Notes under the pieces: model-generated
Databases searched by the model: none
What the model was told of the DNA's origin: nothing
Seen by the model: only the letters and a program-made list of their open reading frames with translations
Part shown: in pieces, positions 1 through 48,155 of the stretch
How the letters are laid out: each line of letters begins with the position of its first letter
Position numbering within the stretch: the stretch's first letter is position 1
Position numbers and translations under genes: made by a program
Assembly (NCBI GenBank): GCA_024710875.1
Contig: JANJTX010000186.1
Coordinates: 1-48,155, forward strand
Reading direction: 5' to 3'
Length of the DNA: 48,155 nucleotides
From: Anaerolineales bacterium
GTDB lineage: Bacteria > Chloroflexota > Anaerolineae > Anaerolineales > UBA11579

Positions 1-890
1 TGGGCGATGAGATCTTCCTTGGGAATGTCGGTGACCTGGCGGCCGACCATGGGTTCGCCCAGGTTGCGGCTGACCTCGGCCAGGATCTTGGCGTTGTTGT
101 AGTGGGTAGTGGCCTTGACGATGGCTTCGGCGCGGCGAGCAGGGTCGCCGGACTTGAAGATGCCGGAGCCGACGAACACGCCATCCACGCCCAACTGCAT
201 CATCAGGGCGGCATCCGCCGGGGTCGCCAGACCGCCGGCTGCAAAGTTCACCACCGGCAGGCGGCCGAGTTCCTTGGTTTCCTTCACCAATTCAAACGGA
301 GCCTGAATGTCCTTGGCGTACGCCATCAGTTCTTCATCCGGCATATTCTGCAGGGCGCGGATGGCGCCCAGCACGCTGCGGGCATGCCGCACCGCTTCGA
401 CGACATCGCCGGTACCGGCTTCGCCCTTGGTGCGGATCATCGCCGCGCCTTCGCCAATCCGGCGCAGGGCTTCGCCCAGGTTGCGGCAGCCGCACACAAA
501 CGGGATTTTGAAATCGTGCTTGTTGATGTGGTGGGCTTCATCGGCCGGGGTCAGCACTTCGGACTCGTCCACATAATCCACGCCCAGAGACTCAAGAATC
601 TGGGCTTCCACAAAGTGGCCGATGCGCACCTTGGCCATCACCGGGATGGTGACGGCCTTCATAATGTCTTCAATCAGGCCCGGGTCGCTCATGCGCGCCA
701 CGCCGCCGTGGGCGCGGATATCGGCCGGGACGCGTTCCAGCGCCATCACGGCCACTGCGCCGGCTTCTTCAGCGATTTTCGCCTGCTCGGCGGTGACCAC
801 ATCCATAATCACGCCGCCCTTGAGCATCTGGGCCAGCCCGGCCTTCACTTTGAAGGACGATACTTCTTTTTTCTTGCCATTTTCAGCCAT
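1..890 (-). CDS. pdxS: Pyridoxal 5'-phosphate synthase lyase subunit PdxS (3' end cut by window edge)
   Basis: PdxS makes PLP directly from ribose 5-phosphate, glyceraldehyde 3-phosphate and ammonia supplied by the PdxT glutaminase; it forms a cytosolic dodecamer. The minus-strand translation starts [20 protein letters not shown] and reads as a continuous PdxS barrel. It has the conserved [21 protein letters not shown] region (split about residues 50-70), the imine-forming lysine in [10 protein letters not shown] (about residue 87), and the second lysine in the [11 protein letters not shown] loop. About 296 codons are visible against a usual 290-300, so only the last residues are missing at the left edge. 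The start ATG (890) has a GGAGG Shine-Dalgarno at 6 nt. PdxT would be expected just beyond the edge but cannot be seen. Identification is very secure. Confidence 0.97.
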
Positions 891-915
891 TTCAGCCTCC
901 GGTTCTGCAACCTGC

Positions 916-944
916 GAGAATATTCTCTGCAACTGCGGATTCTA
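916..944 (-). promoter_or_regulatory. Possible pdxS promoter with a 12-bp palindrome
   Basis: On the minus strand a TAGAAT box (939-944) lies upstream of pdxS. A perfect palindrome GAGAATATTCTC (916-927) sits between it and the Shine-Dalgarno. No good -35 is visible at 17 bp. The palindrome could be an operator overlapping the start of transcription, but the family of the binding protein cannot be told from sequence. Confidence 0.3.
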
Positions 945-1047
945 CCACGCCCGGCTTAAGCGGCACGGCGCGCGGCTGGCCATTCCGGCCATGCCGCCAG
1001 ACACGCCAATTGTGGTTTAATGCACCTGCACAGGAGGAAAACCACCT

Positions 1048-1761
1048 ATGGAAAACCGTCTTGATATCGATACCGGCCTGCGTTTCTTTTTTCGTGACCC
1101 GCAATGGGGCCGCAAACTGCTCATCGGCGGGCTGTTGCAACTGACCCTGATTGGCGGCATTCCGTTAGCTGGCTGGGCGCTGGAAATTCAGCGGCGCGCC
1201 CTGCGCGGCGAGAACGAACCCCTGCCGGAGTGGGACGATTGGGGCAAATATATTGTCGATGGCCTGAAAATGTGGCTGGTGCAGGTGGTCTGGGGGTTGC
1301 CATTAATTATTTTGTGGGTTGTCACTTTTTTCCCAATGATGGTTTTATTACTGGGCGCAGACACATCCAGCCCGCCCAATGAAGCCCTTTTCCTGGGAAT
1401 CTCGGCCCTGTTCTTCTGTGCCATGCCCTTTCTGGCAATTTTCGGATTGGCCCTCTACCTGTTCTGGCCGTTGTATTCCGGCATTCTGGCCGATACCGGC
1501 GATATCCTGCAAGCTCTCAACCCCCTGCGGGTGTTCAAGTTATTGCGCGCCAGCTTCTGGCAGACGGCACTGGCGGGCCTGTTCGGTTACATGGCGATTT
1601 ACGCTGCCAGTATGGTCGGGATGATGCTCTTATTCATCGGCATGTTCTTTCTCGCTCCCATCGGCCTCGCCATAATGCACCACTTCTTTGGGCAGGCCTA
1701 CCGCATCGCCCGCGCCAAACTGCCCGCCGCCGAACCGGCCGCGCCGCAATTGCCCGCATGA
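1048..1761 (+). CDS. DUF4013-type integral membrane protein
   Basis: This 237-residue protein is mostly hydrophobic, with about five or six membrane segments (near residues 24-46, 75-102, 115-150 and 168-205). Its N-terminus MENRLDIDTGLRFFFRDPQW and the motif with a short W-x-x-W-G-x-Y segment after the first membrane pair resemble the DUF4013 family, whose function is unknown. The start ATG has a strong AGGAGG eight or nine nt upstream. Its stop overlaps the start of the next gene by four bases (ATGA), so the two are probably translated together. A TTTAAT box at 1016-1021 may be the -10 element, but no matching -35 is obvious. Function cannot be assigned beyond membrane location. Confidence 0.8.
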   Translation: MENRLDIDTGLRFFFRDPQWGRKLLIGGLLQLTLIGGIPLAGWALEIQRRALRGENEPLPEWDDWGKYIVDGLKMWLVQVVWGLPLIILWVVTFFPMMVLLLGADTSSPPNEALFLGISALFFCAMPFLAIFGLALYLFWPLYSGILADTGDILQALNPLRVFKLLRASFWQTALAGLFGYMAIYAASMVGMMLLFIGMFFLAPIGLAIMHHFFGQAYRIARAKLPAAEPAAPQLPA

Positions 1762-2864
1762 AATCGCGCTACTCAATTAATCAACGGCCAGATGGGCTGG
1801 AAATTTTCATACCCAGCCCGCGCCGCGCCGCAGGTATCCTAACCGGACTCAGTTTGTTGCCGGTACTATTCATCATGATCGACTATCTCTCTGCAAGTTC
1901 ACAGGAAGGAAGTCTGCAAAATTCACCTTTCACTTTGCTGATAATTGCATCTAGTTTCATTTATACAATCGGCGCGCTTCAGATTTTGGCTAAGGAACTT
2001 TTCGGGCGCGAGACGCTTGTCTTCCAAAACGACTCGATGCTTGTTGTGAGTGACATCCTTGGTTTCAAACGCCCCCAACTCCATCAATTGGCGGAGACTT
2101 CCAACTGGCGTGTTCAGCGTGAACCAGAATCAAAATCTCGATTTTCCAAGTATTTGCCAACCTTACGGGCGCCGGGCGGACTGGTCTTTGATTATCAGGG
2201 CAAGAGCATTCGAATTGCCAGCGGCTTGAGTCAGGGTGAAGATGAAACAGTCCTCAACCTGATTCTGGAAGCCTATCAGGGCGATTTTCAGAAAAAGCCG
2301 GTTCTTGATTTTTCTGCAACGGAAAACGCCCATACCAAATTGGAAAGTAGTTCCATCCGTTGGAGTGGTTCCGAACTCACGGTAGTATCGAAGAACAAAA
2401 CCGTCGCGGCAATGATGCCCTGGTATGTGTTGTTTGGGGCAGCAATCCTCTTTAGTGGGTGGGAGTGGATTGCACAAGCCCCTGCCCTGGGCTTGTTATT
2501 GGGCTTCATCTTATTTGGACATTTTATTCTTTCATCCGGCCAGCGAATCACAATCAGCCATCAAGGCATCAAAATTAGTGGCACACTTGGCATCCTTACC
2601 CAGAAACACTACTCTGTTGAGAGTATTAAGAATCTGGAGCTTTATGTTCACACAGAGAATCTAAACAATCTAACGCCAACTCAAAGGCGGTTAAGCCCCA
2701 ACCTTGAGCCGGGCGAAAAATTCTATTCCCCTGATTTAAAGATGCCCGCGTTTCAGTTTTTCTACAACGGAAATCGGGTGCTATTCGGCCAGAGCATCGA
2801 AGAGGCCGAAGCCCGCATAATTTTAGGCACCATCGAAAAATACTTCCCGCAGTACTTCAAGTAA
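1758..2864 (+). CDS. Unknown membrane protein, AT-richer than neighbours
   Basis: This 368-residue protein has two pairs of hydrophobic segments, near residues 28-48/60-80 and 220-240/244-262. Each pair is followed by a hydrophilic, beta-rich stretch, which suggests a duplicated layout of two TM helices plus a PH-like soluble domain; that reading is inference. I do not recognise the family. It is coupled to the upstream DUF4013 gene by an ATGA overlap. Its codon usage is visibly different: many A/T-ending codons and long AT stretches stand out against the GC-rich third positions of its neighbours. This may reflect transfer or weak selection. The reading frame is intact over its whole length. 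Confidence 0.75.
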   Translation: MKSRYSINQRPDGLEIFIPSPRRAAGILTGLSLLPVLFIMIDYLSASSQEGSLQNSPFTLLIIASSFIYTIGALQILAKELFGRETLVFQNDSMLVVSDILGFKRPQLHQLAETSNWRVQREPESKSRFSKYLPTLRAPGGLVFDYQGKSIRIASGLSQGEDETVLNLILEAYQGDFQKKPVLDFSATENAHTKLESSSIRWSGSELTVVSKNKTVAAMMPWYVLFGAAILFSGWEWIAQAPALGLLLGFILFGHFILSSGQRITISHQGIKISGTLGILTQKHYSVESIKNLELYVHTENLNNLTPTQRRLSPNLEPGEKFYSPDLKMPAFQFFYNGNRVLFGQSIEEAEARIILGTIEKYFPQYFK

Positions 2865-2911
2865 GAAATGGCGGCTGCTTTAATAGAGGCGACTACCCGA
2901 CCGTCAAACAA

Positions 2912-2940
2912 TTGACTCCCCCGCGTTGCGCGCGTACTAT
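2912..2940 (+). promoter_or_regulatory. Sigma-A-type promoter of the aldo/keto reductase gene
   Basis: TTGACT (2912-2917) and TACTAT (2935-2940) are separated by exactly 17 bp. Transcription would begin near 2947, giving a leader of about 28 nt that contains the AGGAG ribosome site used by the gene starting at 2975. Confidence 0.75.
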
Positions 2941-2974
2941 TAAGGTAACCACACCACGCACAGGAGCAACGCAC

Positions 2975-3943
2975 ATGCACTATCGTCGCCTGGGCCGTTC
3001 CGGCCTTAAGGTCAGTGAAATCTCGCTCGGCGCCTGGGTTACCTTTGGCAGCCAGATAGATGACAAAATCGCCGAGAAACTCATCCGCACCGGGTTTGAG
3101 GGCGGCATCAACTTTTTTGACAATTCGGATGCCTACGCCCGCGGCAAAGCCGAAACCGTAATGGGCAAAGCCATCCGCGACATCCCGCGCGAGCAACTGG
3201 TCATCTCCAGCAAAGTCTTCTGGCCCACCATGGAAGGCCCCAACGGGCGCGGCCTCTCGCGCAAGCACGTCACCGAATCCATCCACGCCTCGCTCAAACG
3301 CCTCGGCACCGATTATGTCGACCTCTATTTCTGCCACCGCTACGACCCGGACACGCCGGTGGAAGAAGTGGTCTTCACCATGAACACCCTCATTCAGCAG
3401 GGCAAGGTGCTGTACTGGGGTACTTCGGAATGGCGCGCCTCGCAGATTGCCGAGGCGGTCGGCATCGCCCGCCAGTACAACCTCATCCCGCCCACCATGG
3501 AGCAGCCGCAGTACAACATGCTGCACCGGCGGCGGGTGGAGTCTGAACTCGCCCCGCTGTGCGAAACCTACGGCATCGGCCTGACGGTCTGGTCGCCGCT
3601 GGCGTCCGGCATCCTGACCGGCAAGTACAACGAGGGCATCCCCGAGGGCAGCCGGGCCAGCATGAAGAACATGGCCTGGGTCAAGGATGACATCACCCCC
3701 GAGCGTGTCGAGCAGGTGCGCCAATTGCAGGACATCGCCAGCAGTATCGGCCTGAAAGTCTCGCAACTGGCGATTGCCTGGCTGTTGCGCCGCAAGGAAG
3801 TCAGCAGCGTGATTACCGGCGCCACCAAACTGGAACAACTGGAAGAGAACCTGGCCGCTGGCGATGCGATTGACAAGCTGGACAATGAAATTCTGGAAAA
3901 AATCGAGGCCGTCCTGCACAATGACCCGGCCGAGGAAGATTAG
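2975..3943 (+). CDS. Aldo/keto reductase, potassium-channel beta-subunit-like
   Basis: This is an NADPH-dependent oxidoreductase with a TIM barrel, 322 residues. The catalytic tetrad is readable: Asp49 and Tyr54 (NSDAYARGKAE), Lys80 (VISSKVFWP) and His121 (LYFCHRYDPD). The N-terminus MHYRRLGRSGLKVSEISLG and the order of motifs fit the AKR group that includes Kv-beta subunits and YghZ-like enzymes. In bacteria these usually reduce aldehydes, and the physiological substrate here is unknown. The start at 2975 is chosen because the homologous N-terminus begins there and AGGAG lies upstream; a longer frame from 2912 would overlap the promoter. It is monocistronic, with its own promoter and a terminator at 3961-3990. 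Confidence 0.95.
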   Translation: MHYRRLGRSGLKVSEISLGAWVTFGSQIDDKIAEKLIRTGFEGGINFFDNSDAYARGKAETVMGKAIRDIPREQLVISSKVFWPTMEGPNGRGLSRKHVTESIHASLKRLGTDYVDLYFCHRYDPDTPVEEVVFTMNTLIQQGKVLYWGTSEWRASQIAEAVGIARQYNLIPPTMEQPQYNMLHRRRVESELAPLCETYGIGLTVWSPLASGILTGKYNEGIPEGSRASMKNMAWVKDDITPERVEQVRQLQDIASSIGLKVSQLAIAWLLRRKEVSSVITGATKLEQLEENLAAGDAIDKLDNEILEKIEAVLHNDPAEED

Positions 3944-3960
3944 CAAAGCAATTCTGCAAC

Positions 3961-3990
3961 AAAAAAACCCGCTGCGGCGGGTTTTTGTTT
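3961..3990. terminator. Bidirectional intrinsic terminator between convergent genes
   Basis: A stem AAAACCCGC / GCGGGTTTT with a TGCG loop (3964-3985) is flanked by an A-run on the left and a T-run on the right. It can therefore end transcription of the aldo/keto reductase (plus) and of the response regulator (minus). Confidence 0.9.
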
Positions 3991-3998
3991 TTAGCAAG

Positions 3999-5054
3999 TC
4001 AGGATTCTGGCGGGGCCAGACCCAATTGCAGGGCCTGGTCATAGGAAAGCGCATCGCCGCTCGCCACACTCGGGGAGGCAGCCTTCTGGCTGCTGCTCTC
4101 CCAGAAGGCATCTGCGTCGCTGGACTTGACCGCCGCCGGCTTGCTGAACAACGCATCCAGCTCCGCATCAATTGGCAGGTCTTCCGGCTCAGGTTCCGGC
4201 TCAGGTTTGGGCTCGGCGCTGGCGGGCGCAACCCCCAGTTTGGCGAGGTGCTGCAAGACTTCCTGGTCGGCTCCAAACAACCCCTTGGCAATTTTCGGCA
4301 ACTCGGCGGGTTCCAGACTCTGCAACACCGCCACCAGGGCGTAGCCATCGCCCACATGGCTTAAGGCCAGGCTGAAGGTCTCGCCATTAAGCGTGAACAG
4401 GCTTTCTGGCCGGGGCTTACCGAGGTAACGGGCGATCTTAAGACTGGCGATAAAGGTCGGCAAGAGAGTGGGCAGCACCTGGGCTTCAATCTCCGGGTTG
4501 GGTACGGTGCCAGCGCGTACCAGCGCCTGCCCGCGGTCACCCACCAGCAGCACGGCTTTGGCGTTCAGTTCAGTGCGCAGGTCAGCCACCAAATCTGCCA
4601 GGCTGCGCGCCTCGCGTTCTTCTTCCGCTTCCACCTCGGCCTGCTGGCGTTCCAGGTCCAGCTCGCTGGGCAGGATGGTACCGACCATGCCGAGGCAACG
4701 CTCAACGGCATCCAGAAAATCCGGTAAATCAATCGGCTTAAAGAAGAAACCATCCGCCCCGGCCTGTGCCACCTGCTGGCGGATTTTTTGTTCGGCAGCT
4801 CCGCTGATGAGGATGACCTTGGCAGCCGGGTTGCGGCCGCGCAGGCGCGTCATCAGGTCAAAGCCGGTCATACCCGGCAAACGCACATCCGAAATCAGCA
4901 AATCGACATCCCCGCGCGACAACTCCAGCCAGGCTTCTTCGCCGGAGAGGAACTCGCTGATGTGCAGTTCCTGTTCCAGACTTTCCAGGCCGGAGCGCAG
5001 TACCCGGGTTACTTCGCGCTGATCATCAACAATAACAATTTTTGAGGCTGCCAT
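3999..5054 (-). CDS. Response regulator with roadblock/LC7-like domain
   Basis: The 351-residue protein begins with a complete receiver domain (about 1-125). It has the acidic pair Asp10/Asp11, phospho-acceptor Asp56 (LLISDVRLPG), Ser84 and Lys106 (FFFKPIDLPD). A charged, probably helical linker (131-150) leads to a region at about 150-250 (from SLADLVADLRTELNAKAVLL) that looks like a roadblock/LC7 fold, as in regulators of small Ras-like GTPases. The C-terminus is low-complexity, with an EP-rich stretch near 281-292 followed by an acidic/serine-rich tail. There is no DNA-binding domain, so it likely signals through protein contacts. No histidine kinase or GTPase gene lies next to it. The receiver call is certain; the LC7 call is by fold pattern only. 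Confidence 0.88.
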   Translation of the reverse strand: MAASKIVIVDDQREVTRVLRSGLESLEQELHISEFLSGEEAWLELSRGDVDLLISDVRLPGMTGFDLMTRLRGRNPAAKVILISGAAEQKIRQQVAQAGADGFFFKPIDLPDFLDAVERCLGMVGTILPSELDLERQQAEVEAEEEREARSLADLVADLRTELNAKAVLLVGDRGQALVRAGTVPNPEIEAQVLPTLLPTFIASLKIARYLGKPRPESLFTLNGETFSLALSHVGDGYALVAVLQSLEPAELPKIAKGLFGADQEVLQHLAKLGVAPASAEPKPEPEPEPEDLPIDAELDALFSKPAAVKSSDADAFWESSSQKAASPSVASGDALSYDQALQLGLAPPES

Positions 5055-5148
5055 AAGAATTAATAGAGCGATTTTATCATATTCCCTTAATCCTCACGCG
5101 GCCGGGGCGGCGGCAGTTTTGGGGTGCGAACCTTGAGAAACGTGTGTT

Positions 5149-5190
5149 GTCATTGCGAATAGGGCGAAGCAACCTCTAAATCGCTTCCCT
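5149..5190. repeat. Decayed copy of the GTCATTGCGA dispersed element
   Basis: GTCATTGCGA (5149-5158) is followed by a CGAAGCAAC-like block and a degenerate inverse partner CGCTTCC. This is the same order of modules as in the intact element at 38323-38421. The rest of the 5055-5260 gap holds only a CTCTGTGCCTCTGTGGT-like stretch and no gene that I can see. Confidence 0.5.
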
Positions 5191-5260
5191 TTATTGTTTT
5201 TCTCTGTGCCTCTGTGGTAAACCGGCCTCAATCACCCATCATCCCCCCAGTCCCGGCCGC

Positions 5261-5289
5261 TTGACAGGGGCGGCGCGCTGGTGAATAAT
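5261..5289 (+). promoter_or_regulatory. Consensus promoter giving a leaderless wecB transcript
   Basis: A perfect TTGACA (5261-5266) and an AATAAT -10 box (5284-5289) are spaced by 17 bp. The likely start codon at 5297 is only 7 nt after the -10 box, where transcription itself should begin. The earlier in-frame ATG at 5288 overlaps the -10 box and is therefore unlikely to be used. Confidence 0.8.
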
Positions 5290-5296
5290 GCCCCCT

Positions 5297-6382
5297 ATGC
5301 CCGTTTCCAAAATCCTTTCCATCGTCGGGGCGCGGCCGCAGTTCGTCAAGGCGGCCGTGGTCTCGCGCGCTCTGGCCGCGGCCGGCCTGGCCGAAACCCT
5401 GCTCCACACCGGCCAGCACTACGACGACAACCTCTCCAGAATATTCTTTGACCAGCTCGGCCTGCCCGCCCCGGCCTACAACCTGGGGGTCGGCTCCGGC
5501 GCGCACGGCGAAATGACTGGCCGCATGCTGATTGAAATCGAGAAAGTGTTAAAAACCGAACAGCCGGACTGGGTGCTGGTGTACGGCGATACCAACTCCA
5601 CCCTGGCCGGCGCGCTGGCGGCCGCCAAACTCCACATCCCGATTGCGCATGTCGAAGCCGGGCTGCGCTCCTACAACCGCCGCATGCCGGAAGAACTCAA
5701 CCGCGTCCTCACCGACCACGCCGCCGACCTGCTCTTCACCCCCACCGATGACGCCAGCCAGAACCTCGTCGTCGAGGGCATCCCGCCCGACCGCATTCAT
5801 CAGGTCGGGGATGTGATGTACGATGCCGCCCGCCAGTTTGGGCCGCTGGCCCCGGCGGATGTCCCCGCCCGCTACGGGCTGGCGGCGGGCGAGTACATCC
5901 TTGCCACGCTGCACCGCGCCGAAAACACGGACGAACCCGCCCGGTTGGCCGCCATACTGGCTGCCCTGGGGCAGGCCGGCCAGCCGGTCTTGCTGCCACT
6001 CCACCCGCGCACGCGTGCCACGCTGGCAGCCCACCCTGAATTAGCGACATTGGCCGAAGCCCTGCAAGTCATCGAGCCGGTCGGCTATCTCGAAATGCTC
6101 GCTCTGGAACGCGCCGCCCGCCTGATAGTGACCGACTCCGGCGGCGTGCAAAAAGAAGCCTACTTCCAGCGCGTCGCCTGCGTAACGGTGCGCGACGAAA
6201 CCGAGTGGGTCGAACTGGTGGAACTCGGCTGGAACCGCCTCGCCCCGCCCGAAAGCGCCGCCGCCGTGCTGGCTGAAATCCGCGCCGCTCTGGACGAGCC
6301 GCTGCCGGACGACGATGATGACCTCTACGGCGGTGGGCAGGCGGCCGAACGGATTGCCGCCATCCTGGCCGGGCCGAAATGA
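5297..6382 (+). CDS. wecB: UDP-N-acetylglucosamine 2-epimerase (non-hydrolysing)
   Basis: The enzyme interconverts UDP-GlcNAc and UDP-ManNAc in the cytosol for surface glycans. The 361-residue protein has the GT-B-like epimerase fold and its usual signatures: the N-terminal IVGARPQFVKAA, LHTGQHYDDNLS, VYGDTNST with the catalytic aspartate, HVEAGLRS and PEELNR with two glutamates, TLHRAEN with the catalytic histidine, and DSGGVQKEA near the UDP site. An acidic run (DDDDD) lies near the C-terminus. It is the first gene of a four-gene glycan operon and overlaps the next gene by ATGA. UDP-ManNAc is a natural substrate for the nucleotide sugar dehydrogenase encoded at 41920-43245, so the two loci may cooperate. 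Confidence 0.95.
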   Translation: MPVSKILSIVGARPQFVKAAVVSRALAAAGLAETLLHTGQHYDDNLSRIFFDQLGLPAPAYNLGVGSGAHGEMTGRMLIEIEKVLKTEQPDWVLVYGDTNSTLAGALAAAKLHIPIAHVEAGLRSYNRRMPEELNRVLTDHAADLLFTPTDDASQNLVVEGIPPDRIHQVGDVMYDAARQFGPLAPADVPARYGLAAGEYILATLHRAENTDEPARLAAILAALGQAGQPVLLPLHPRTRATLAAHPELATLAEALQVIEPVGYLEMLALERAARLIVTDSGGVQKEAYFQRVACVTVRDETEWVELVELGWNRLAPPESAAAVLAEIRAALDEPLPDDDDDLYGGGQAAERIAAILAGPK

Positions 6383-7497
6383 CCGGCCTGCATTTGCATC
6401 TGTTCATGACCGAGGGTATGTCGTTGCACGCCTGGGAGCAGGGCGGCCTGCTGGGGCGCGAGCTGGCTCTTTACCAGCGGCTGCTGGCGGCGGGTGTGGC
6501 CGTGACCATCGTTTCGTACGGTGGGCCGGCAGAGCGCCAAATCGCCGCCCGCTTTCCCGGCCTGCAGGTCGTGTGCAATCACCGCGCCCTGCCCCCCGCC
6601 TTCTACCGCTTCTGGTTGAACTTCATCTATAAAGGCCACGGCAATTGGCTGGCGAAAAGCAACCAGACCCCCGGCGCGCTGACTGCCCTGTTCGCCGCCC
6701 GCCGCGGCCACGCCCCATTCATCGCCCGCGGCGGCTACCTGTTCTCGGAGTTCAACGAGCGCGCCCACGGCCCCGATTCGCCCCAGGCACAGGCCGCCCG
6801 CGCCCTCGAACAGCGCGTCTTCACCCAGGCCGACCAGATTGTCGTCACCACCGCCGCCATCCGCGCTGAAATCCTCCGCCGCTACGGCGTGCCGCCCGAA
6901 GACATCGCCATCATCCCCAACTATGTCGATACCGACCTGTTCACCCCCGCCACCGTCCCGCCTCAAAAGCCGCGCCTGTGTTTCATCGGGCGGCTGGAAG
7001 CCCAGAAGAACCCGCTGGCCTTGGTGGAAGCCGCCGCCGGGCTGGATGTGGATTTGCTGATGATTGGCGAAGGCAGCCTGCGCCCGCAACTGGTAGCCCG
7101 CGCCGCCGAACTGGGCCTGCGCCTGGAACTGCCCGGCAACCAGCCGCACGCCAGCCTGCCCCAAACCCTGCAAACCAGCACTCTGTTCGTGCTGCCCTCA
7201 CACTACGAGGGCCACCCCAAAACCCTGGTGGAAGCGATGGCCTGCGGCCTGCCCGTGCTGGGCACCGACGTGCCCGGCATCCGCGAACTGCTCCAGCATG
7301 ACCACACCGGCTGGCTGTGCGGCACTGCGCCCGATGACCTGCGCGCCGCCCTGGGCACGCTACTCGCGGATGCCGACCGGCTCGCCCGCCTGGGGGCTGC
7401 CGCCCGCGCTTACGCTTTTGAAAATTTCTCGCTTGACCGGGTCGTGGAAATGGAACTGGCCGTGTTTCACCGCCTCCTCGGAAGCGGGATACAATAA
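6379..7497 (+). CDS. Glycosyltransferase family 4
   Basis: This 372-residue GT-B retaining glycosyltransferase probably adds a sugar to a lipid-linked or surface glycan at the cytoplasmic membrane. The C-terminal donor-binding half is clear: CFIGRLEAQKNP begins the nucleotide-binding domain, and YEGHPKTLVEAMACGLPVLG carries the E-x7-E motif of the family. The N-terminal acceptor half is less conserved. It overlaps wecB by four bases (ATGA), so it belongs to the same operon. Donor and acceptor cannot be predicted from sequence. Confidence 0.92.
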   Translation: MTGLHLHLFMTEGMSLHAWEQGGLLGRELALYQRLLAAGVAVTIVSYGGPAERQIAARFPGLQVVCNHRALPPAFYRFWLNFIYKGHGNWLAKSNQTPGALTALFAARRGHAPFIARGGYLFSEFNERAHGPDSPQAQAARALEQRVFTQADQIVVTTAAIRAEILRRYGVPPEDIAIIPNYVDTDLFTPATVPPQKPRLCFIGRLEAQKNPLALVEAAAGLDVDLLMIGEGSLRPQLVARAAELGLRLELPGNQPHASLPQTLQTSTLFVLPSHYEGHPKTLVEAMACGLPVLGTDVPGIRELLQHDHTGWLCGTAPDDLRAALGTLLADADRLARLGAAARAYAFENFSLDRVVEMELAVFHRLLGSGIQ

Positions 7498-7531
7498 AGC
7501 CGAATCCACCTCGAAAGCCCAGAGAGAGCCT

Positions 7532-8488
7532 ATGTTTGAGCGAAAGAAAATCGGCGTGGTCGTGCCCGCCTACAACGAACAATTGCTGATTGGCCGCGTG
7601 ATTGAAACCATGCCCGCCTATGTCGACCGCATCTATATTGTGGACGACTTCAGCAGCGATGAAACTGAAGCCCGCGTCGCCGCTTACCTCGCCGACCGCA
7701 AACACAAAAAACGCCTGACCTACCTGCGTCTCAAGAGCAATCAGGGTGTGGGCAAGGCGATTGTGCGCGGCTACCAGCAGGCCGCCGCCGACGGCATGGA
7801 CGTGGTGGCGGTGATGGCTGGCGATGCCCAGATGGACCCGGACGACCTGCCGGCCGTCATCACCCCGGTGGTACGCGGCGAATGCGATTATGTGAAAGGC
7901 AACCGCCTGTTCACAGGCGAAGCCTGGGAGACCATCCCGCGCTACCGCTACCTCGGCAATGCCACCCTCTCGCTGCTCACCAAAATCGCTTCCGGCTACT
8001 GGCACGTCGCTGACAGCCAGACCGGTTACACCGCCATTTCGCGCGCCGCCATTGAACTCATGCCGCTCGACAAACTCTACTCGCGCTACGGCTACCCCAA
8101 TCACATCCTCGTGATGCTGAATGTCTACAACCAGCGCGTGCGGGATGTGCCCGTGCGGCCGGTGTACAACATCGGTGAGAAGTCCGGCATCAAACTGCGC
8201 AAGGTCGTGCCGCGCCTCTCCTGGCTGCTGCTCAAGAACTTCCTCTGGCGCATGAAAGAAAAGTACATCATCCGCGATTTTCACCCGCTGGTGTTCTTCT
8301 ACAGTTTTGCCTTCGCCCTGCTGGGCGGCAGCGGCCTGCTGGGAGCACGCATCCTGTGGAAAATTTACGAAACCGGTAACGCCCCGCCCATCAACACCCT
8401 TGCCTTCATGTTCGCCGCCATCACCGGCATCCAGTTCCTGCTGTTTGCGATGTGGTTCGACATGGACAGCAACAAACACCTGCGCTGA
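7532..8488 (+). CDS. Family 2 glycosyltransferase, DPM1-like, with C-terminal membrane anchor
   Basis: Residues 1-235 form a GT-A domain. VVVPAYNEQLLIGRVIE starts it, IVDDFSSDET binds the nucleotide, and GDAQMDPDD (about 97-105) carries the metal-binding acidic cluster. Two hydrophobic helices near residues 255-280 and 290-310 anchor it to the membrane. This arrangement is typical of enzymes that charge polyprenyl phosphate with a hexose (dolichyl-phosphate mannose synthase type). The start at 7532 is chosen because the family N-terminus begins there; the sequence upstream in the same frame is the tail of the previous gene read out of frame. It lies 34 nt after the GT4 gene and 6 nt before the next. 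Confidence 0.93.
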   Translation: MFERKKIGVVVPAYNEQLLIGRVIETMPAYVDRIYIVDDFSSDETEARVAAYLADRKHKKRLTYLRLKSNQGVGKAIVRGYQQAAADGMDVVAVMAGDAQMDPDDLPAVITPVVRGECDYVKGNRLFTGEAWETIPRYRYLGNATLSLLTKIASGYWHVADSQTGYTAISRAAIELMPLDKLYSRYGYPNHILVMLNVYNQRVRDVPVRPVYNIGEKSGIKLRKVVPRLSWLLLKNFLWRMKEKYIIRDFHPLVFFYSFAFALLGGSGLLGARILWKIYETGNAPPINTLAFMFAAITGIQFLLFAMWFDMDSNKHLR

Positions 8489-8494
8489 TTCTGC

Positions 8495-9598
8495 ATGGCG
8501 CGCCTGCTGATTTTCGGCAACCCCCACAGCCCGCTGGTGGCCGGGCGCGGCCGCCTCGGCTTGCAAGCCGGGCATGAAATTCACTGGTTCGCCGCCCAAC
8601 CCGCCCCCTTCCCGGATGTAACCGCCCACGCACTACCTTCCTGGGCCCGCGCCCCGCTGGCCCGCAGCCTGCTCGAACCCATCTTTCTGCAGCGCGCCCT
8701 GCGGCACGTTCAACCCGACCTCGTCCATGTACACTATGCCAGCAAAGGCCTGGCCGCCCTGCCGCTGGCGCGCTGGCGCGGGCCGCTGGTGGTCACCGCC
8801 ATGGGCAGCGACATCACCACCACCCAGGGCCTGCAACTCCCCTGGGCGCCTTTCACCCGCCTGTTGCTGAAACGCGCCGCTGCGATTACCACCAAATCCG
8901 ACTGGATGGATTCGGCTGTATTGCAGACTGGCGACACTCGCGACAAACTGGTGCGCCTGACCTGGGGCATTGACCTTGGCCGATTCCGGCCTGACCTTGA
9001 CACCGCCGCCCTGCGCGCCCGCTGGGAGATTCCCCCCGGCGACCTCGTCTTCCTTGACCCGCGCGGCGGCTCGGCCTTTTACAACAAGCACATCATCCTC
9101 AACGCCTTCGCCGATTATCTCCAGGGCGGCGGTCCGCCCGCCACCCTGCTGGTGGCCGAGGTCGCCGCCGAGCCCGGCTTCATTGCCCGCCTCAAACGCC
9201 TCGCCGAGGACCGCGGCATCGCTGACCGGGTGCGCTTTATCGGTCAGTTGCCGCACGCCGAGATGCCGGAGGTCTTCGCCCTGGCCGATGTGACCGTGAT
9301 GATGCCCGAAAGCGACGGCCTGCCCCAGAGCCTGCTGGAAGCCCTCGCCTGTGGCTCGTTTCCGGTGCTGGGCGACCTGCCCCAGTACGCCGAACTGTTG
9401 CAGGCTGGCCCGCTGGCCCGCCGCGTGCCGGTCGGCGACCAGAATGCGCTGCGGGCCGCCCTGCGCTGGGCGGCGGAAAATCCGGCCGACCGCCAGCAGG
9501 CCGCCGTCCTCGGCCGCGCCTATGTGGAACAGCACGCCGATGAACGCCGCGAAACCGAAAAACTACTGGCGCTGTATGCGCGGCTGTTGGGCGAGTAG
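8495..9598 (+). CDS. Glycosyltransferase family 4
   Basis: A 367-residue GT-B enzyme and the last gene of the wecB operon. HVHYASKGLAALPLARW and VVTAMGSDI in the N-terminal half, and PESDGLPQSLLEALACGSFP in the C-terminal half, fit GT4 family enzymes. The usual first E of the E-x7-E motif is replaced by the D/E-rich ESDG context, with the second glutamate retained. No clear Shine-Dalgarno precedes the ATG; it lies 6 nt after the preceding stop, so translation is probably coupled. Substrates are unknown. Confidence 0.9.
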   Translation: MARLLIFGNPHSPLVAGRGRLGLQAGHEIHWFAAQPAPFPDVTAHALPSWARAPLARSLLEPIFLQRALRHVQPDLVHVHYASKGLAALPLARWRGPLVVTAMGSDITTTQGLQLPWAPFTRLLLKRAAAITTKSDWMDSAVLQTGDTRDKLVRLTWGIDLGRFRPDLDTAALRARWEIPPGDLVFLDPRGGSAFYNKHIILNAFADYLQGGGPPATLLVAEVAAEPGFIARLKRLAEDRGIADRVRFIGQLPHAEMPEVFALADVTVMMPESDGLPQSLLEALACGSFPVLGDLPQYAELLQAGPLARRVPVGDQNALRAALRWAAENPADRQQAAVLGRAYVEQHADERRETEKLLALYARLLGE

Positions 9599-9718
9599 AA
9601 GTTGTTGTTTTCCAGCGTGGGAGATAAATTGCCAGGCTCGGTTGGGATTTTTCCCTTCGCTCAGAATGACGAGATTTGCCGATGCGGTTGAGATTCCTCT
9701 CCCAACCTGATTAACATC

Positions 9719-9747
9719 GTAGGGGTCGAGCTAAGCTCGACCCCTAC
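9719..9747. repeat. 29-bp palindromic repeat, perfect arms
   Basis: The site begins GTAGGGGTCGAGCT and ends with its exact reverse complement, with 14-bp arms around a single central base. It lies between the convergent genes ending at 9598 and 9828, and shares its outer GTAGGGG/CCCCTAC bases with the copies at 22775-22981. The flanking gap (9599-9827) also holds a TTCGCTCAGAATGAC-like fragment and no gene that I can see. It may also act as a two-way terminator-like hairpin. Confidence 0.85.
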
Positions 9748-9827
9748 ACCCAACTTCCAGCAACTTTCGCTTATCGCGATTCTCCAATATCTACTCTCTA
9801 ATCTCCCCCATCCCCCTGTCTCCGTGT

Positions 9828-11762
9828 CTACCCGCCCTTGACCGCCTCCACAATCTCGGCCGCGATTTCATAACGGCTGAACTGCGGCATCAGATACACA
9901 CCCTGCGAAAACGGACGGATGGCCTCAATCAATTCCAGCGCAATGCGGATGCCCTCCTGGGGTGCGTCCTCGCCGGCGGCGGCCATGCGCGCCCGATACT
10001 CCTCCGGGATGTCAATTCCCGGCACCTCGTTGTGCAGAAAGGCGGCGTGCCGTTCGTTGTACAGCGGCAGGATGCCCGCCAGAATCGGCTTGTCCAGCGG
10101 GCCGTACTCGGCGGCGTACTGGTCCAGAAAGGCTTTGGCTTCAGCCGGGTCAAACACCGGCTGGGTCAGAAAGAAATCCGCCCCACTCGCCAGCTTGCGG
10201 CGCAGCACCTTGATTTCGCGTTCGGCATCCCGCATACTCAAGCTCAAGGCCGCCCCCACGAAGAACGAAGTCGGCTGCCCGATTTCCGTACCCGAATGGT
10301 CCAGCCCCATGTTAAAGCCCTGCTTGATGAGTTTCAGCAGGCCGGTCGGCACCAGGTCGTAATTGTCCATCGCTTCCGGGTAATCACCGATGTGGGTCGG
10401 GTCGCCCATCACCACAAACACATTGCGAATACCGATGGCATGTGCTGCCAGCAGGTCGCCCTGCACCCGCAGCAGGTTGCGGCCACGGGTCGGGAAGTGC
10501 AGCGTGGTTTCAATACCGATATTTTTCTGAATCAGGTCGCTGACCGCCCACGGGCTCATGCGCATGCGCGCCATCGGGCTATCGGCCACGTTGATTACAT
10601 CCGCCCCGGCATCCGCCAGCAGCCCGGCGCCGGCCTGCATCTTGTGGGTCGAGAGGCCGCGCGGCGGGCTCATTTCCACCGCCGCCACAAACACGCCCTG
10701 CGCCAGTTTTTGCGCCAATTGCGAGGGCGTATCCTCGGTAAGCTCCTCGCGCGCCGGTTCCGCCACCCGGATGCTCAAACCATTCTTGTAGTCCGACTCC
10801 GGCGTTTTTTCCAGGGCGGTCTGCATGGCACGGATATGCTCCGGCGTGGTGCCGCAGCAGCCGCCAATCAGCGCCACACCTGCATGCCGGAAGGCCAGGG
10901 CGTAATCGCCAAAGTACTCCGGCCCGGCCGGGTACATGATGCGCCCGCCGACCCGTTCCGGCCAGCCGGCGTTGGGCATCACCGAGTAGCGCGCCTCCGG
11001 TGCGACCCGCTGCATCTCTTTCACAATCCGCAAAATCTGGGCCGGCCCGCCAGAACAGTTCACGCCAATCACATCCGCCCCGGCTTCCCGTAATTTCAAC
11101 GCCACCTTGCTCGGTGAGTCACCCAACAGAGTACGGTCATCGCGGGTGAAGGTCATGCTGGCAATCACCGGCAGGGCGCACACGTCGCGGGCGGCATAGA
11201 TGGCTTCGCAGGCTTCGTACAAATCGGTAACGGTCTCAATGATGATGAGGTCGGCCCCGGCTTCGGCCAGCGCCCGGATCTGCTCGGCAAACGCCGCCCG
11301 GGCCTGCTCCAGTTGCACGCGGCCAAACGGCGCCAACCGCACCCCCAGCGGCCCGACATCCCCCGCCACCAGCACCGGTTTGTAGGCGGCTTCTACGGCG
11401 CGGCGCGCCAGCTCCACCCCGGCCCGGTTGATTTCGGTCACCTTATCGGCCAGGCCGTGGTCAGCCAGCTTAAAGCGGTTGGCCCCAAAAGTGTTGGTCA
11501 TGATGACCTGCGCCCCGGCCATGATGTAATCATGGTGAATCTGCGCCACCAGAGCCGGGTCCTTCAGGTTGAGCACATCAAAACAGGATTCAAACGAAGC
11601 CCCGCGCAGGTGCAGTTGCGTACCCATCGCCCCATCGAACAGCAGCGGGTTGGGGGAGGAATCCAGCAGTGCCAGAAAGTCCGAAACCGGTTCGCTCTGC
11701 ATCATCTTTTTTATCGTTTCCATGCTCACCTGATTCGGAAGAGGGGTTTTCTTTTTTGTCAT
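9828..11762 (-). CDS. Bifunctional homocysteine S-methyltransferase / methylenetetrahydrofolate reductase
   Basis: This is a 644-residue fusion of the YitJ type. Residues about 30-320 form a homocysteine methyltransferase barrel with the zinc cysteines in GVNCSGGP and IGGCCGTTPEH. Residues about 350-640 form a MetF-like flavoprotein starting FVAAVEMSPPRGLSTHKM, which reduces 5,10-methylene-THF to 5-methyl-THF. The second half supplies the methyl donor used by MetH, encoded upstream in the same direction. The start ATG at 11762 has a GGAGG at 6 nt; a second in-frame Met (residue 14) is possible but less well placed. The gene is separated from metH only by a 59-codon ORF, so it should share the SAM-I riboswitch control. 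Confidence 0.95.
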   Translation of the reverse strand: MTKKKTPLPNQVSMETIKKMMQSEPVSDFLALLDSSPNPLLFDGAMGTQLHLRGASFESCFDVLNLKDPALVAQIHHDYIMAGAQVIMTNTFGANRFKLADHGLADKVTEINRAGVELARRAVEAAYKPVLVAGDVGPLGVRLAPFGRVQLEQARAAFAEQIRALAEAGADLIIIETVTDLYEACEAIYAARDVCALPVIASMTFTRDDRTLLGDSPSKVALKLREAGADVIGVNCSGGPAQILRIVKEMQRVAPEARYSVMPNAGWPERVGGRIMYPAGPEYFGDYALAFRHAGVALIGGCCGTTPEHIRAMQTALEKTPESDYKNGLSIRVAEPAREELTEDTPSQLAQKLAQGVFVAAVEMSPPRGLSTHKMQAGAGLLADAGADVINVADSPMARMRMSPWAVSDLIQKNIGIETTLHFPTRGRNLLRVQGDLLAAHAIGIRNVFVVMGDPTHIGDYPEAMDNYDLVPTGLLKLIKQGFNMGLDHSGTEIGQPTSFFVGAALSLSMRDAEREIKVLRRKLASGADFFLTQPVFDPAEAKAFLDQYAAEYGPLDKPILAGILPLYNERHAAFLHNEVPGIDIPEEYRARMAAAGEDAPQEGIRIALELIEAIRPFSQGVYLMPQFSRYEIAAEIVEAVKGG

Positions 11763-11792
11763 TCTTGGCCTCCTGCAATTGGGCCGCCAGAA

Positions 11793-11972
11793 TCAGGCAT
11801 CGTCTTTTCCGGTTTCCGCGTTCGGCAGCAGCACCACGACCTTCACGCCCTTGGATGGAAGCGGCGGCACGGGCGGCAGGTGCTTTATCCACTCTGTGCC
11901 ATCCTTCGGCGCGGCTTTCAATTGTTCCGCAATCTCGATTTGTCGGGCGGTGTATTTCGGTTTTTCAGGCAT
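11793..11972 (-). CDS. Small unknown protein (59 residues) within the methionine operon
   Basis: An intact minus-strand frame starts at an ATG four bases after the metH stop and ends 30 nt before the next gene. The product starts MPEKPKYTARQIEIAEQLKA, has a proline-rich middle (HLPPVPPLPSKGVK), a short hydrophobic strand VKVVVLLP and an acidic tail ending GKDDA. It has no membrane segment or signal peptide. A weak AGGA lies about 14 nt upstream, and the start is probably coupled to metH termination. I recognise no family. It fills the whole gap between two genes of one SAM-controlled operon and its composition is protein-like, which supports it as a gene, but it remains unproven. Confidence 0.6.
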   Translation of the reverse strand: MPEKPKYTARQIEIAEQLKAAPKDGTEWIKHLPPVPPLPSKGVKVVVLLPNAETGKDDA

Positions 11973-11976
11973 GGTA

Positions 11977-14900
11977 TTACGGCTTTTCCTTCATCAACTG
12001 CTCGACCCGGCTCTCGCCCACGCTGTAATACTTGGCGTCCGGGTGATGCAACAGGATGGCAGCCGTGGATTGCTCCGGCACCAATTGATACGACTCGGTC
12101 AGCGTCAGGCCCAATTCCTGCTCGGCGGGCAGCAGGGCGAAGACCTTAGCATGGTCGTCCAGGTCCGGGATGGCCGGGTAGCCCCATGAGTAACGCTTGC
12201 CCTGCCCGGCCGCCAGCCCCAGCTCGCGCCGGATATGGCGGTGCAGGTACTCGGCCGTCGCTTCGGCGGTTTGCACCGCCAGGCCGTGGGTGTAATAGCC
12301 CTCGGAGTAGTCGCCCGCTTCCTGATAACGGTCAAACCGTTCGCTGGCCGCCTGCCCGACGGTCACAAGTTGCAAGGCGACCACATCCATCACGCCGCTT
12401 TCAACCGGCGCAAAGTAATCGGCCAAACACAACAACTCGCCGCTGTCCTGACGCGGGAAGCTGAAACGGGTGATTTCCTGCGGCCCGCTGCCATTGCCGA
12501 TGCTCTCCGGCGCGTACAGCAGCAGGTCATCGCCCAGCGCCTGGGCCGGCCAGTAGCCGTAGACCGCCTGCGGTTTCAGCCAGCCCTCGGCGACGGCCTG
12601 CTTTTTCATCGCCGCCAGCCGGGTTTCAAATTCCTTTTGCAGTTTCTCCCACTCCGCCCCCTGGGTGTTTTTGGCGCCCCACGAAAGCCGGAAGAGTTCA
12701 TTCTTGTACAGGCAGTCAAAGACCAGTTCGAGCGGCATATCCTTGACCACATGCACGCCCCAGCGCGGCGGGGTCGGGATGCGTTCCGCCACCTTGACCG
12801 CCGAGCGGCCACCGACCTGCGCCGTGCGGCGCGGTTTGGCTTCGCGCCCCTGTTCCTTTTCGGCCTTGCTGAAGAGCTCATCCATCAGTTCTTCGTTGCG
12901 CTGCGGGTCAATCAGGCGGTCCATCGTTTCCAGGCCCTCAAAGGCATCCTGGCAGTAGAACACGCCCGGGGCGTACGGAGTGCCATCCTCGGTGTAGAGG
13001 ATGCGCCAGCCAAAGCGGCGGTTAATGGCCGCCCCGCCTATCAGCAGCGGGAACTTCAGGCCGCGCCGCTGCAACTCGTTCACAATCAGCGGCATCTGCT
13101 TGCTGGTGCTCACCAGCAGGGCGCTCAAGCCAATCGCGGTCGCCCCCAGTTCCTGGGCCTGGGTGATGATGGTCTCGGCCGGCACCTGCTTGCCGAGGTC
13201 AAAGACCTCGTAGCCGTTGTTGACCAGAATCGTCTTAACCAGATTCTTGCCGATGTCATGCACATCGCCATACACCGTGGCCAGCACCACCTTGCCCTTG
13301 CTCACGCCCTCGACCTTTTCCAGATAGTTCTCCAGATGGCCGACGGTTTTCTTCATCGTTTCGGCGCTCTGCAACACAAACGGCAGAATCAGCTCGCCCG
13401 CCCCGAACTTATCGCCCACTTCCTTCATCGCCGGCAGCAACGTGCCGTTGAGGATGTTGACGGCGCTCTCATGGTCACTGGCGTGGTCCTTGCGGGCGAT
13501 GATTTCATCAATCGCGTCTTCCACGCCGTCCTTGTGGCGGTGGAGGATGCTCCAATGCAGGCGCTGTTCGGGGGTCATGCCCTCGGTCGGGTCGTCTCCG
13601 TCTTCTTCTTCGGTCGGAGCCAGGTTTTCGTAGAACTCAATCACATGTTGCAGGGCTTCCGGGCGGCGGTTGAAAATCAGGTCATCCATCAAAGCCCGTT
13701 CTTCGGCCGGGATTTCAGCATACGGCTTGACCTTGCTGGCATGCACAATCGCCATGTCCAGCCCGGCCTCCACGCAGTGGTGCAGCATCAGGCTGTTCAG
13801 CACCAGGCGGGCACGCGGCGAGAGGCCAAACGAGACGTTGCTCACGCCCAGCGAGGTCAGCACGCCCGGCAACTCGGCCTTCACCCGCCGGATGGCTTCT
13901 ATCGTATCCACGGCGCTGTTATTAAACTCCGGGTCGCCGGTGGAAAGCGGGAAGGTCAGTACGTCGTACACCAAATCCTGCGGCCGGAAGCCATATTCAT
14001 TCACGGCAATGTCATAGATGCGGCGGGCGATTTCGATTTTGCGCTCGACAGTCTTGGCCATGCCGTCTTCGTCAATCGTGAGGATGATGACGGCCGCGTT
14101 GTGCTGGCGCGCCAGTTGAAAGACCCGGTCCAGCTTCGGCCGCCCGGCCTCCAGATGGGTGGAGTTCAGCAAACAGCGCCCGGCCGCCAGCTTGAGGGCC
14201 ACTTCCATCACATCCGGCTCGGTGGTGTCAATCACCAGCGGGGCTTCAATGCCCATCGCCAGTTTCTTGACCACTTTGGCCATCAGGTAATCTTCATCGG
14301 CGCGCTCGGTCAGCGCCACGCTCACATCGAGGGCGTGCGCCCCGCCGCCAATCTGTTCGCGCGCCATCTCCAGAATGCCGTCAAAGTCTTCGGCCATCAG
14401 CAGGCGTTTGAACTGGCGGCTGCCGGTGGCGTTCAGCCGTTCGCCAATCAGGAACGGCGGCGGCACCTGCAACATGTCCATCGCCTGAATAGAAGACGAG
14501 AGGCGGGGTGTCTTTTGGGTCGGGCGCGGCGGGTGCGGGTGGTTGTGCACCTGCTCCACCAGCAGGCGCAGGTGTTCAGGGGTCGTGCCGCAGCAGCCGC
14601 CCACAATGCTGATGTTGTGTTTCTGGACGAATTCAAACATCGCCTCGGCGTAGGGCTGCGGCTCCAGCGGGTAGACCGCCTCGCCGTCTACGTTCAGCGG
14701 CAGGCCGGCATTTGGAATGGCCGATACCGGCAGGGTGGCATGCTCACCGAGGTAGGCCACCGGCTGGCGCATGTGTTCCGGGCCGGTCGAGCAGTTCAGG
14801 CCAATTACGTCAATCGGCAGGTCTTCCAGAATCGTCAGCGCCGCCGCGATGTCGGTACCCAGCAGCATCCGGCCGGTGGTGTCCAGCGTCACCTGGCACT

Positions 14901-15507
14901 GAATCGGCAGGCGTTCGCCGGTGTCCTCAAACGCCAGTTGGATGCCCTGAATGGCGGCCTTGACTTCGAGGATATCCTGCGAAGTTTCAATCAGCAGCAC
15001 ATCCGCCCCGCCCTGAATCAGGCCGGTAGCCTGCACCCGGAAGAGGCCGACGAGGTCGTCGTAGGTTACATCCGAGAGCGTCGGGTCATCGGCGCTCGGC
15101 AGCTTACCAGAGGGGCCAATCGAACCGGCCACAAAGCGCGGGTGGTCGGGGGTGCTGTATTCATCCGCCAGGCGGCGCGCCAGCGCCGCGGCCGTCTGGT
15201 TAATTTCAATCGTGCGCTCGCCCAAACCGTACTCGCCAAGCGTCAGCGGGTTGCTGCGGAAGGTGTCGGTTTCAATCACATCCACGCCCACTTCCAGGTA
15301 GGCGCGGTGGACTTTCTCGACCGCCTGCGGGTAGGAAATCACCAGATAATCCGGGCAGCCGTTGTACTGCTCGCCGCCGTAATGCTCGGCAGTCAGGTTC
15401 TGCTGCTGGAGCATGGTGCCCATGGCGCCGTCATAAACCAATACGCGCTGTTGCAGCGCATCCAGAAAAGCCCGGCGGGTGTACGTACGGTTGTTGGTCA
15501 AGTTCAT
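11977..15507 (-). CDS. metH: Cobalamin-dependent methionine synthase
   Basis: MetH transfers a methyl group from 5-methyl-THF through cobalamin to homocysteine. The 1176-residue protein carries all four modules: a homocysteine barrel (about 10-330, zinc cysteines in GLNCSTGPEH and VGGCCGTTPEH), a pterin-binding domain (about 355-620, IGERLNATGSRQFKRLL), a cobalamin cap and Rossmann domain (about 655-890, with the B12-ligand motif DVHDIGKNL), and the AdoMet reactivation domain (about 910-1170, RYSWGYPAIPD). Its length is close to the E. coli enzyme (about 1227). The start has AAAGGAG a few bases upstream. The leader contains a SAM-I riboswitch and terminator, so expression should rise when SAM is low. 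Confidence 0.98.
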   Translation of the reverse strand: MNLTNNRTYTRRAFLDALQQRVLVYDGAMGTMLQQQNLTAEHYGGEQYNGCPDYLVISYPQAVEKVHRAYLEVGVDVIETDTFRSNPLTLGEYGLGERTIEINQTAAALARRLADEYSTPDHPRFVAGSIGPSGKLPSADDPTLSDVTYDDLVGLFRVQATGLIQGGADVLLIETSQDILEVKAAIQGIQLAFEDTGERLPIQCQVTLDTTGRMLLGTDIAAALTILEDLPIDVIGLNCSTGPEHMRQPVAYLGEHATLPVSAIPNAGLPLNVDGEAVYPLEPQPYAEAMFEFVQKHNISIVGGCCGTTPEHLRLLVEQVHNHPHPPRPTQKTPRLSSSIQAMDMLQVPPPFLIGERLNATGSRQFKRLLMAEDFDGILEMAREQIGGGAHALDVSVALTERADEDYLMAKVVKKLAMGIEAPLVIDTTEPDVMEVALKLAAGRCLLNSTHLEAGRPKLDRVFQLARQHNAAVIILTIDEDGMAKTVERKIEIARRIYDIAVNEYGFRPQDLVYDVLTFPLSTGDPEFNNSAVDTIEAIRRVKAELPGVLTSLGVSNVSFGLSPRARLVLNSLMLHHCVEAGLDMAIVHASKVKPYAEIPAEERALMDDLIFNRRPEALQHVIEFYENLAPTEEEDGDDPTEGMTPEQRLHWSILHRHKDGVEDAIDEIIARKDHASDHESAVNILNGTLLPAMKEVGDKFGAGELILPFVLQSAETMKKTVGHLENYLEKVEGVSKGKVVLATVYGDVHDIGKNLVKTILVNNGYEVFDLGKQVPAETIITQAQELGATAIGLSALLVSTSKQMPLIVNELQRRGLKFPLLIGGAAINRRFGWRILYTEDGTPYAPGVFYCQDAFEGLETMDRLIDPQRNEELMDELFSKAEKEQGREAKPRRTAQVGGRSAVKVAERIPTPPRWGVHVVKDMPLELVFDCLYKNELFRLSWGAKNTQGAEWEKLQKEFETRLAAMKKQAVAEGWLKPQAVYGYWPAQALGDDLLLYAPESIGNGSGPQEITRFSFPRQDSGELLCLADYFAPVESGVMDVVALQLVTVGQAASERFDRYQEAGDYSEGYYTHGLAVQTAEATAEYLHRHIRRELGLAAGQGKRYSWGYPAIPDLDDHAKVFALLPAEQELGLTLTESYQLVPEQSTAAILLHHPDAKYYSVGESRVEQLMKEKP

Positions 15508-15520
15508 ATCTCCTTTATTC

Positions 15521-15593
15521 GGTCAACGAGTTGCCGGGGACTGCGTTAACGAGGGGTTTCCTCATTGCCACTTCCCGCTGCAACTCATTGACC
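15521..15593 (-). other. Long hairpin between riboswitch terminator and metH start
   Basis: GGTCAACGAGTTGC (15521-15534) and GCAACTCATTGACC (15580-15593) can pair over 14 bp, with one G-U type mismatch in RNA. The intervening bases contain a smaller ACGAGG/CCTCAT stem. In the metH transcript this structure ends a few bases before the Shine-Dalgarno (about 15510-15517). It is separate from the canonical S-box terminator, and its role is unknown. Confidence 0.65.
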
Positions 15594-15604
15594 CGCTATA
15601 CAAC

Positions 15605-15629
15605 AAAAAAACCTCTCATGGCGAGAGGC
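15605..15629 (-). terminator. Intrinsic terminator of the SAM-I riboswitch
   Basis: On the minus strand GCCTCTCGCCATGAGAGG forms a strong hairpin that runs straight into seven T residues. It lies about 25 nt after the 3' strand of riboswitch helix P1. This is the usual position of the expression platform that stops transcription when SAM is bound. Confidence 0.9.
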
Positions 15630-15651
15630 GTGCTGGACGGCGTGCGTCAGA

Positions 15652-15755
15652 CCTCATCTGCCAGATATTTCTGCCGGAGTTGGCACCTTCCACCGTCTGA
15701 TGGTGGGGTTGCCGAGGCGTCACAGGGCCGGTCCCTCTGCCTCTCTGGATGAGTG
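15652..15755 (-). promoter_or_regulatory. SAM-I (S-box) riboswitch
   Basis: Read on the minus strand, the leader contains CTCATCCAGAGAGGCAGAGG, then GGACCGGCCCTGTGACGCCT, then CGGCAACCCC, a P3-like ACCATCAGACGGT-type hairpin, GGAAGGTGCCAACTCC, and closes with CAGATGAG. The terminal CTCATC/GATGAG pair forms helix P1. The AGAGAGG..., GGCCCTGTGA..CCTCGGCAACC and GGTGCCAA..CC blocks are the conserved core of S-box RNAs. It binds S-adenosylmethionine and controls metH and the downstream genes. The position directly upstream of a terminator indicates transcriptional control with expression at low SAM. Confidence 0.95.
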
Positions 15756-15792
15756 CGGCTTGAGTTTGCCGCTATTCGATTTTCAGGCCGCT

Positions 15793-15821
15793 AGTCTATC
15801 ATATCGGACGGGGCATGTCAA
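15793..15821 (-). promoter_or_regulatory. Promoter of the methionine operon
   Basis: On the minus strand TTGACA (complement of 15816-15821) and TAGACT (complement of 15793-15798) are spaced by exactly 17 bp. Transcription would begin near 15786, some 30 nt before the riboswitch, giving a leader of about 280 nt ahead of metH. Confidence 0.8.
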
Positions 15822-15853
15822 TAATTGCCAGCTGAATCAGGGGTGAACAATGG

Positions 15854-15859
15854 TTTAAT
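15854..15859 (+). promoter_or_regulatory. -10 box of a probably leaderless dipeptidase transcript
   Basis: TTTAAT ends 6 nt before the ATG at 15866, and no Shine-Dalgarno is visible. The distance matches other starts in this window where the -10 box directly precedes the start codon. No good -35 is seen. It fires divergently from the methionine operon promoter. Confidence 0.5.
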
Positions 15860-15865
15860 AGCCAC

Positions 15866-16975
15866 ATGCCCCAACCACTGATAATTGACGCCCATCAGGA
15901 CCTGGCCTGGAACATCCTGACCTTCAGCCGCGACTACACCCGCCGCGTGGCCGAAACCCGGGCCGCCGAGCAGGGCGGACTCGCCCCGAAAGTCAACGGC
16001 GACACACTGCTGGGGCGGGATGCCTATATGCGCGGTCGCGTGGCAGTCGTCTTTGGCACGCTCTACGCCAGCCCCGCCCGCCACCGCGTTGGCGAGTGGG
16101 ATGCGGTCTATTACAACGATGACAACCCGGCCGACGCCCACCGCATCTACCGCCAGCAACTGGATGTCTACAACCGCCTCGCCGAAGAACACCCCGGCCA
16201 TTTCACCCGCCTGCTCACCCGCCCCCAACTGGCAGCCCACCTCGCCCGCTGGCAGGCCGCCGGAGATTCGCCTGACCTGCCGGTCGGGCTGGTCACCCTG
16301 ATGGAAGGCGCCGAAGGCGTGCGCACCCCGGCCGAACTGGAGGACTGGTGGGCCTGGGGGGTGCGCCTGATTGGCCCCGCCTGGGCTGGCAATCGCTTTT
16401 GCGGCGGCACCGCCGAACCCGGCCCCCTCACCCCCGCCGGGCGCGAGCTGCTGGCCGTCATGGGCGACCTCGGCTTTGTGCTCGACATCAGCCACATGGA
16501 CGAACCCGCCGCCCTCGAAGCCCTCGACCGCTACGAAGGCCGGGTCATCGCCAGCCACAGCAACGCCAAAGCCCTGCTGCCCGGCACCCAGAGCAACCGC
16601 CACTTAAGCGATGCCGTCATTGACCGCCTGCTGGAACGCGACGGCATCATCGGCGCCGTGCCCTACAACCGCTTCTTGAGCATGGACTGGAACCCGCGCG
16701 ACCTGCACCCCGCCCCCGTGCCGCTTGACCTCGTCGCCGCCCAGATTGATTACACCTGCCAGCGCGCCGGCAATGCCCGCCACGCCGGCCTCGGCTCGGA
16801 TGCCGATGGCGGCTTCGGCCTGCAATCCGCCCCCGTGGGCATTGACACCCTCGCCGACCTCCACCAACTGGCTGGCCTGCTGGCCGGGCGCGGGTACAAT
16901 GATGCCGATATTGCCGCCATCCTCGGCGGCAACTGGCTGGGCCTGTTGCAGACCTGCCTGCCCGAAAGCTCATGA
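15866..16975 (+). CDS. Membrane-dipeptidase-like peptidase (M19 family)
   Basis: This 369-residue zinc-dependent TIM-barrel hydrolase is of the renal dipeptidase family, which cleaves dipeptides, including ones with a D-residue. Metal ligands are visible: IIDAHQDLAWN (His and Asp near residues 10-12), LMEGAEGV (bridging glutamate), DISHMDE and IASHSNAK (histidines), and GLGSDADGGFG (aspartate). No signal peptide is seen, so it is probably cytosolic. The substrate may be a peptide or a related amide. The ATG has no Shine-Dalgarno but follows a TTTAAT box by 6 nt. The next gene overlaps by ATGA. Confidence 0.92.
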   Translation: MPQPLIIDAHQDLAWNILTFSRDYTRRVAETRAAEQGGLAPKVNGDTLLGRDAYMRGRVAVVFGTLYASPARHRVGEWDAVYYNDDNPADAHRIYRQQLDVYNRLAEEHPGHFTRLLTRPQLAAHLARWQAAGDSPDLPVGLVTLMEGAEGVRTPAELEDWWAWGVRLIGPAWAGNRFCGGTAEPGPLTPAGRELLAVMGDLGFVLDISHMDEPAALEALDRYEGRVIASHSNAKALLPGTQSNRHLSDAVIDRLLERDGIIGAVPYNRFLSMDWNPRDLHPAPVPLDLVAAQIDYTCQRAGNARHAGLGSDADGGFGLQSAPVGIDTLADLHQLAGLLAGRGYNDADIAAILGGNWLGLLQTCLPESS

Positions 16976-17472
16976 CCGAAAACGCCCCCGCTGCTGACGC
17001 CACCCCCACCCGCCCACCCAAAAGCCGCCGCCGTCGCCTCGGCCTTGGCCTGGCCGTTGCGGGCTTCTTGCTGTTCGTGCTGGGCGCCGACCCATCGCTG
17101 CTCGGCCTGTCGCCCGTCGAGCGCATTGGCTTTGGCCAGGTTTCTATTTTCACATTTGGGCTGGCGTGGATGACCCTTGGCGGCTCGCTGGCCCTCGATT
17201 CACTCTGGCCGCCCGGCAGCAAGACCATCGCCGCCGAAATCGGCCTGCGACTGGCCTGGACCGGCTTCGTGATTGCGATGGCGGCCGGCATGGCGGATGT
17301 CTTCGGCCTCGGCACGCGGCCCTTCCCCTCGCAGACTTTCTTCGGCTACTGGCAGGAGCGCGGCGTACTGCTCGGCCAAATCGTCATCATCCTCGGCTTC
17401 CTGATGATGATCCCCCTGCGCCCGCCCGCCGCCCGCCCGACCCCCGAAATCCAAATCACCCCGGAACAGTAG
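16972..17472 (+). CDS. Small integral membrane protein, unknown
   Basis: The product is 166 residues long. A basic, proline-containing N-terminal tail (about 1-24) is followed by four predicted membrane helices near 25-45, 57-78, 91-110 and 127-146, and then a proline-rich C-terminal tail. I do not recognise the family. It overlaps the dipeptidase gene by four bases and sits 7 nt before the HD-domain hydrolase gene, so the three probably form one operon. No catalytic motif is visible. Confidence 0.75.
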   Translation: MTENAPAADATPTRPPKSRRRRLGLGLAVAGFLLFVLGADPSLLGLSPVERIGFGQVSIFTFGLAWMTLGGSLALDSLWPPGSKTIAAEIGLRLAWTGFVIAMAAGMADVFGLGTRPFPSQTFFGYWQERGVLLGQIVIILGFLMMIPLRPPAARPTPEIQITPEQ

Positions 17473-17479
17473 GCCCCCG

Positions 17480-18070
17480 ATGACCGATACCCCCCTGCTC
17501 ACCGCCCGTTTTGACCGGGCGCTGGTCTTCGCCCACGAGTTGCACCGCTTCCAGAACCGCAAAAGCAAACGCATCCCCTACATCAGTCACCTGCTCTCGG
17601 TGGCGGCGCTGGTGATTGAAGACGATGGCGACGAAGACCAGGCCATCGCCGCCCTGCTGCACGATGCCGTGGAGGACCAGGGCGGCCTGCCCACGCTGGA
17701 GCGCATCCGGGCCGAGTTTGGCGGGCGCGTGGCGGAGATCGTGGCCGCCTGCACCGACACCCACGAAGACCCCAAGCCCGAATGGCGGCCGCGCAAGGAA
17801 GCCTACCTCGCCAGCCTGCCCGGCAAACCCGCTTACATCCTCAAGGTCGTCTGCGCCGATAAACTCCACAACGCCCGCAGCATCCTCACCGACCTGCCGC
17901 TGGAAGGCCCGGCCCTGTGGGAGAAATTTACCGGCGAGAAATCCGGCACGCTCTGGTACTACCGCGCCCTGCACACCGCCCTGCTGGCCGCCACCGGCGG
18001 CGGCCGGCTGGTGGATGAACTGGGGCGGGTGGTGAGTGAAATCGAAGCGCTGGCCGCCAGCCAACTTTAA
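17480..18070 (+). CDS. HD-domain hydrolase, small alarmone hydrolase (MESH1-like)
   Basis: This 196-residue protein matches the hydrolase half of RelA/SpoT without a synthetase or TGS/ACT domains. The metal site is present: His37 (IPYISHLLS), His61-Asp62 with Glu65-Asp66 (LLHDAVEDQ, the HDxxED motif), and Asp127/Asn131 (ADKLHNARS). Such single-domain enzymes remove pyrophosphate from (p)ppGpp, or in some cases act on NADPH. The HDxxED motif argues for manganese-dependent (p)ppGpp hydrolysis. No clear Shine-Dalgarno is seen; the start lies 7 nt after the previous stop. Activity on alarmones is inferred from the motif, not shown. Confidence 0.85.
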   Translation: MTDTPLLTARFDRALVFAHELHRFQNRKSKRIPYISHLLSVAALVIEDDGDEDQAIAALLHDAVEDQGGLPTLERIRAEFGGRVAEIVAACTDTHEDPKPEWRPRKEAYLASLPGKPAYILKVVCADKLHNARSILTDLPLEGPALWEKFTGEKSGTLWYYRALHTALLAATGGGRLVDELGRVVSEIEALAASQL

Positions 18071-18143
18071 TGCAAAATATTTTGCAAATACTTATACATA
18101 AATCACAATATCATGAATAATTTTGGCTTGATTTCTGTATAAT
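18071..18143 (+). promoter_or_regulatory. AT-rich promoter region with 16-bp palindrome
   Basis: A perfect palindrome TGCAAAATATTTTGCA (18071-18086) begins just after the hydrolase stop. A TGTATAAT -10 element (TATAAT at 18138-18143) follows, and the ATG of the permease gene is 6 nt further on. The whole stretch is strikingly AT-rich compared with the coding DNA on both sides. The palindrome lies about 50 bp upstream of the -10 and could be an activator or repressor site. Confidence 0.6.
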
Positions 18144-18149
18144 ACCGCT

Positions 18150-19226
18150 ATGCTCAACCAACCCGTCACCCTCCGCCACCTGCTCCTGCTCGGCCTCCTC
18201 ACGCCCGCCTTCCTGTGGTTTGTCCAGAACTTCAGCCCGCTCATCAGCCCGCTGCTGGTCGCCGCGCTGCTGGCCTACCTCCTTAACCCTCTGGTTGGTT
18301 TCGTTTCAGGTCGCCTGCCACGCCTGCCGCGCCCCTTCATTGTCGCCTTCATTTACCTTTCCTTCCTGGTCCTCATCATTGCCGCCACCAGCCTGCTCGT
18401 CCCAACCGCCTTCGCCCAATACCCGGTGGTACTGGACGCTCTGCACAGCCTCCCTGAAATCGTCGCCCAACTGGATACTGACCTCGCCAGCCTCGGCCTC
18501 GATCTATCCCTCACCGATGCCGCCCGCAGCCTGGAAAGTCGCCTCATCCAGAGCCTGGACCCCGCCGCCGCCCTGCAAACCCTCCAGCGGGCCTCCGCCA
18601 ACATCGTCTGGGTTCTGCTCGTCGTCGTGATGGGCTACTACCTCCTGCTGGATTGGGCTCGTCTGCGCAACTGGCTCTTCAACCTGCTGCCCGCCGAGCA
18701 GCGTCCCGATGCCGAGCGCCTGTACGACGCCATCAAAGTCGTGTGGCGGGCCTATCTGCTCGGGCAACTGGCCCTGATGCTCATCATGGGCCTGCTCACC
18801 GGCATTACCGCCGCTGCCATCGGCCTGCCCGGCGCCCTGGATATCGGCATCCTCACCGGTGTGCTGGATATCATTCCCTCGCTCGGCCCCACCATTGCCA
18901 TCTTCATCGCCGCCATCATCGCCTGGGTGCGCGGTTCCACTTTCCTACCGCTCTCTGAACCCGCCTTCATGCTGCTTGTCATCGTTCTTTTCTCAGGCAT
19001 CCAGTTGCTGGAAAACGTCTGGCTGCGCCCGCAAATTATGGGCCAGCGCCTGCGCCTGCACCCCGGGCTGGTCTTTCTGGCCGTCATCGGCGCCCTGGCC
19101 CTGGTCGGCATTCTTGCCGCCCTGGTCATCGTGCCGCTGCTCGCCACCGCAGACATCCTCCTGCGCTACGCCCGCGCCCGCGCCGCCGGAGAGGACCCCT
19201 GGGCCAGCCTGCCGCCCACTTACTGA
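18150..19226 (+). CDS. AI-2E family transporter (PerM-like permease)
   Basis: This 358-residue membrane protein has about eight hydrophobic helices: a pair near the N-terminus (about 10-45), one near 62-90, then a long amphipathic soluble segment (about 95-150), and a C-terminal cluster (150-340). The order and the C-terminal motifs (LTGITAAAIGLPGALDIGIL, IIPSLGPTIAIFIAAIIAW) fit the AI-2E/YdiK/PerM superfamily. Members have been linked to autoinducer-2 export, sodium/proton antiport or simply unknown substrates, so the role here is open. The start codon lies 6 nt after a TATAAT box with no Shine-Dalgarno, suggesting a leaderless transcript. Confidence 0.92.
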   Translation: MLNQPVTLRHLLLLGLLTPAFLWFVQNFSPLISPLLVAALLAYLLNPLVGFVSGRLPRLPRPFIVAFIYLSFLVLIIAATSLLVPTAFAQYPVVLDALHSLPEIVAQLDTDLASLGLDLSLTDAARSLESRLIQSLDPAAALQTLQRASANIVWVLLVVVMGYYLLLDWARLRNWLFNLLPAEQRPDAERLYDAIKVVWRAYLLGQLALMLIMGLLTGITAAAIGLPGALDIGILTGVLDIIPSLGPTIAIFIAAIIAWVRGSTFLPLSEPAFMLLVIVLFSGIQLLENVWLRPQIMGQRLRLHPGLVFLAVIGALALVGILAALVIVPLLATADILLRYARARAAGEDPWASLPPTY

Positions 19227-19257
19227 TATACTATCAGCCCTTACTGGTACACCCACC

Positions 19258-20274
19258 ATGCAAACTCCCTCCCTCGAAGACACCCTCGGCCGTGCCCTGC
19301 ACGACCTGCGTATCTCGGTCACCGACCGCTGCAACTTCCGCTGTACCTACTGCATGCCGAAGGAAATCTTCGACCGCGACCACGCCTTCCTGCCCCAGCC
19401 CGAACTGCTGACCTTTGAGGAAATCACGCGCCTGGCGGGCGTATTCGTCTCGCTCGGCGCCCGCAAACTGCGCCTGACCGGCGGCGAACCCCTCATGCGC
19501 CGCGACCTGGAAGACCTCATCGCCCCGCTAAGCGCCCTGCCCGGCGCGCCGGATATCGCCCTCACCACCAACGGCTCTTTTCCGCTGGAGCGCATTCACA
19601 GCCTCAAAGCCGCCGGCCTCAAACGCATGACCGTCAGCCTCGACTCGCTGGATGATGCTGTCTTCAAATCCATGAATGATGTGGGCTTCCCGGTTGCCAA
19701 AGTACTCGAATGGATTGAAGAAAGCGCCCGGGCTGGTTTTGCGCCGGTCAAAGTCAATATGGTCGTTAAACGCGGCGTCAATGAAGACAGCCTGCTGCCG
19801 ATGGCGCGCTACTTCAACCGCCCCGAGACCATCCTGCGCTTCATCGAATATATGGATGTTGGCGCCTCCAACGGCTGGCGCATGGATGATGTCGTACCGG
19901 CCCGCGAAATTGTGCAGCGGCTGTCGGCCGAGCTGCCGCTCGAGCCGCTCGACCCCAACTACCGCGGCGAAGTCGCCCAGCGCTACCGCATCGGAGGTGG
20001 CCCGGCCGAAATCGGCCTGGTCACCTCCGTCACCCAGCCCTTCTGTGGTGACTGCTCACGGGCGCGCCTCTCGGCCGATGGCAAGCTCTTTACCTGCCTG
20101 TTCGCCATCGGCGGCACCGACTTCAAGGCCCTGCTGCGCGGCGGCGCCAGCGATGAAGACCTGCGCGCCGCCATCACCGGCGTGTGGCAAAAACGCGCCG
20201 ACCGCTACTCCGAGCTGCGCACCGCCCAGACCACCAACCTGCCCAAAGTCGAGATGTCCTTCATCGGCGGGTAA
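19258..20274 (+). CDS. moaA: GTP 3',8-cyclase MoaA
   Basis: MoaA is the radical-SAM enzyme that opens molybdenum cofactor synthesis by converting GTP to 3',8-cyclo-GTP. The 338-residue protein has the SAM cluster cysteines Cys25, Cys29 and Cys32 (CNFRCTYC). It also has LTGGEPLMRRDL for SAM binding, a second cluster motif CGDCSRARLSADGKLFTC near the C-terminus, and the essential C-terminal Gly-Gly (SFIGG). The start at 19258 is set by homology; the same frame extends upstream through the permease gene and should be ignored. No other moa or mog gene lies in the window. Confidence 0.97.
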   Translation: MQTPSLEDTLGRALHDLRISVTDRCNFRCTYCMPKEIFDRDHAFLPQPELLTFEEITRLAGVFVSLGARKLRLTGGEPLMRRDLEDLIAPLSALPGAPDIALTTNGSFPLERIHSLKAAGLKRMTVSLDSLDDAVFKSMNDVGFPVAKVLEWIEESARAGFAPVKVNMVVKRGVNEDSLLPMARYFNRPETILRFIEYMDVGASNGWRMDDVVPAREIVQRLSAELPLEPLDPNYRGEVAQRYRIGGGPAEIGLVTSVTQPFCGDCSRARLSADGKLFTCLFAIGGTDFKALLRGGASDEDLRAAITGVWQKRADRYSELRTAQTTNLPKVEMSFIGG

Positions 20275-20284
20275 AATAACCCCT

Positions 20285-21034
20285 GTGACAACCCAGCCCC
20301 CCTTTCCGGACGGCATCACTGCCGTCATCTTTGACCTGGATGGCACCCTGCGCCAGAGCCAACCCGACGGCCACGAACTGTTCTGGGACTACGCCGCCAA
20401 GCTCGGCGCGCCAGATGGCCCCGAGCGCCGCCGCAAAGCCCTGCAATGGTCGCACGAATACTGGGCCGACTCGGAAGACCTGCTGATTGACCTCAAAACC
20501 TACGGCAGCGAGAACACCGACTTCTGGAACAACTACTCCGCCCGCCACCTGCGCGCCCTGGGGGCCCGTCCCCGCCAGGCCGAGCGCTGGGCGCCACAGA
20601 TTCACCAGTTCATGACCGACCACTACCGCCCGGAAGATGTCATCCCGGCGGATGTCATCCCGACCCTCAAGACCCTCAAAAGGCGCGGTTACATCCTCGG
20701 TCTGGTCACCAACCGCAGCCAGCCCGTACCGGAGTATCTGGCCGAAAAGGGCCTGCTGGAGCACCTGCACTTCCAGTTCGCCGCTGGCGAAATCGGTGCC
20801 TGGAAGCCCAAGCCCGAAATCTTCTACTACGCCCTCGGCCTGGCCAATGCCAAACCCCACCAGGCCCTGTATGTCGGCGACAATTATTATGCGGATGTGG
20901 TCGGGGCGCGGCGGGCCAATATCCTGCCGGTGCTGATTGACCCGCACGGCCTGTGGGCCGATGTCGCCGACTGCCCCACCATTCGCCAGATTGGCGAACT
21001 GGCCGACCGGCTGCCGAAACGCGCCCCGGCCTGA
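20285..21034 (+). CDS. HAD-superfamily phosphatase (phosphoglycolate phosphatase-like)
   Basis: The 249-residue protein begins with a GTG and reads MTTQPPFPDGITAVIFDLDG. The four HAD motifs are present: nucleophile Asp in IFDLDGTL, LVTNRSQP (motif II), the lysine in WKPKPEIF (motif III) and VGDNYYADVVGA (motif IV acidic pair). A helical cap (about 25-100) suggests a C1-type cap and a small-molecule phosphate substrate. The GTG is preceded by TAAAAT (20272-20277) at 7 nt, overlapping the moaA stop codon, and no Shine-Dalgarno is seen. A short leaderless transcript is possible alongside read-through from moaA. Confidence 0.9.
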   Translation: MTTQPPFPDGITAVIFDLDGTLRQSQPDGHELFWDYAAKLGAPDGPERRRKALQWSHEYWADSEDLLIDLKTYGSENTDFWNNYSARHLRALGARPRQAERWAPQIHQFMTDHYRPEDVIPADVIPTLKTLKRRGYILGLVTNRSQPVPEYLAEKGLLEHLHFQFAAGEIGAWKPKPEIFYYALGLANAKPHQALYVGDNYYADVVGARRANILPVLIDPHGLWADVADCPTIRQIGELADRLPKRAPA

Positions 21035-21054
21035 CCCACCCGGAGGAACCCCTC

Positions 21055-21936
21055 ATGCTCCCTTTCCTCTCCCGCATCCGCCGCCCGCTGGCCTTCGCCC
21101 TGATTTTGCTGGCGGTGGCCGGGCTGGCCCTGACGATCTATGGTGCGGTGGAACTGGACCGCGCCAACCGCGCCCTCGCCGCCCAAACCGACCCGGCGAT
21201 TAACCGCCTGCTTGGCCTGGTGGGCGATGCCCGCACCGCCCTGGCCGCCTACCAGAGCGCCATGAGCGAAACCACCGCCACCCTCGCCACCCTGGAAACC
21301 ACCAGCGGCTCGGCCGCTGAAACCCTCGTCATCACCGACCGCGTGCTGGCTTCCATTACCACCTTGCTGGAAGACGACCTGCCGCGCGTCCTCGCCAATA
21401 CCGATACGGCTCTGGAAAGCGCTGGCCGCTCGGCGGGCGTGGTAGATTTCTTCCTCAAAGGCATGAACACCATTGCCCAGCTCACCGGCCTGCGCTACGA
21501 ACCGGCCGTGCCGCTGGGCGAAGCGATTGACGGCGTGCAGGCCAGCCTGACCCCGATGGAAGAATCGCTGGCGGCCGTCGCTGAAGACCTCACCAACGCC
21601 CGCCGCGAGCTCGACCCCATCCGCACCGACCTGTTGAGCATTCGCGGCGGCCTGGCCGAGATGGGCGCGGCCCTTGAAGACGGCCAGAGCGCCCTCGCCG
21701 GCTATGATGACCTGCTGACTGAAATGGAAACCACCCTGCAGGCCGCCGCCGAAGCCGCCCCGCGCCTGCGCGCCCGCGTGGTCGCCCTCGCCGCCGCGGT
21801 GCTGGCCTGGCTCGGCATCACCCAGCTGCTGCTGCTCTTTCAGGGCCTGCACCTGCTGGCCCACGACCCCTACACCCTCGAAACGCGGCTGGCCGCCCTG
21901 GAAGCCCGCCTGCGGCCCACCCGAAAACCTGAATAG
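21055..21936 (+). CDS. Two-TM protein with long helical extracytoplasmic region, unknown
   Basis: The product has 293 residues. A membrane helix near residues 12-34 is followed by about 200 residues that look almost entirely helical (heptad-like runs rich in Ala, Leu, Glu and Thr). A second membrane helix lies near 240-262, followed by a short basic tail. The layout resembles the sensor region of methyl-accepting or kinase receptors, but no HAMP, signalling or kinase domain follows. The start at 21055 has GGAGG 6-7 nt upstream. It lies 20 nt after the HAD gene and 18 nt before the methyltransferase gene. I do not recognise the family. Confidence 0.78.
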   Translation: MLPFLSRIRRPLAFALILLAVAGLALTIYGAVELDRANRALAAQTDPAINRLLGLVGDARTALAAYQSAMSETTATLATLETTSGSAAETLVITDRVLASITTLLEDDLPRVLANTDTALESAGRSAGVVDFFLKGMNTIAQLTGLRYEPAVPLGEAIDGVQASLTPMEESLAAVAEDLTNARRELDPIRTDLLSIRGGLAEMGAALEDGQSALAGYDDLLTEMETTLQAAAEAAPRLRARVVALAAAVLAWLGITQLLLLFQGLHLLAHDPYTLETRLAALEARLRPTRKPE

Positions 21937-21954
21937 AAACGGAAGCCCAAGCCC

Positions 21955-22656
21955 ATGAGCCACCTCACCGGAAATGAACGCGCCCGCTACGTCCAGCGCA
22001 TGTTTGGCCGCATCGCCGGCCGCTACGACCTGCTCAACCGCCTGATGACCGCCGGGCAGGATGTCGGCTGGCGCAAACAGGCCATCGCCAAACTGGAAAT
22101 CCAGCCCGGGGCAGTCGTGGCCGACCTCGGCGCCGGCACCGGCGATATCGCCTTTGAAATCGCCCGCCGCCACCCGGATGCCTTCGTCATCTCCTCGGAC
22201 TTCACCCCCGAGATGGTCTGGGTCGGCAAGGCCCGCCGCCGCGGAGCCAGCGTGCACTGGCTGATTGCGGATGCCCAGAACCTGCCTTTCAAACCCGAAG
22301 TATTTGATGCCACCATCAGTGGCTTTTTGCTGCGCAATGTGCCGGATGTGCCCCGCGCCCTGGCCGAGCAACGCCGCACCCTCAAACCCGGCGGCCGCAT
22401 TGCCAGCCTGGATACCACCCCGCCGCGCGACAACTGGTACCGCCCCCTGCTGGAGTTCCACCTGCACCGCGTCATCCCCCTGCTGGGGCGGCTGGTGGCT
22501 GGCGATTCGGAAGCTTACACCTACCTGCCCAGCTCGACCGAGAAATTCCTGACCGCTGAACGCCTCGCCGAGGGTTTCAGCCAGGCCGGTTTTCAGGCCG
22601 TGGGCTTCGTGCGCCGCATGTTCGGCACCGTCGGCATCCATTGGGGCCGGAAATAA
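21955..22656 (+). CDS. ubiE: UbiE/MenG/COQ5 family methyltransferase
   Basis: This SAM-dependent C-methyltransferase, probably of demethylmenaquinone in an organism of this type, is 233 residues long. The family N-terminus is clear (YVQRMFGRIAGRYDLLNRLM), then motif I VADLGAGTGDIAFEIARR, the post-I acidic SSDFTPEM, a family block at LLRNVPDVPRAL, and the C-terminal FGTVGIHWGRK. Quinone type cannot be decided because no other quinone genes are present. The start has a weak ACGGAAG upstream. The gene ends the plus-strand run and is followed by the repeat island at 22674-22981. Confidence 0.93.
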   Translation: MSHLTGNERARYVQRMFGRIAGRYDLLNRLMTAGQDVGWRKQAIAKLEIQPGAVVADLGAGTGDIAFEIARRHPDAFVISSDFTPEMVWVGKARRRGASVHWLIADAQNLPFKPEVFDATISGFLLRNVPDVPRALAEQRRTLKPGGRIASLDTTPPRDNWYRPLLEFHLHRVIPLLGRLVAGDSEAYTYLPSSTEKFLTAERLAEGFSQAGFQAVGFVRRMFGTVGIHWGRK

Positions 22657-22673
22657 GGCAACAGTAATAAAGC

Positions 22674-22706
22674 AACCTCCCGGAGGTTTTGAACCTCCGA
22701 GAGGTT
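22674..22706. repeat. Tandem AACCTCC-GGAGGTT palindromes
   Basis: AACCTCCCGGAGGTT (22674-22688) is followed after three bases by AACCTCCGAGAGGTT (22692-22706). Each can form a hairpin, and the two can also pair with one another. They lie 17 nt after the methyltransferase stop and may act as a transcription stop, but no T-run follows directly. Confidence 0.75.
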
Positions 22707-22774
22707 AGAGTCGCCGATTCACCTCGCTCGTACCCATATTACCGCCAGACCACAAACACCCTTGACGCTTAACC

Positions 22775-22981
22775 GTAGGGGCGTAGCATGCTACGCCCAA
22801 TCTTAGTCAAAGGGCAGGCTTGTCGCCGCCTGCCCACAAACAGCCTTGCCACCGCACCGTAGGGGTCGAGCTTAGCTCGGCCCCTACAAACACCACAGGC
22901 AACTTTAGCATTTCACAATTATCCGGCCACCAGTTTCCCCTCTCGATAAAAATCGTAGGGGCGACCGGCGGTCGCCCCTAC
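22775..22981. repeat. Array of GTAGGGG palindromic repeats between convergent genes
   Basis: The array holds GTAGGGGCGTAGCATGCTAC (from 22775, with a 20-bp perfect palindrome at 22779-22798), a 29-bp copy at 22859-22887 with one arm mismatch and a TTAGCTCG centre, and a 27-bp copy at 22955-22981 (GTAGGGGCGACC, 3-bp centre, inverted arm). A related GGGCAGGC/GCCTGCCC hairpin lies at 22812-22835. Outer bases are conserved while the inner arms differ but stay complementary. The rest of the 22657-23012 gap holds no convincing gene. Confidence 0.85.
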
Positions 22982-23012
22982 CCATATCATCGCAAGCGCC
23001 CCCATCCCCCTG

Positions 23013-23894
23013 CTACGACCATTCATTCACCAGCGCAATCAACTTATTCAACATCGTCACATCGTGCAGGGTAATCACCCGCCCCATCCCCAGCACATCC
23101 GCCACCGTGCATTCCAAAATCGTGCCATCCGTCAGCGTAATCTGCTCGTTTTCCGGGGCGCTGCGCTTCAGATAGGCCAGCAGGTTCTTGTCCTTAATCA
23201 CCCCTTCCACCGCTTTACCCTCGCTCGCCTTGCTTAAGTTCAACTTCTCGCCGGCCGCCTTGTTAAACAGAATCAGATGGCCGCCCGGGTCCACCGCCAG
23301 AATCGGGTCGCGCACGGCGTGGATAATCGCCTGCAACACTACCCACTCGCTGCGGGTCTGGGTGTAGGCCACCGCGTTGCGAATCGCCAGGGCGGCCTGT
23401 TCGGCAATCGGCCCCAGCACATTGTTGTAGTCTTCATTAAACGCATTCGGCTCGGTGTGCGTCAGCGTGAAAATGCCGCGCACCTGCTTGCCCTCCAGAA
23501 TCGGCACGCTGATGGCCGAGCGCGTCAGCAGTCGGTCGCCGGGGAAATCCGCCCAGCGTTCATCGTCCTTGGTATCCAGCACCACGGCAAATTTCCTGTG
23601 CTCGTACACCCAACCAGCGATGCCTTCACGCATCACGGTTTCCACCACCGGCGTCTTGATTTCCGGCGGCAGTTCCTGGCGGGCGATGATGCTGCGCAGG
23701 ACATGCCCCTGCTCATTGAACAAAAAGATGCTGCCCTCGCTCGCCCCGGCGATTTTCACCGTATGCTTCAACACCCGCCCCAGCACTTCATCCAGCTCCA
23801 GCGAGGAAGAAAATTCCTTGGAAACCTCAAACAACAGGCGCACCCAGGTCTGGGCCTGCGCTTCCAATCTGCTCAGCGGGTCGGCTTTGGTCAT
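23013..23894 (-). CDS. GAF-PAS sensory protein without output domain
   Basis: The 293-residue protein has a short N-terminal helix and a GAF domain at about 20-175 (SKEFSSSLELDEVLGRVLKH, GIAGWVYEHRK, SAISVPILEGKQVRGIFTL). A linker helix and a PAS-like domain follow at about 185-285 (DPILAVDPGGHLILFNKAAG to VITLHDVTMLNKL). In related sensor kinases the HDVT...L segment leads straight into the dimerisation/histidine domain, but here the protein stops nine residues later. It may be a stand-alone sensor or a truncated kinase. AAGGAG lies 5 nt or so before the ATG, and a TGTATAAT box lies at 23920-23927 (complement). The 3' end abuts the repeat island. Confidence 0.9.
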   Translation of the reverse strand: MTKADPLSRLEAQAQTWVRLLFEVSKEFSSSLELDEVLGRVLKHTVKIAGASEGSIFLFNEQGHVLRSIIARQELPPEIKTPVVETVMREGIAGWVYEHRKFAVVLDTKDDERWADFPGDRLLTRSAISVPILEGKQVRGIFTLTHTEPNAFNEDYNNVLGPIAEQAALAIRNAVAYTQTRSEWVVLQAIIHAVRDPILAVDPGGHLILFNKAAGEKLNLSKASEGKAVEGVIKDKNLLAYLKRSAPENEQITLTDGTILECTVADVLGMGRVITLHDVTMLNKLIALVNEWS

Positions 23895-23919
23895 GGCACA
23901 CTCTCCTTTGGGTTAACCG

Positions 23920-23925
23920 ATTATA
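23920..23925 (-). promoter_or_regulatory. -10 box upstream of the GAF-PAS gene
   Basis: TATAAT on the minus strand, preceded by TG, lies about 25 nt before the ATG. Transcription from here would give a short leader that includes AAAGGAGAG, so this is a conventional leadered promoter. No strong -35 is seen. Confidence 0.5.
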
Positions 23926-23952
23926 CATTCGGGCCGCCTGACCGGCACGCAA

Positions 23953-25047
23953 TCAGCCGGCGGCTCTGCGCCGCCGCGTCGCCCGCGCCCGGCTGTGGTT
24001 GGCCTCCAGCAATTTGGCGATGTTATTCATCTCGCCCAGCACCGCAATCGTACCGCCGGTAGCCGCCATCGCCGCCGCCGGCGGGTGAAAATCGGTTTGC
24101 GCCCCGTGCTGCCACAGCACCACACTCACATCAAAACGCGTTTCAATTTCGCTGAAGGTCAGTCCATCCAGCACGCAATTGGGGTTCACCTCCAACCGTG
24201 CCAGGTTCATCGGCTGGCCTTGAATCGTAATCGGGTGGGTGATTTCCATGCCGGCTGCCGCCGCCGCAAAGGAGGGCGCCGAAATCGCCGAGGCGCTCAA
24301 AGCCGTAAACCCGAACTGTTTTTCAATCGCCGCCGCGAAATCATAGTCAAAAATTCGCACCACCACCTCAATTTCAGGGTTCATCACGCGCGCCTTGACC
24401 GCGATCTGCAAATTCAGCGAATCGTTCTGGGTACACAGCAAAATCGCCCGCGCCCGCCGCACCCCGGCGGCTTCCAGCGTGGTCTCACGGGTGGCGTCAT
24501 CCACAATCACCGGCACATCCAGCGCCTGGGCCTGGGTCAGCAGGTCGGCCTGCGGGTCCTCCTCCACCACCACAATCGAACGCCCAATCGAGTGCAGGCT
24601 CAACATCGCCTGAAAACCCAGATGCCCCAGCCCCACCAGAATCACATGGTTATTATGCATACTTGCCACGGCCATCGCCCACTCCTTGCCGCGTGTGCGG
24701 CGGTTAAAGAACAAAGCCCCGAAGTCTGCCACGCCCTGCGCCAGCAGCACAAAGCCAATCAGCGGCATCAGAAAAAAGAACGCCTGCAAATACGGCTCTT
24801 CAGGAAATTCCACAATCGGCTGCAAAAAGGTCAGGCCGAGCGCATGGTACACCCCTTCGGCCGGGCTATCCAGCGCGCTGGGCGTGTTGCGCGCCAGCCC
24901 GTAATACAGCAGTCCCCCGCCAAAAAACGCCAGCCCGAACAGGAACAGCGGCGCGGCGAACTCACGCAGCAGCAGCACCGAGTCGCGCCAGGTAGCCTGC
25001 ACCCGCCGCACCAGTCCCGCCCAGCCAGAAAAGCGCTTGGTCTTCAT
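23953..25047 (-). CDS. K+-channel-like membrane protein with RCK (TrkA-N/TrkA-C) domains and a degenerate pore
   Basis: The product is 364 residues long. Hydrophobic helices at about 30-52 and 88-112 flank a pore-loop-like segment (about 66-83). A Rossmann RCK domain follows (about 133-250, nucleotide loop VGLGHLG, acidic EED at 162-164), then a TrkA-C-like domain (about 265-350). The layout is that of MthK-type channels, but the filter TVGYGD is absent; the same place reads LTFLQPIVEFP. It may conduct something else, be non-conducting, or act as a regulatory subunit. The start at 25047 is chosen because it lies 7 nt after a TATAAT box. A longer frame to 25371 runs antisense to the lipoprotein gene and is unlikely. 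Confidence 0.88.
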   Translation of the reverse strand: MKTKRFSGWAGLVRRVQATWRDSVLLLREFAAPLFLFGLAFFGGGLLYYGLARNTPSALDSPAEGVYHALGLTFLQPIVEFPEEPYLQAFFFLMPLIGFVLLAQGVADFGALFFNRRTRGKEWAMAVASMHNNHVILVGLGHLGFQAMLSLHSIGRSIVVVEEDPQADLLTQAQALDVPVIVDDATRETTLEAAGVRRARAILLCTQNDSLNLQIAVKARVMNPEIEVVVRIFDYDFAAAIEKQFGFTALSASAISAPSFAAAAAGMEITHPITIQGQPMNLARLEVNPNCVLDGLTFSEIETRFDVSVVLWQHGAQTDFHPPAAAMAATGGTIAVLGEMNNIAKLLEANHSRARATRRRRAAG

Positions 25048-25054
25048 CTCACAG

Positions 25055-25060
25055 ATTATA
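25055..25060 (-). promoter_or_regulatory. -10 box of a leaderless transcript for the RCK protein
   Basis: A perfect TATAAT on the minus strand ends 7 nt before the ATG at 25047, and no Shine-Dalgarno is present. The expected first transcribed base is at or next to the start codon. No -35 consensus is visible at 16-18 bp. Confidence 0.6.
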
Positions 25061-25204
25061 CGCTGACCAAACATCGATACAGGATGGAACGGCAACGACT
25101 CTCGGACATATGACCCTAGTCCCTCCATCACTTCAGGCATACAGTAAAGGGGGCAGCCCGCACCTGCCCGCGACTTAACCTCGCTACGGCATTCGGAGGC
25201 CGCT

Positions 25205-25627
25205 ATGACACTACGAAAAACTGCTTGCATTCTGGGCATGCTCGGCTTTCTACTGGCCGCCTGCGCCGCCCCGGCCGCACCACAAGCCGGCCGCATCCTG
25301 GGTGGCGTGTTCTGCGACAGCAACGCTGACCGGGATTGCGCCTGCGAAGAGGGCTTCGCTGATATTCGCATCCACCTCCATCAGGGCGATTGCAGCGGGC
25401 CAATTCTGCAATCGGTGCTCTCCGGAGAAGATGGCAGCTTTGCCTTCAATGACCTCGCCCCCGGCCCCTATTGCGTCTTCGCCGATATCGCCCCCCTGTG
25501 CGGTGGCGAAGCCGGTTACAACCTCACCACCGGCATCAGCCGGCCGGTGGAAGTGCAGGCCGGCTGGACGCATGAACTCCTGTGGTTCGGCCTCACACCC
25601 CTGATGCACAGCACCCCGCAACCCTGA
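25205..25627 (+). CDS. Cysteine-rich lipoprotein with SdrD/Cna B-like domain
   Basis: The 140-residue precursor has a type II signal peptide (MTLRKTACILGMLGFLLAAC, lipidated Cys near residue 20). The mature part (about 30-130) resembles a prealbumin-like SdrD_B repeat: GGVFCDSNADRDCACEEGFA corresponds to the Asp-rich Ca-binding start of such domains, followed by IRIHL and a DGSFAFNDLAPGPYCVF strand pair. Unusually it carries about eight cysteines, several replacing calcium-loop positions, so disulfides may take over the stabilising role. GGAGG lies 6 nt before the ATG. It is probably anchored on the outer face of the membrane; its partner is unknown. Confidence 0.85.
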   Translation: MTLRKTACILGMLGFLLAACAAPAAPQAGRILGGVFCDSNADRDCACEEGFADIRIHLHQGDCSGPILQSVLSGEDGSFAFNDLAPGPYCVFADIAPLCGGEAGYNLTTGISRPVEVQAGWTHELLWFGLTPLMHSTPQP

Positions 25628-25654
25628 CGGCTGAACCCGCGCCGCACTTGCCTG

Positions 25655-25660
25655 TATAAT
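25655..25660 (+). promoter_or_regulatory. -10 box of a leaderless transcript for the solute-binding protein
   Basis: TATAAT preceded by TG (TGTATAAT) ends 6 nt before the GTG at 25667. No Shine-Dalgarno occurs in the six intervening bases. The same element and distance are found before the permease gene at 18150. Confidence 0.65.
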
Positions 25661-25666
25661 CGCGGC

Positions 25667-27010
25667 GTGCGTCCGCTCTGTTTGCTATTCCTCGTTCTGC
25701 TGCTCGTCGGCTGTGCCGCCCCCGGCCCGGCGGCCACCTCCGCGCCGAATACCTCCGCGGCCAACCCCACCCCGGCCGCCAACCCCAGCGCTACCCTGCC
25801 GCCCGTGCCAACCCTGCCCGCCCCGGCCGCTGGTGAACTGCGCCTGTGGCACACCTTCAGCGGCCCGGCCCGCGCCGCCCTCGAAGCCCTCGCCGCCGAG
25901 TTCAACGCCGCCAACCCACACGGCATTCAGATTATTCCCGAAACCCGCGCCAACACCCTCCAACTCGGGCAGGACATGACCCGCGCCCTGACCGAAGGTA
26001 ACTGGCCGCCGCTGGTCATCGGTACCCCCGCTCAGGTCTCAGCCTGGCAGGCGGCCGGGCTGGTCGTCCCGCTGGAGGACTTCGTGCTTGACCCGGCCTA
26101 CGGCCTGACCGCCGCCCAAAACGCGGCCCTGTTCTGGCAGCCCGCCACTACCAGCCCGGAAAGCAGCTTCCTGCGCCTCGGCCTGCCTGCCATATTAAGC
26201 GCCGAAGTCCTGTTCTACAACGTCGCCTGGGCCGCTGAACTCGGCTTCACCGCCCCGCCCGCCAACCCGGCTGAATTCCAGCAGCAGGCCTGCGCCGCCG
26301 CAGCCGCCAATGGCGATGGCACAGGCGGCTGGGCGATTTCCACGGATGCCTCCGTAACGCTGGCCTGGTTGCGCGCATTTGGCGCGGCCGAACTGGCTGG
26401 CGAGGGCTATGCCTTTGATACCGTGGAAACGCGGGCGGCGTTCAGCTTTTTGCGCGGTCTGGTGACGGCTGGTTGCGCCTGGCAGCCCGGCACGGCCTAC
26501 CCCAACGCCGAGTTCGCCAACCGCCAGGCGCTCTTTATCTCCGCCAACAGCTTGAGTATCCCGGCCCAGGCCGAGCTGCTGGCCGCCGCCGATTGGCAGG
26601 TCATCGCTTACCCCTGCGAGGGCGCCAACTGCCAGCCGGCCCTGCCCCTGCACGGCCTCGAATTTGCCCTGCTGGATGCGCCCCTCGAAACCCAGGTGGC
26701 CGCCTGGACTTTCCTGCACTACTTCCTCCAGCCCGAACAGCAGTCCGGTTGGCAGGCCGCCAGCAACAGCCTGCCGCTTTCCGCAGAGTCTCCCGCGCCC
26801 CTGCTCACCCAAACCCGGGAGGCCCTCGAGCTGGCACGCGCCTACGGCCAGCCCGAACCGGCCCGCCCCTCCTGGACCATCGTTCGTGGCGTATTGGCAG
26901 ATGCCGCCCGCCTGCTCTACAGCCCCGGCCTCACCGACCTGGCCCTGCGCGACCTGCTGCCCGAATTGCAGGCCACCGTGCAGGAAGTGGATGCCGCCGC
27001 TGGCCGCTAA
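25667..27010 (+). CDS. Extracellular solute-binding lipoprotein (ABC importer family 1)
   Basis: This 447-residue protein starts at a GTG. A lipoprotein signal peptide (LCLLFLVLLLVGCAAPGPAA, lipidated Cys near residue 16) is followed by a Pro/Ala/Thr/Asn-rich linker (about 18-57). The binding-protein fold then begins GELRLWHTFSGPARAALEAL, typical of family 1 carbohydrate-binding components. Internal features such as GTPAQVSAWQAAGLVVPLED and a C-terminal helical lobe agree. No ABC permease or ATPase gene adjoins it, so it either serves a transporter encoded elsewhere or has a sensory role. The ligand cannot be predicted, although sugars are usual for the family. Confidence 0.9.
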   Translation: MRPLCLLFLVLLLVGCAAPGPAATSAPNTSAANPTPAANPSATLPPVPTLPAPAAGELRLWHTFSGPARAALEALAAEFNAANPHGIQIIPETRANTLQLGQDMTRALTEGNWPPLVIGTPAQVSAWQAAGLVVPLEDFVLDPAYGLTAAQNAALFWQPATTSPESSFLRLGLPAILSAEVLFYNVAWAAELGFTAPPANPAEFQQQACAAAAANGDGTGGWAISTDASVTLAWLRAFGAAELAGEGYAFDTVETRAAFSFLRGLVTAGCAWQPGTAYPNAEFANRQALFISANSLSIPAQAELLAAADWQVIAYPCEGANCQPALPLHGLEFALLDAPLETQVAAWTFLHYFLQPEQQSGWQAASNSLPLSAESPAPLLTQTREALELARAYGQPEPARPSWTIVRGVLADAARLLYSPGLTDLALRDLLPELQATVQEVDAAAGR

Positions 27011-27060
27011 TCCCCCAAAATTCATCCCTCAAGCCGCCTGCACCCGGCCATGCCTGAATC

Positions 27061-27066
27061 TATAAT
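27061..27066 (+). promoter_or_regulatory. -10 box of a leaderless transcript for a small protein
   Basis: A perfect TATAAT ends 6 nt before the ATG at 27073. No Shine-Dalgarno is present and no -35 consensus is obvious. The gene is only 50-odd nt downstream of the previous stop, so read-through is also possible. Confidence 0.6.
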
Positions 27067-27072
27067 ACAGAC

Positions 27073-27354
27073 ATGCCGCGCCCCAAAAAAAACGACCTGG
27101 AATGGATGCTCTGGCAGATCGAAGACAGCCAGCGCGCCGACCCCCCGCTGGTCAATCTCATCCGCGCCATTCAGTACTACACCGAGAAATACAACGGCGT
27201 ACCCAACCGCGCCGAGGGCGCGCCCGGCTGGGCCCAGGGCCTGACCCCGCCCGAAGGCATGCACTTCAGCGAGTCCAAGAGCCTCGCCACAGGCCACCTG
27301 ATGCTGGCCCGCGACCCGAGCTTAAGCGTCCCGCTGCCCGGCCGCCCAAAATAA
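27073..27354 (+). CDS. Small conserved-looking protein of unknown function (93 residues)
   Basis: The sequence begins MPRPKKNDLEWMLWQIEDSQ and is hydrophilic with several aromatic residues (Trp11, Trp14, then QYYTEKYNG). It contains a PNRAEGAPGWAQGLTPPEG segment and no membrane helix. I recognise no family. The start lies 6 nt after TATAAT, and the gene ends 8 nt before the convergent asnB stop, leaving no room for a separate terminator. Base composition is like its neighbours. The tight fit between flanking genes and the promoter position support it as real. Confidence 0.7.
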   Translation: MPRPKKNDLEWMLWQIEDSQRADPPLVNLIRAIQYYTEKYNGVPNRAEGAPGWAQGLTPPEGMHFSESKSLATGHLMLARDPSLSVPLPGRPK

Positions 27355-27362
27355 CCACCCCC

Positions 27363-29255
27363 TCACCCCCCAAACTGCATCTTCCACTCCGCCAGCATCA
27401 CCAGCGCGTAGAGCCGCTTGCCGTGGTCGGCGCGGCCAGCGGCATGCTCGGCCAGCAGCCGTTCGAGGGCGGCGGCTTCGAACCAGCCCGCCAGCGGACT
27501 GGCCGAACCCAGCAGGCGTTCCCGGCTCCAGCCCGCCAGCGGGCCGCGCAACCACGTCCCCACCGGAATACCAAAACCCTGCTTGCCGCGCCCCAGAATT
27601 TCAGGCGGCAGCAAGTCCTTAAACGTTTCGCACAGAATCCACTTACCCGTGCGACCGCGCAGCTTGTACTGTTCTGGCAGGCGCGCCGCCCAGCCCGCGA
27701 CTTCATGGTCCAGAAACGGCGAGCGCCCCTCCAGCGAGGCAGCCATCGTCATCCGGTCGGCCTTGACCAGCAGGTCGCCCGGCAGGTAGGTGGTGTTATC
27801 GCCGTACAGAGTGCGGTCCAGTCGCCCACGCGCCGGGGCATCTTGCCAGGCGGCCGCCAGCAGGCTTTCGGCGTTGCGAGTGTCCAGCGCGGCTTGAAAT
27901 TCCGGCCGCCACAGCACGGCTTTCTGCACCGGCGAGAAGTACGAGCCCCAGCGCAGCAGGCTGGCGCGCCGGTCAATTTGGGCCAGCGTTTCCAGCCGCT
28001 TGAGGCCGTTGACGACACTGCCGCCGACGGGCTTATCGCCCCGGTCGGGCAGGCGGCGCAGGGCGGCCGGCAGCAGGCGGCGGGTGAGCACGCCCGGCAA
28101 CTTCAGGTAGGCATCCGCCCACGGGTCGAGCCAGTAACGCCAGTAGCCGCCGAAGGCCTCGTCGCCGCCATCCCCATTCAGGGCCACGGTCACATGCTGG
28201 CGGGTCAGGCGCGCCAGGTGCAGCAGCGGCAGGGCCGAGGGATCGGCAAAGGGTTCGCCGATGTGGCGGGTGATATCCGCCAGCGTGGCCGGGATGTCGC
28301 CATAGGTCAGGGTGAATTCATGGTGGACGGTGGCGTAGCGTTCGGCCACCCGGCGGGCGTGCGGCAGTTCAGAAAAGGCAGTTTCCTCAAAGCCGACCGA
28401 GAAGGTCTTGACCGGTGCATCCATCAGCCCCGCCATCAAGGCCACGATGATGCTGCTGTCTATCCCGCCGGATAAGTGCGCGCCCAGCGGCACTTCGCTC
28501 AACAGGCGCATGCGCACCGCTTCGGTCAGTAAGTGGCGCAGTTCGGCTTTCAACTCCGGCAGAGGGGCGGTGTGCTTGGGTTCGTAGGCCAGCGCCCAAT
28601 AGCGTTCAAGCGTCAGTTCGCCGTTTTCCCACGCCAACCGATGCCCGGCGGGCAGTTTGTGAATCCCCACAAAGGGCGTGCGCGGCTCGGGGATGTATTG
28701 CAGGCTCAAATAATCATCGAGGGCCTGCATATCCAGTTCCGGCCGGTGCGGCAGGGCCGCCAGCAGGGCCGGTAACTCGGAGGCGAAGTACAGGGTACCG
28801 GCCTGCACGGTGTAATAAAAGGGCTTCTTGCCCAGCCGATCGCGGGCCGCCAGCAGGCGGTTGCGTTTCGTATCCCACAGCGCAAAGGCGAACATGCCGC
28901 GCAAGTGGGTCATGCAGTCATCGCCGTGGTCTTCGTACAGGTGCAGGATGCACTCGGTATCGGTGCGGGTGCGGAAGGTGTGGCCGCGCTCCTGCAATGT
29001 GCGGTGCATTTCAGGGAAGTTGTAGCACTCGCCGTTGAACACAATCCACAGGCTTTCGTCTTCATTGGCGATGGGCTGGTCGCCGCCGGCCACGTCAATA
29101 ATCGCCAGGCGGCGCATCGCCAGCCCGACCCCCGGCCGCAGTAGAAAACCATCGCCGTCCGGCCCGCGGTGGGCGATGGCAGCGTTCATCTGCCGCAGGG
29201 CGGCCTCATCCACCGCCGCCCGGTCGCGCCCGGCCATGCCACAGATGCCGCACAT
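27363..29255 (-). CDS. asnB: Asparagine synthase (glutamine-hydrolysing) family protein
   Basis: The 630-residue protein has an N-terminal class II glutaminase domain (about 1-210) with nucleophile Cys2 (MCGICGMAG), AHRGPDGDGF and the FNGECYNF loop. A synthetase domain follows (about 235-620) with the ATP PP-loop LSGGIDSSIIVALM. Free asparagine synthesis is possible. Because it is the last gene of a polysaccharide locus and overlaps the upstream glycosyltransferase (TGATG), an amidotransferase that converts a sugar carboxylate or amino-acid substituent to an amide is equally likely; enzymes of this family do this in O-antigen loci. A uronate-forming dehydrogenase in the same locus supports that idea. 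Confidence 0.92.
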   Translation of the reverse strand: MCGICGMAGRDRAAVDEAALRQMNAAIAHRGPDGDGFLLRPGVGLAMRRLAIIDVAGGDQPIANEDESLWIVFNGECYNFPEMHRTLQERGHTFRTRTDTECILHLYEDHGDDCMTHLRGMFAFALWDTKRNRLLAARDRLGKKPFYYTVQAGTLYFASELPALLAALPHRPELDMQALDDYLSLQYIPEPRTPFVGIHKLPAGHRLAWENGELTLERYWALAYEPKHTAPLPELKAELRHLLTEAVRMRLLSEVPLGAHLSGGIDSSIIVALMAGLMDAPVKTFSVGFEETAFSELPHARRVAERYATVHHEFTLTYGDIPATLADITRHIGEPFADPSALPLLHLARLTRQHVTVALNGDGGDEAFGGYWRYWLDPWADAYLKLPGVLTRRLLPAALRRLPDRGDKPVGGSVVNGLKRLETLAQIDRRASLLRWGSYFSPVQKAVLWRPEFQAALDTRNAESLLAAAWQDAPARGRLDRTLYGDNTTYLPGDLLVKADRMTMAASLEGRSPFLDHEVAGWAARLPEQYKLRGRTGKWILCETFKDLLPPEILGRGKQGFGIPVGTWLRGPLAGWSRERLLGSASPLAGWFEAAALERLLAEHAAGRADHGKRLYALVMLAEWKMQFGG

Positions 29256-30385
29256 CAGCCTTGGCCTTTCTGTGCGGCTTTCCCCAAAGCGAGGTAATCG
29301 GCCGCCACCCGTTCCAGGGTGTACTCGGCCTGTACGCGGGCCCGGGCTGCCGCGCCCATGCGCTGGCGGAGGGCTGCATCCGGTATCAGCTCGGCCAGGG
29401 CGGCCTGCAGGGCAGCGGCATCTTCCGGCGGCACGAGGCGGCCGGTTTCGCCTTCCAGCACCAGTTCTTCGTTACCCGCAATCCGGGTGGCAATCACCGG
29501 CAGGCCGGCCGCCATCGCTTCCAGCACGGCATTCGGCATACCTTCGTCGCGCGAGGGGTAGACATACAGGTTGGCGCGGCCCAGATGCTCAATTAATTGT
29601 GGCCGCGACTGCCAGCCGGTAAAGGTCAGCCGGTCGGCCATTCCCAGACTTTCGGCCTGCTGTTGCAGGGCGGGCTGGCTGGGGCCATCGCCCACAATCG
29701 TCAGCCGCCAATCGAGGTGCTGCAAATTCCCCAGCGCGGTTAGCAGCAGGTCGAGGCCTTTCTGGTACACCACCCGCCCACTGAAGACCAACTCGGCTGG
29801 AGCCCAATCGCGCCCCACCGCCGGAAACTCACTGGCATTGACCCCATTGGGGATAATCTCAATTTTCTGGCTGGGCTCGAAACGGAGAGCCAACGCCCGC
29901 AGGCCGCGGCTGTTGGCCGCCACGGCCGCCGCCCGCCGCCACACAAAGCGGATGACCGGCGCGCCCAGCCGGTGAAAAGTCTTGAAATCATAGGGTCGGA
30001 AACCGGGTACGTCCCCGCCCCTTAGTGAAACAATATACGGCACGCCGCGCAGGGCTTTCAACAGCCAGGCGGCCGGGCCGCTGGGGATGCCAAAATAGGC
30101 AATCGTGAAATCCGGCCGCCCGACTCCGAGTACATAAAACCCGGCCAGTAGCATGAAGATGACCTGCTCGAATGCCCCGGAGCGGTCCATGCGGCGGCGC
30201 AGCGGCACCTGCCGCAAGACGGTAACGCCGTGCTCGGTGGTGCGGCCTGGCTGGCCCTTGAAGCGCGCCGTCAACACCGTGACGGAATGCCCCTGCCCGG
30301 CCAGAGTGCGCGCCAGCAGGGCGCTGGCCGTGCCGGCTCCCCCGCCCACCGGCGGGTACTCGCTATTAATGATCAGGACTTGCAT
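29255..30385 (-). CDS. Glycosyltransferase family 4
   Basis: This 376-residue GT-B enzyme begins MQVLIINSEYPPVGGGAGTA, the usual glycine-rich start of GT4 proteins. The donor-binding half carries VFSGRVVYQKGLDLLLTAL and the E-x7-E motif in RDEGMPNAVLEAMAAG. The start at 30385 is chosen because the family N-terminus begins there; an ATG at 30394 is also in frame. Either start overlaps the end of the preceding membrane protein gene by about 20-29 nt, so translation should be coupled. No Shine-Dalgarno is clear. The stop shares a base with the asnB start. Confidence 0.92.
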   Translation of the reverse strand: MQVLIINSEYPPVGGGAGTASALLARTLAGQGHSVTVLTARFKGQPGRTTEHGVTVLRQVPLRRRMDRSGAFEQVIFMLLAGFYVLGVGRPDFTIAYFGIPSGPAAWLLKALRGVPYIVSLRGGDVPGFRPYDFKTFHRLGAPVIRFVWRRAAAVAANSRGLRALALRFEPSQKIEIIPNGVNASEFPAVGRDWAPAELVFSGRVVYQKGLDLLLTALGNLQHLDWRLTIVGDGPSQPALQQQAESLGMADRLTFTGWQSRPQLIEHLGRANLYVYPSRDEGMPNAVLEAMAAGLPVIATRIAGNEELVLEGETGRLVPPEDAAALQAALAELIPDAALRQRMGAAARARVQAEYTLERVAADYLALGKAAQKGQG

Positions 30386-32378
30386 CGAAGACATCACAGC
30401 GCGGCTGGCTGCGGGGTTTGAGGACCTGCACGCCCGCATCCGAGAAGGTGCTTTCAATATAGTATTCGCACAAAATCGGCTCAATGATGTACTGCACCCA
30501 GGCGTTGTTTTCTTCGGCCAACGCATCTACTTCCACGCTCTTGATGCGCCGGAAGAGCGGGTCAGAGAAAATAATCGCAAAGCGGTGGTCGGCCAGGTCG
30601 GTGTAGAACTGGTGCAGATAGGCTTCGTTGCGCGAAATCGCCATCTCCATCAGGAAAATCTGCTCATATTCCGGAATTAGCTGCACGTCGGTTTCGAGCA
30701 GGTCAAAGGTCAGCAACTGGCGTTGGGAGATGAACAGCACCTCGCCATCGGCTGCCACGGCCTCTTCGGCAAACTCGTCCATCTGCGCCACGGTCTGGTG
30801 GGCGAGGGCATGGTCACGTTCCGGCCATTGCCCGCCGGTCAGGGCCGCCAGCCCAACCGGTACGGCCACAATCAACGCCAGTAACCCGGCGGGCAGGCTG
30901 GCCTGCGGCGGGGAAGCGCCCGGTTCGGCGGTTGTGCGCCCGAACAAAACGGCGGTACCCGCCAGCATCAGCAGTACCATGAAGGCATCCATATTGTGCA
31001 GGTTGGTGCCGCCGCCAATCTTGGTGCTGACGACCAGCCCGGCAATGAACAGCACCCCCAGGATTGCCCCCAGCCCCAGCAGGCGCAGCCAGTGCCACGC
31101 ACCGCGCTGCTGCCGGATGAGCCACACGCTGGCCGCCAGCAGTGGCAACGAAACCAGCAGGATGCCGGTCAGAATCCCCAGGGGGTACGAAGGGCTGGGC
31201 AGCAGGCGATTCCACAACAAATCAGATGTAAAGGCCGAGCCAAATTGTTCTACATTTTCATTGCCGGAAAGGGCGATGTAGCCCGCATAGGCCGCCAGCC
31301 CGGTGAGCATGCCGGCCACAAACAGGCCCACGCTGCGCCAGAAATAACGCCACGGGATGCCAGTGCGCGCCCCGACCGGTTGCTCGAGGTACAGCAGGCC
31401 AGCCGCCAGTAGACCCGGCACCGGCGTCCAGTTAATCCGGCTGAAACCCGCCCAGGCCGAGGCCAGCAACACGACCCCCAGCGTGCGGCGCAGGTTGTCC
31501 GTCCGCACGCCCCACAAAATAATAACGACGCTGACCAGCAGGTTGTAAAAAACGGCCCCCTGCATCAGAAATACAAACGCCCATGCGAATACGAGGAGTT
31601 TCAGGCCGCGGTCGGTCAGTTTCAGGCGGCGCACCAGCAACCCGGCCGCCAGCCCGGTCAGCCCCCACCACAGCAGGACCTGCCAGGCGCGGTGCGCCCA
31701 GAGCGGCAAATCCGGGATGATAAAGGGAATCGCCTGCAACATATAGCGGCTGGGGTGGGTAATGGAAAGGGGCAGGTCCAGCCCGTACAGGCGTTGGCTG
31801 GCATACAGCGAAGCCTGGTAATAGCGGCTGACTTCTGACCAGCTCAAGGAAAGCGGGTAGGTCGTGATTTCGGGCAGGAAGACCGCCGCCCGGTGCACGA
31901 GCCCCAGCAGTAAGCCAGAAGCCAGCAAAGCCGAAAACGCTGGCAAACCCGGCCGGCCAGCCCACAGCAGCGTCGCCCCAACCAGCGTGAAGAGCCAGAA
32001 CATCCACAGGCGCGGCATCGGCAGGCTGATGTACAGGCCATATTCGCCAAAGACAAACAGCGGGAAGGCCACCACCAGCAGGGCGAACAGGGCCAGGTTG
32101 GCGGCCTTCAGCCGCCGCAGCGTGCCCGCCAGCCGCCGTGCCACGGGCAGCAACCACGCCCCGGCAGGCGTAAACGCCAGCCCCAGCAGCAGGGCAATGG
32201 CCGCCAGCCCGCCCAGCAGCGCCAACCGCAGGGCGCGCAATTTGGCCGACACGCTGAAATAATCCAGCGCCAGCATCTGGGCCTCAAAGCCGTTAAACGC
32301 CAGCCAGCCCAGCCCGAGGGTGAGCGCCAGCCCGGCTTTTAAGAGGGTGGATGTTGCGGGAGTACGAAAGGGTTGCAT
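30366..32378 (-). CDS. Large polytopic membrane protein, GT-C-like or polymerase-like, unknown
   Basis: The product has 670 residues with about twelve to fourteen membrane helices over the first 500 residues, then a soluble C-terminal part of about 150 residues, probably extracytoplasmic (from HALAHQTVAQMDEFAEEAVA). After the fourth or fifth helix a loop with SWSEVSRYYQASLYASQRLY resembles the acidic first loop of GT-C glycosyltransferases; this is suggestive only. In this locus it could be a lipid-linked sugar transferase or the polymerase that the cluster otherwise lacks. It starts directly where the methyltransferase gene stops. Confidence 0.72.
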   Translation of the reverse strand: MQPFRTPATSTLLKAGLALTLGLGWLAFNGFEAQMLALDYFSVSAKLRALRLALLGGLAAIALLLGLAFTPAGAWLLPVARRLAGTLRRLKAANLALFALLVVAFPLFVFGEYGLYISLPMPRLWMFWLFTLVGATLLWAGRPGLPAFSALLASGLLLGLVHRAAVFLPEITTYPLSLSWSEVSRYYQASLYASQRLYGLDLPLSITHPSRYMLQAIPFIIPDLPLWAHRAWQVLLWWGLTGLAAGLLVRRLKLTDRGLKLLVFAWAFVFLMQGAVFYNLLVSVVIILWGVRTDNLRRTLGVVLLASAWAGFSRINWTPVPGLLAAGLLYLEQPVGARTGIPWRYFWRSVGLFVAGMLTGLAAYAGYIALSGNENVEQFGSAFTSDLLWNRLLPSPSYPLGILTGILLVSLPLLAASVWLIRQQRGAWHWLRLLGLGAILGVLFIAGLVVSTKIGGGTNLHNMDAFMVLLMLAGTAVLFGRTTAEPGASPPQASLPAGLLALIVAVPVGLAALTGGQWPERDHALAHQTVAQMDEFAEEAVAADGEVLFISQRQLLTFDLLETDVQLIPEYEQIFLMEMAISRNEAYLHQFYTDLADHRFAIIFSDPLFRRIKSVEVDALAEENNAWVQYIIEPILCEYYIESTFSDAGVQVLKPRSQPRCDVFDASPDH

Positions 32379-33146
32379 CTAGGGTTGGTCTCCGCGGGCG
32401 GGCTTCACCGCCTCAAATACATTTAAAAAGCACCAACCCGGCAGCCAGCCCAGAGCGGCATTGTACAGGCGGTGCAGCCCGACTACCCGCGCCGGCATCA
32501 GGTACGTCAGGGCCGAAATCAGCGGCAGGGTCGGGAACATCCCGCGCCGCCGTTCGATTTCAAAGCCGGCGGCTTTCAACAGGGCGGCGAATTCGTCTGC
32601 CGGCCGGTCGCCGATGTGGCGGTCAATCGTTGAGGTGCGCAGCAGTTTGCCCAGAAACAGAAAAGTGAAGCGCGAGGCGAAATGCGCCAGATTCGGTACC
32701 GAGAGCAGCAACCGCCCGCCCGGTTTCAGAATGCGGTACATCTGCGCCAGGGCGATTTCCTGCTGGTGGAAATGCATGTGCTCAATCACATCCAGACAGG
32801 TCACAATGTCATAACTCGCATCTGCCGCTTCCAGCGCCAGAATGTCGCCATGCATCACCGTGTCAGACTGATAATTAATGTCCAGCCCCAGCATATCCAG
32901 GCCGAACTCTTCCCGGCAGCGTTTGACCAGCACGCCTTCGCCGGCTCCCAGGTCAATGATTTTCCGGCCGCCGCCATGCCGTGCCAGAAATTCGCGGGCG
33001 TAGGCCATCTTGGCCAGATACACCGGCAGGTAGGGCCAGTTGGGGTTCAGGTGGATGTGGTAATCGCCTTTTTCTTCGTACTCCCCGGTCCGCACCGGGG
33101 CGGAGTCCGCATCCAGGTATTTACTGCGCGTGGGTTTCAGCTTCAT
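32379..33146 (-). CDS. Class I SAM-dependent methyltransferase
   Basis: The 255-residue protein has motif I KIIDLGAGEGVLVKRC, post-I acidic GLDINYQSD, and DIVTCLDVIEHMHFHQQE followed by LKPGGRLLLSVPN, typical of Methyltransf_11/23 families. An N-terminal segment (MKLKPTRSKYLDADSAPVRT) precedes the fold. The C-terminal part contains hydrophobic stretches near the end (about 205-245), consistent with membrane-bound acceptors. The start at 33146 follows AAGGGA at a good distance; an in-frame extension to 33392 would run into the upstream gene and is rejected. It likely methylates a sugar or lipid-linked intermediate of the surface glycan. Confidence 0.88.
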   Translation of the reverse strand: MKLKPTRSKYLDADSAPVRTGEYEEKGDYHIHLNPNWPYLPVYLAKMAYAREFLARHGGGRKIIDLGAGEGVLVKRCREEFGLDMLGLDINYQSDTVMHGDILALEAADASYDIVTCLDVIEHMHFHQQEIALAQMYRILKPGGRLLLSVPNLAHFASRFTFLFLGKLLRTSTIDRHIGDRPADEFAALLKAAGFEIERRRGMFPTLPLISALTYLMPARVVGLHRLYNAALGWLPGWCFLNVFEAVKPARGDQP

Positions 33147-33154
33147 AACGTCCC

Positions 33155-34072
33155 TTAGGGTTGAATTTCGGAGTTGGCCTGGGCGCGCGCCTGCGGCAGC
33201 AACTGCCCCACAAACAGCGCCCCCGGCAGGCTGGCGAGCGTGACCATCACCCGGAATACCAGCCCCATCACCAGACTGCTGTGCGGGCTGATGCCGCCAA
33301 AGGTCGCAAAGATATAGGTAATCGATAGTTCCTGCAAGCCCAGCCCATTGATGGAGATGGGAATCTGCGAAACAAAGTACACCAGACTCCACAGGCTGGC
33401 AATCAAAAAATAGGGCATGTCTTCATTCAGACCGTCCAGCAGGACGGCCATCGAGGCGAACCACACGCCCATGTGGGCAAAGGTAAACACCAGCGAGGCC
33501 AACGGGGCCTGCGGCCGTTTAACCCACTCTTTCAGGATTTCCAGCAGGCGGCGCAAAGCCTTACGAACCCGGTTGACCAGCCGCTGCGGGAAAGACAGGG
33601 CCGCGCTGGCGCTCACGGCGCCCCACCCGAATACATGCGCCGCCCCAAACGGGGCCAGCAACGCCATGCCCGCCATGCCCACCAGCCGGTCCATCACCAG
33701 CGTGGCCGTGCCGACGGCGGCGCCATAGCCGGCGCTGATGATGCCCGCCAGCCGCACGAGGTCGCCACCCACGGTGGTTGGCAGAAAATTGGCCGCGAAC
33801 AGACCGGCAAAGGTCAGGCGTAAGGTATGCAAAAAGGGGATCTCGGCCCCCGCCCCGCGCACCAGCACATGCCAGCGCAGGGTGACGAAGAGCCGCGAGA
33901 GCATGATGAGCCCAAACGCGCCCCAGAAATGGGCGGCATCCATCTCGCTGACCGCCTGGCGAATGTCCGCCTGCTGGCGTACCAGCAGCCAGCCCATCAG
34001 CCCCAGCGCCAGCAGGGTACCGCCCACCCGCAGGATGAGGCTGAATGAGGGCTTGGTCCGGGGTTCAGGCAT
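33155..34072 (-). CDS. Lysylphosphatidylglycerol-synthase-like (flippase-like) integral membrane protein
   Basis: This 305-residue protein has about seven or eight membrane helices. The conserved block LRLTFAGLFAANFLPTTVGG followed by DLVRL, then TLVMDRLVGM, is typical of the UPF0104/LPG_synthase_TM family that includes archaeal AglD-associated proteins and the MprF membrane domain. Stand-alone members next to glycosyltransferases are thought to act on lipid-linked sugars, perhaps as flippases. The stop lies 8 nt before the methyltransferase start, and its own start overlaps the GT2 stop by 8 nt. Function is inferred only from family and context. Confidence 0.88.
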   Translation of the reverse strand: MPEPRTKPSFSLILRVGGTLLALGLMGWLLVRQQADIRQAVSEMDAAHFWGAFGLIMLSRLFVTLRWHVLVRGAGAEIPFLHTLRLTFAGLFAANFLPTTVGGDLVRLAGIISAGYGAAVGTATLVMDRLVGMAGMALLAPFGAAHVFGWGAVSASAALSFPQRLVNRVRKALRRLLEILKEWVKRPQAPLASLVFTFAHMGVWFASMAVLLDGLNEDMPYFLIASLWSLVYFVSQIPISINGLGLQELSITYIFATFGGISPHSSLVMGLVFRVMVTLASLPGALFVGQLLPQARAQANSEIQP

Positions 34073-35099
34073 GCGGCTCGCTGGGTTCGTCGCCCTGAAT
34101 CACAAAGCGCACGGTGTAAATCGGTTTGGACTGCGACTCGTGGTAGGTGCGCACGACAATCTCGGCAATCAGCCCCAGCAGGATGGATTGCACGCCCAGC
34201 ACCGTGAGCATGATGCTCAACAGGAAAATCGGCGAGGTCGTGGTCTCGGCCAGAAAGACGATTTTGCGATAGAGCAGGTACAGGAAGCCGCTGCCGGAGA
34301 TGCCAATCAGCCCCAGGCCGAAACCGCCGAACAGGTAAATTGGTTTGTTTACATAGCCGCTCAAAAACTTGACTGTGAAGAGGTCCAGCACGACCTTGAC
34401 CGTGCGGTTCAGGCCGTAATTGGTCTTGCCAAATTTGCGCGGGTGGTGGCGCACCACCACTTCGGTGATTTTGGCGCCGACATAGCCGGCATAGGCCGGG
34501 ATGAAGCGGTGCATCTCGCCATACAACCGGAAGCCGGTCAGCACCTCGCGGCGGTAGGCCTTGAGGGTGCAGCCGTAGTCATGCAGGCCAACGCCGGTCA
34601 CTTTGGAGATAATCCAGTTGGCGATGCGCGACGGGAAGGTGCGGGTGAAGAAGGCATCCTGGCGGTCCTTGCGCCAGCCGCTGACTAAATCGTAGCCTTC
34701 GTTAATCTTATCCAGCAGCATCGGGATGTCGGCCGGGTCATTCTGCAGGTCGCTGTCCATCAGCACGATGATGTCGCCGCGGGCGTAGTCAATGCCGGCC
34801 GAAATGGCGGCCGTCTGCCCGAAGTTGCGCCGCAACGCCACCACGCGGGTGTGTTGCGGGTCGCCCCCGGCCAGGATTTCCAGGGCTTGCAAACTGCCAT
34901 CCCGGCTGCCATCATCCACAAACACGACTTCCCAGGTGGTCGGGTAATCATCCAGGGCTTCATGCAAGGCCTTGTGCAGCAGCGGCACGCTCTTCAGTTC
35001 GTTGTAAACCGGGATAACGACCGAGACCTGCACCGGTGAATCGACCGCCCGCGCCGGAATGGCGTTGGGGCGCATGATGTCTTTTTGGGTGGCCATCAT
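34065..35099 (-). CDS. Family 2 glycosyltransferase with two C-terminal TM helices (GtrB/ArnC-like)
   Basis: In this 344-residue protein the GT-A domain spans about residues 23-235: VSVVIPVYNELKSVPLL, VDDGSRDGSLQAL, metal-binding Asp115/Asp117 in LMDSDLQNDPADIP, and RKFGKTNYGLNRT near the end. Two helices near 245-268 and 277-300 span the membrane. This fits enzymes that transfer a sugar from a nucleotide to undecaprenyl phosphate on the cytoplasmic side. Paired with the GT-C-like proteins around it, it could feed modification or branching of a glycan outside the cell. The start is ATGATG; the first overlaps the preceding stop as ATGA. Confidence 0.92.
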   Translation of the reverse strand: MMATQKDIMRPNAIPARAVDSPVQVSVVIPVYNELKSVPLLHKALHEALDDYPTTWEVVFVDDGSRDGSLQALEILAGGDPQHTRVVALRRNFGQTAAISAGIDYARGDIIVLMDSDLQNDPADIPMLLDKINEGYDLVSGWRKDRQDAFFTRTFPSRIANWIISKVTGVGLHDYGCTLKAYRREVLTGFRLYGEMHRFIPAYAGYVGAKITEVVVRHHPRKFGKTNYGLNRTVKVVLDLFTVKFLSGYVNKPIYLFGGFGLGLIGISGSGFLYLLYRKIVFLAETTTSPIFLLSIMLTVLGVQSILLGLIAEIVVRTYHESQSKPIYTVRFVIQGDEPSEPHA

Positions 35100-37177
35100 T
35101 CACACCCCCGAATGTCATACAGTTTGCGGAAGTTCACCCGGCTGGTATCCCACACTTCAGTCATCAGAGTTACGCAGGGTTGGGCCTCCAGAGCGGCAAT
35201 CTGGTCCAGCATCGTGTCGCTCGGCCAGCGGTTGCTCACCAGCACAAACTCCATGCCATAATCCACCAGCACATCCAGATCCAGGTCGGTCAGCAGACTC
35301 TGCCAGCGCCGTGTGACCGGCTCATCCAGCAGTTGCTCGGCCAGCCGCCCGGTCAGCACGGTGGCATTGCCCGGGTTGCCGAAAATCCGAGCGTTATAGG
35401 GCAGCGTATCCCAGATTTCGCTGGCTAGTTGGGCATCCAGTTCGGTGTAACGATGCGCCAGTTGGGTGGTGGATACCGCCGTGAGTTGGATGCCGGCCAG
35501 CATCAGCCCGCCGAACATCATTAATGCCAGGCTTACCGCCCCCGCCCGCCGTAGTAGCGCGGGCCAATTCACATCCCGCCCGGCCACGGCCAGCGCCAGC
35601 ATCAGCCCCCAGGCCACCAGCGCCTGCCAGGTGAGGCGCGAGATATCGCGCCCGGCTTCGTATTGCAGGAAAATCGGCAGGGCAAAGCCAATCCACGAGC
35701 TCAAGGCCACCACACCCAGTGGCCAGTCTCCGGCTTGGGCGCGCCGCCAGGCCCAGGCTGTCAGCCAGGGCGTGAACAGAATCACCGGCCCCAGTTCAAA
35801 CAAGCCGACAATCAACTGAAACGGCGAGAAGAGGCTCAGCGGCTCAAAGTGGGCCGAGAGAATCGCCGGCGGCCATTGCAGCGAGAAGCCAAGGATGTTT
35901 GGCCCGACCCCAACCGGGGCCAGCGGCGGCAGCCAGGTCAGCAGCCATCCGGCTACCCCGCTGCCGACTGCCTGCAGCCAGTGCAGCCGAGCTTCCACCC
36001 CGCCGCCTTCGAATCCGAAAATCACCTTGCGGGCGAGTTCGGTCAGCGTGCCGCCCTGCGTCAGCGCAATTGGCACGGAGAGCGCCAGCCCCGCCAGATG
36101 CTGGCGAAAAACGGGCGTGAGGGCTTCGCGCTGCCGCCAGTAGAATAGGGCCGCTAACCCAAAGGTCGCCAGCCACACCAGGCCGTAGGTGGTTTCCCAC
36201 ACCAGCGCCCACATGGCGTACACCACCGCCAGCAGCAACGGCGCAAAGCGATGGCGGATGCGGGTGGCCGTCAGCCACAGCAACAGAAAAATTGAAAGCG
36301 AAGTCGCCTGCGCACCCTGATGTGACATCACCAGCGGGTCATAGATGCCATTCAGAAAGGCGAAAATATAGGGTGAGGGCGGGCCGCCGTCAATCGTCCA
36401 GCCCGTCAGTAACGCCTGAGAGAACGGCAGGTTGACGAAGGCGCTGGTGCCGGTGAGGTTCACCACCGCATCGGCCCGCAGGAGCAGGCCGGGCGGCAGC
36501 AACAGCAGCAGGTAGCGCGTGCCGCTGGCGAAGGCCAGTACCGCCGCCGCCAGCAAGGCCCCGCGGGTGCTCTTGATATAACGCCGCCCCAGCAGCCCGG
36601 CCAGCAGCAGGGCCAGCGCCCACACGATGGCCTTGCCGAGGTCAAAGGCGCTCCAGGGCATCATCCCGCCCAGGCGCATCAGGCTCGCGCCCAGCAGTTG
36701 AAAGCCGTAATGGTAGATGTGCTTGAGCGGGTAATCCAGATAGAAACGCGGCGGGATGTCCCCGCCCGCCATAATGGAAATCAGCGAGAGGTTTTTGTGC
36801 TCGTCAAAAATCGCCAGGCCTTTGCCAGTCAGCAGGAAGAAATAGGTCAGCGCCAGCCCGGCGGCCAGCCAGGGCCAGGCCTTGAGGTCGGCCAGGTCCA
36901 GCCAGCGCTCGCCGCTGCGCCAGGCCGCCAGTGCGCCCGCCAGCAGTATCAGCCCGCCGGAAAGCGAAAACGCCAGCATCGGCGGCAGCCAGTGCGCCAG
37001 CAGGTTGGTAACCCACAGGTAAAGCACCAGCCCCAGCCCAAAGCCGACCACCAGCCGTTCGCGGTTTTTCAGCCGGAAGAGGTGCGTTGCCAGCAGCCAA
37101 CCGCCGCCCCACCACAGCAGCAGCACGCCCAGCCAGGGCAGCAAACTTAACGGATTTCCATCGCGATACCAGTACAT
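35096..37177 (-). CDS. Large polytopic membrane protein, GT-C-like
   Basis: The product has 693 residues with about fourteen membrane helices and a soluble C-terminal region (about 590-693). After the first helices, the loop LAIFDEHKNLSLISIMAGGD carries an acidic DEH motif in the place where GT-C enzymes keep their catalytic acid, followed by FYLDYPLKHIYHYGFQLLG. This suggests a polyprenyl-phosphate-sugar-dependent glycosyltransferase acting outside the membrane, but no family is certain. It overlaps the GT2 gene that could make its donor by four bases. AAGGAC lies about 8 nt before the ATG. A DUF2298-like assignment is also possible. Confidence 0.75.
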   Translation of the reverse strand: MYWYRDGNPLSLLPWLGVLLLWWGGGWLLATHLFRLKNRERLVVGFGLGLVLYLWVTNLLAHWLPPMLAFSLSGGLILLAGALAAWRSGERWLDLADLKAWPWLAAGLALTYFFLLTGKGLAIFDEHKNLSLISIMAGGDIPPRFYLDYPLKHIYHYGFQLLGASLMRLGGMMPWSAFDLGKAIVWALALLLAGLLGRRYIKSTRGALLAAAVLAFASGTRYLLLLLPPGLLLRADAVVNLTGTSAFVNLPFSQALLTGWTIDGGPPSPYIFAFLNGIYDPLVMSHQGAQATSLSIFLLLWLTATRIRHRFAPLLLAVVYAMWALVWETTYGLVWLATFGLAALFYWRQREALTPVFRQHLAGLALSVPIALTQGGTLTELARKVIFGFEGGGVEARLHWLQAVGSGVAGWLLTWLPPLAPVGVGPNILGFSLQWPPAILSAHFEPLSLFSPFQLIVGLFELGPVILFTPWLTAWAWRRAQAGDWPLGVVALSSWIGFALPIFLQYEAGRDISRLTWQALVAWGLMLALAVAGRDVNWPALLRRAGAVSLALMMFGGLMLAGIQLTAVSTTQLAHRYTELDAQLASEIWDTLPYNARIFGNPGNATVLTGRLAEQLLDEPVTRRWQSLLTDLDLDVLVDYGMEFVLVSNRWPSDTMLDQIAALEAQPCVTLMTEVWDTSRVNFRKLYDIRGCE

Positions 37178-37255
37178 CGGCAGTCCTTGGAGGGTTCAGA
37201 TTCTCTGGTGCGAAAAGCGGCGTGATTCTACCATGCGGAGGGTTAAGCAACCCGC

Positions 37256-38251
<996 letters not shown>

Positions 38252-38262
38252 TTAACAGCCGG

Positions 38263-38268
38263 ATTATA
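38263..38268 (-). promoter_or_regulatory. -10 box upstream of gmd
   Basis: TGTATAAT on the minus strand lies about 40 nt before the gmd ATG. The short leader contains AAGGAG, so this start is leadered, unlike several others in the window. No strong -35 is seen. Confidence 0.45.
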
Positions 38269-38322
38269 CAATGCCCCTGTGTGGTCTCGGTCGCGTGGAA
38301 GTGCCAAAAGAAAATAGGTTTG

Positions 38323-38421
38323 TCATTGCGAGCGGTCAAATGCCAGAGGCATTTGCCAACGAAGCAATCTGGAGTCTGGCAGGAAAGATTGCTTCGTCGG
38401 ACTTCGTCCTCCTCGCAATGA
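38323..38421. repeat. Compound inverted-repeat element of about 100 bp
   Basis: The ends TCATTGCGAG and CTCGCAATGA are perfect inverse copies. Inside lie a hairpin CAAATGCC-AGA-GGCATTTG (38337-38355) and a second exact inverted pair CGAAGCAATCT (38360-38370) / AGATTGCTTCG (38386-38396). It has no coding capacity and looks like a non-autonomous dispersed element. It sits in the 226-bp gap between gmd and the next glycosyltransferase gene; the rest of the gap holds the gmd promoter. Confidence 0.85.
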
Positions 38422-38450
38422 TAGATTAGCTCACGAACATAGCTGCGCCG

Positions 38451-39560
38451 TCAGCCTTCCACCACTTGCCGCGCCCGCGCCTCCCAGGTGTGCTGCTCGG
38501 CGGTGGCGCGGCCGGCCGCCCCCAGCGCTGCCCGGCGGGCCGGGTCCTTGGCCAGCATGCGCAGGGTATCCGCCCAGGGCTGGGGGTCCTCCGGGGGCAG
38601 CAAGACGGCATTCGTTTCATTCAACACTTCCTGCAAGACCGGCAACGCCGAGGCCAGCACCGGCCGCTCACAGGCCAGATACTCGAACATCTTCATCGGG
38701 CTCAAATAGCGGCCGATATCCCCCCCGGAAGAGGCCGCCACACGTTTCTGGTAGGGCATCAGCAGCACATCGCAAGCGGCCTGGTAACGCGGCAACTCTG
38801 CATTTGGCACAAAGCCGGGCAGGCGCACATTTGGCAGATTGGCGGCCAGCGCCCGCACCCGGCTCACGTCCGCGGGTTCGCCGCCTACGAGCAGGAAGTT
38901 GATTTCCGGGGCGCGCTGTGCCACTTCTAAAATCAATTCTGCCCCGCGCCCATCGTACAGGTGGCCGGTGTAGCCAGCGGTGAAGGTCTGCGGCAGGTCC
39001 AGTTTGGCCCGCGCCGTTTCCGGGCCGGGCAAATCTGCGTAGCGCGCCAGGTCTACGCCATCGGGCGCAATCAGGGTGAAGCCCGGCTCCAGCGGAAAGT
39101 TGAACGCGCGGCTCAAGTCCTGTGCCAGGGCCTGGCTGATGCACACCAACCGGTCGGCGTAGCGGCCGCGCATAAACAAGGCGAACAACAGCGGCCCCAG
39201 CGCGCCCTGCGGCCGGTCGTGCATTTCCAGCACGGTGGGCAGCCGCCGCGCCGCCAGCGCCGCCGCCTGTGGCTGGCGGGTGAAGACCATGTGCGCCCCC
39301 CAGCGGCGGGCATGCCGTACCGCCGTGGCGGCGTAGCCGTAGCCGCGCCAGCGTGGGCCATCCAGCCAGGCGATTTCAAACGCGGTGGTCAGGCCGTAAT
39401 GGCGCGCCAGTTCTTCCCATTTGAGGCCGGGCGCGGCCCCGGGGGCAAGCAGGCGGACATCGTGCCCCAGCCCGGCAAAGGCCTGGGCCATTTTCATCGT
39501 CTGAATGCTGTTGGCCGTGCGGGCCGGGATGGCGGACGGTGCAATCAGGCAGATTTTCAT
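38451..39560 (-). CDS. Glycosyltransferase family 4-like
   Basis: This 369-residue GT-B protein begins MKICLIAPSAIPARTANSIQ and has the FTAGYTGHLYDGRGAELILE donor-domain start. PMKMFEYLACERPVLASALP replaces the classical E-x7-E motif in the manner of many GT4 relatives. It overlaps the flippase gene by four bases (ATGA). It is separated from gmd by the repeat element at 38323-38421, so the locus may be read as two transcripts. Donor and acceptor are unknown. Confidence 0.9.
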   Translation of the reverse strand: MKICLIAPSAIPARTANSIQTMKMAQAFAGLGHDVRLLAPGAAPGLKWEELARHYGLTTAFEIAWLDGPRWRGYGYAATAVRHARRWGAHMVFTRQPQAAALAARRLPTVLEMHDRPQGALGPLLFALFMRGRYADRLVCISQALAQDLSRAFNFPLEPGFTLIAPDGVDLARYADLPGPETARAKLDLPQTFTAGYTGHLYDGRGAELILEVAQRAPEINFLLVGGEPADVSRVRALAANLPNVRLPGFVPNAELPRYQAACDVLLMPYQKRVAASSGGDIGRYLSPMKMFEYLACERPVLASALPVLQEVLNETNAVLLPPEDPQPWADTLRMLAKDPARRAALGAAGRATAEQHTWEARARQVVEG

Positions 39561-40909
39561 GCCGCTCCGCCCGCGGCCAGCTTGTTACGCAAATCCGCCC
39601 GTACGCGCAGCACGGCCAGCCCAATGGTAAAGATATAGTAGCCGGAGAGCAGGGCCGCAAAGCCCGCCGCCCCGTAGCGCTCACCGACCGCGAACACACC
39701 CGCGACTTTCAAGACCATCCCAACTACATTGACGAGAGTCGGGTACACCGGCCGGTTAAAGGCCAGCAGGGCGACCCGGTTCCAATAGAAGATATTCACA
39801 AACAGATAGCCAATCAGCAGCACCACCAGCGGGGCATAGGCCGGCAGGTAGGCTTCTCCGGCGTACAGGGTAATAACCGGCTTGCCGAACAGGATGAGGC
39901 CGATGGTTACCGGCAACGAGTACAACGAAGCCATGAACGAGCCGCGCCGCAAGACATGCCGCACGCTGGCCCAGTCTTTCTTGGCCACGGAGCGCGCCAG
40001 CTCCGGGTAGGTGGTGCTTGCCAGCGGGCTGATGGGGATTTGCAGCAGGCCAATCAGGCTGCGGGCGGCGTTGTAAAACCCGCCGACGGTGTTGCCCAGG
40101 AAGCCATTGACCCACAGGTCTTCGCTGTCTTTGGCTACCAGGCTGACGGTGGCGCTTAAATTGGTGCTGAAGGCGAAGGTTAGCAAACTCCGGCGGTCTT
40201 CCTGCAAAACCGCGATAGGCGTGCGCCACCAGCCCGCGCCCCACTTCTGGCTGGCGGTGCGCAAGGCCAGCGTCACCATTGCCGCCGAGCGCACCAGCCG
40301 CCCGGCCAGTTCGGCGAGGATGATTTCCCCCAGCCCGCCGCCGCCAAAGAACACCAGCAACGTGCCGCCCAGCCGCACCACGCTTTGGGCCCCATCAATC
40401 ACGGCCTTGGCATTAAAGCGGTCAAAGACCTGCAAAATGCCATCCGAACTGTCAAAAACGATGTTAATCAGCACCAGCGAGCCGTACAGGATGAACCACA
40501 TTTCCGTGCCGGGTTGGTCAGAGAATCGCTCGACCGCCAGCGGGGCCAGCCAGGCAATCAGCCCAAAAGCCGCCAGACTTCCGAGGGCCTCCAGCCCGGC
40601 CGCCAGTTTGTAGACCGCCGCGGCCTTCTGGGTTTCGCCGCGCTCCTGGTACAGGCGCACATAGCGCACCACGAGTTCATCGATCCGGAAAGCGGTCAGA
40701 CGGTTGAGTACATTGGTAAAGGTCGCCAGTGCTCCCAGCAAGCCGACCCCGGCCGGCTCCAGTACCCGGAATTGGAAGTAGTTCTGCGCCATGCCCAGCG
40801 CGGCGGCGAACACGGTGGCGCTTACGAGATAAGACGAATTGCGCACAATCCGGCGCAATATCTCGGTTTCAAAAATACGGTGGTAGAGGGCGCGCAGGCG
40901 GGCGAGCAT
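39557..40909 (-). CDS. Oligosaccharide flippase family protein (Wzx-like)
   Basis: The 450-residue MOP-superfamily exporter has about twelve to fourteen helices. NSSYLVSATVFAAALGMAQN in the first helix region, a central ANTI-like loop with KDSEDLWVNGFLGNTVGGFY, and SPLASTTYPELARSVAKKDW are typical of Wzx proteins. It would flip lipid-linked repeat units to the outer face. The start is taken at ATG 40909; a TTG at 40915 two codons earlier is also possible. No polymerase or chain-length regulator is recognised next to it. Confidence 0.9.
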   Translation of the reverse strand: MLARLRALYHRIFETEILRRIVRNSSYLVSATVFAAALGMAQNYFQFRVLEPAGVGLLGALATFTNVLNRLTAFRIDELVVRYVRLYQERGETQKAAAVYKLAAGLEALGSLAAFGLIAWLAPLAVERFSDQPGTEMWFILYGSLVLINIVFDSSDGILQVFDRFNAKAVIDGAQSVVRLGGTLLVFFGGGGLGEIILAELAGRLVRSAAMVTLALRTASQKWGAGWWRTPIAVLQEDRRSLLTFAFSTNLSATVSLVAKDSEDLWVNGFLGNTVGGFYNAARSLIGLLQIPISPLASTTYPELARSVAKKDWASVRHVLRRGSFMASLYSLPVTIGLILFGKPVITLYAGEAYLPAYAPLVVLLIGYLFVNIFYWNRVALLAFNRPVYPTLVNVVGMVLKVAGVFAVGERYGAAGFAALLSGYYIFTIGLAVLRVRADLRNKLAAGGAA

Positions 40910-40945
40910 CAGCAAGATTCCAGTCTGTTCATTGAGACGTGCGGC

Positions 40946-41920
40946 TCAATCCGTGAGGATGTTCTTCGCCCATGCGCGGTTTTCGCGGTACCAGTCCACC
41001 AGCCGCCGCACGCCCTCGACCAGCGGCACCTGCGCCTCCCAGCCCAGCAGCGCGCCGGCTTTGCTTACATCGGCCCAGTTGGCGAGCATATCGGCCTTGT
41101 GGAAGGGGCCGTGCTCTATTTGCGCTTTCTGCCCCAGTTCCTCTTCCAGCAGGGCAATCAGGGCATTAATTGTGATTTGTTCGTGGCCGCCCAGATTGAC
41201 GATTTCATAGCCCACCGGCTTGAGCGCCAGCACCGTGCCGCGGGCGATGTCATCCACATAGGTAAAGCCACGCGACTGCTCGCCATCCCCATTCACCAGC
41301 ACCGGCTCGCCCTCCGCAATCCACTTGGCAAAGCGGAACATGCTCATATCCGGCCGGCCAGCCGGGCCATAGACCGTAAAGTAGCGCACCACGGTGACAT
41401 CAATGCCAAACAGGTAATGGTAGGCGTGGCACAGGGCCTCGGCCCCTTTTTTGCTGGCGGCGTAGGCCTGCAAGGGCTGGCTGCTCTCGGCGGTTTCAGG
41501 GGTCGGCAGGGGCGCATCCGCCCCGTAGATGCTGCTGGTCGAGGCCAGCACAAATTTCTTAATCTCGTGGTGGCGGCACAGTTCCAGCAGGTTGAGCGTG
41601 CCGGTGGTGTTGGTGTTCAGGTATTCCCACGGGTCTTCGAGGCTGGCGCGCACCCCGGCCCGCGCTGCCAGGTTGATGACCGCGTCGTATGGGCCGTGTT
41701 CAGCCAGGGCCGGGATGCATTCTTTCTCGGCGATGTCCAACTGCAAAAACGAAAAACCGGCCTGCTGGCGCAGCCGTTCCAGGCGGTATTCTTTCATCCG
41801 CACGTCATAGGCGGGGCTGAGGTTGTCTACCCCCACCACTTCATGCCCATCGGCCAGCAGCAGTTCGGCGGTGCGAGCGGCGATGAAACCGGCCGCCCCG
41901 GCCAGCAGGTAACGCGCCAT
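40946..41920 (-). CDS. NAD-dependent sugar epimerase (UDP-uronate 4-epimerase-like)
   Basis: This 324-residue extended SDR protein has the nucleotide loop LLAGAAGFIAARTAELLLAD, VVGVDNLSPAYD, AARAGVRASLEDPWEYLNTN (with N-x-T-G-T-L following), the serine in LASTSSIYG and the catalytic YAASKKGAE. The VRYFTVYGPAGRPDM block is the one seen in UDP-glucuronate 4-epimerases. Its start shares a base with the dehydrogenase stop (TAATG), which strongly suggests that it acts on the uronate formed by that enzyme. Whether the sugar is N-acetylated is not decided. Confidence 0.92.
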   Translation of the reverse strand: MARYLLAGAAGFIAARTAELLLADGHEVVGVDNLSPAYDVRMKEYRLERLRQQAGFSFLQLDIAEKECIPALAEHGPYDAVINLAARAGVRASLEDPWEYLNTNTTGTLNLLELCRHHEIKKFVLASTSSIYGADAPLPTPETAESSQPLQAYAASKKGAEALCHAYHYLFGIDVTVVRYFTVYGPAGRPDMSMFRFAKWIAEGEPVLVNGDGEQSRGFTYVDDIARGTVLALKPVGYEIVNLGGHEQITINALIALLEEELGQKAQIEHGPFHKADMLANWADVSKAGALLGWEAQVPLVEGVRRLVDWYRENRAWAKNILTD

Positions 41921-43245
41921 TACAGCCGCGCGACCTTCGGGTTGTCCGGCGCCAGCTTGCCGTAGGCGTTGCGGGCATCGAAAATCAGGTTGGCTTTGGC
42001 GAGGATGGCCTCGTAATCATAGGCTTTGTGGTTGGTGACCACCACCACGATGTCGGCCGCTGCCACCGCTTTCAGCAGGTCCGGCACGCTGTCCATCTCC
42101 CAGCCGTCAAACTCATGGTGGATGTGGGGCACATGCGGGTCGTGGTAGTCCACCAGTGAGCCCTTTTCGCGCAGCAGGGCGATGACATCCAGCGCAGGCG
42201 ATTCGCGCATGTCGTCAATATCCGGCTTGTAGGCCGCGCCCAGCACCAGCACCTTGCTGCCCTTGAGCGACTTGCTCTGGGTGTTCAGTAAATCCTGCAC
42301 CCGGCTGACGACGTGGCGCGGCATGTTGGTGTTGATTTCGGAAGCCAGCTCAATGAAGCGGGCGGTGTAATTCAAGGACTTCAATTTCCAGGAGAGGTAC
42401 AGCGGGTCAATCGGGATGCAATGTCCGCCCAGCCCCGGCCCGGGGGTGAACTTCATGAAGCCAAAGGGCTTGGTGGCGGCGGCGTCAATCACTTCCCACA
42501 CGTCCACGCCCAGCCGTTCGCACATCAGCGCCATTTCATTCACCAGACCGATGTTCACCATGCGGAAGGTGTTTTCCAGCAGTTTGGCCATCTCGGCCAC
42601 TTCGGAGGAGGTCACCCGCACCACATTGTCAATCGCGCCGTGGTAAAAGGCGGCGGCCACATCCGAGCAGTCGGCGGTGATGCCGCCGATGACCTTGGGC
42701 ATGTTCTTGGTCGTCCAGTCCTCGCGGCCCGGGTCGACCCGTTCCGGCGAGAAGGCCAGGAAGAAATCCTCGCCGACCTTCAGGTCGCTGCCCTCGGTGA
42801 GCATTTCGAGCAGCAGTTCGCGGGTGGTGCCGGGGTAGGTGGTGCTTTCCAGCACAATCACCATGCCCGGGTGCAGGTATTTCTTCAATTCTTCGGTGGC
42901 CGAAACGATGTAGGTCAGGTCCGGGTCGCCGGTCTTGCGTAGCGGGGTCGGCACACAAATGGAGACCGCGTCGGCTTCGGCCAGGGTCGCAAAATCACGG
43001 GTCGGGCGCAGTTTGCCGCCCTGCACCAGTTTGCTCACCAGCTCGCTGGAGACATCCCCAATGTAGGACTGTCCCTGTTCGAGGGCGTCAATTTTGCGTT
43101 TGTCCGGGTCAATGCCAATCACGGTATAGCCGGCCTCGCCGAAGACGGCCGCCAGCGGCAGGCCGACATAGCCCTGCCCCAGAATGGCAATCACAGCGGT
43201 TTTATCGGCGATTTTTTGCAGCAAAGTGTCTTTGGTTGTGGTCAT
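41920..43245 (-). CDS. Nucleotide sugar dehydrogenase (UDP-HexNAc/UDP-glucose 6-dehydrogenase family)
   Basis: This NAD-dependent four-electron dehydrogenase forms a nucleotide sugar uronate. The 441-residue protein has the Rossmann loop ILGQGYVGLPLAAVFGEAGY, ICVPTPLRKTGDPDL, the ESTTYPGTTRE segment, a central helix with ENTFRMVNIGLVNEMA, the catalytic Cys276 in PGPGLGGHCIPIDP and the C-terminal VLGAAYKPDIDDMRESPALD. GHCIPIDP and the overall pattern fit the WecC/WbpA/TviB branch that oxidises UDP-HexNAc, so UDP-GlcNAc or UDP-ManNAc are likely substrates. It is the first gene of the polysaccharide locus; GAGG lies about 9 nt upstream. Confidence 0.94.
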   Translation of the reverse strand: MTTTKDTLLQKIADKTAVIAILGQGYVGLPLAAVFGEAGYTVIGIDPDKRKIDALEQGQSYIGDVSSELVSKLVQGGKLRPTRDFATLAEADAVSICVPTPLRKTGDPDLTYIVSATEELKKYLHPGMVIVLESTTYPGTTRELLLEMLTEGSDLKVGEDFFLAFSPERVDPGREDWTTKNMPKVIGGITADCSDVAAAFYHGAIDNVVRVTSSEVAEMAKLLENTFRMVNIGLVNEMALMCERLGVDVWEVIDAAATKPFGFMKFTPGPGLGGHCIPIDPLYLSWKLKSLNYTARFIELASEINTNMPRHVVSRVQDLLNTQSKSLKGSKVLVLGAAYKPDIDDMRESPALDVIALLREKGSLVDYHDPHVPHIHHEFDGWEMDSVPDLLKAVAAADIVVVVTNHKAYDYEAILAKANLIFDARNAYGKLAPDNPKVARL

Positions 43246-43255
43246 GGGGGAGTCC

Positions 43256-43876
43256 TCAAAACAGAGTCAACTGCCGGGGTTCGTCCGGTTCGTCAGCGGG
43301 GTGGGGTGGTTCGGTCTGGGTAGCGGCGGCTATCAGGGCGGGCAGTCTGGCAAAGTCGGCGGCCAGGGCCGGGCGGCGGTCAGGCTGGTGCAGGGCGGCG
43401 GCCGGGTGGAAGAAGGGCACCACCAGCCGCCCGTTTATCGTGTGTGGCTGCCCATGCACGGCGCTGATACGGGCATTGGGCAGAAATTTCGCCATCGAGA
43501 AGCGCCCCAGCGTCACAATTACCTTCGGGTTGATGGCCGCAATCTGGCGTTCCAGATACTCGTTGCAGGCCGCCAGTTCCTCCGGCTGCGGGTCGCGGTT
43601 AGCAGGCGGGCGGCATTTTACCACGTTTGTAATGAACACCTGCGCCCGTCGCAGCCCAATGCTGGCGAGCATTTCATCCAGCAATTTGCCGGCCTGCCCG
43701 ACAAACGGGAGGCCCTGTTCGTTTTCGTTGTAGCCCGGGCCTTCGCCAATAAACAGGATCTCGGCCTCGGCCGGCCCGACCCCTGGCACGGCCTTCTTGC
43801 GCCCGGCGTGCAGGCCGCAATTGGTGCAGGCGGCGCACTCGGCCGCGACTTGCGCCAGGGTCTCGGTTGCGTTCAT
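43256..43876 (-). CDS. udg: Uracil-DNA glycosylase, type 4 (Fe-S)
   Basis: The enzyme removes uracil from DNA to start base-excision repair. The 206-residue protein has the iron-sulfur cysteines Cys17, Cys20, Cys88 and Cys104, the catalytic motif GEGPGYNENEQGLPFVGQAG (about 45-64), FITNVVKCRPPANRDP, and the late PFFHPAAAL histidine motif. These are features of the thermophile-type family 4 enzymes. The start at 43876 is set by homology and overlaps the rimI stop by ATGA. A long upstream in-frame extension is just the antisense-like tail of rimI and is rejected. The gene ends 11 nt before the sugar dehydrogenase start. Confidence 0.94.
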   Translation of the reverse strand: MNATETLAQVAAECAACTNCGLHAGRKKAVPGVGPAEAEILFIGEGPGYNENEQGLPFVGQAGKLLDEMLASIGLRRAQVFITNVVKCRPPANRDPQPEELAACNEYLERQIAAINPKVIVTLGRFSMAKFLPNARISAVHGQPHTINGRLVVPFFHPAAALHQPDRRPALAADFARLPALIAAATQTEPPHPADEPDEPRQLTLF

Positions 43877-44376
43877 CTCACCGCCTCGGGGCATAATTCT
43901 GCCAGCCGCGCCGGCTCCAGCCCGGTCAGGTCCATCAACAGGGCATCTTCGCCATTGTCCTGATAATAGCCCTTGCGCCGCCCGACCTCGACAAAGCCGA
44001 ACTTGCGGTACAGGCGCAGGGCGGCTTCGTTGCCCGCCCGTACTTCCAGCGCCGCCGTAACCGCCCCCTCGGCGGCCAGCGCCTGCAAGGCCACGCACAG
44101 CAGGCGGGCGGCAATCCCGCGCCCGCGCCACTCCGGCTGCACCGCTATCGTAGCGATGTGGGCTTCATCGCCCAGCAGCCACACGACAATCACCCCCGCC
44201 AACGCGCCATCCAGTTCGGCGACCCATTGGCGCGAGGCTTCGTTTTCATTTAATTCAAACTCAAAACTCTTGCGCGGCCAGGGGTTGGTAAACGAGCGTT
44301 CATCCAGAGCGTGGACAGCATCAATATCCGCCGCCGTCATGCGCCGCAGAGTCAGCGTACCGGCCGGGGCATTCAT
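43873..44376 (-). CDS. rimI: Ribosomal protein S18 alanine N-acetyltransferase
   Basis: This 167-residue GNAT enzyme acetylates the N-terminus of S18. The acetyl-CoA loop is RGRGIAARLLCVAL, and the C-terminal signature LEVRAGNEAALRLYRKFGF followed by VGRRKGYYQDNGEDALLM is diagnostic of RimI. An N-terminal leader of about eight residues precedes the LRRMTAADIDAV start of the fold. It overlaps tsaB and udg by four bases on either side, in the common tsaE-tsaB-rimI order. Confidence 0.93.
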   Translation of the reverse strand: MNAPAGTLTLRRMTAADIDAVHALDERSFTNPWPRKSFEFELNENEASRQWVAELDGALAGVIVVWLLGDEAHIATIAVQPEWRGRGIAARLLCVALQALAAEGAVTAALEVRAGNEAALRLYRKFGFVEVGRRKGYYQDNGEDALLMDLTGLEPARLAELCPEAVR

Positions 44377-45044
44377 TCGGGCAAGTCCTGATTGGTGCGC
44401 AGGTAAATCGGGGCCAGGGTGGTCGGGTCGTCGCGTTCATTGTTCTGCCAGCGCGCCCAGGCCAGCTCGGCCAGGTAGCCCGCCCGGCGCAGGCTGGCGG
44501 CCGGTGAGGCCAGCGTGACATTCTTGCGCTTGCGCGCCAGCAACTTGCGGGTGTCATCGTTCAGGTCGCCGCACACCCGGGTCGGGCTGCGGATTTCCTT
44601 GTTCAATTCCTCGGCGGTCAGCAATTGGGCTTCGCCTTCGGCCTGCCAGCCGGCTTCGGCGGCGGCATACCAGCGCACGGCCAGCCGCCCACGCCCGGCC
44701 GAAACCACTGCCGCCAGCCGTTCTCCGGCGTTCAGCGGCTGGCCAGCCGCCAGGATGTCATGGGTCGGGATGCCGAGCAGGGGCAGGCCGCGCGTCAGCG
44801 CCAGGCCTTTGGCGAGCGCCAGCCCAATCCGCAGGCCGGTAAACGAGCCGGGGCCGAGCGCCACGCCTACTGCGGCGATATCGGCCATCGTCAAGCCGGC
44901 ATTCGCCAGCGCCTGTTCCACCGCGGGGGCCAGCGCCACCGTGTGGCGGGCAGCCCCCGCCAGCAGGACCTCATGCCGTACTTCGGCGCCGTCATACAGC
45001 GCCAGCCCGACCTGCTGGGTGGCGGTATCCAATGCCAGCAGCAT
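44373..45044 (-). CDS. tsaB: tRNA t6A synthesis protein TsaB
   Basis: TsaB is the inactive ASKHA paralogue that scaffolds TsaD and TsaE in making N6-threonylcarbamoyl-adenosine 37 of ANN-decoding tRNAs. The 223-residue protein starts [19 protein letters not shown] and has GVALGPGSFTGLRIGLALAK, the family fingerprint. The start at 45044 is set by homology and shares a base with the tsaE stop (TGATG). A long upstream in-frame extension lies inside tsaE and is rejected. No tsaD or tsaC gene is in the window. Confidence 0.94.
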   Translation of the reverse strand: MLLALDTATQQVGLALYDGAEVRHEVLLAGAARHTVALAPAVEQALANAGLTMADIAAVGVALGPGSFTGLRIGLALAKGLALTRGLPLLGIPTHDILAAGQPLNAGERLAAVVSAGRGRLAVRWYAAAEAGWQAEGEAQLLTAEELNKEIRSPTRVCGDLNDDTRKLLARKRKNVTLASPAASLRRAGYLAELAWARWQNNERDDPTTLAPIYLRTNQDLPE

Positions 45045-45541
45045 CAGGCCACCCCCATCACAGCCGCTTGCAGGCTGTCCAGCAGCTGGCGCGGGCGCGC
45101 CCCGTGGGCTTTGAAGTTCAACTGACGGTGTTCTTCTTCGACCCACTCCATTTGCAATTCCAGGGTTTCTTCGGGCAGGGCGGCCTGAATAATCGGCGCC
45201 CACTCGGCCACCAGCGGCCCGCCTTCCAGCAGCAGGTCTAAATCCAATGCTTCCGCTTCGGCCGGGCCGGAGAGGCGGTAGGCATCCAGGTGCGCTAGCC
45301 GCTGGCCGTCCTCGCGGTCATAGACATTCACCAGCACAAAGGTCGGGCTGGTCACGGCATCGGTCGAGCCCCAGCCGGCCGCCAGCCCCTGCACGAAGGT
45401 CGTTTTGCCCGCCCCGAGATCACCGGAGAGGCACAGCACATCCCCGCGCCCCAGCAGCGCGCCGAGGCGCATGCCCACCCGGCGGGTTTGCTCCGGGCTG
45501 CGGCTGAAAAATTCAAAGGCGTTCGGGTCCAGAATCGGCAT
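45044..45541 (-). CDS. tsaE: tRNA t6A synthesis ATPase TsaE
   Basis: The product is a 165-residue P-loop ATPase of the t6A complex. Walker A is [20 protein letters not shown] (about residues 37-56), [10 protein letters not shown] follows, and [16 protein letters not shown] is the conserved aspartate/tyrosine block, with [12 protein letters not shown] near the end. The start at 45541 is preceded by a TATAAT box (complement of 45551-45556) at 9 nt, so an internal promoter with a nearly leaderless start is possible. The tsaE-tsaB-rimI-udg genes overlap by one to four bases each and must be co-translated. Confidence 0.94.
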
Positions 45542-45566
45542 GGCGGCTAAATTATACCTTTGCGCA

Positions 45567-45962
45567 TCATCCGCTCGCCCGCTTGAGGAAACGTTCCACA
45601 TCGATGACAAAGCGCTCATGCTGCCCGACCCCAATCAGGCGGTCGCCGAAAGTGCATTGCACCGCCAGAAAGACCGTCAGCCTCTCCACCCGCTCGATTT
45701 CGGCGCGGGCCTGCACCTCGGCTTTCAGCGGGGCGGCGGCCTTGTGGCGCACATCTACCCGCGTGCCCACGCTGGAGAAGCCTTCCGGCAAATGCTCGTC
45801 CAGCAGTTGGCGGGCGGCGATTTCCATGAACAGAATCATGGATGGCGTGGAAAGCACCCCGACCGTGCCGCTGCCCAGATGGGCGGCGGTGTGCTCGGCG
45901 GCTACGGTAAAGTCCAATTGCTTGTACAGGCCGGGGGTCAGCCCGGCAGTCGCGTCGCTCAT
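45567..45962 (-). CDS. Hotdog-fold thioesterase, FlK-like
   Basis: This 131-residue protein resembles the fluoroacetyl-CoA thioesterase family. A threonine/serine and a glutamate stand in [20 protein letters not shown], and a histidine lies in [14 protein letters not shown]; together these match the Thr-Glu-His triad of FlK. The family is widespread and most members have nothing to do with fluoroacetate, so a general acyl-CoA or housekeeping role is more likely. It overlaps the nudix gene by ATGA and precedes tsaE by 25 nt. Confidence 0.88.
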
Positions 45963-46396
45963 ATATCCTCCCAGCCAAATTCGTCAAACCAGCGGCCAGC
46001 GGCAACGTTTGCCAGCGCCTGCCGCACATACGGGATGGTGTTCTCCGGCAGGGCCGCCAGCGGAAACCAGCGCAGGTCGTCGCATTTCTCCGGCTCGGCG
46101 TTGTGCGGTTCGCCCGGCCATTCCGTGACTGCCACGAAAAAATCAATGCGTTCATCGTCCGACTTGCGGTGCATGACCCCGACCACCTTTACCTGCGCTT
46201 CGTCCAATTGCAGGCCGGTTTCTTCGGCGGCCTCGCGAATGGCGGCGGCCCGCACCGTCTCGCCGCCTTCCAGATGCCCGGCTGGTACGGAGTACTGGCC
46301 GTCGGCATAGCCGGTGTTGGCGCGCCGCAGCAGCAGGACTTCCTCGCCGCGCAGGAAAAACACATGTACCGCCGATTTGAGTAAAAAGCGCGCCAT
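45959..46396 (-). CDS. Nudix hydrolase
   Basis: The product is 145 residues long. The Nudix box is complete: [20 protein letters not shown] followed by TGL. The N-terminus [20 protein letters not shown] forms the first strand. Substrate (for example an oxidised nucleotide or a nucleotide sugar) cannot be predicted. The start at 46396 is chosen because it lies 6 nt after a TACAAT box and the family N-terminus begins there; a longer frame upstream would cross the promoter. No Shine-Dalgarno is seen. It is the first gene of the minus-strand operon running to udg. Confidence 0.92.
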
Positions 46397-46402
46397 GCCG
46401 CG

Positions 46403-46408
46403 ATTGTA
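46403..46408 (-). promoter_or_regulatory. -10 box of a leaderless transcript for the nudix-udg operon
   Basis: TACAAT on the minus strand ends 6 nt before the ATG at 46396. The six intervening bases (CGCGGC) contain no ribosome site. No -35 consensus is visible. Confidence 0.55.
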
Positions 46409-46526
46409 CCAAGCCCGGCCTATTCGTACCCCCATTAGTACCCCGGTACATGACCCGCATGGGGGAGTGCATTCCCGCCTCCATAACCTTACAATTTTGT
46501 TAGGTCGGATGGAGATGGAGGCGAAT

Positions 46527-46784
46527 ATGGCAAGTGGCAATGCGATTAACCGTACCTGGGTGTGCCAGTTGGTGGATGGCACGCCCATGATTGACTGGGG
46601 CAACGGCCAGGTGCAGGACATCCTCACCGGCGATTACCGGCCCTTCGACGAAGGTGAGTTCAGCCATGTCGCCACCGACCGCGACCTGGAACTGCTGCGC
46701 CGGGCCGGGCGCGTCAGCGCCTACACCAGCCGGATGGTGTACCTCATCGCCCTGCCCGAAGCTCGCCGCGCCATTCTGGACTGA
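46527..46784 (+). CDS. Small protein of unknown function (85 residues)
   Basis: The sequence starts MASGNAINRTWVCQLVDGTP and continues with MIDWGNGQVQDILTGDY, an acidic middle, and HVATDRDLELLRRAGRVSAY near the end. It is soluble, with no signal peptide. I recognise no family. The ATG at 46527 has GGAGG five nt upstream; an in-frame ATG at 46515 is less well placed. TACAAT at 46490-46495 is a possible -10 box, and a strong terminator follows at 46848. It thus looks like a self-contained transcription unit, divergent from the nudix operon. Confidence 0.75.
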   Translation: MASGNAINRTWVCQLVDGTPMIDWGNGQVQDILTGDYRPFDEGEFSHVATDRDLELLRRAGRVSAYTSRMVYLIALPEARRAILD

Positions 46785-46810
46785 CCCCGTACTCCCACGC
46801 CGGATTGTTT

Positions 46811-46833
46811 GGACGCTCGGAGGCGAAGCGTCC
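46811..46833. repeat. Short inverted repeat after the 85-residue gene
   Basis: GGACGCT (46811-46817) and AGCGTCC (46827-46833) can form a 7-bp stem with a 9-nt loop, just upstream of the stronger terminator hairpin. No T-run follows it. Its role is unknown. Confidence 0.45.
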
Positions 46834-46847
46834 ACCCCCCGGCCACA

Positions 46848-46881
46848 CGCCCCCGCTTTTGTGAAGGAAGCGGGGGCGTTT
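46848..46881 (+). terminator. Intrinsic terminator
   Basis: CGCCCCCGCTT (46848-46858) and AAGCGGGGGCG (46868-46878) form an 11-bp GC-rich stem with a 9-nt loop, followed by TTTCCT. It should end the transcript of the 85-residue protein before hutU. Confidence 0.85.
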
Positions 46882-46930
46882 CCTATGGCATAATCGGTTC
46901 AATGCTGTGCATCACACCGAGGAGGCCGTC

Positions 46931-48155
<1,225 letters not shown>

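Follow-up and report, generated by a model that had tools for sequence, protein, structure and literature searches.

Does a single protein place a Ras-like GTPase under two-component control, and if so, which GTPase? This question is raised by an open reading frame (ORF) in a 48,155-nucleotide contig of an Anaerolineales bacterium, hereafter the window, whose genome assembly comprises 2.53 Mb in 188 contigs and is 82.6% complete. In M. xanthus, several separate proteins connect a two-component pathway to MglA. If the reading developed below is true, receiver and roadblock domain are covalently linked here, so that a sensor kinase may act directly on a Ras-like switch, and the effect of a receiver phosphate on a Ras-like GTPase could be examined with only two purified proteins. 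The same reading would be a pointer to Ras-like signalling in Chloroflexota, a poorly studied group.

Domain architecture of the window protein

The ORF encodes 351 residues, starting with ATG and ending with TGA (Table 1). The initial annotation had described it as a receiver joined to a roadblock/LC7-like domain, which is confirmed by its coordinates, a Pfam receiver match, an MglB profile match and Foldseek. Relatives of nearly the whole length were detected by tblastn in three named Anaerolineae/Chloroflexi MAGs (66%, 64% and 41% identity), and matches at E ≤ 1e-20 occur in 28 of 298 class genomes, counting its own. We aligned 31 family members, comprising 20 order-level rows and 11 others that are nearer to MglB than the window protein. 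In a sample of 101 genomes of the order, the LC7 profile found the fusion in 61; all 61 carry receiver and LC7 domain in one open frame, and the fusion is therefore not an assembly artefact.

Table 1. Features of the fusion gene, its candidate partners and related loci. Window positions unless a contig (C) or locus (L) is given.
Feature	Position	Strand	Details and basis
Receiver - roadblock/LC7 - tail protein	3999..5054	(-)	351 aa, stop codon inside coordinates; ORF, translation, full-length relatives
Receiver domain, residues 4-121	4692..5045	(-)	PF00072 and predicted five-strand CheY-like pattern
Codon of phospho-acceptor Asp56	4887..4889	(-)	D in 31/31 aligned sequences
Interdomain linker (receiver to LC7) with a helix, residues 122-151	4602..4691	(-)	Modelled helix 131-148, low to medium pLDDT
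Roadblock/LC7 (MglB-like) domain, residues 152-273	4236..4601	(-)	MglB profile match, AlphaFold2, Foldseek
Pro/Glu-rich linker, residues 274-295	4170..4235	(-)	Sequence; pLDDT about 50-60
Conserved tail with three short predicted helices, residues 296-351	4002..4169	(-)	Model and conservation by region
Phe317-Trp318 of tail	4101..4106	(-)	Order-level conservation
Terminal motif LSYDQALQLGLAP, residues 336-348	4011..4049	(-)	Order and class conservation
Terminator-like hairpin	3960..3992	(.)	Between convergent aldo/keto-reductase-like gene and fusion gene; read off sequence
MglA-like small GTPase, 174 aa	C57:1080-1601		GPFNSGKT, GTPGQ, NKQD motifs
Stand-alone Robl_LC7 protein and adjoining V4R-domain protein	L001 1423-1872 and 771-1406		Contig C108, own genome
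Receiver-LC7, mglA, LC7	L199		Consecutive, one strand; 33 bases between first two
mglA and receiver-LC7 gene	L198		17 bases apart; mglA frame holds a TGA
Second receiver-LC7 gene	L081		Directly before an mglA
Receiver-LC7, LC7, mglA	L210		Overlapping; mglA one gene away
mglA about 4.5 kb off	L078		Receiver-DUF4388-LC7 protein, HisKA protein and another LC7 between or beside

The N-terminal domain matches PF00072 (Response_reg) at residues 6-117 with an E-value of 5.8e-25. D11, D56 and K106 are invariant in the 31 aligned sequences; position 10 is D in 27 and E in four, and position 84 is S or T in all 31. The acidic pair, phospho-Asp, Ser/Thr and Lys of a response regulator are thus all found in a receiver fold, and we take the roles of D11, Asp56 and K106 to be those known from the receiver family. 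Since the receiver is intact, its phosphorylation is likely, judging from these residues.

The window protein itself lies outside the Pfam cut-off for Robl_LC7, with no match at E ≤ 10, whereas nine of the 31 family members match this model at E ≤ 1 (best 2.2e-5). Searched against PDB sequences, the 31-row profile of the middle domain retrieved MglB of M. xanthus (8.7e-18) and T. thermophilus (5e-8). As 11 rows resemble MglB more than the window protein does, we repeated the profile with the 20 order-level rows only, and M. xanthus MglB (2.3e-5) was the sole match at E ≤ 10 among 177,635 PDB sequences. At the sequence level, the kinship of this middle domain with MglB emerges through the family profile only. 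In Foldseek searches with the full-length AlphaFold2 model, receiver matches dominate, hence the middle domain was modelled alone (pLDDT 91, pTM 0.85); the full-length model has a pTM of 0.44 and does not fix the relative domain arrangement. The isolated domain shows the predicted order helix-strand-strand-helix-strand-strand-strand-helix, which is that of the roadblock fold, and its Foldseek ranks 1-30 against the PDB are all MglB chains (best E 9.5e-9). Structure prediction thus bears out the earlier proposal that residues 150-260 are LC7-like. The missing Pfam match, together with weak single-member matches that include Fuz_longin_3 and MAPKK1_Int, would suit a domain of profilin-type GAF- or longin-like fold mistaken for a roadblock; given that the order-level profile matches no PDB family other than MglB, which also fills the first 30 Foldseek ranks, we rejected a GAF-like or longin-like domain and regard such a misassignment as very improbable.

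The EP-rich spacer reported initially is present (KPEPEPEPEDLP). The tail reported with it exists too; rather than acidic, we describe it as conserved and helical, carrying a Phe-Trp pair and ending in a terminal motif. Phe317 and Trp318 both occur in 20 of 20 order-level rows, and FW is found within the C-terminal 150 residues in the fusions of 52 of 61 order genomes. In conservation, the terminal motif equals the receiver, at mean column identities of 0.68 and 0.70, respectively (LC7 0.55). It was found in 19/19 order loci and in 16 of 22 class-level receiver-LC7 genes, the latter count leaving out a pattern match in L200 that falls inside the LC7 domain. A strict version of the pattern matches 54 of 61 order fusions; by eye, six of the other seven are near variants, and the last (G313) is truncated where its contig ends. 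We wrote a tail pattern after the sequences had been seen, so its counts show specificity, not discovery: within the C-terminal 50 residues, it is present in 35/50 LC7-profile proteins and in 0/2349 other ORFs of the same loci (2399 ORFs in total, many of the 2349 not being genes), and shuffling gave two matches in 47,980 tails. In the bacterium's own genome, the tail peptide was found nowhere besides the fusion gene itself.

Candidate partners and their co-occurrence with the fusion

Beside the window fusion gene there is no GTPase gene; it is an orphan and looks like its own transcription unit. Two adjoining minus-strand genes of the window (9828-15507; 644 and 1176 aa) read like MetF- and MetH-type proteins; in L002 and L003, relatives of both lie close to the fusion gene in the same order. 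Order-level orthologues of family f2 have conserved neighbours (oligopeptide ABC transporter, SBP_bac_5, GlmU, cytidine deaminase and RecO), the fusion gene lying mostly between the gene for the oligopeptide ABC solute-binding protein and glmU (L062-L077). We rejected this neighbourhood as a partner set, as it holds no GTPase and is not kept around the window gene.

Partners had been predicted to be encoded elsewhere, among them a small GTPase, and both expectations held: an MglA-like GTPase lies on contig C57 and a stand-alone LC7 protein on contig C108, neither being the window contig (Table 1). The C57 GTPase matches the Pfam families ATP_bind_1 (1.5e-19), Ras (8.3e-10) and Arf (7.6e-8), and among solved structures it weakly matches MglA and Rab proteins. 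Its motif classes are kept in 30/30 GTPase loci read (L086-L115), and relatives of this P0002-type GTPase at E ≤ 1e-12 occur in 146 of 298 sampled class genomes. Two further Arf/Roc matches, C57:27939 (612-aa frame) and C108:39672 (453-aa frame), were set aside on frame length, presumably being translation-factor and EngA-like GTPases.

The C57 cluster (L082 229-11960) encodes a DUF4388 protein, the Ras-like GTPase, an alpha/beta hydrolase, a hexapeptide-repeat protein, a Shikimate_DH-like protein, a receiver-GGDEF protein and a kinase. The DUF4388 protein precedes the GTPase, and a DUF4388 relative adjoins the GTPase in 16/16 loci (15 other genomes and its own); 15 of these loci also have, at most about 6 kb away, a gene for a receiver protein some 300 aa long. 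The receiver protein of the C57 cluster matches GGDEF with a signature reading GGNNF, and is followed by the gene for a histidine kinase of 1999 aa, in which seven GAF stretches are combined with PAS, HisKA and HATPase_c. We regard this kinase as no more than a candidate for the input to the fusion protein. In L179, a V4R protein joins the GTPase cluster. The P0002-type GTPase is strikingly conserved, with top matches of 76-84% identity across class families, in contrast to the very rapid evolution of the LC7 domain in the order.

Across the class sample of 298 genomes, the GTPase was found in 28/28 genomes with a fusion (E ≤ 1e-20) vs 118 of 270 others. Within the order, fusion and P0002-type GTPase occur together in 58 genomes, the fusion only in three, the GTPase only in 20 and neither in 20 (Fisher 1.6e-7). 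The corresponding counts are 33/0/11/9 for 53 genera (p 3.8e-5) and 13/0/1/1 for 15 families (p 0.13, not significant), all of these p-values ignoring the kinship of related genomes. When canonical MglA is added to the GTPase count, the order figures become 60/1/20/20, that is, 60 of 61 fusion genomes vs 20 of 40 others. Canonical MglA occurs in 13 order genomes, all 13 of which carry the fusion. Stand-alone Robl_LC7 and GTPase are associated more tightly than fusion and GTPase (76/5/2/18, p 1.5e-13, for both, Robl_LC7 only, GTPase only and neither), so that one of these stand-alone proteins may act as the main GAP; the counts for fusion and stand-alone Robl_LC7 are 61/0/20/20. As 20 of the 78 order genomes with the P0002-type GTPase are without the fusion, the GTPase does not need it.

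The functional link with a small GTPase that the initial annotation suggested is thereby supported, by co-occurrence with an MglA-type GTPase as well as by the class-level mglA clusters described below. Could the co-occurrence reflect shared ancestry, with the LC7 domain a mere dimer or docking output of an ordinary response regulator whose GTPase link was lost in the order? The weak family-level statistics would fit, as would the very long stem of the order clade and an orphan gene with unrelated neighbours (GlmU and oligopeptide ABC in family f2). Against this, fusion, GTPase and Robl_LC7 are absent together in 18 order genomes from four families, and two of the three fusion genomes without a P0002-type GTPase (G326 and G347) carry canonical MglA instead, the third (G375) being 80% complete. 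We therefore regard a lost link as rather improbable.

Gene clusters and phylogeny of the fusion

A published coupling rule assigns an MglB gene to a small GTPase gene lying within four genes of it (PMC4316618). None of the 19 order-level loci examined has a GTPase gene near the fusion, which places them outside this rule. At class level, 24 loci were read, of which 21 have a receiver-LC7 gene (L207, L211 and L212, without a detected receiver, were left out). Four of these 21 (L081, L198, L199 and L210) have the two genes within four genes of each other, and five have canonical mglA in the fetched stretch, the stretches measuring 3.2 to 19.9 kb and some ending at contig ends (Table 1). In addition, the gene for a receiver-LC7-HATPase_c protein of G254 (L056 1414-2829) directly precedes mglA, which starts within about 20 bases of it and is followed by an LC7 frame. 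Two domain arrangements may be recorded here: the LC7 domain of the G254 protein sits between receiver and kinase-type ATPase domain, and L078 (6092-7216) encodes a three-domain receiver - DUF4388 - Robl_LC7 protein clustered with canonical mglA.

In the LC7 tree, the 20 order-level rows are united in a single clade (100/100), whose branch measures 1.98 changes per column and which lies next to the clade with most class-level receiver-LC7 genes. By this tree, the genes of the class-level mglA clusters are family-level relatives of the window protein, not strict orthologues. Because the branch of the order clade is very long, partner or activity may have changed.

These data also bear on whether the fusion protein touches the GTPase at all. 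It could instead be a scaffold and not a GAP, resembling MglC in binding stand-alone LC7 via roadblock-roadblock contacts, with the receiver gating assembly and the GTPase left untouched. Such a role would agree with the stand-alone Robl_LC7 protein present in 61/61 order genomes with the fusion, and with the conserved Phe-Trp of the tail: in M. xanthus, the RomR C-terminal helix, which needs Trp394 to do so, binds the roadblock protein MglC, not MglB (PMC12719032). In three class loci, however, mglA itself is the immediate neighbour of the fusion gene, and we consider a pure scaffold possible but unlikely.

Proposed mechanism and comparison with known systems

An intact receiver, a roadblock domain, a conserved tail, co-occurrence with an MglA-type GTPase and clustering with mglA elsewhere in the class were all obtained computationally. 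With a probability of roughly 60%, we read the window protein as a response regulator with an MglB/MglC-type roadblock output that acts on an MglA-type GTPase as GAP or scaffold; from these data we infer its binding, its GAP or scaffold activity, its control by phosphorylation and the identities of kinase and partner. Two LC7 domains would most likely pair via the roadblock fold, and the pair would bind an MglA-type small GTPase, either as a GAP that speeds GTP hydrolysis or as a scaffold for the true GAP like M. xanthus MglC. The candidate GTPase in its own genome is the product of C57:1080-1601. Phosphorylation of Asp56 may alter receiver pairing or the receiver-LC7 contact and thereby the amount of GTPase held or switched off. 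Behind its flexible Pro/Glu linker, the tail could be a docking helix, by analogy with RomR-C and with the C-terminal helix of MxMglB, which lies beyond the core, binds MglA and helps exchange (PMC6785124).

A bolder version of this reading, which we offer tentatively and think doubtful as a whole, is a one-chain polarity regulator in which receiver, roadblock GAP/scaffold and RomR-C-like docking tail put a Ras-like GTPase directly under a two-component kinase. Its ancestor would have been encoded with canonical mglA, and in the order of the window its target would have shifted to another GTPase, one that is almost invariant and shares its gene cluster with a DUF4388 (PATAN-like) protein and a multi-GAF histidine kinase, in a role outside known Mgl-driven motility.

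The receiver-LC7 architecture is itself already published, though uncharacterised. Using M. xanthus MglB as BLASTP query, Wuichet and Sogaard-Andersen (2014) listed five sequences with an N-terminal Response_reg and C-terminal MglB similarity, and stated that Response_reg + Robl_LC7 fusions are confirmed by Pfam (PMC4316618). These have the same two domains in one chain, and the accessible survey text mentions neither a function nor a tail motif nor mglA linkage for them. Beyond that survey, we found no functional study of a receiver-LC7 fusion, its tail or mglA clusters in Chloroflexota in the literature covered, which includes few subscription papers.

Among characterized proteins, MglB of M. 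xanthus and T. thermophilus shares the roadblock fold and sequence kinship with the window protein. MglB stands alone without a receiver, whereas the window protein has one; any GAP activity of the latter is putative. RomR consists of a receiver, an unstructured Pro-rich linker and a conserved Glu-rich helical C-terminus (PMC3441718), and is alike in receiver, linker and helical C-terminus, the resemblance of the tails being one of layout only. RomR is without a roadblock domain, whereas the window protein has a folded LC7 domain in the same chain and so does not qualify as a RomR. Since it joins parts of RomR and of a roadblock protein, we read it as a phospho-switched roadblock regulator.

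Two further systems combine related parts. The conservons (Cvn) of Actinobacteria unite a kinase, an LC7 protein and a Ras-like GTPase in one system (PMC4316618); as described there, they contain no response regulator, and each part has a gene of its own within a single cluster. Archaeal NitrOD3, from thaumarchaea, is an output domain of two-component systems for which kinship with Roadblock/LC7 has been stated (PMC5847659); it is likened to the window protein by description, and the passage concerned draws no link to a GTPase. Beyond these systems, the present analysis adds a conserved tail with a layout like that of RomR, gene clusters with mglA, and a divergent branch at the level of the order.

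Follow-up and report, generated by a model that had tools for sequence, protein, structure and literature searches.

A large family of RCK channel-like proteins in Chloroflexota and Planctomycetota that lack the K+ selectivity filter

To our knowledge, bacterial RCK-gated pores are with few exceptions K+ systems, and the 2TM channels known to have a replaced filter, NirBac and NaKTs, amount to a few isolated genes. The reference points among the K+ systems are MthK (2TM-RCK) and GsuK (2TM-RCK-RCK), the latter responding to ADP and NAD+ (PMC3510474). NirBac, a non-selective relative of KirBac, lets Li+, Na+, K+ and Rb+ pass equally well (PMC4607889), and NaKTs, a 2TM channel from Tsukamurella with the filter LPMGNGPLSP, is non-selective and activated by Ca2+; its authors reported no relatives that share this filter (PMC5052707). 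The plant protein CASTOR is an RCK-gated Ca2+ channel that conducts through a filter, AD265SGNHA, that is not of the TVGYG type (PMC6697748), and the BacNav and CavMr channels have side-chain filters such as TLEGWVD (PMC7041947).

The gene considered here lies in a 48,155-nucleotide stretch of DNA from an Anaerolineales bacterium (contig JANJTX010000186.1 of assembly GCA_024710875.1), which in its entirety we call the window. It is a 364-amino-acid open frame on the minus strand (25047-23953), and the features located below are on that strand as well. Open frame, Pfam matches and relatives together mark 23953..25047 as a 2TM + RCK channel-like gene with, in the predicted structure, the architecture of MthK: an outer membrane helix M1 (residues 31-52, 24892..24957), a pore helix (residues 62-74, 24826..24864) followed by a re-entrant loop (residues 75-84), an inner helix M2 (residues 85-114, 24706..24795), the RCK N-lobe (TrkA_N, residues 135-243, 24319..24645; Pfam E 1.2e-20) and an RCK C-lobe seen in Pfam as a weak TrkA_C match (residues 282-348, 24004..24204). 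A first-pass annotation had proposed just this two-helix plus RCK layout of the MthK type, and Pfam, the predicted structure and Foldseek all agree with it. It had also pointed to LTFLQPIVEFP in place of a TVGYGD-type filter, and this segment is indeed found at residues 72-82, with no TVGYG in the protein. Our preferred reading, held with moderate confidence, is that the protein would be an RCK-gated, tetrameric pore-loop cation channel that is not selective for K+, that has a side-chain (Gln/Glu) filter, and that feeds SpoIIE signalling.

Several features set the protein apart from other candidates. The AlphaFold2 models place only an N-terminal helix and M1 ahead of the pore, and the voltage-sensor domain of BacNav and CaV channels is absent. 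By Pfam the cytoplasmic domain is an RCK and not the Kir domain of NirBac and KirBac. Unlike the soluble TrkA/KtrA regulators, the protein has a predicted membrane pore domain of its own that matches those of channels. Neither Pfam nor NCBIfam has a curated family that names it: Ion_trans_2 (PF07885) had no match at E 0.01 in the window protein or in 49 relatives, and NCBIfam returned for the window protein only TrkA and Kef models, far under their cut-offs.

The structural evidence comes from single-chain AlphaFold2 models built from 5 sequences, with pLDDT 70 for the whole protein and 77 for the membrane part, which counts somewhat against the channel reading. The whole-protein model has a long first helix, a pore helix at 62-73, a loop at 74-84, M2 at 85-114 and an RCK fold; the membrane-part model has helices at 7-29, 31-52, 62-74 and 85-132, with a pLDDT of ~85 in the pore helix. 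MthK and GsuK head the Foldseek search with the whole model (E 4.5e-15), VIA matches MthK across residues 28-352 with Z 16.9, and the family profile (36-347) aligns full-length with the MthK chain (26-332), making these two channels the best whole-length match in both sequence and structure. With the membrane part, 50 of the 50 structural neighbours listed are pore-loop cation channels (GsuK, Kir, NaK, NaChBac, CNG and Kv), at Foldseek E-values of at least 0.06. Superpositions of this part cover 97 residues of GsuK at 2.2 A (Z 10.6), 90 of NaChBac at 1.9 A, 90 of KATP at 2.0 A and 102 of NaK at 2.7 A. The sequence profile of this part matched nothing in the PDB but Kv4 and KCNQ pores, and these weakly (E 0.39-2.5), with the alignment running through the filter. 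A helical hairpin that is not a pore was also considered and is ruled out by these same structural neighbours. The annotation would have been undone by a model in which residues 66-83 were not a pore loop; the pore helix and re-entrant loop found there, and the neighbours just described, bear it out.

The window protein belongs to a large family of filterless RCK channel-like proteins in Chloroflexota and Planctomycetota. Full-length relatives at E <= 1e-30 are present in 110 of 396 genomes of the window's class, and a phylum-wide search matched 89 of 400 genomes at E <= 1e-15. The nearest two relatives (L001 and L002, from Anaerolineae/Chloroflexi metagenome-assembled genomes) are ~70% identical; many others stand near 50% and others near 35%, and in some lineages the protein has a second RCK domain (~600 amino acids). 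In the phylum of locus L004, labelled Planctomycetota, a profile search found the family in 38 of 294 genomes at E <= 1e-30; none of the 19 copies examined has the K+ filter, its position being taken by Glu in 17 and by Gln in 2. In the phylum of a Desulfobacterales locus (247 genomes), the matches examined were mostly ordinary TVGYGE/TVGFGE channels, so the family profile does not itself select for filter loss. One canonical-lineage Desulfobacterota RCK channel (L172) has its filter deleted (TLTPATPVSKTP), apparently a one-off in the sample. In one genome (G019, locus L050) two genes of the filterless family form a tandem pair, which suggests possible hetero-oligomers. Two Streptomyces plasmid proteins (L208:1310-3271 and L207:1232-3277) have the order RCK - 2TM - RCK and a pore segment without the K+ filter (LLDLFAIGDPA in L208, which is annotated just as an NAD-binding protein). 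Spread of the family on plasmids was considered and set aside, the plasmid search having given Streptomyces RCK matches alone, none of them full-length.

Within the family the replaced filter (LQPIVEFP in the window protein, residues 75-82, 24802..24825) follows the pattern [L/F/M]-[Q/E/N]-x-x-x-x-[F/W/Y/L]-P in alignments of the relatives. In the 122 relatives without the filter, the residue at position 76 is Gln in 75, Glu in 40 and Asn in 5; P82 is present in 119, P95 of M2 in 115, the M2 glycine G98 in 110 and W123 in 116, and a TxGYG/TxGFG filter occurs in none, the window protein reading LQPIVE at that place. Ranked by entropy over 345 columns, P82 is the 6th, W123 the 11th and P95 the 17th most conserved. 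Relatives from 70% down to ~30% identity retain the same segment, and conservation over such distances is more than chance would give; the annotation's question of whether the segment is shared across a family can thus be answered in the affirmative. It had also raised a one-off decayed copy. The missing TVGYG filter would fit a decaying, pseudogene-like former K+ channel, but the frame is open, the protein is conserved in 122 relatives from two phyla, and a motif is conserved inside the very segment that would be decaying; these data contradict decay, which we regard as hardly credible.

That the protein could still select K+ through an unrelated filter is a different matter. Its nearest body plan is that of K+ channels, and TMEM175 is K+-selective without a P-loop filter (PMC7176437). 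Nonetheless, every TVGYG position has been lost while relatives with canonical TVGYGE still exist and group apart: a tree of 75 proteins has a 100/100 branch with the canonical-filter sequences to one side and the filterless Chloroflexota and Planctomycetota proteins to the other. As an unrooted topology, this fits a single change of filter type. Furthermore, those superfamily members with replaced filters that have been characterised either lack selectivity or select Ca2+ (PMC4607889, PMC5052707, PMC6697748). We therefore consider retained K+ selectivity very improbable, and the annotation's proposal that K+ selectivity has probably been lost appears well founded on sequence and precedent.

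A MAFFT alignment with MthK and an HMMER alignment with Kv4 both place P82 opposite the GYGDxxP proline and G98 opposite the hinge glycine of M2 (G83 in MthK). They differ by one in the register of Q76, which falls on V60 of MthK in the former and on the first filter glycine of Kv4 in the latter. Glutamate receptors and NaV/CaV channels also owe their selectivity to a Q/E/N site at the pore-helix tip, a parallel that we offer as analogy only. The family resembles the BacNav and CavMr channels in having a putative side-chain filter just past the pore helix, some relatives reading LTGEPTLDWP or VLESPTDVP; unlike these channels it has no voltage sensor, has an RCK and shares no common sequence family, and the likeness of motif is a lead only. 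It shares with NirBac the prokaryotic 2TM plan with a wholly replaced P-loop filter; NirBac differs in its Kir-type cytoplasmic domain and few known genes, as compared with RCK domains and >100 members here. NaKTs likewise has a 2TM pore and a non-canonical, Pro-containing filter, although of a different sequence. With plant CASTOR, POLLUX and DMI1 the family has in common an RCK-gated pore without TVGYG and a polar or acidic residue near the filter start; each CASTOR subunit, however, comprises four TM helices and a pair of RCK domains, as against one RCK in the window protein, and the CASTOR domain PF06241 (Castor_Poll_mid) is absent from the window protein and matches 3 of 49 members, with E-values of 0.0016 and above, giving no usable sequence relation. 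MthK and GsuK share with the family the outer helix, pore helix, re-entrant loop, hinge-glycine inner helix and two-lobed RCK, and the family departs from them in lacking the TVGYG/TLGFG filter and the Ca2+ ligands of MthK, and in having the conserved Pro in M2 and a conserved Trp in the linker.

In the mechanism that we infer, the protein would be one subunit of a tetramer with the body plan of MthK and GsuK, in which the backbone-carbonyl TVGYG filter has given way to a short loop: a ring of four Gln at the tips of the pore helices (Glu in many relatives, Asn in few), then the near-invariant Pro. Binding of a nucleotide-type ligand, perhaps NAD(H), ADP/ATP or a cyclic dinucleotide, to the RCK ring would expand or contract it and so pull M2 at the hinge glycine, and the pore would open to cations without K+ selectivity, to Na+ and possibly to Ca2+ in the Glu forms. 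A SpoIIE-type phosphatase pathway might then sense or reset either the ion flux or the state of the RCK. Arguing for this channel are the fold matches, the conserved Q/E/N-Pro motif, the 100/100 clade split, the operon linkage described below and the precedents of NirBac, NaKTs and CASTOR. Residues 77-81, however, vary between relatives, in contrast to most working filters.

A conserved GxGxxG loop and an acidic residue are typical of nucleotide-binding RCK domains, and the family keeps both, as GLGHLG at 139-144 and E162 at the end of beta-2. The annotation had noted the loop, as VGLGHLG (residues 138-144), together with remaining acidic residues, and took ligand sensing to be kept. The part of this that concerns a nucleotide-type RCK stands, with E162 and D184 well conserved and sensing of that kind plausible. 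The MthK Ca2+ ligands D184, E210 and E212 (MthK numbering), on the other hand, correspond to Cys/Ala, Arg and Phe in the family (MAFFT), so a preserved Ca2+ sensor is unsupported and MthK-like Ca2+ sensing is rejected. Taken with the response to ADP and NAD+ of GsuK, which is the nearest structure with two RCK domains and a plausible model here, these residues make a nucleotide a more likely ligand than Ca2+.

In the window a GAF + PAS sensor-like protein (Pfam; 23013..23894) is encoded 58 bp downstream of the channel gene, and the channel copy at L002 is also followed by a GAF/PAS protein, 70% identical to that of the window. A consensus scan places a terminator-like hairpin after this gene (22955..22981), terminators in the region being no more numerous than in shuffled sequence, and the two genes likely form a unit that ends there. 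At the other end (25050-25070, minus strand) a TATAAT hexamer stands 7 bases ahead of the ATG, with no clear ribosome-binding site; a leaderless transcript would fit this position, which a promoter scan did not call as a full promoter. More widely, a small P-loop NTPase gene lies 3′ of the channel gene in 28 Chloroflexota loci, with a SpoIIE phosphatase gene 5′ in 24 of them and the gene ends mostly overlapping or abutting; such loci span several families, with relatives down to ~35% identity with the window protein, and at L056 and L061 an extra gene separates SpoIIE from the channel. The window genome has its SpoIIE (57%) and P-loop (53%) genes adjacent on another contig (C162:7678-8758; L141/L143), with no channel gene between them, unlike the related families. 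In 10 genomes that form one Planctomycetota clade, the channel gene is followed directly by a gene for a SpoIIE fused with an AAA/STAND NTPase and repeats, a neighbour that other Planctomycetota copies lack; these fusions are open frames of ~1100-1260 amino acids (L187, L188, L195, L199, L202 and L162-L171). A role in anti-phage defence was considered and rejected, PADLOC matching none of the channel, SpoIIE, P-loop, SpoIIE-STAND and GAF/PAS proteins.

A linked signalling phosphatase would be no less expected if the protein were a non-conducting, membrane-anchored RCK sensor with a structural or force-transmitting pore domain, informing the SpoIIE pathway or other partners of nucleotide state or membrane tension. 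Such a sensor is the main rival to the channel, possible though on the unlikely side. It would leave loop 77-81 free to vary, and it accords with the tight SpoIIE and P-loop NTPase operons and with the GAF/PAS sensor protein that follows the window copy; yet a mere anchor would not need the pore helix, hinge glycine, loop Pro and polar Q/E/N ring that are kept across two phyla. In one Chloroflexota family (L076, L077, L078, L080 and L084) the channel gene overlaps the 3′ end of a gene that, by reading of its sequence, encodes an antiporter-RCK protein. This fits a regulatory subunit of another cation transporter, for example a CPA-type antiporter with an RCK, in a mixed RCK ring, as does the window genome's single antiporter-RCK protein (Na_H_Exchanger + TrkA_N in Pfam) and its lack of any Ion_trans_2 channel. 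We think this improbable, however, as the overlap is limited to one family in the sample, no transporter neighbour recurs elsewhere, and the antiporter of the window genome is on a different contig.

Replaced filters are already known from 2TM channels; what appears undescribed is a bacterial RCK-gated family as large as this one that has this motif and is linked to a phosphatase. A literature search limited mostly to openly available papers found no description of such a family or of SpoIIE-RCK operons. Returning to the channel that we favour, one can imagine a more far-reaching version, which we consider rather doubtful as a whole: that these are widespread bacterial Na+/Ca2+-type channels, RCK-gated and with a Gln/Glu side-chain filter, that provide the ionic input to a SpoIIE phosphatase partner-switch and are encoded beside the phosphatase itself. 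With >100 members in two phyla and the Q/E/N-Pro motif, the family offers a natural series for how a K+ channel scaffold acquires other selectivity, and through the recurrent SpoIIE operon bacterial ion channels would gain a concrete partner in signalling, one that could be tested in culturable Planctomycetota and Chloroflexota.
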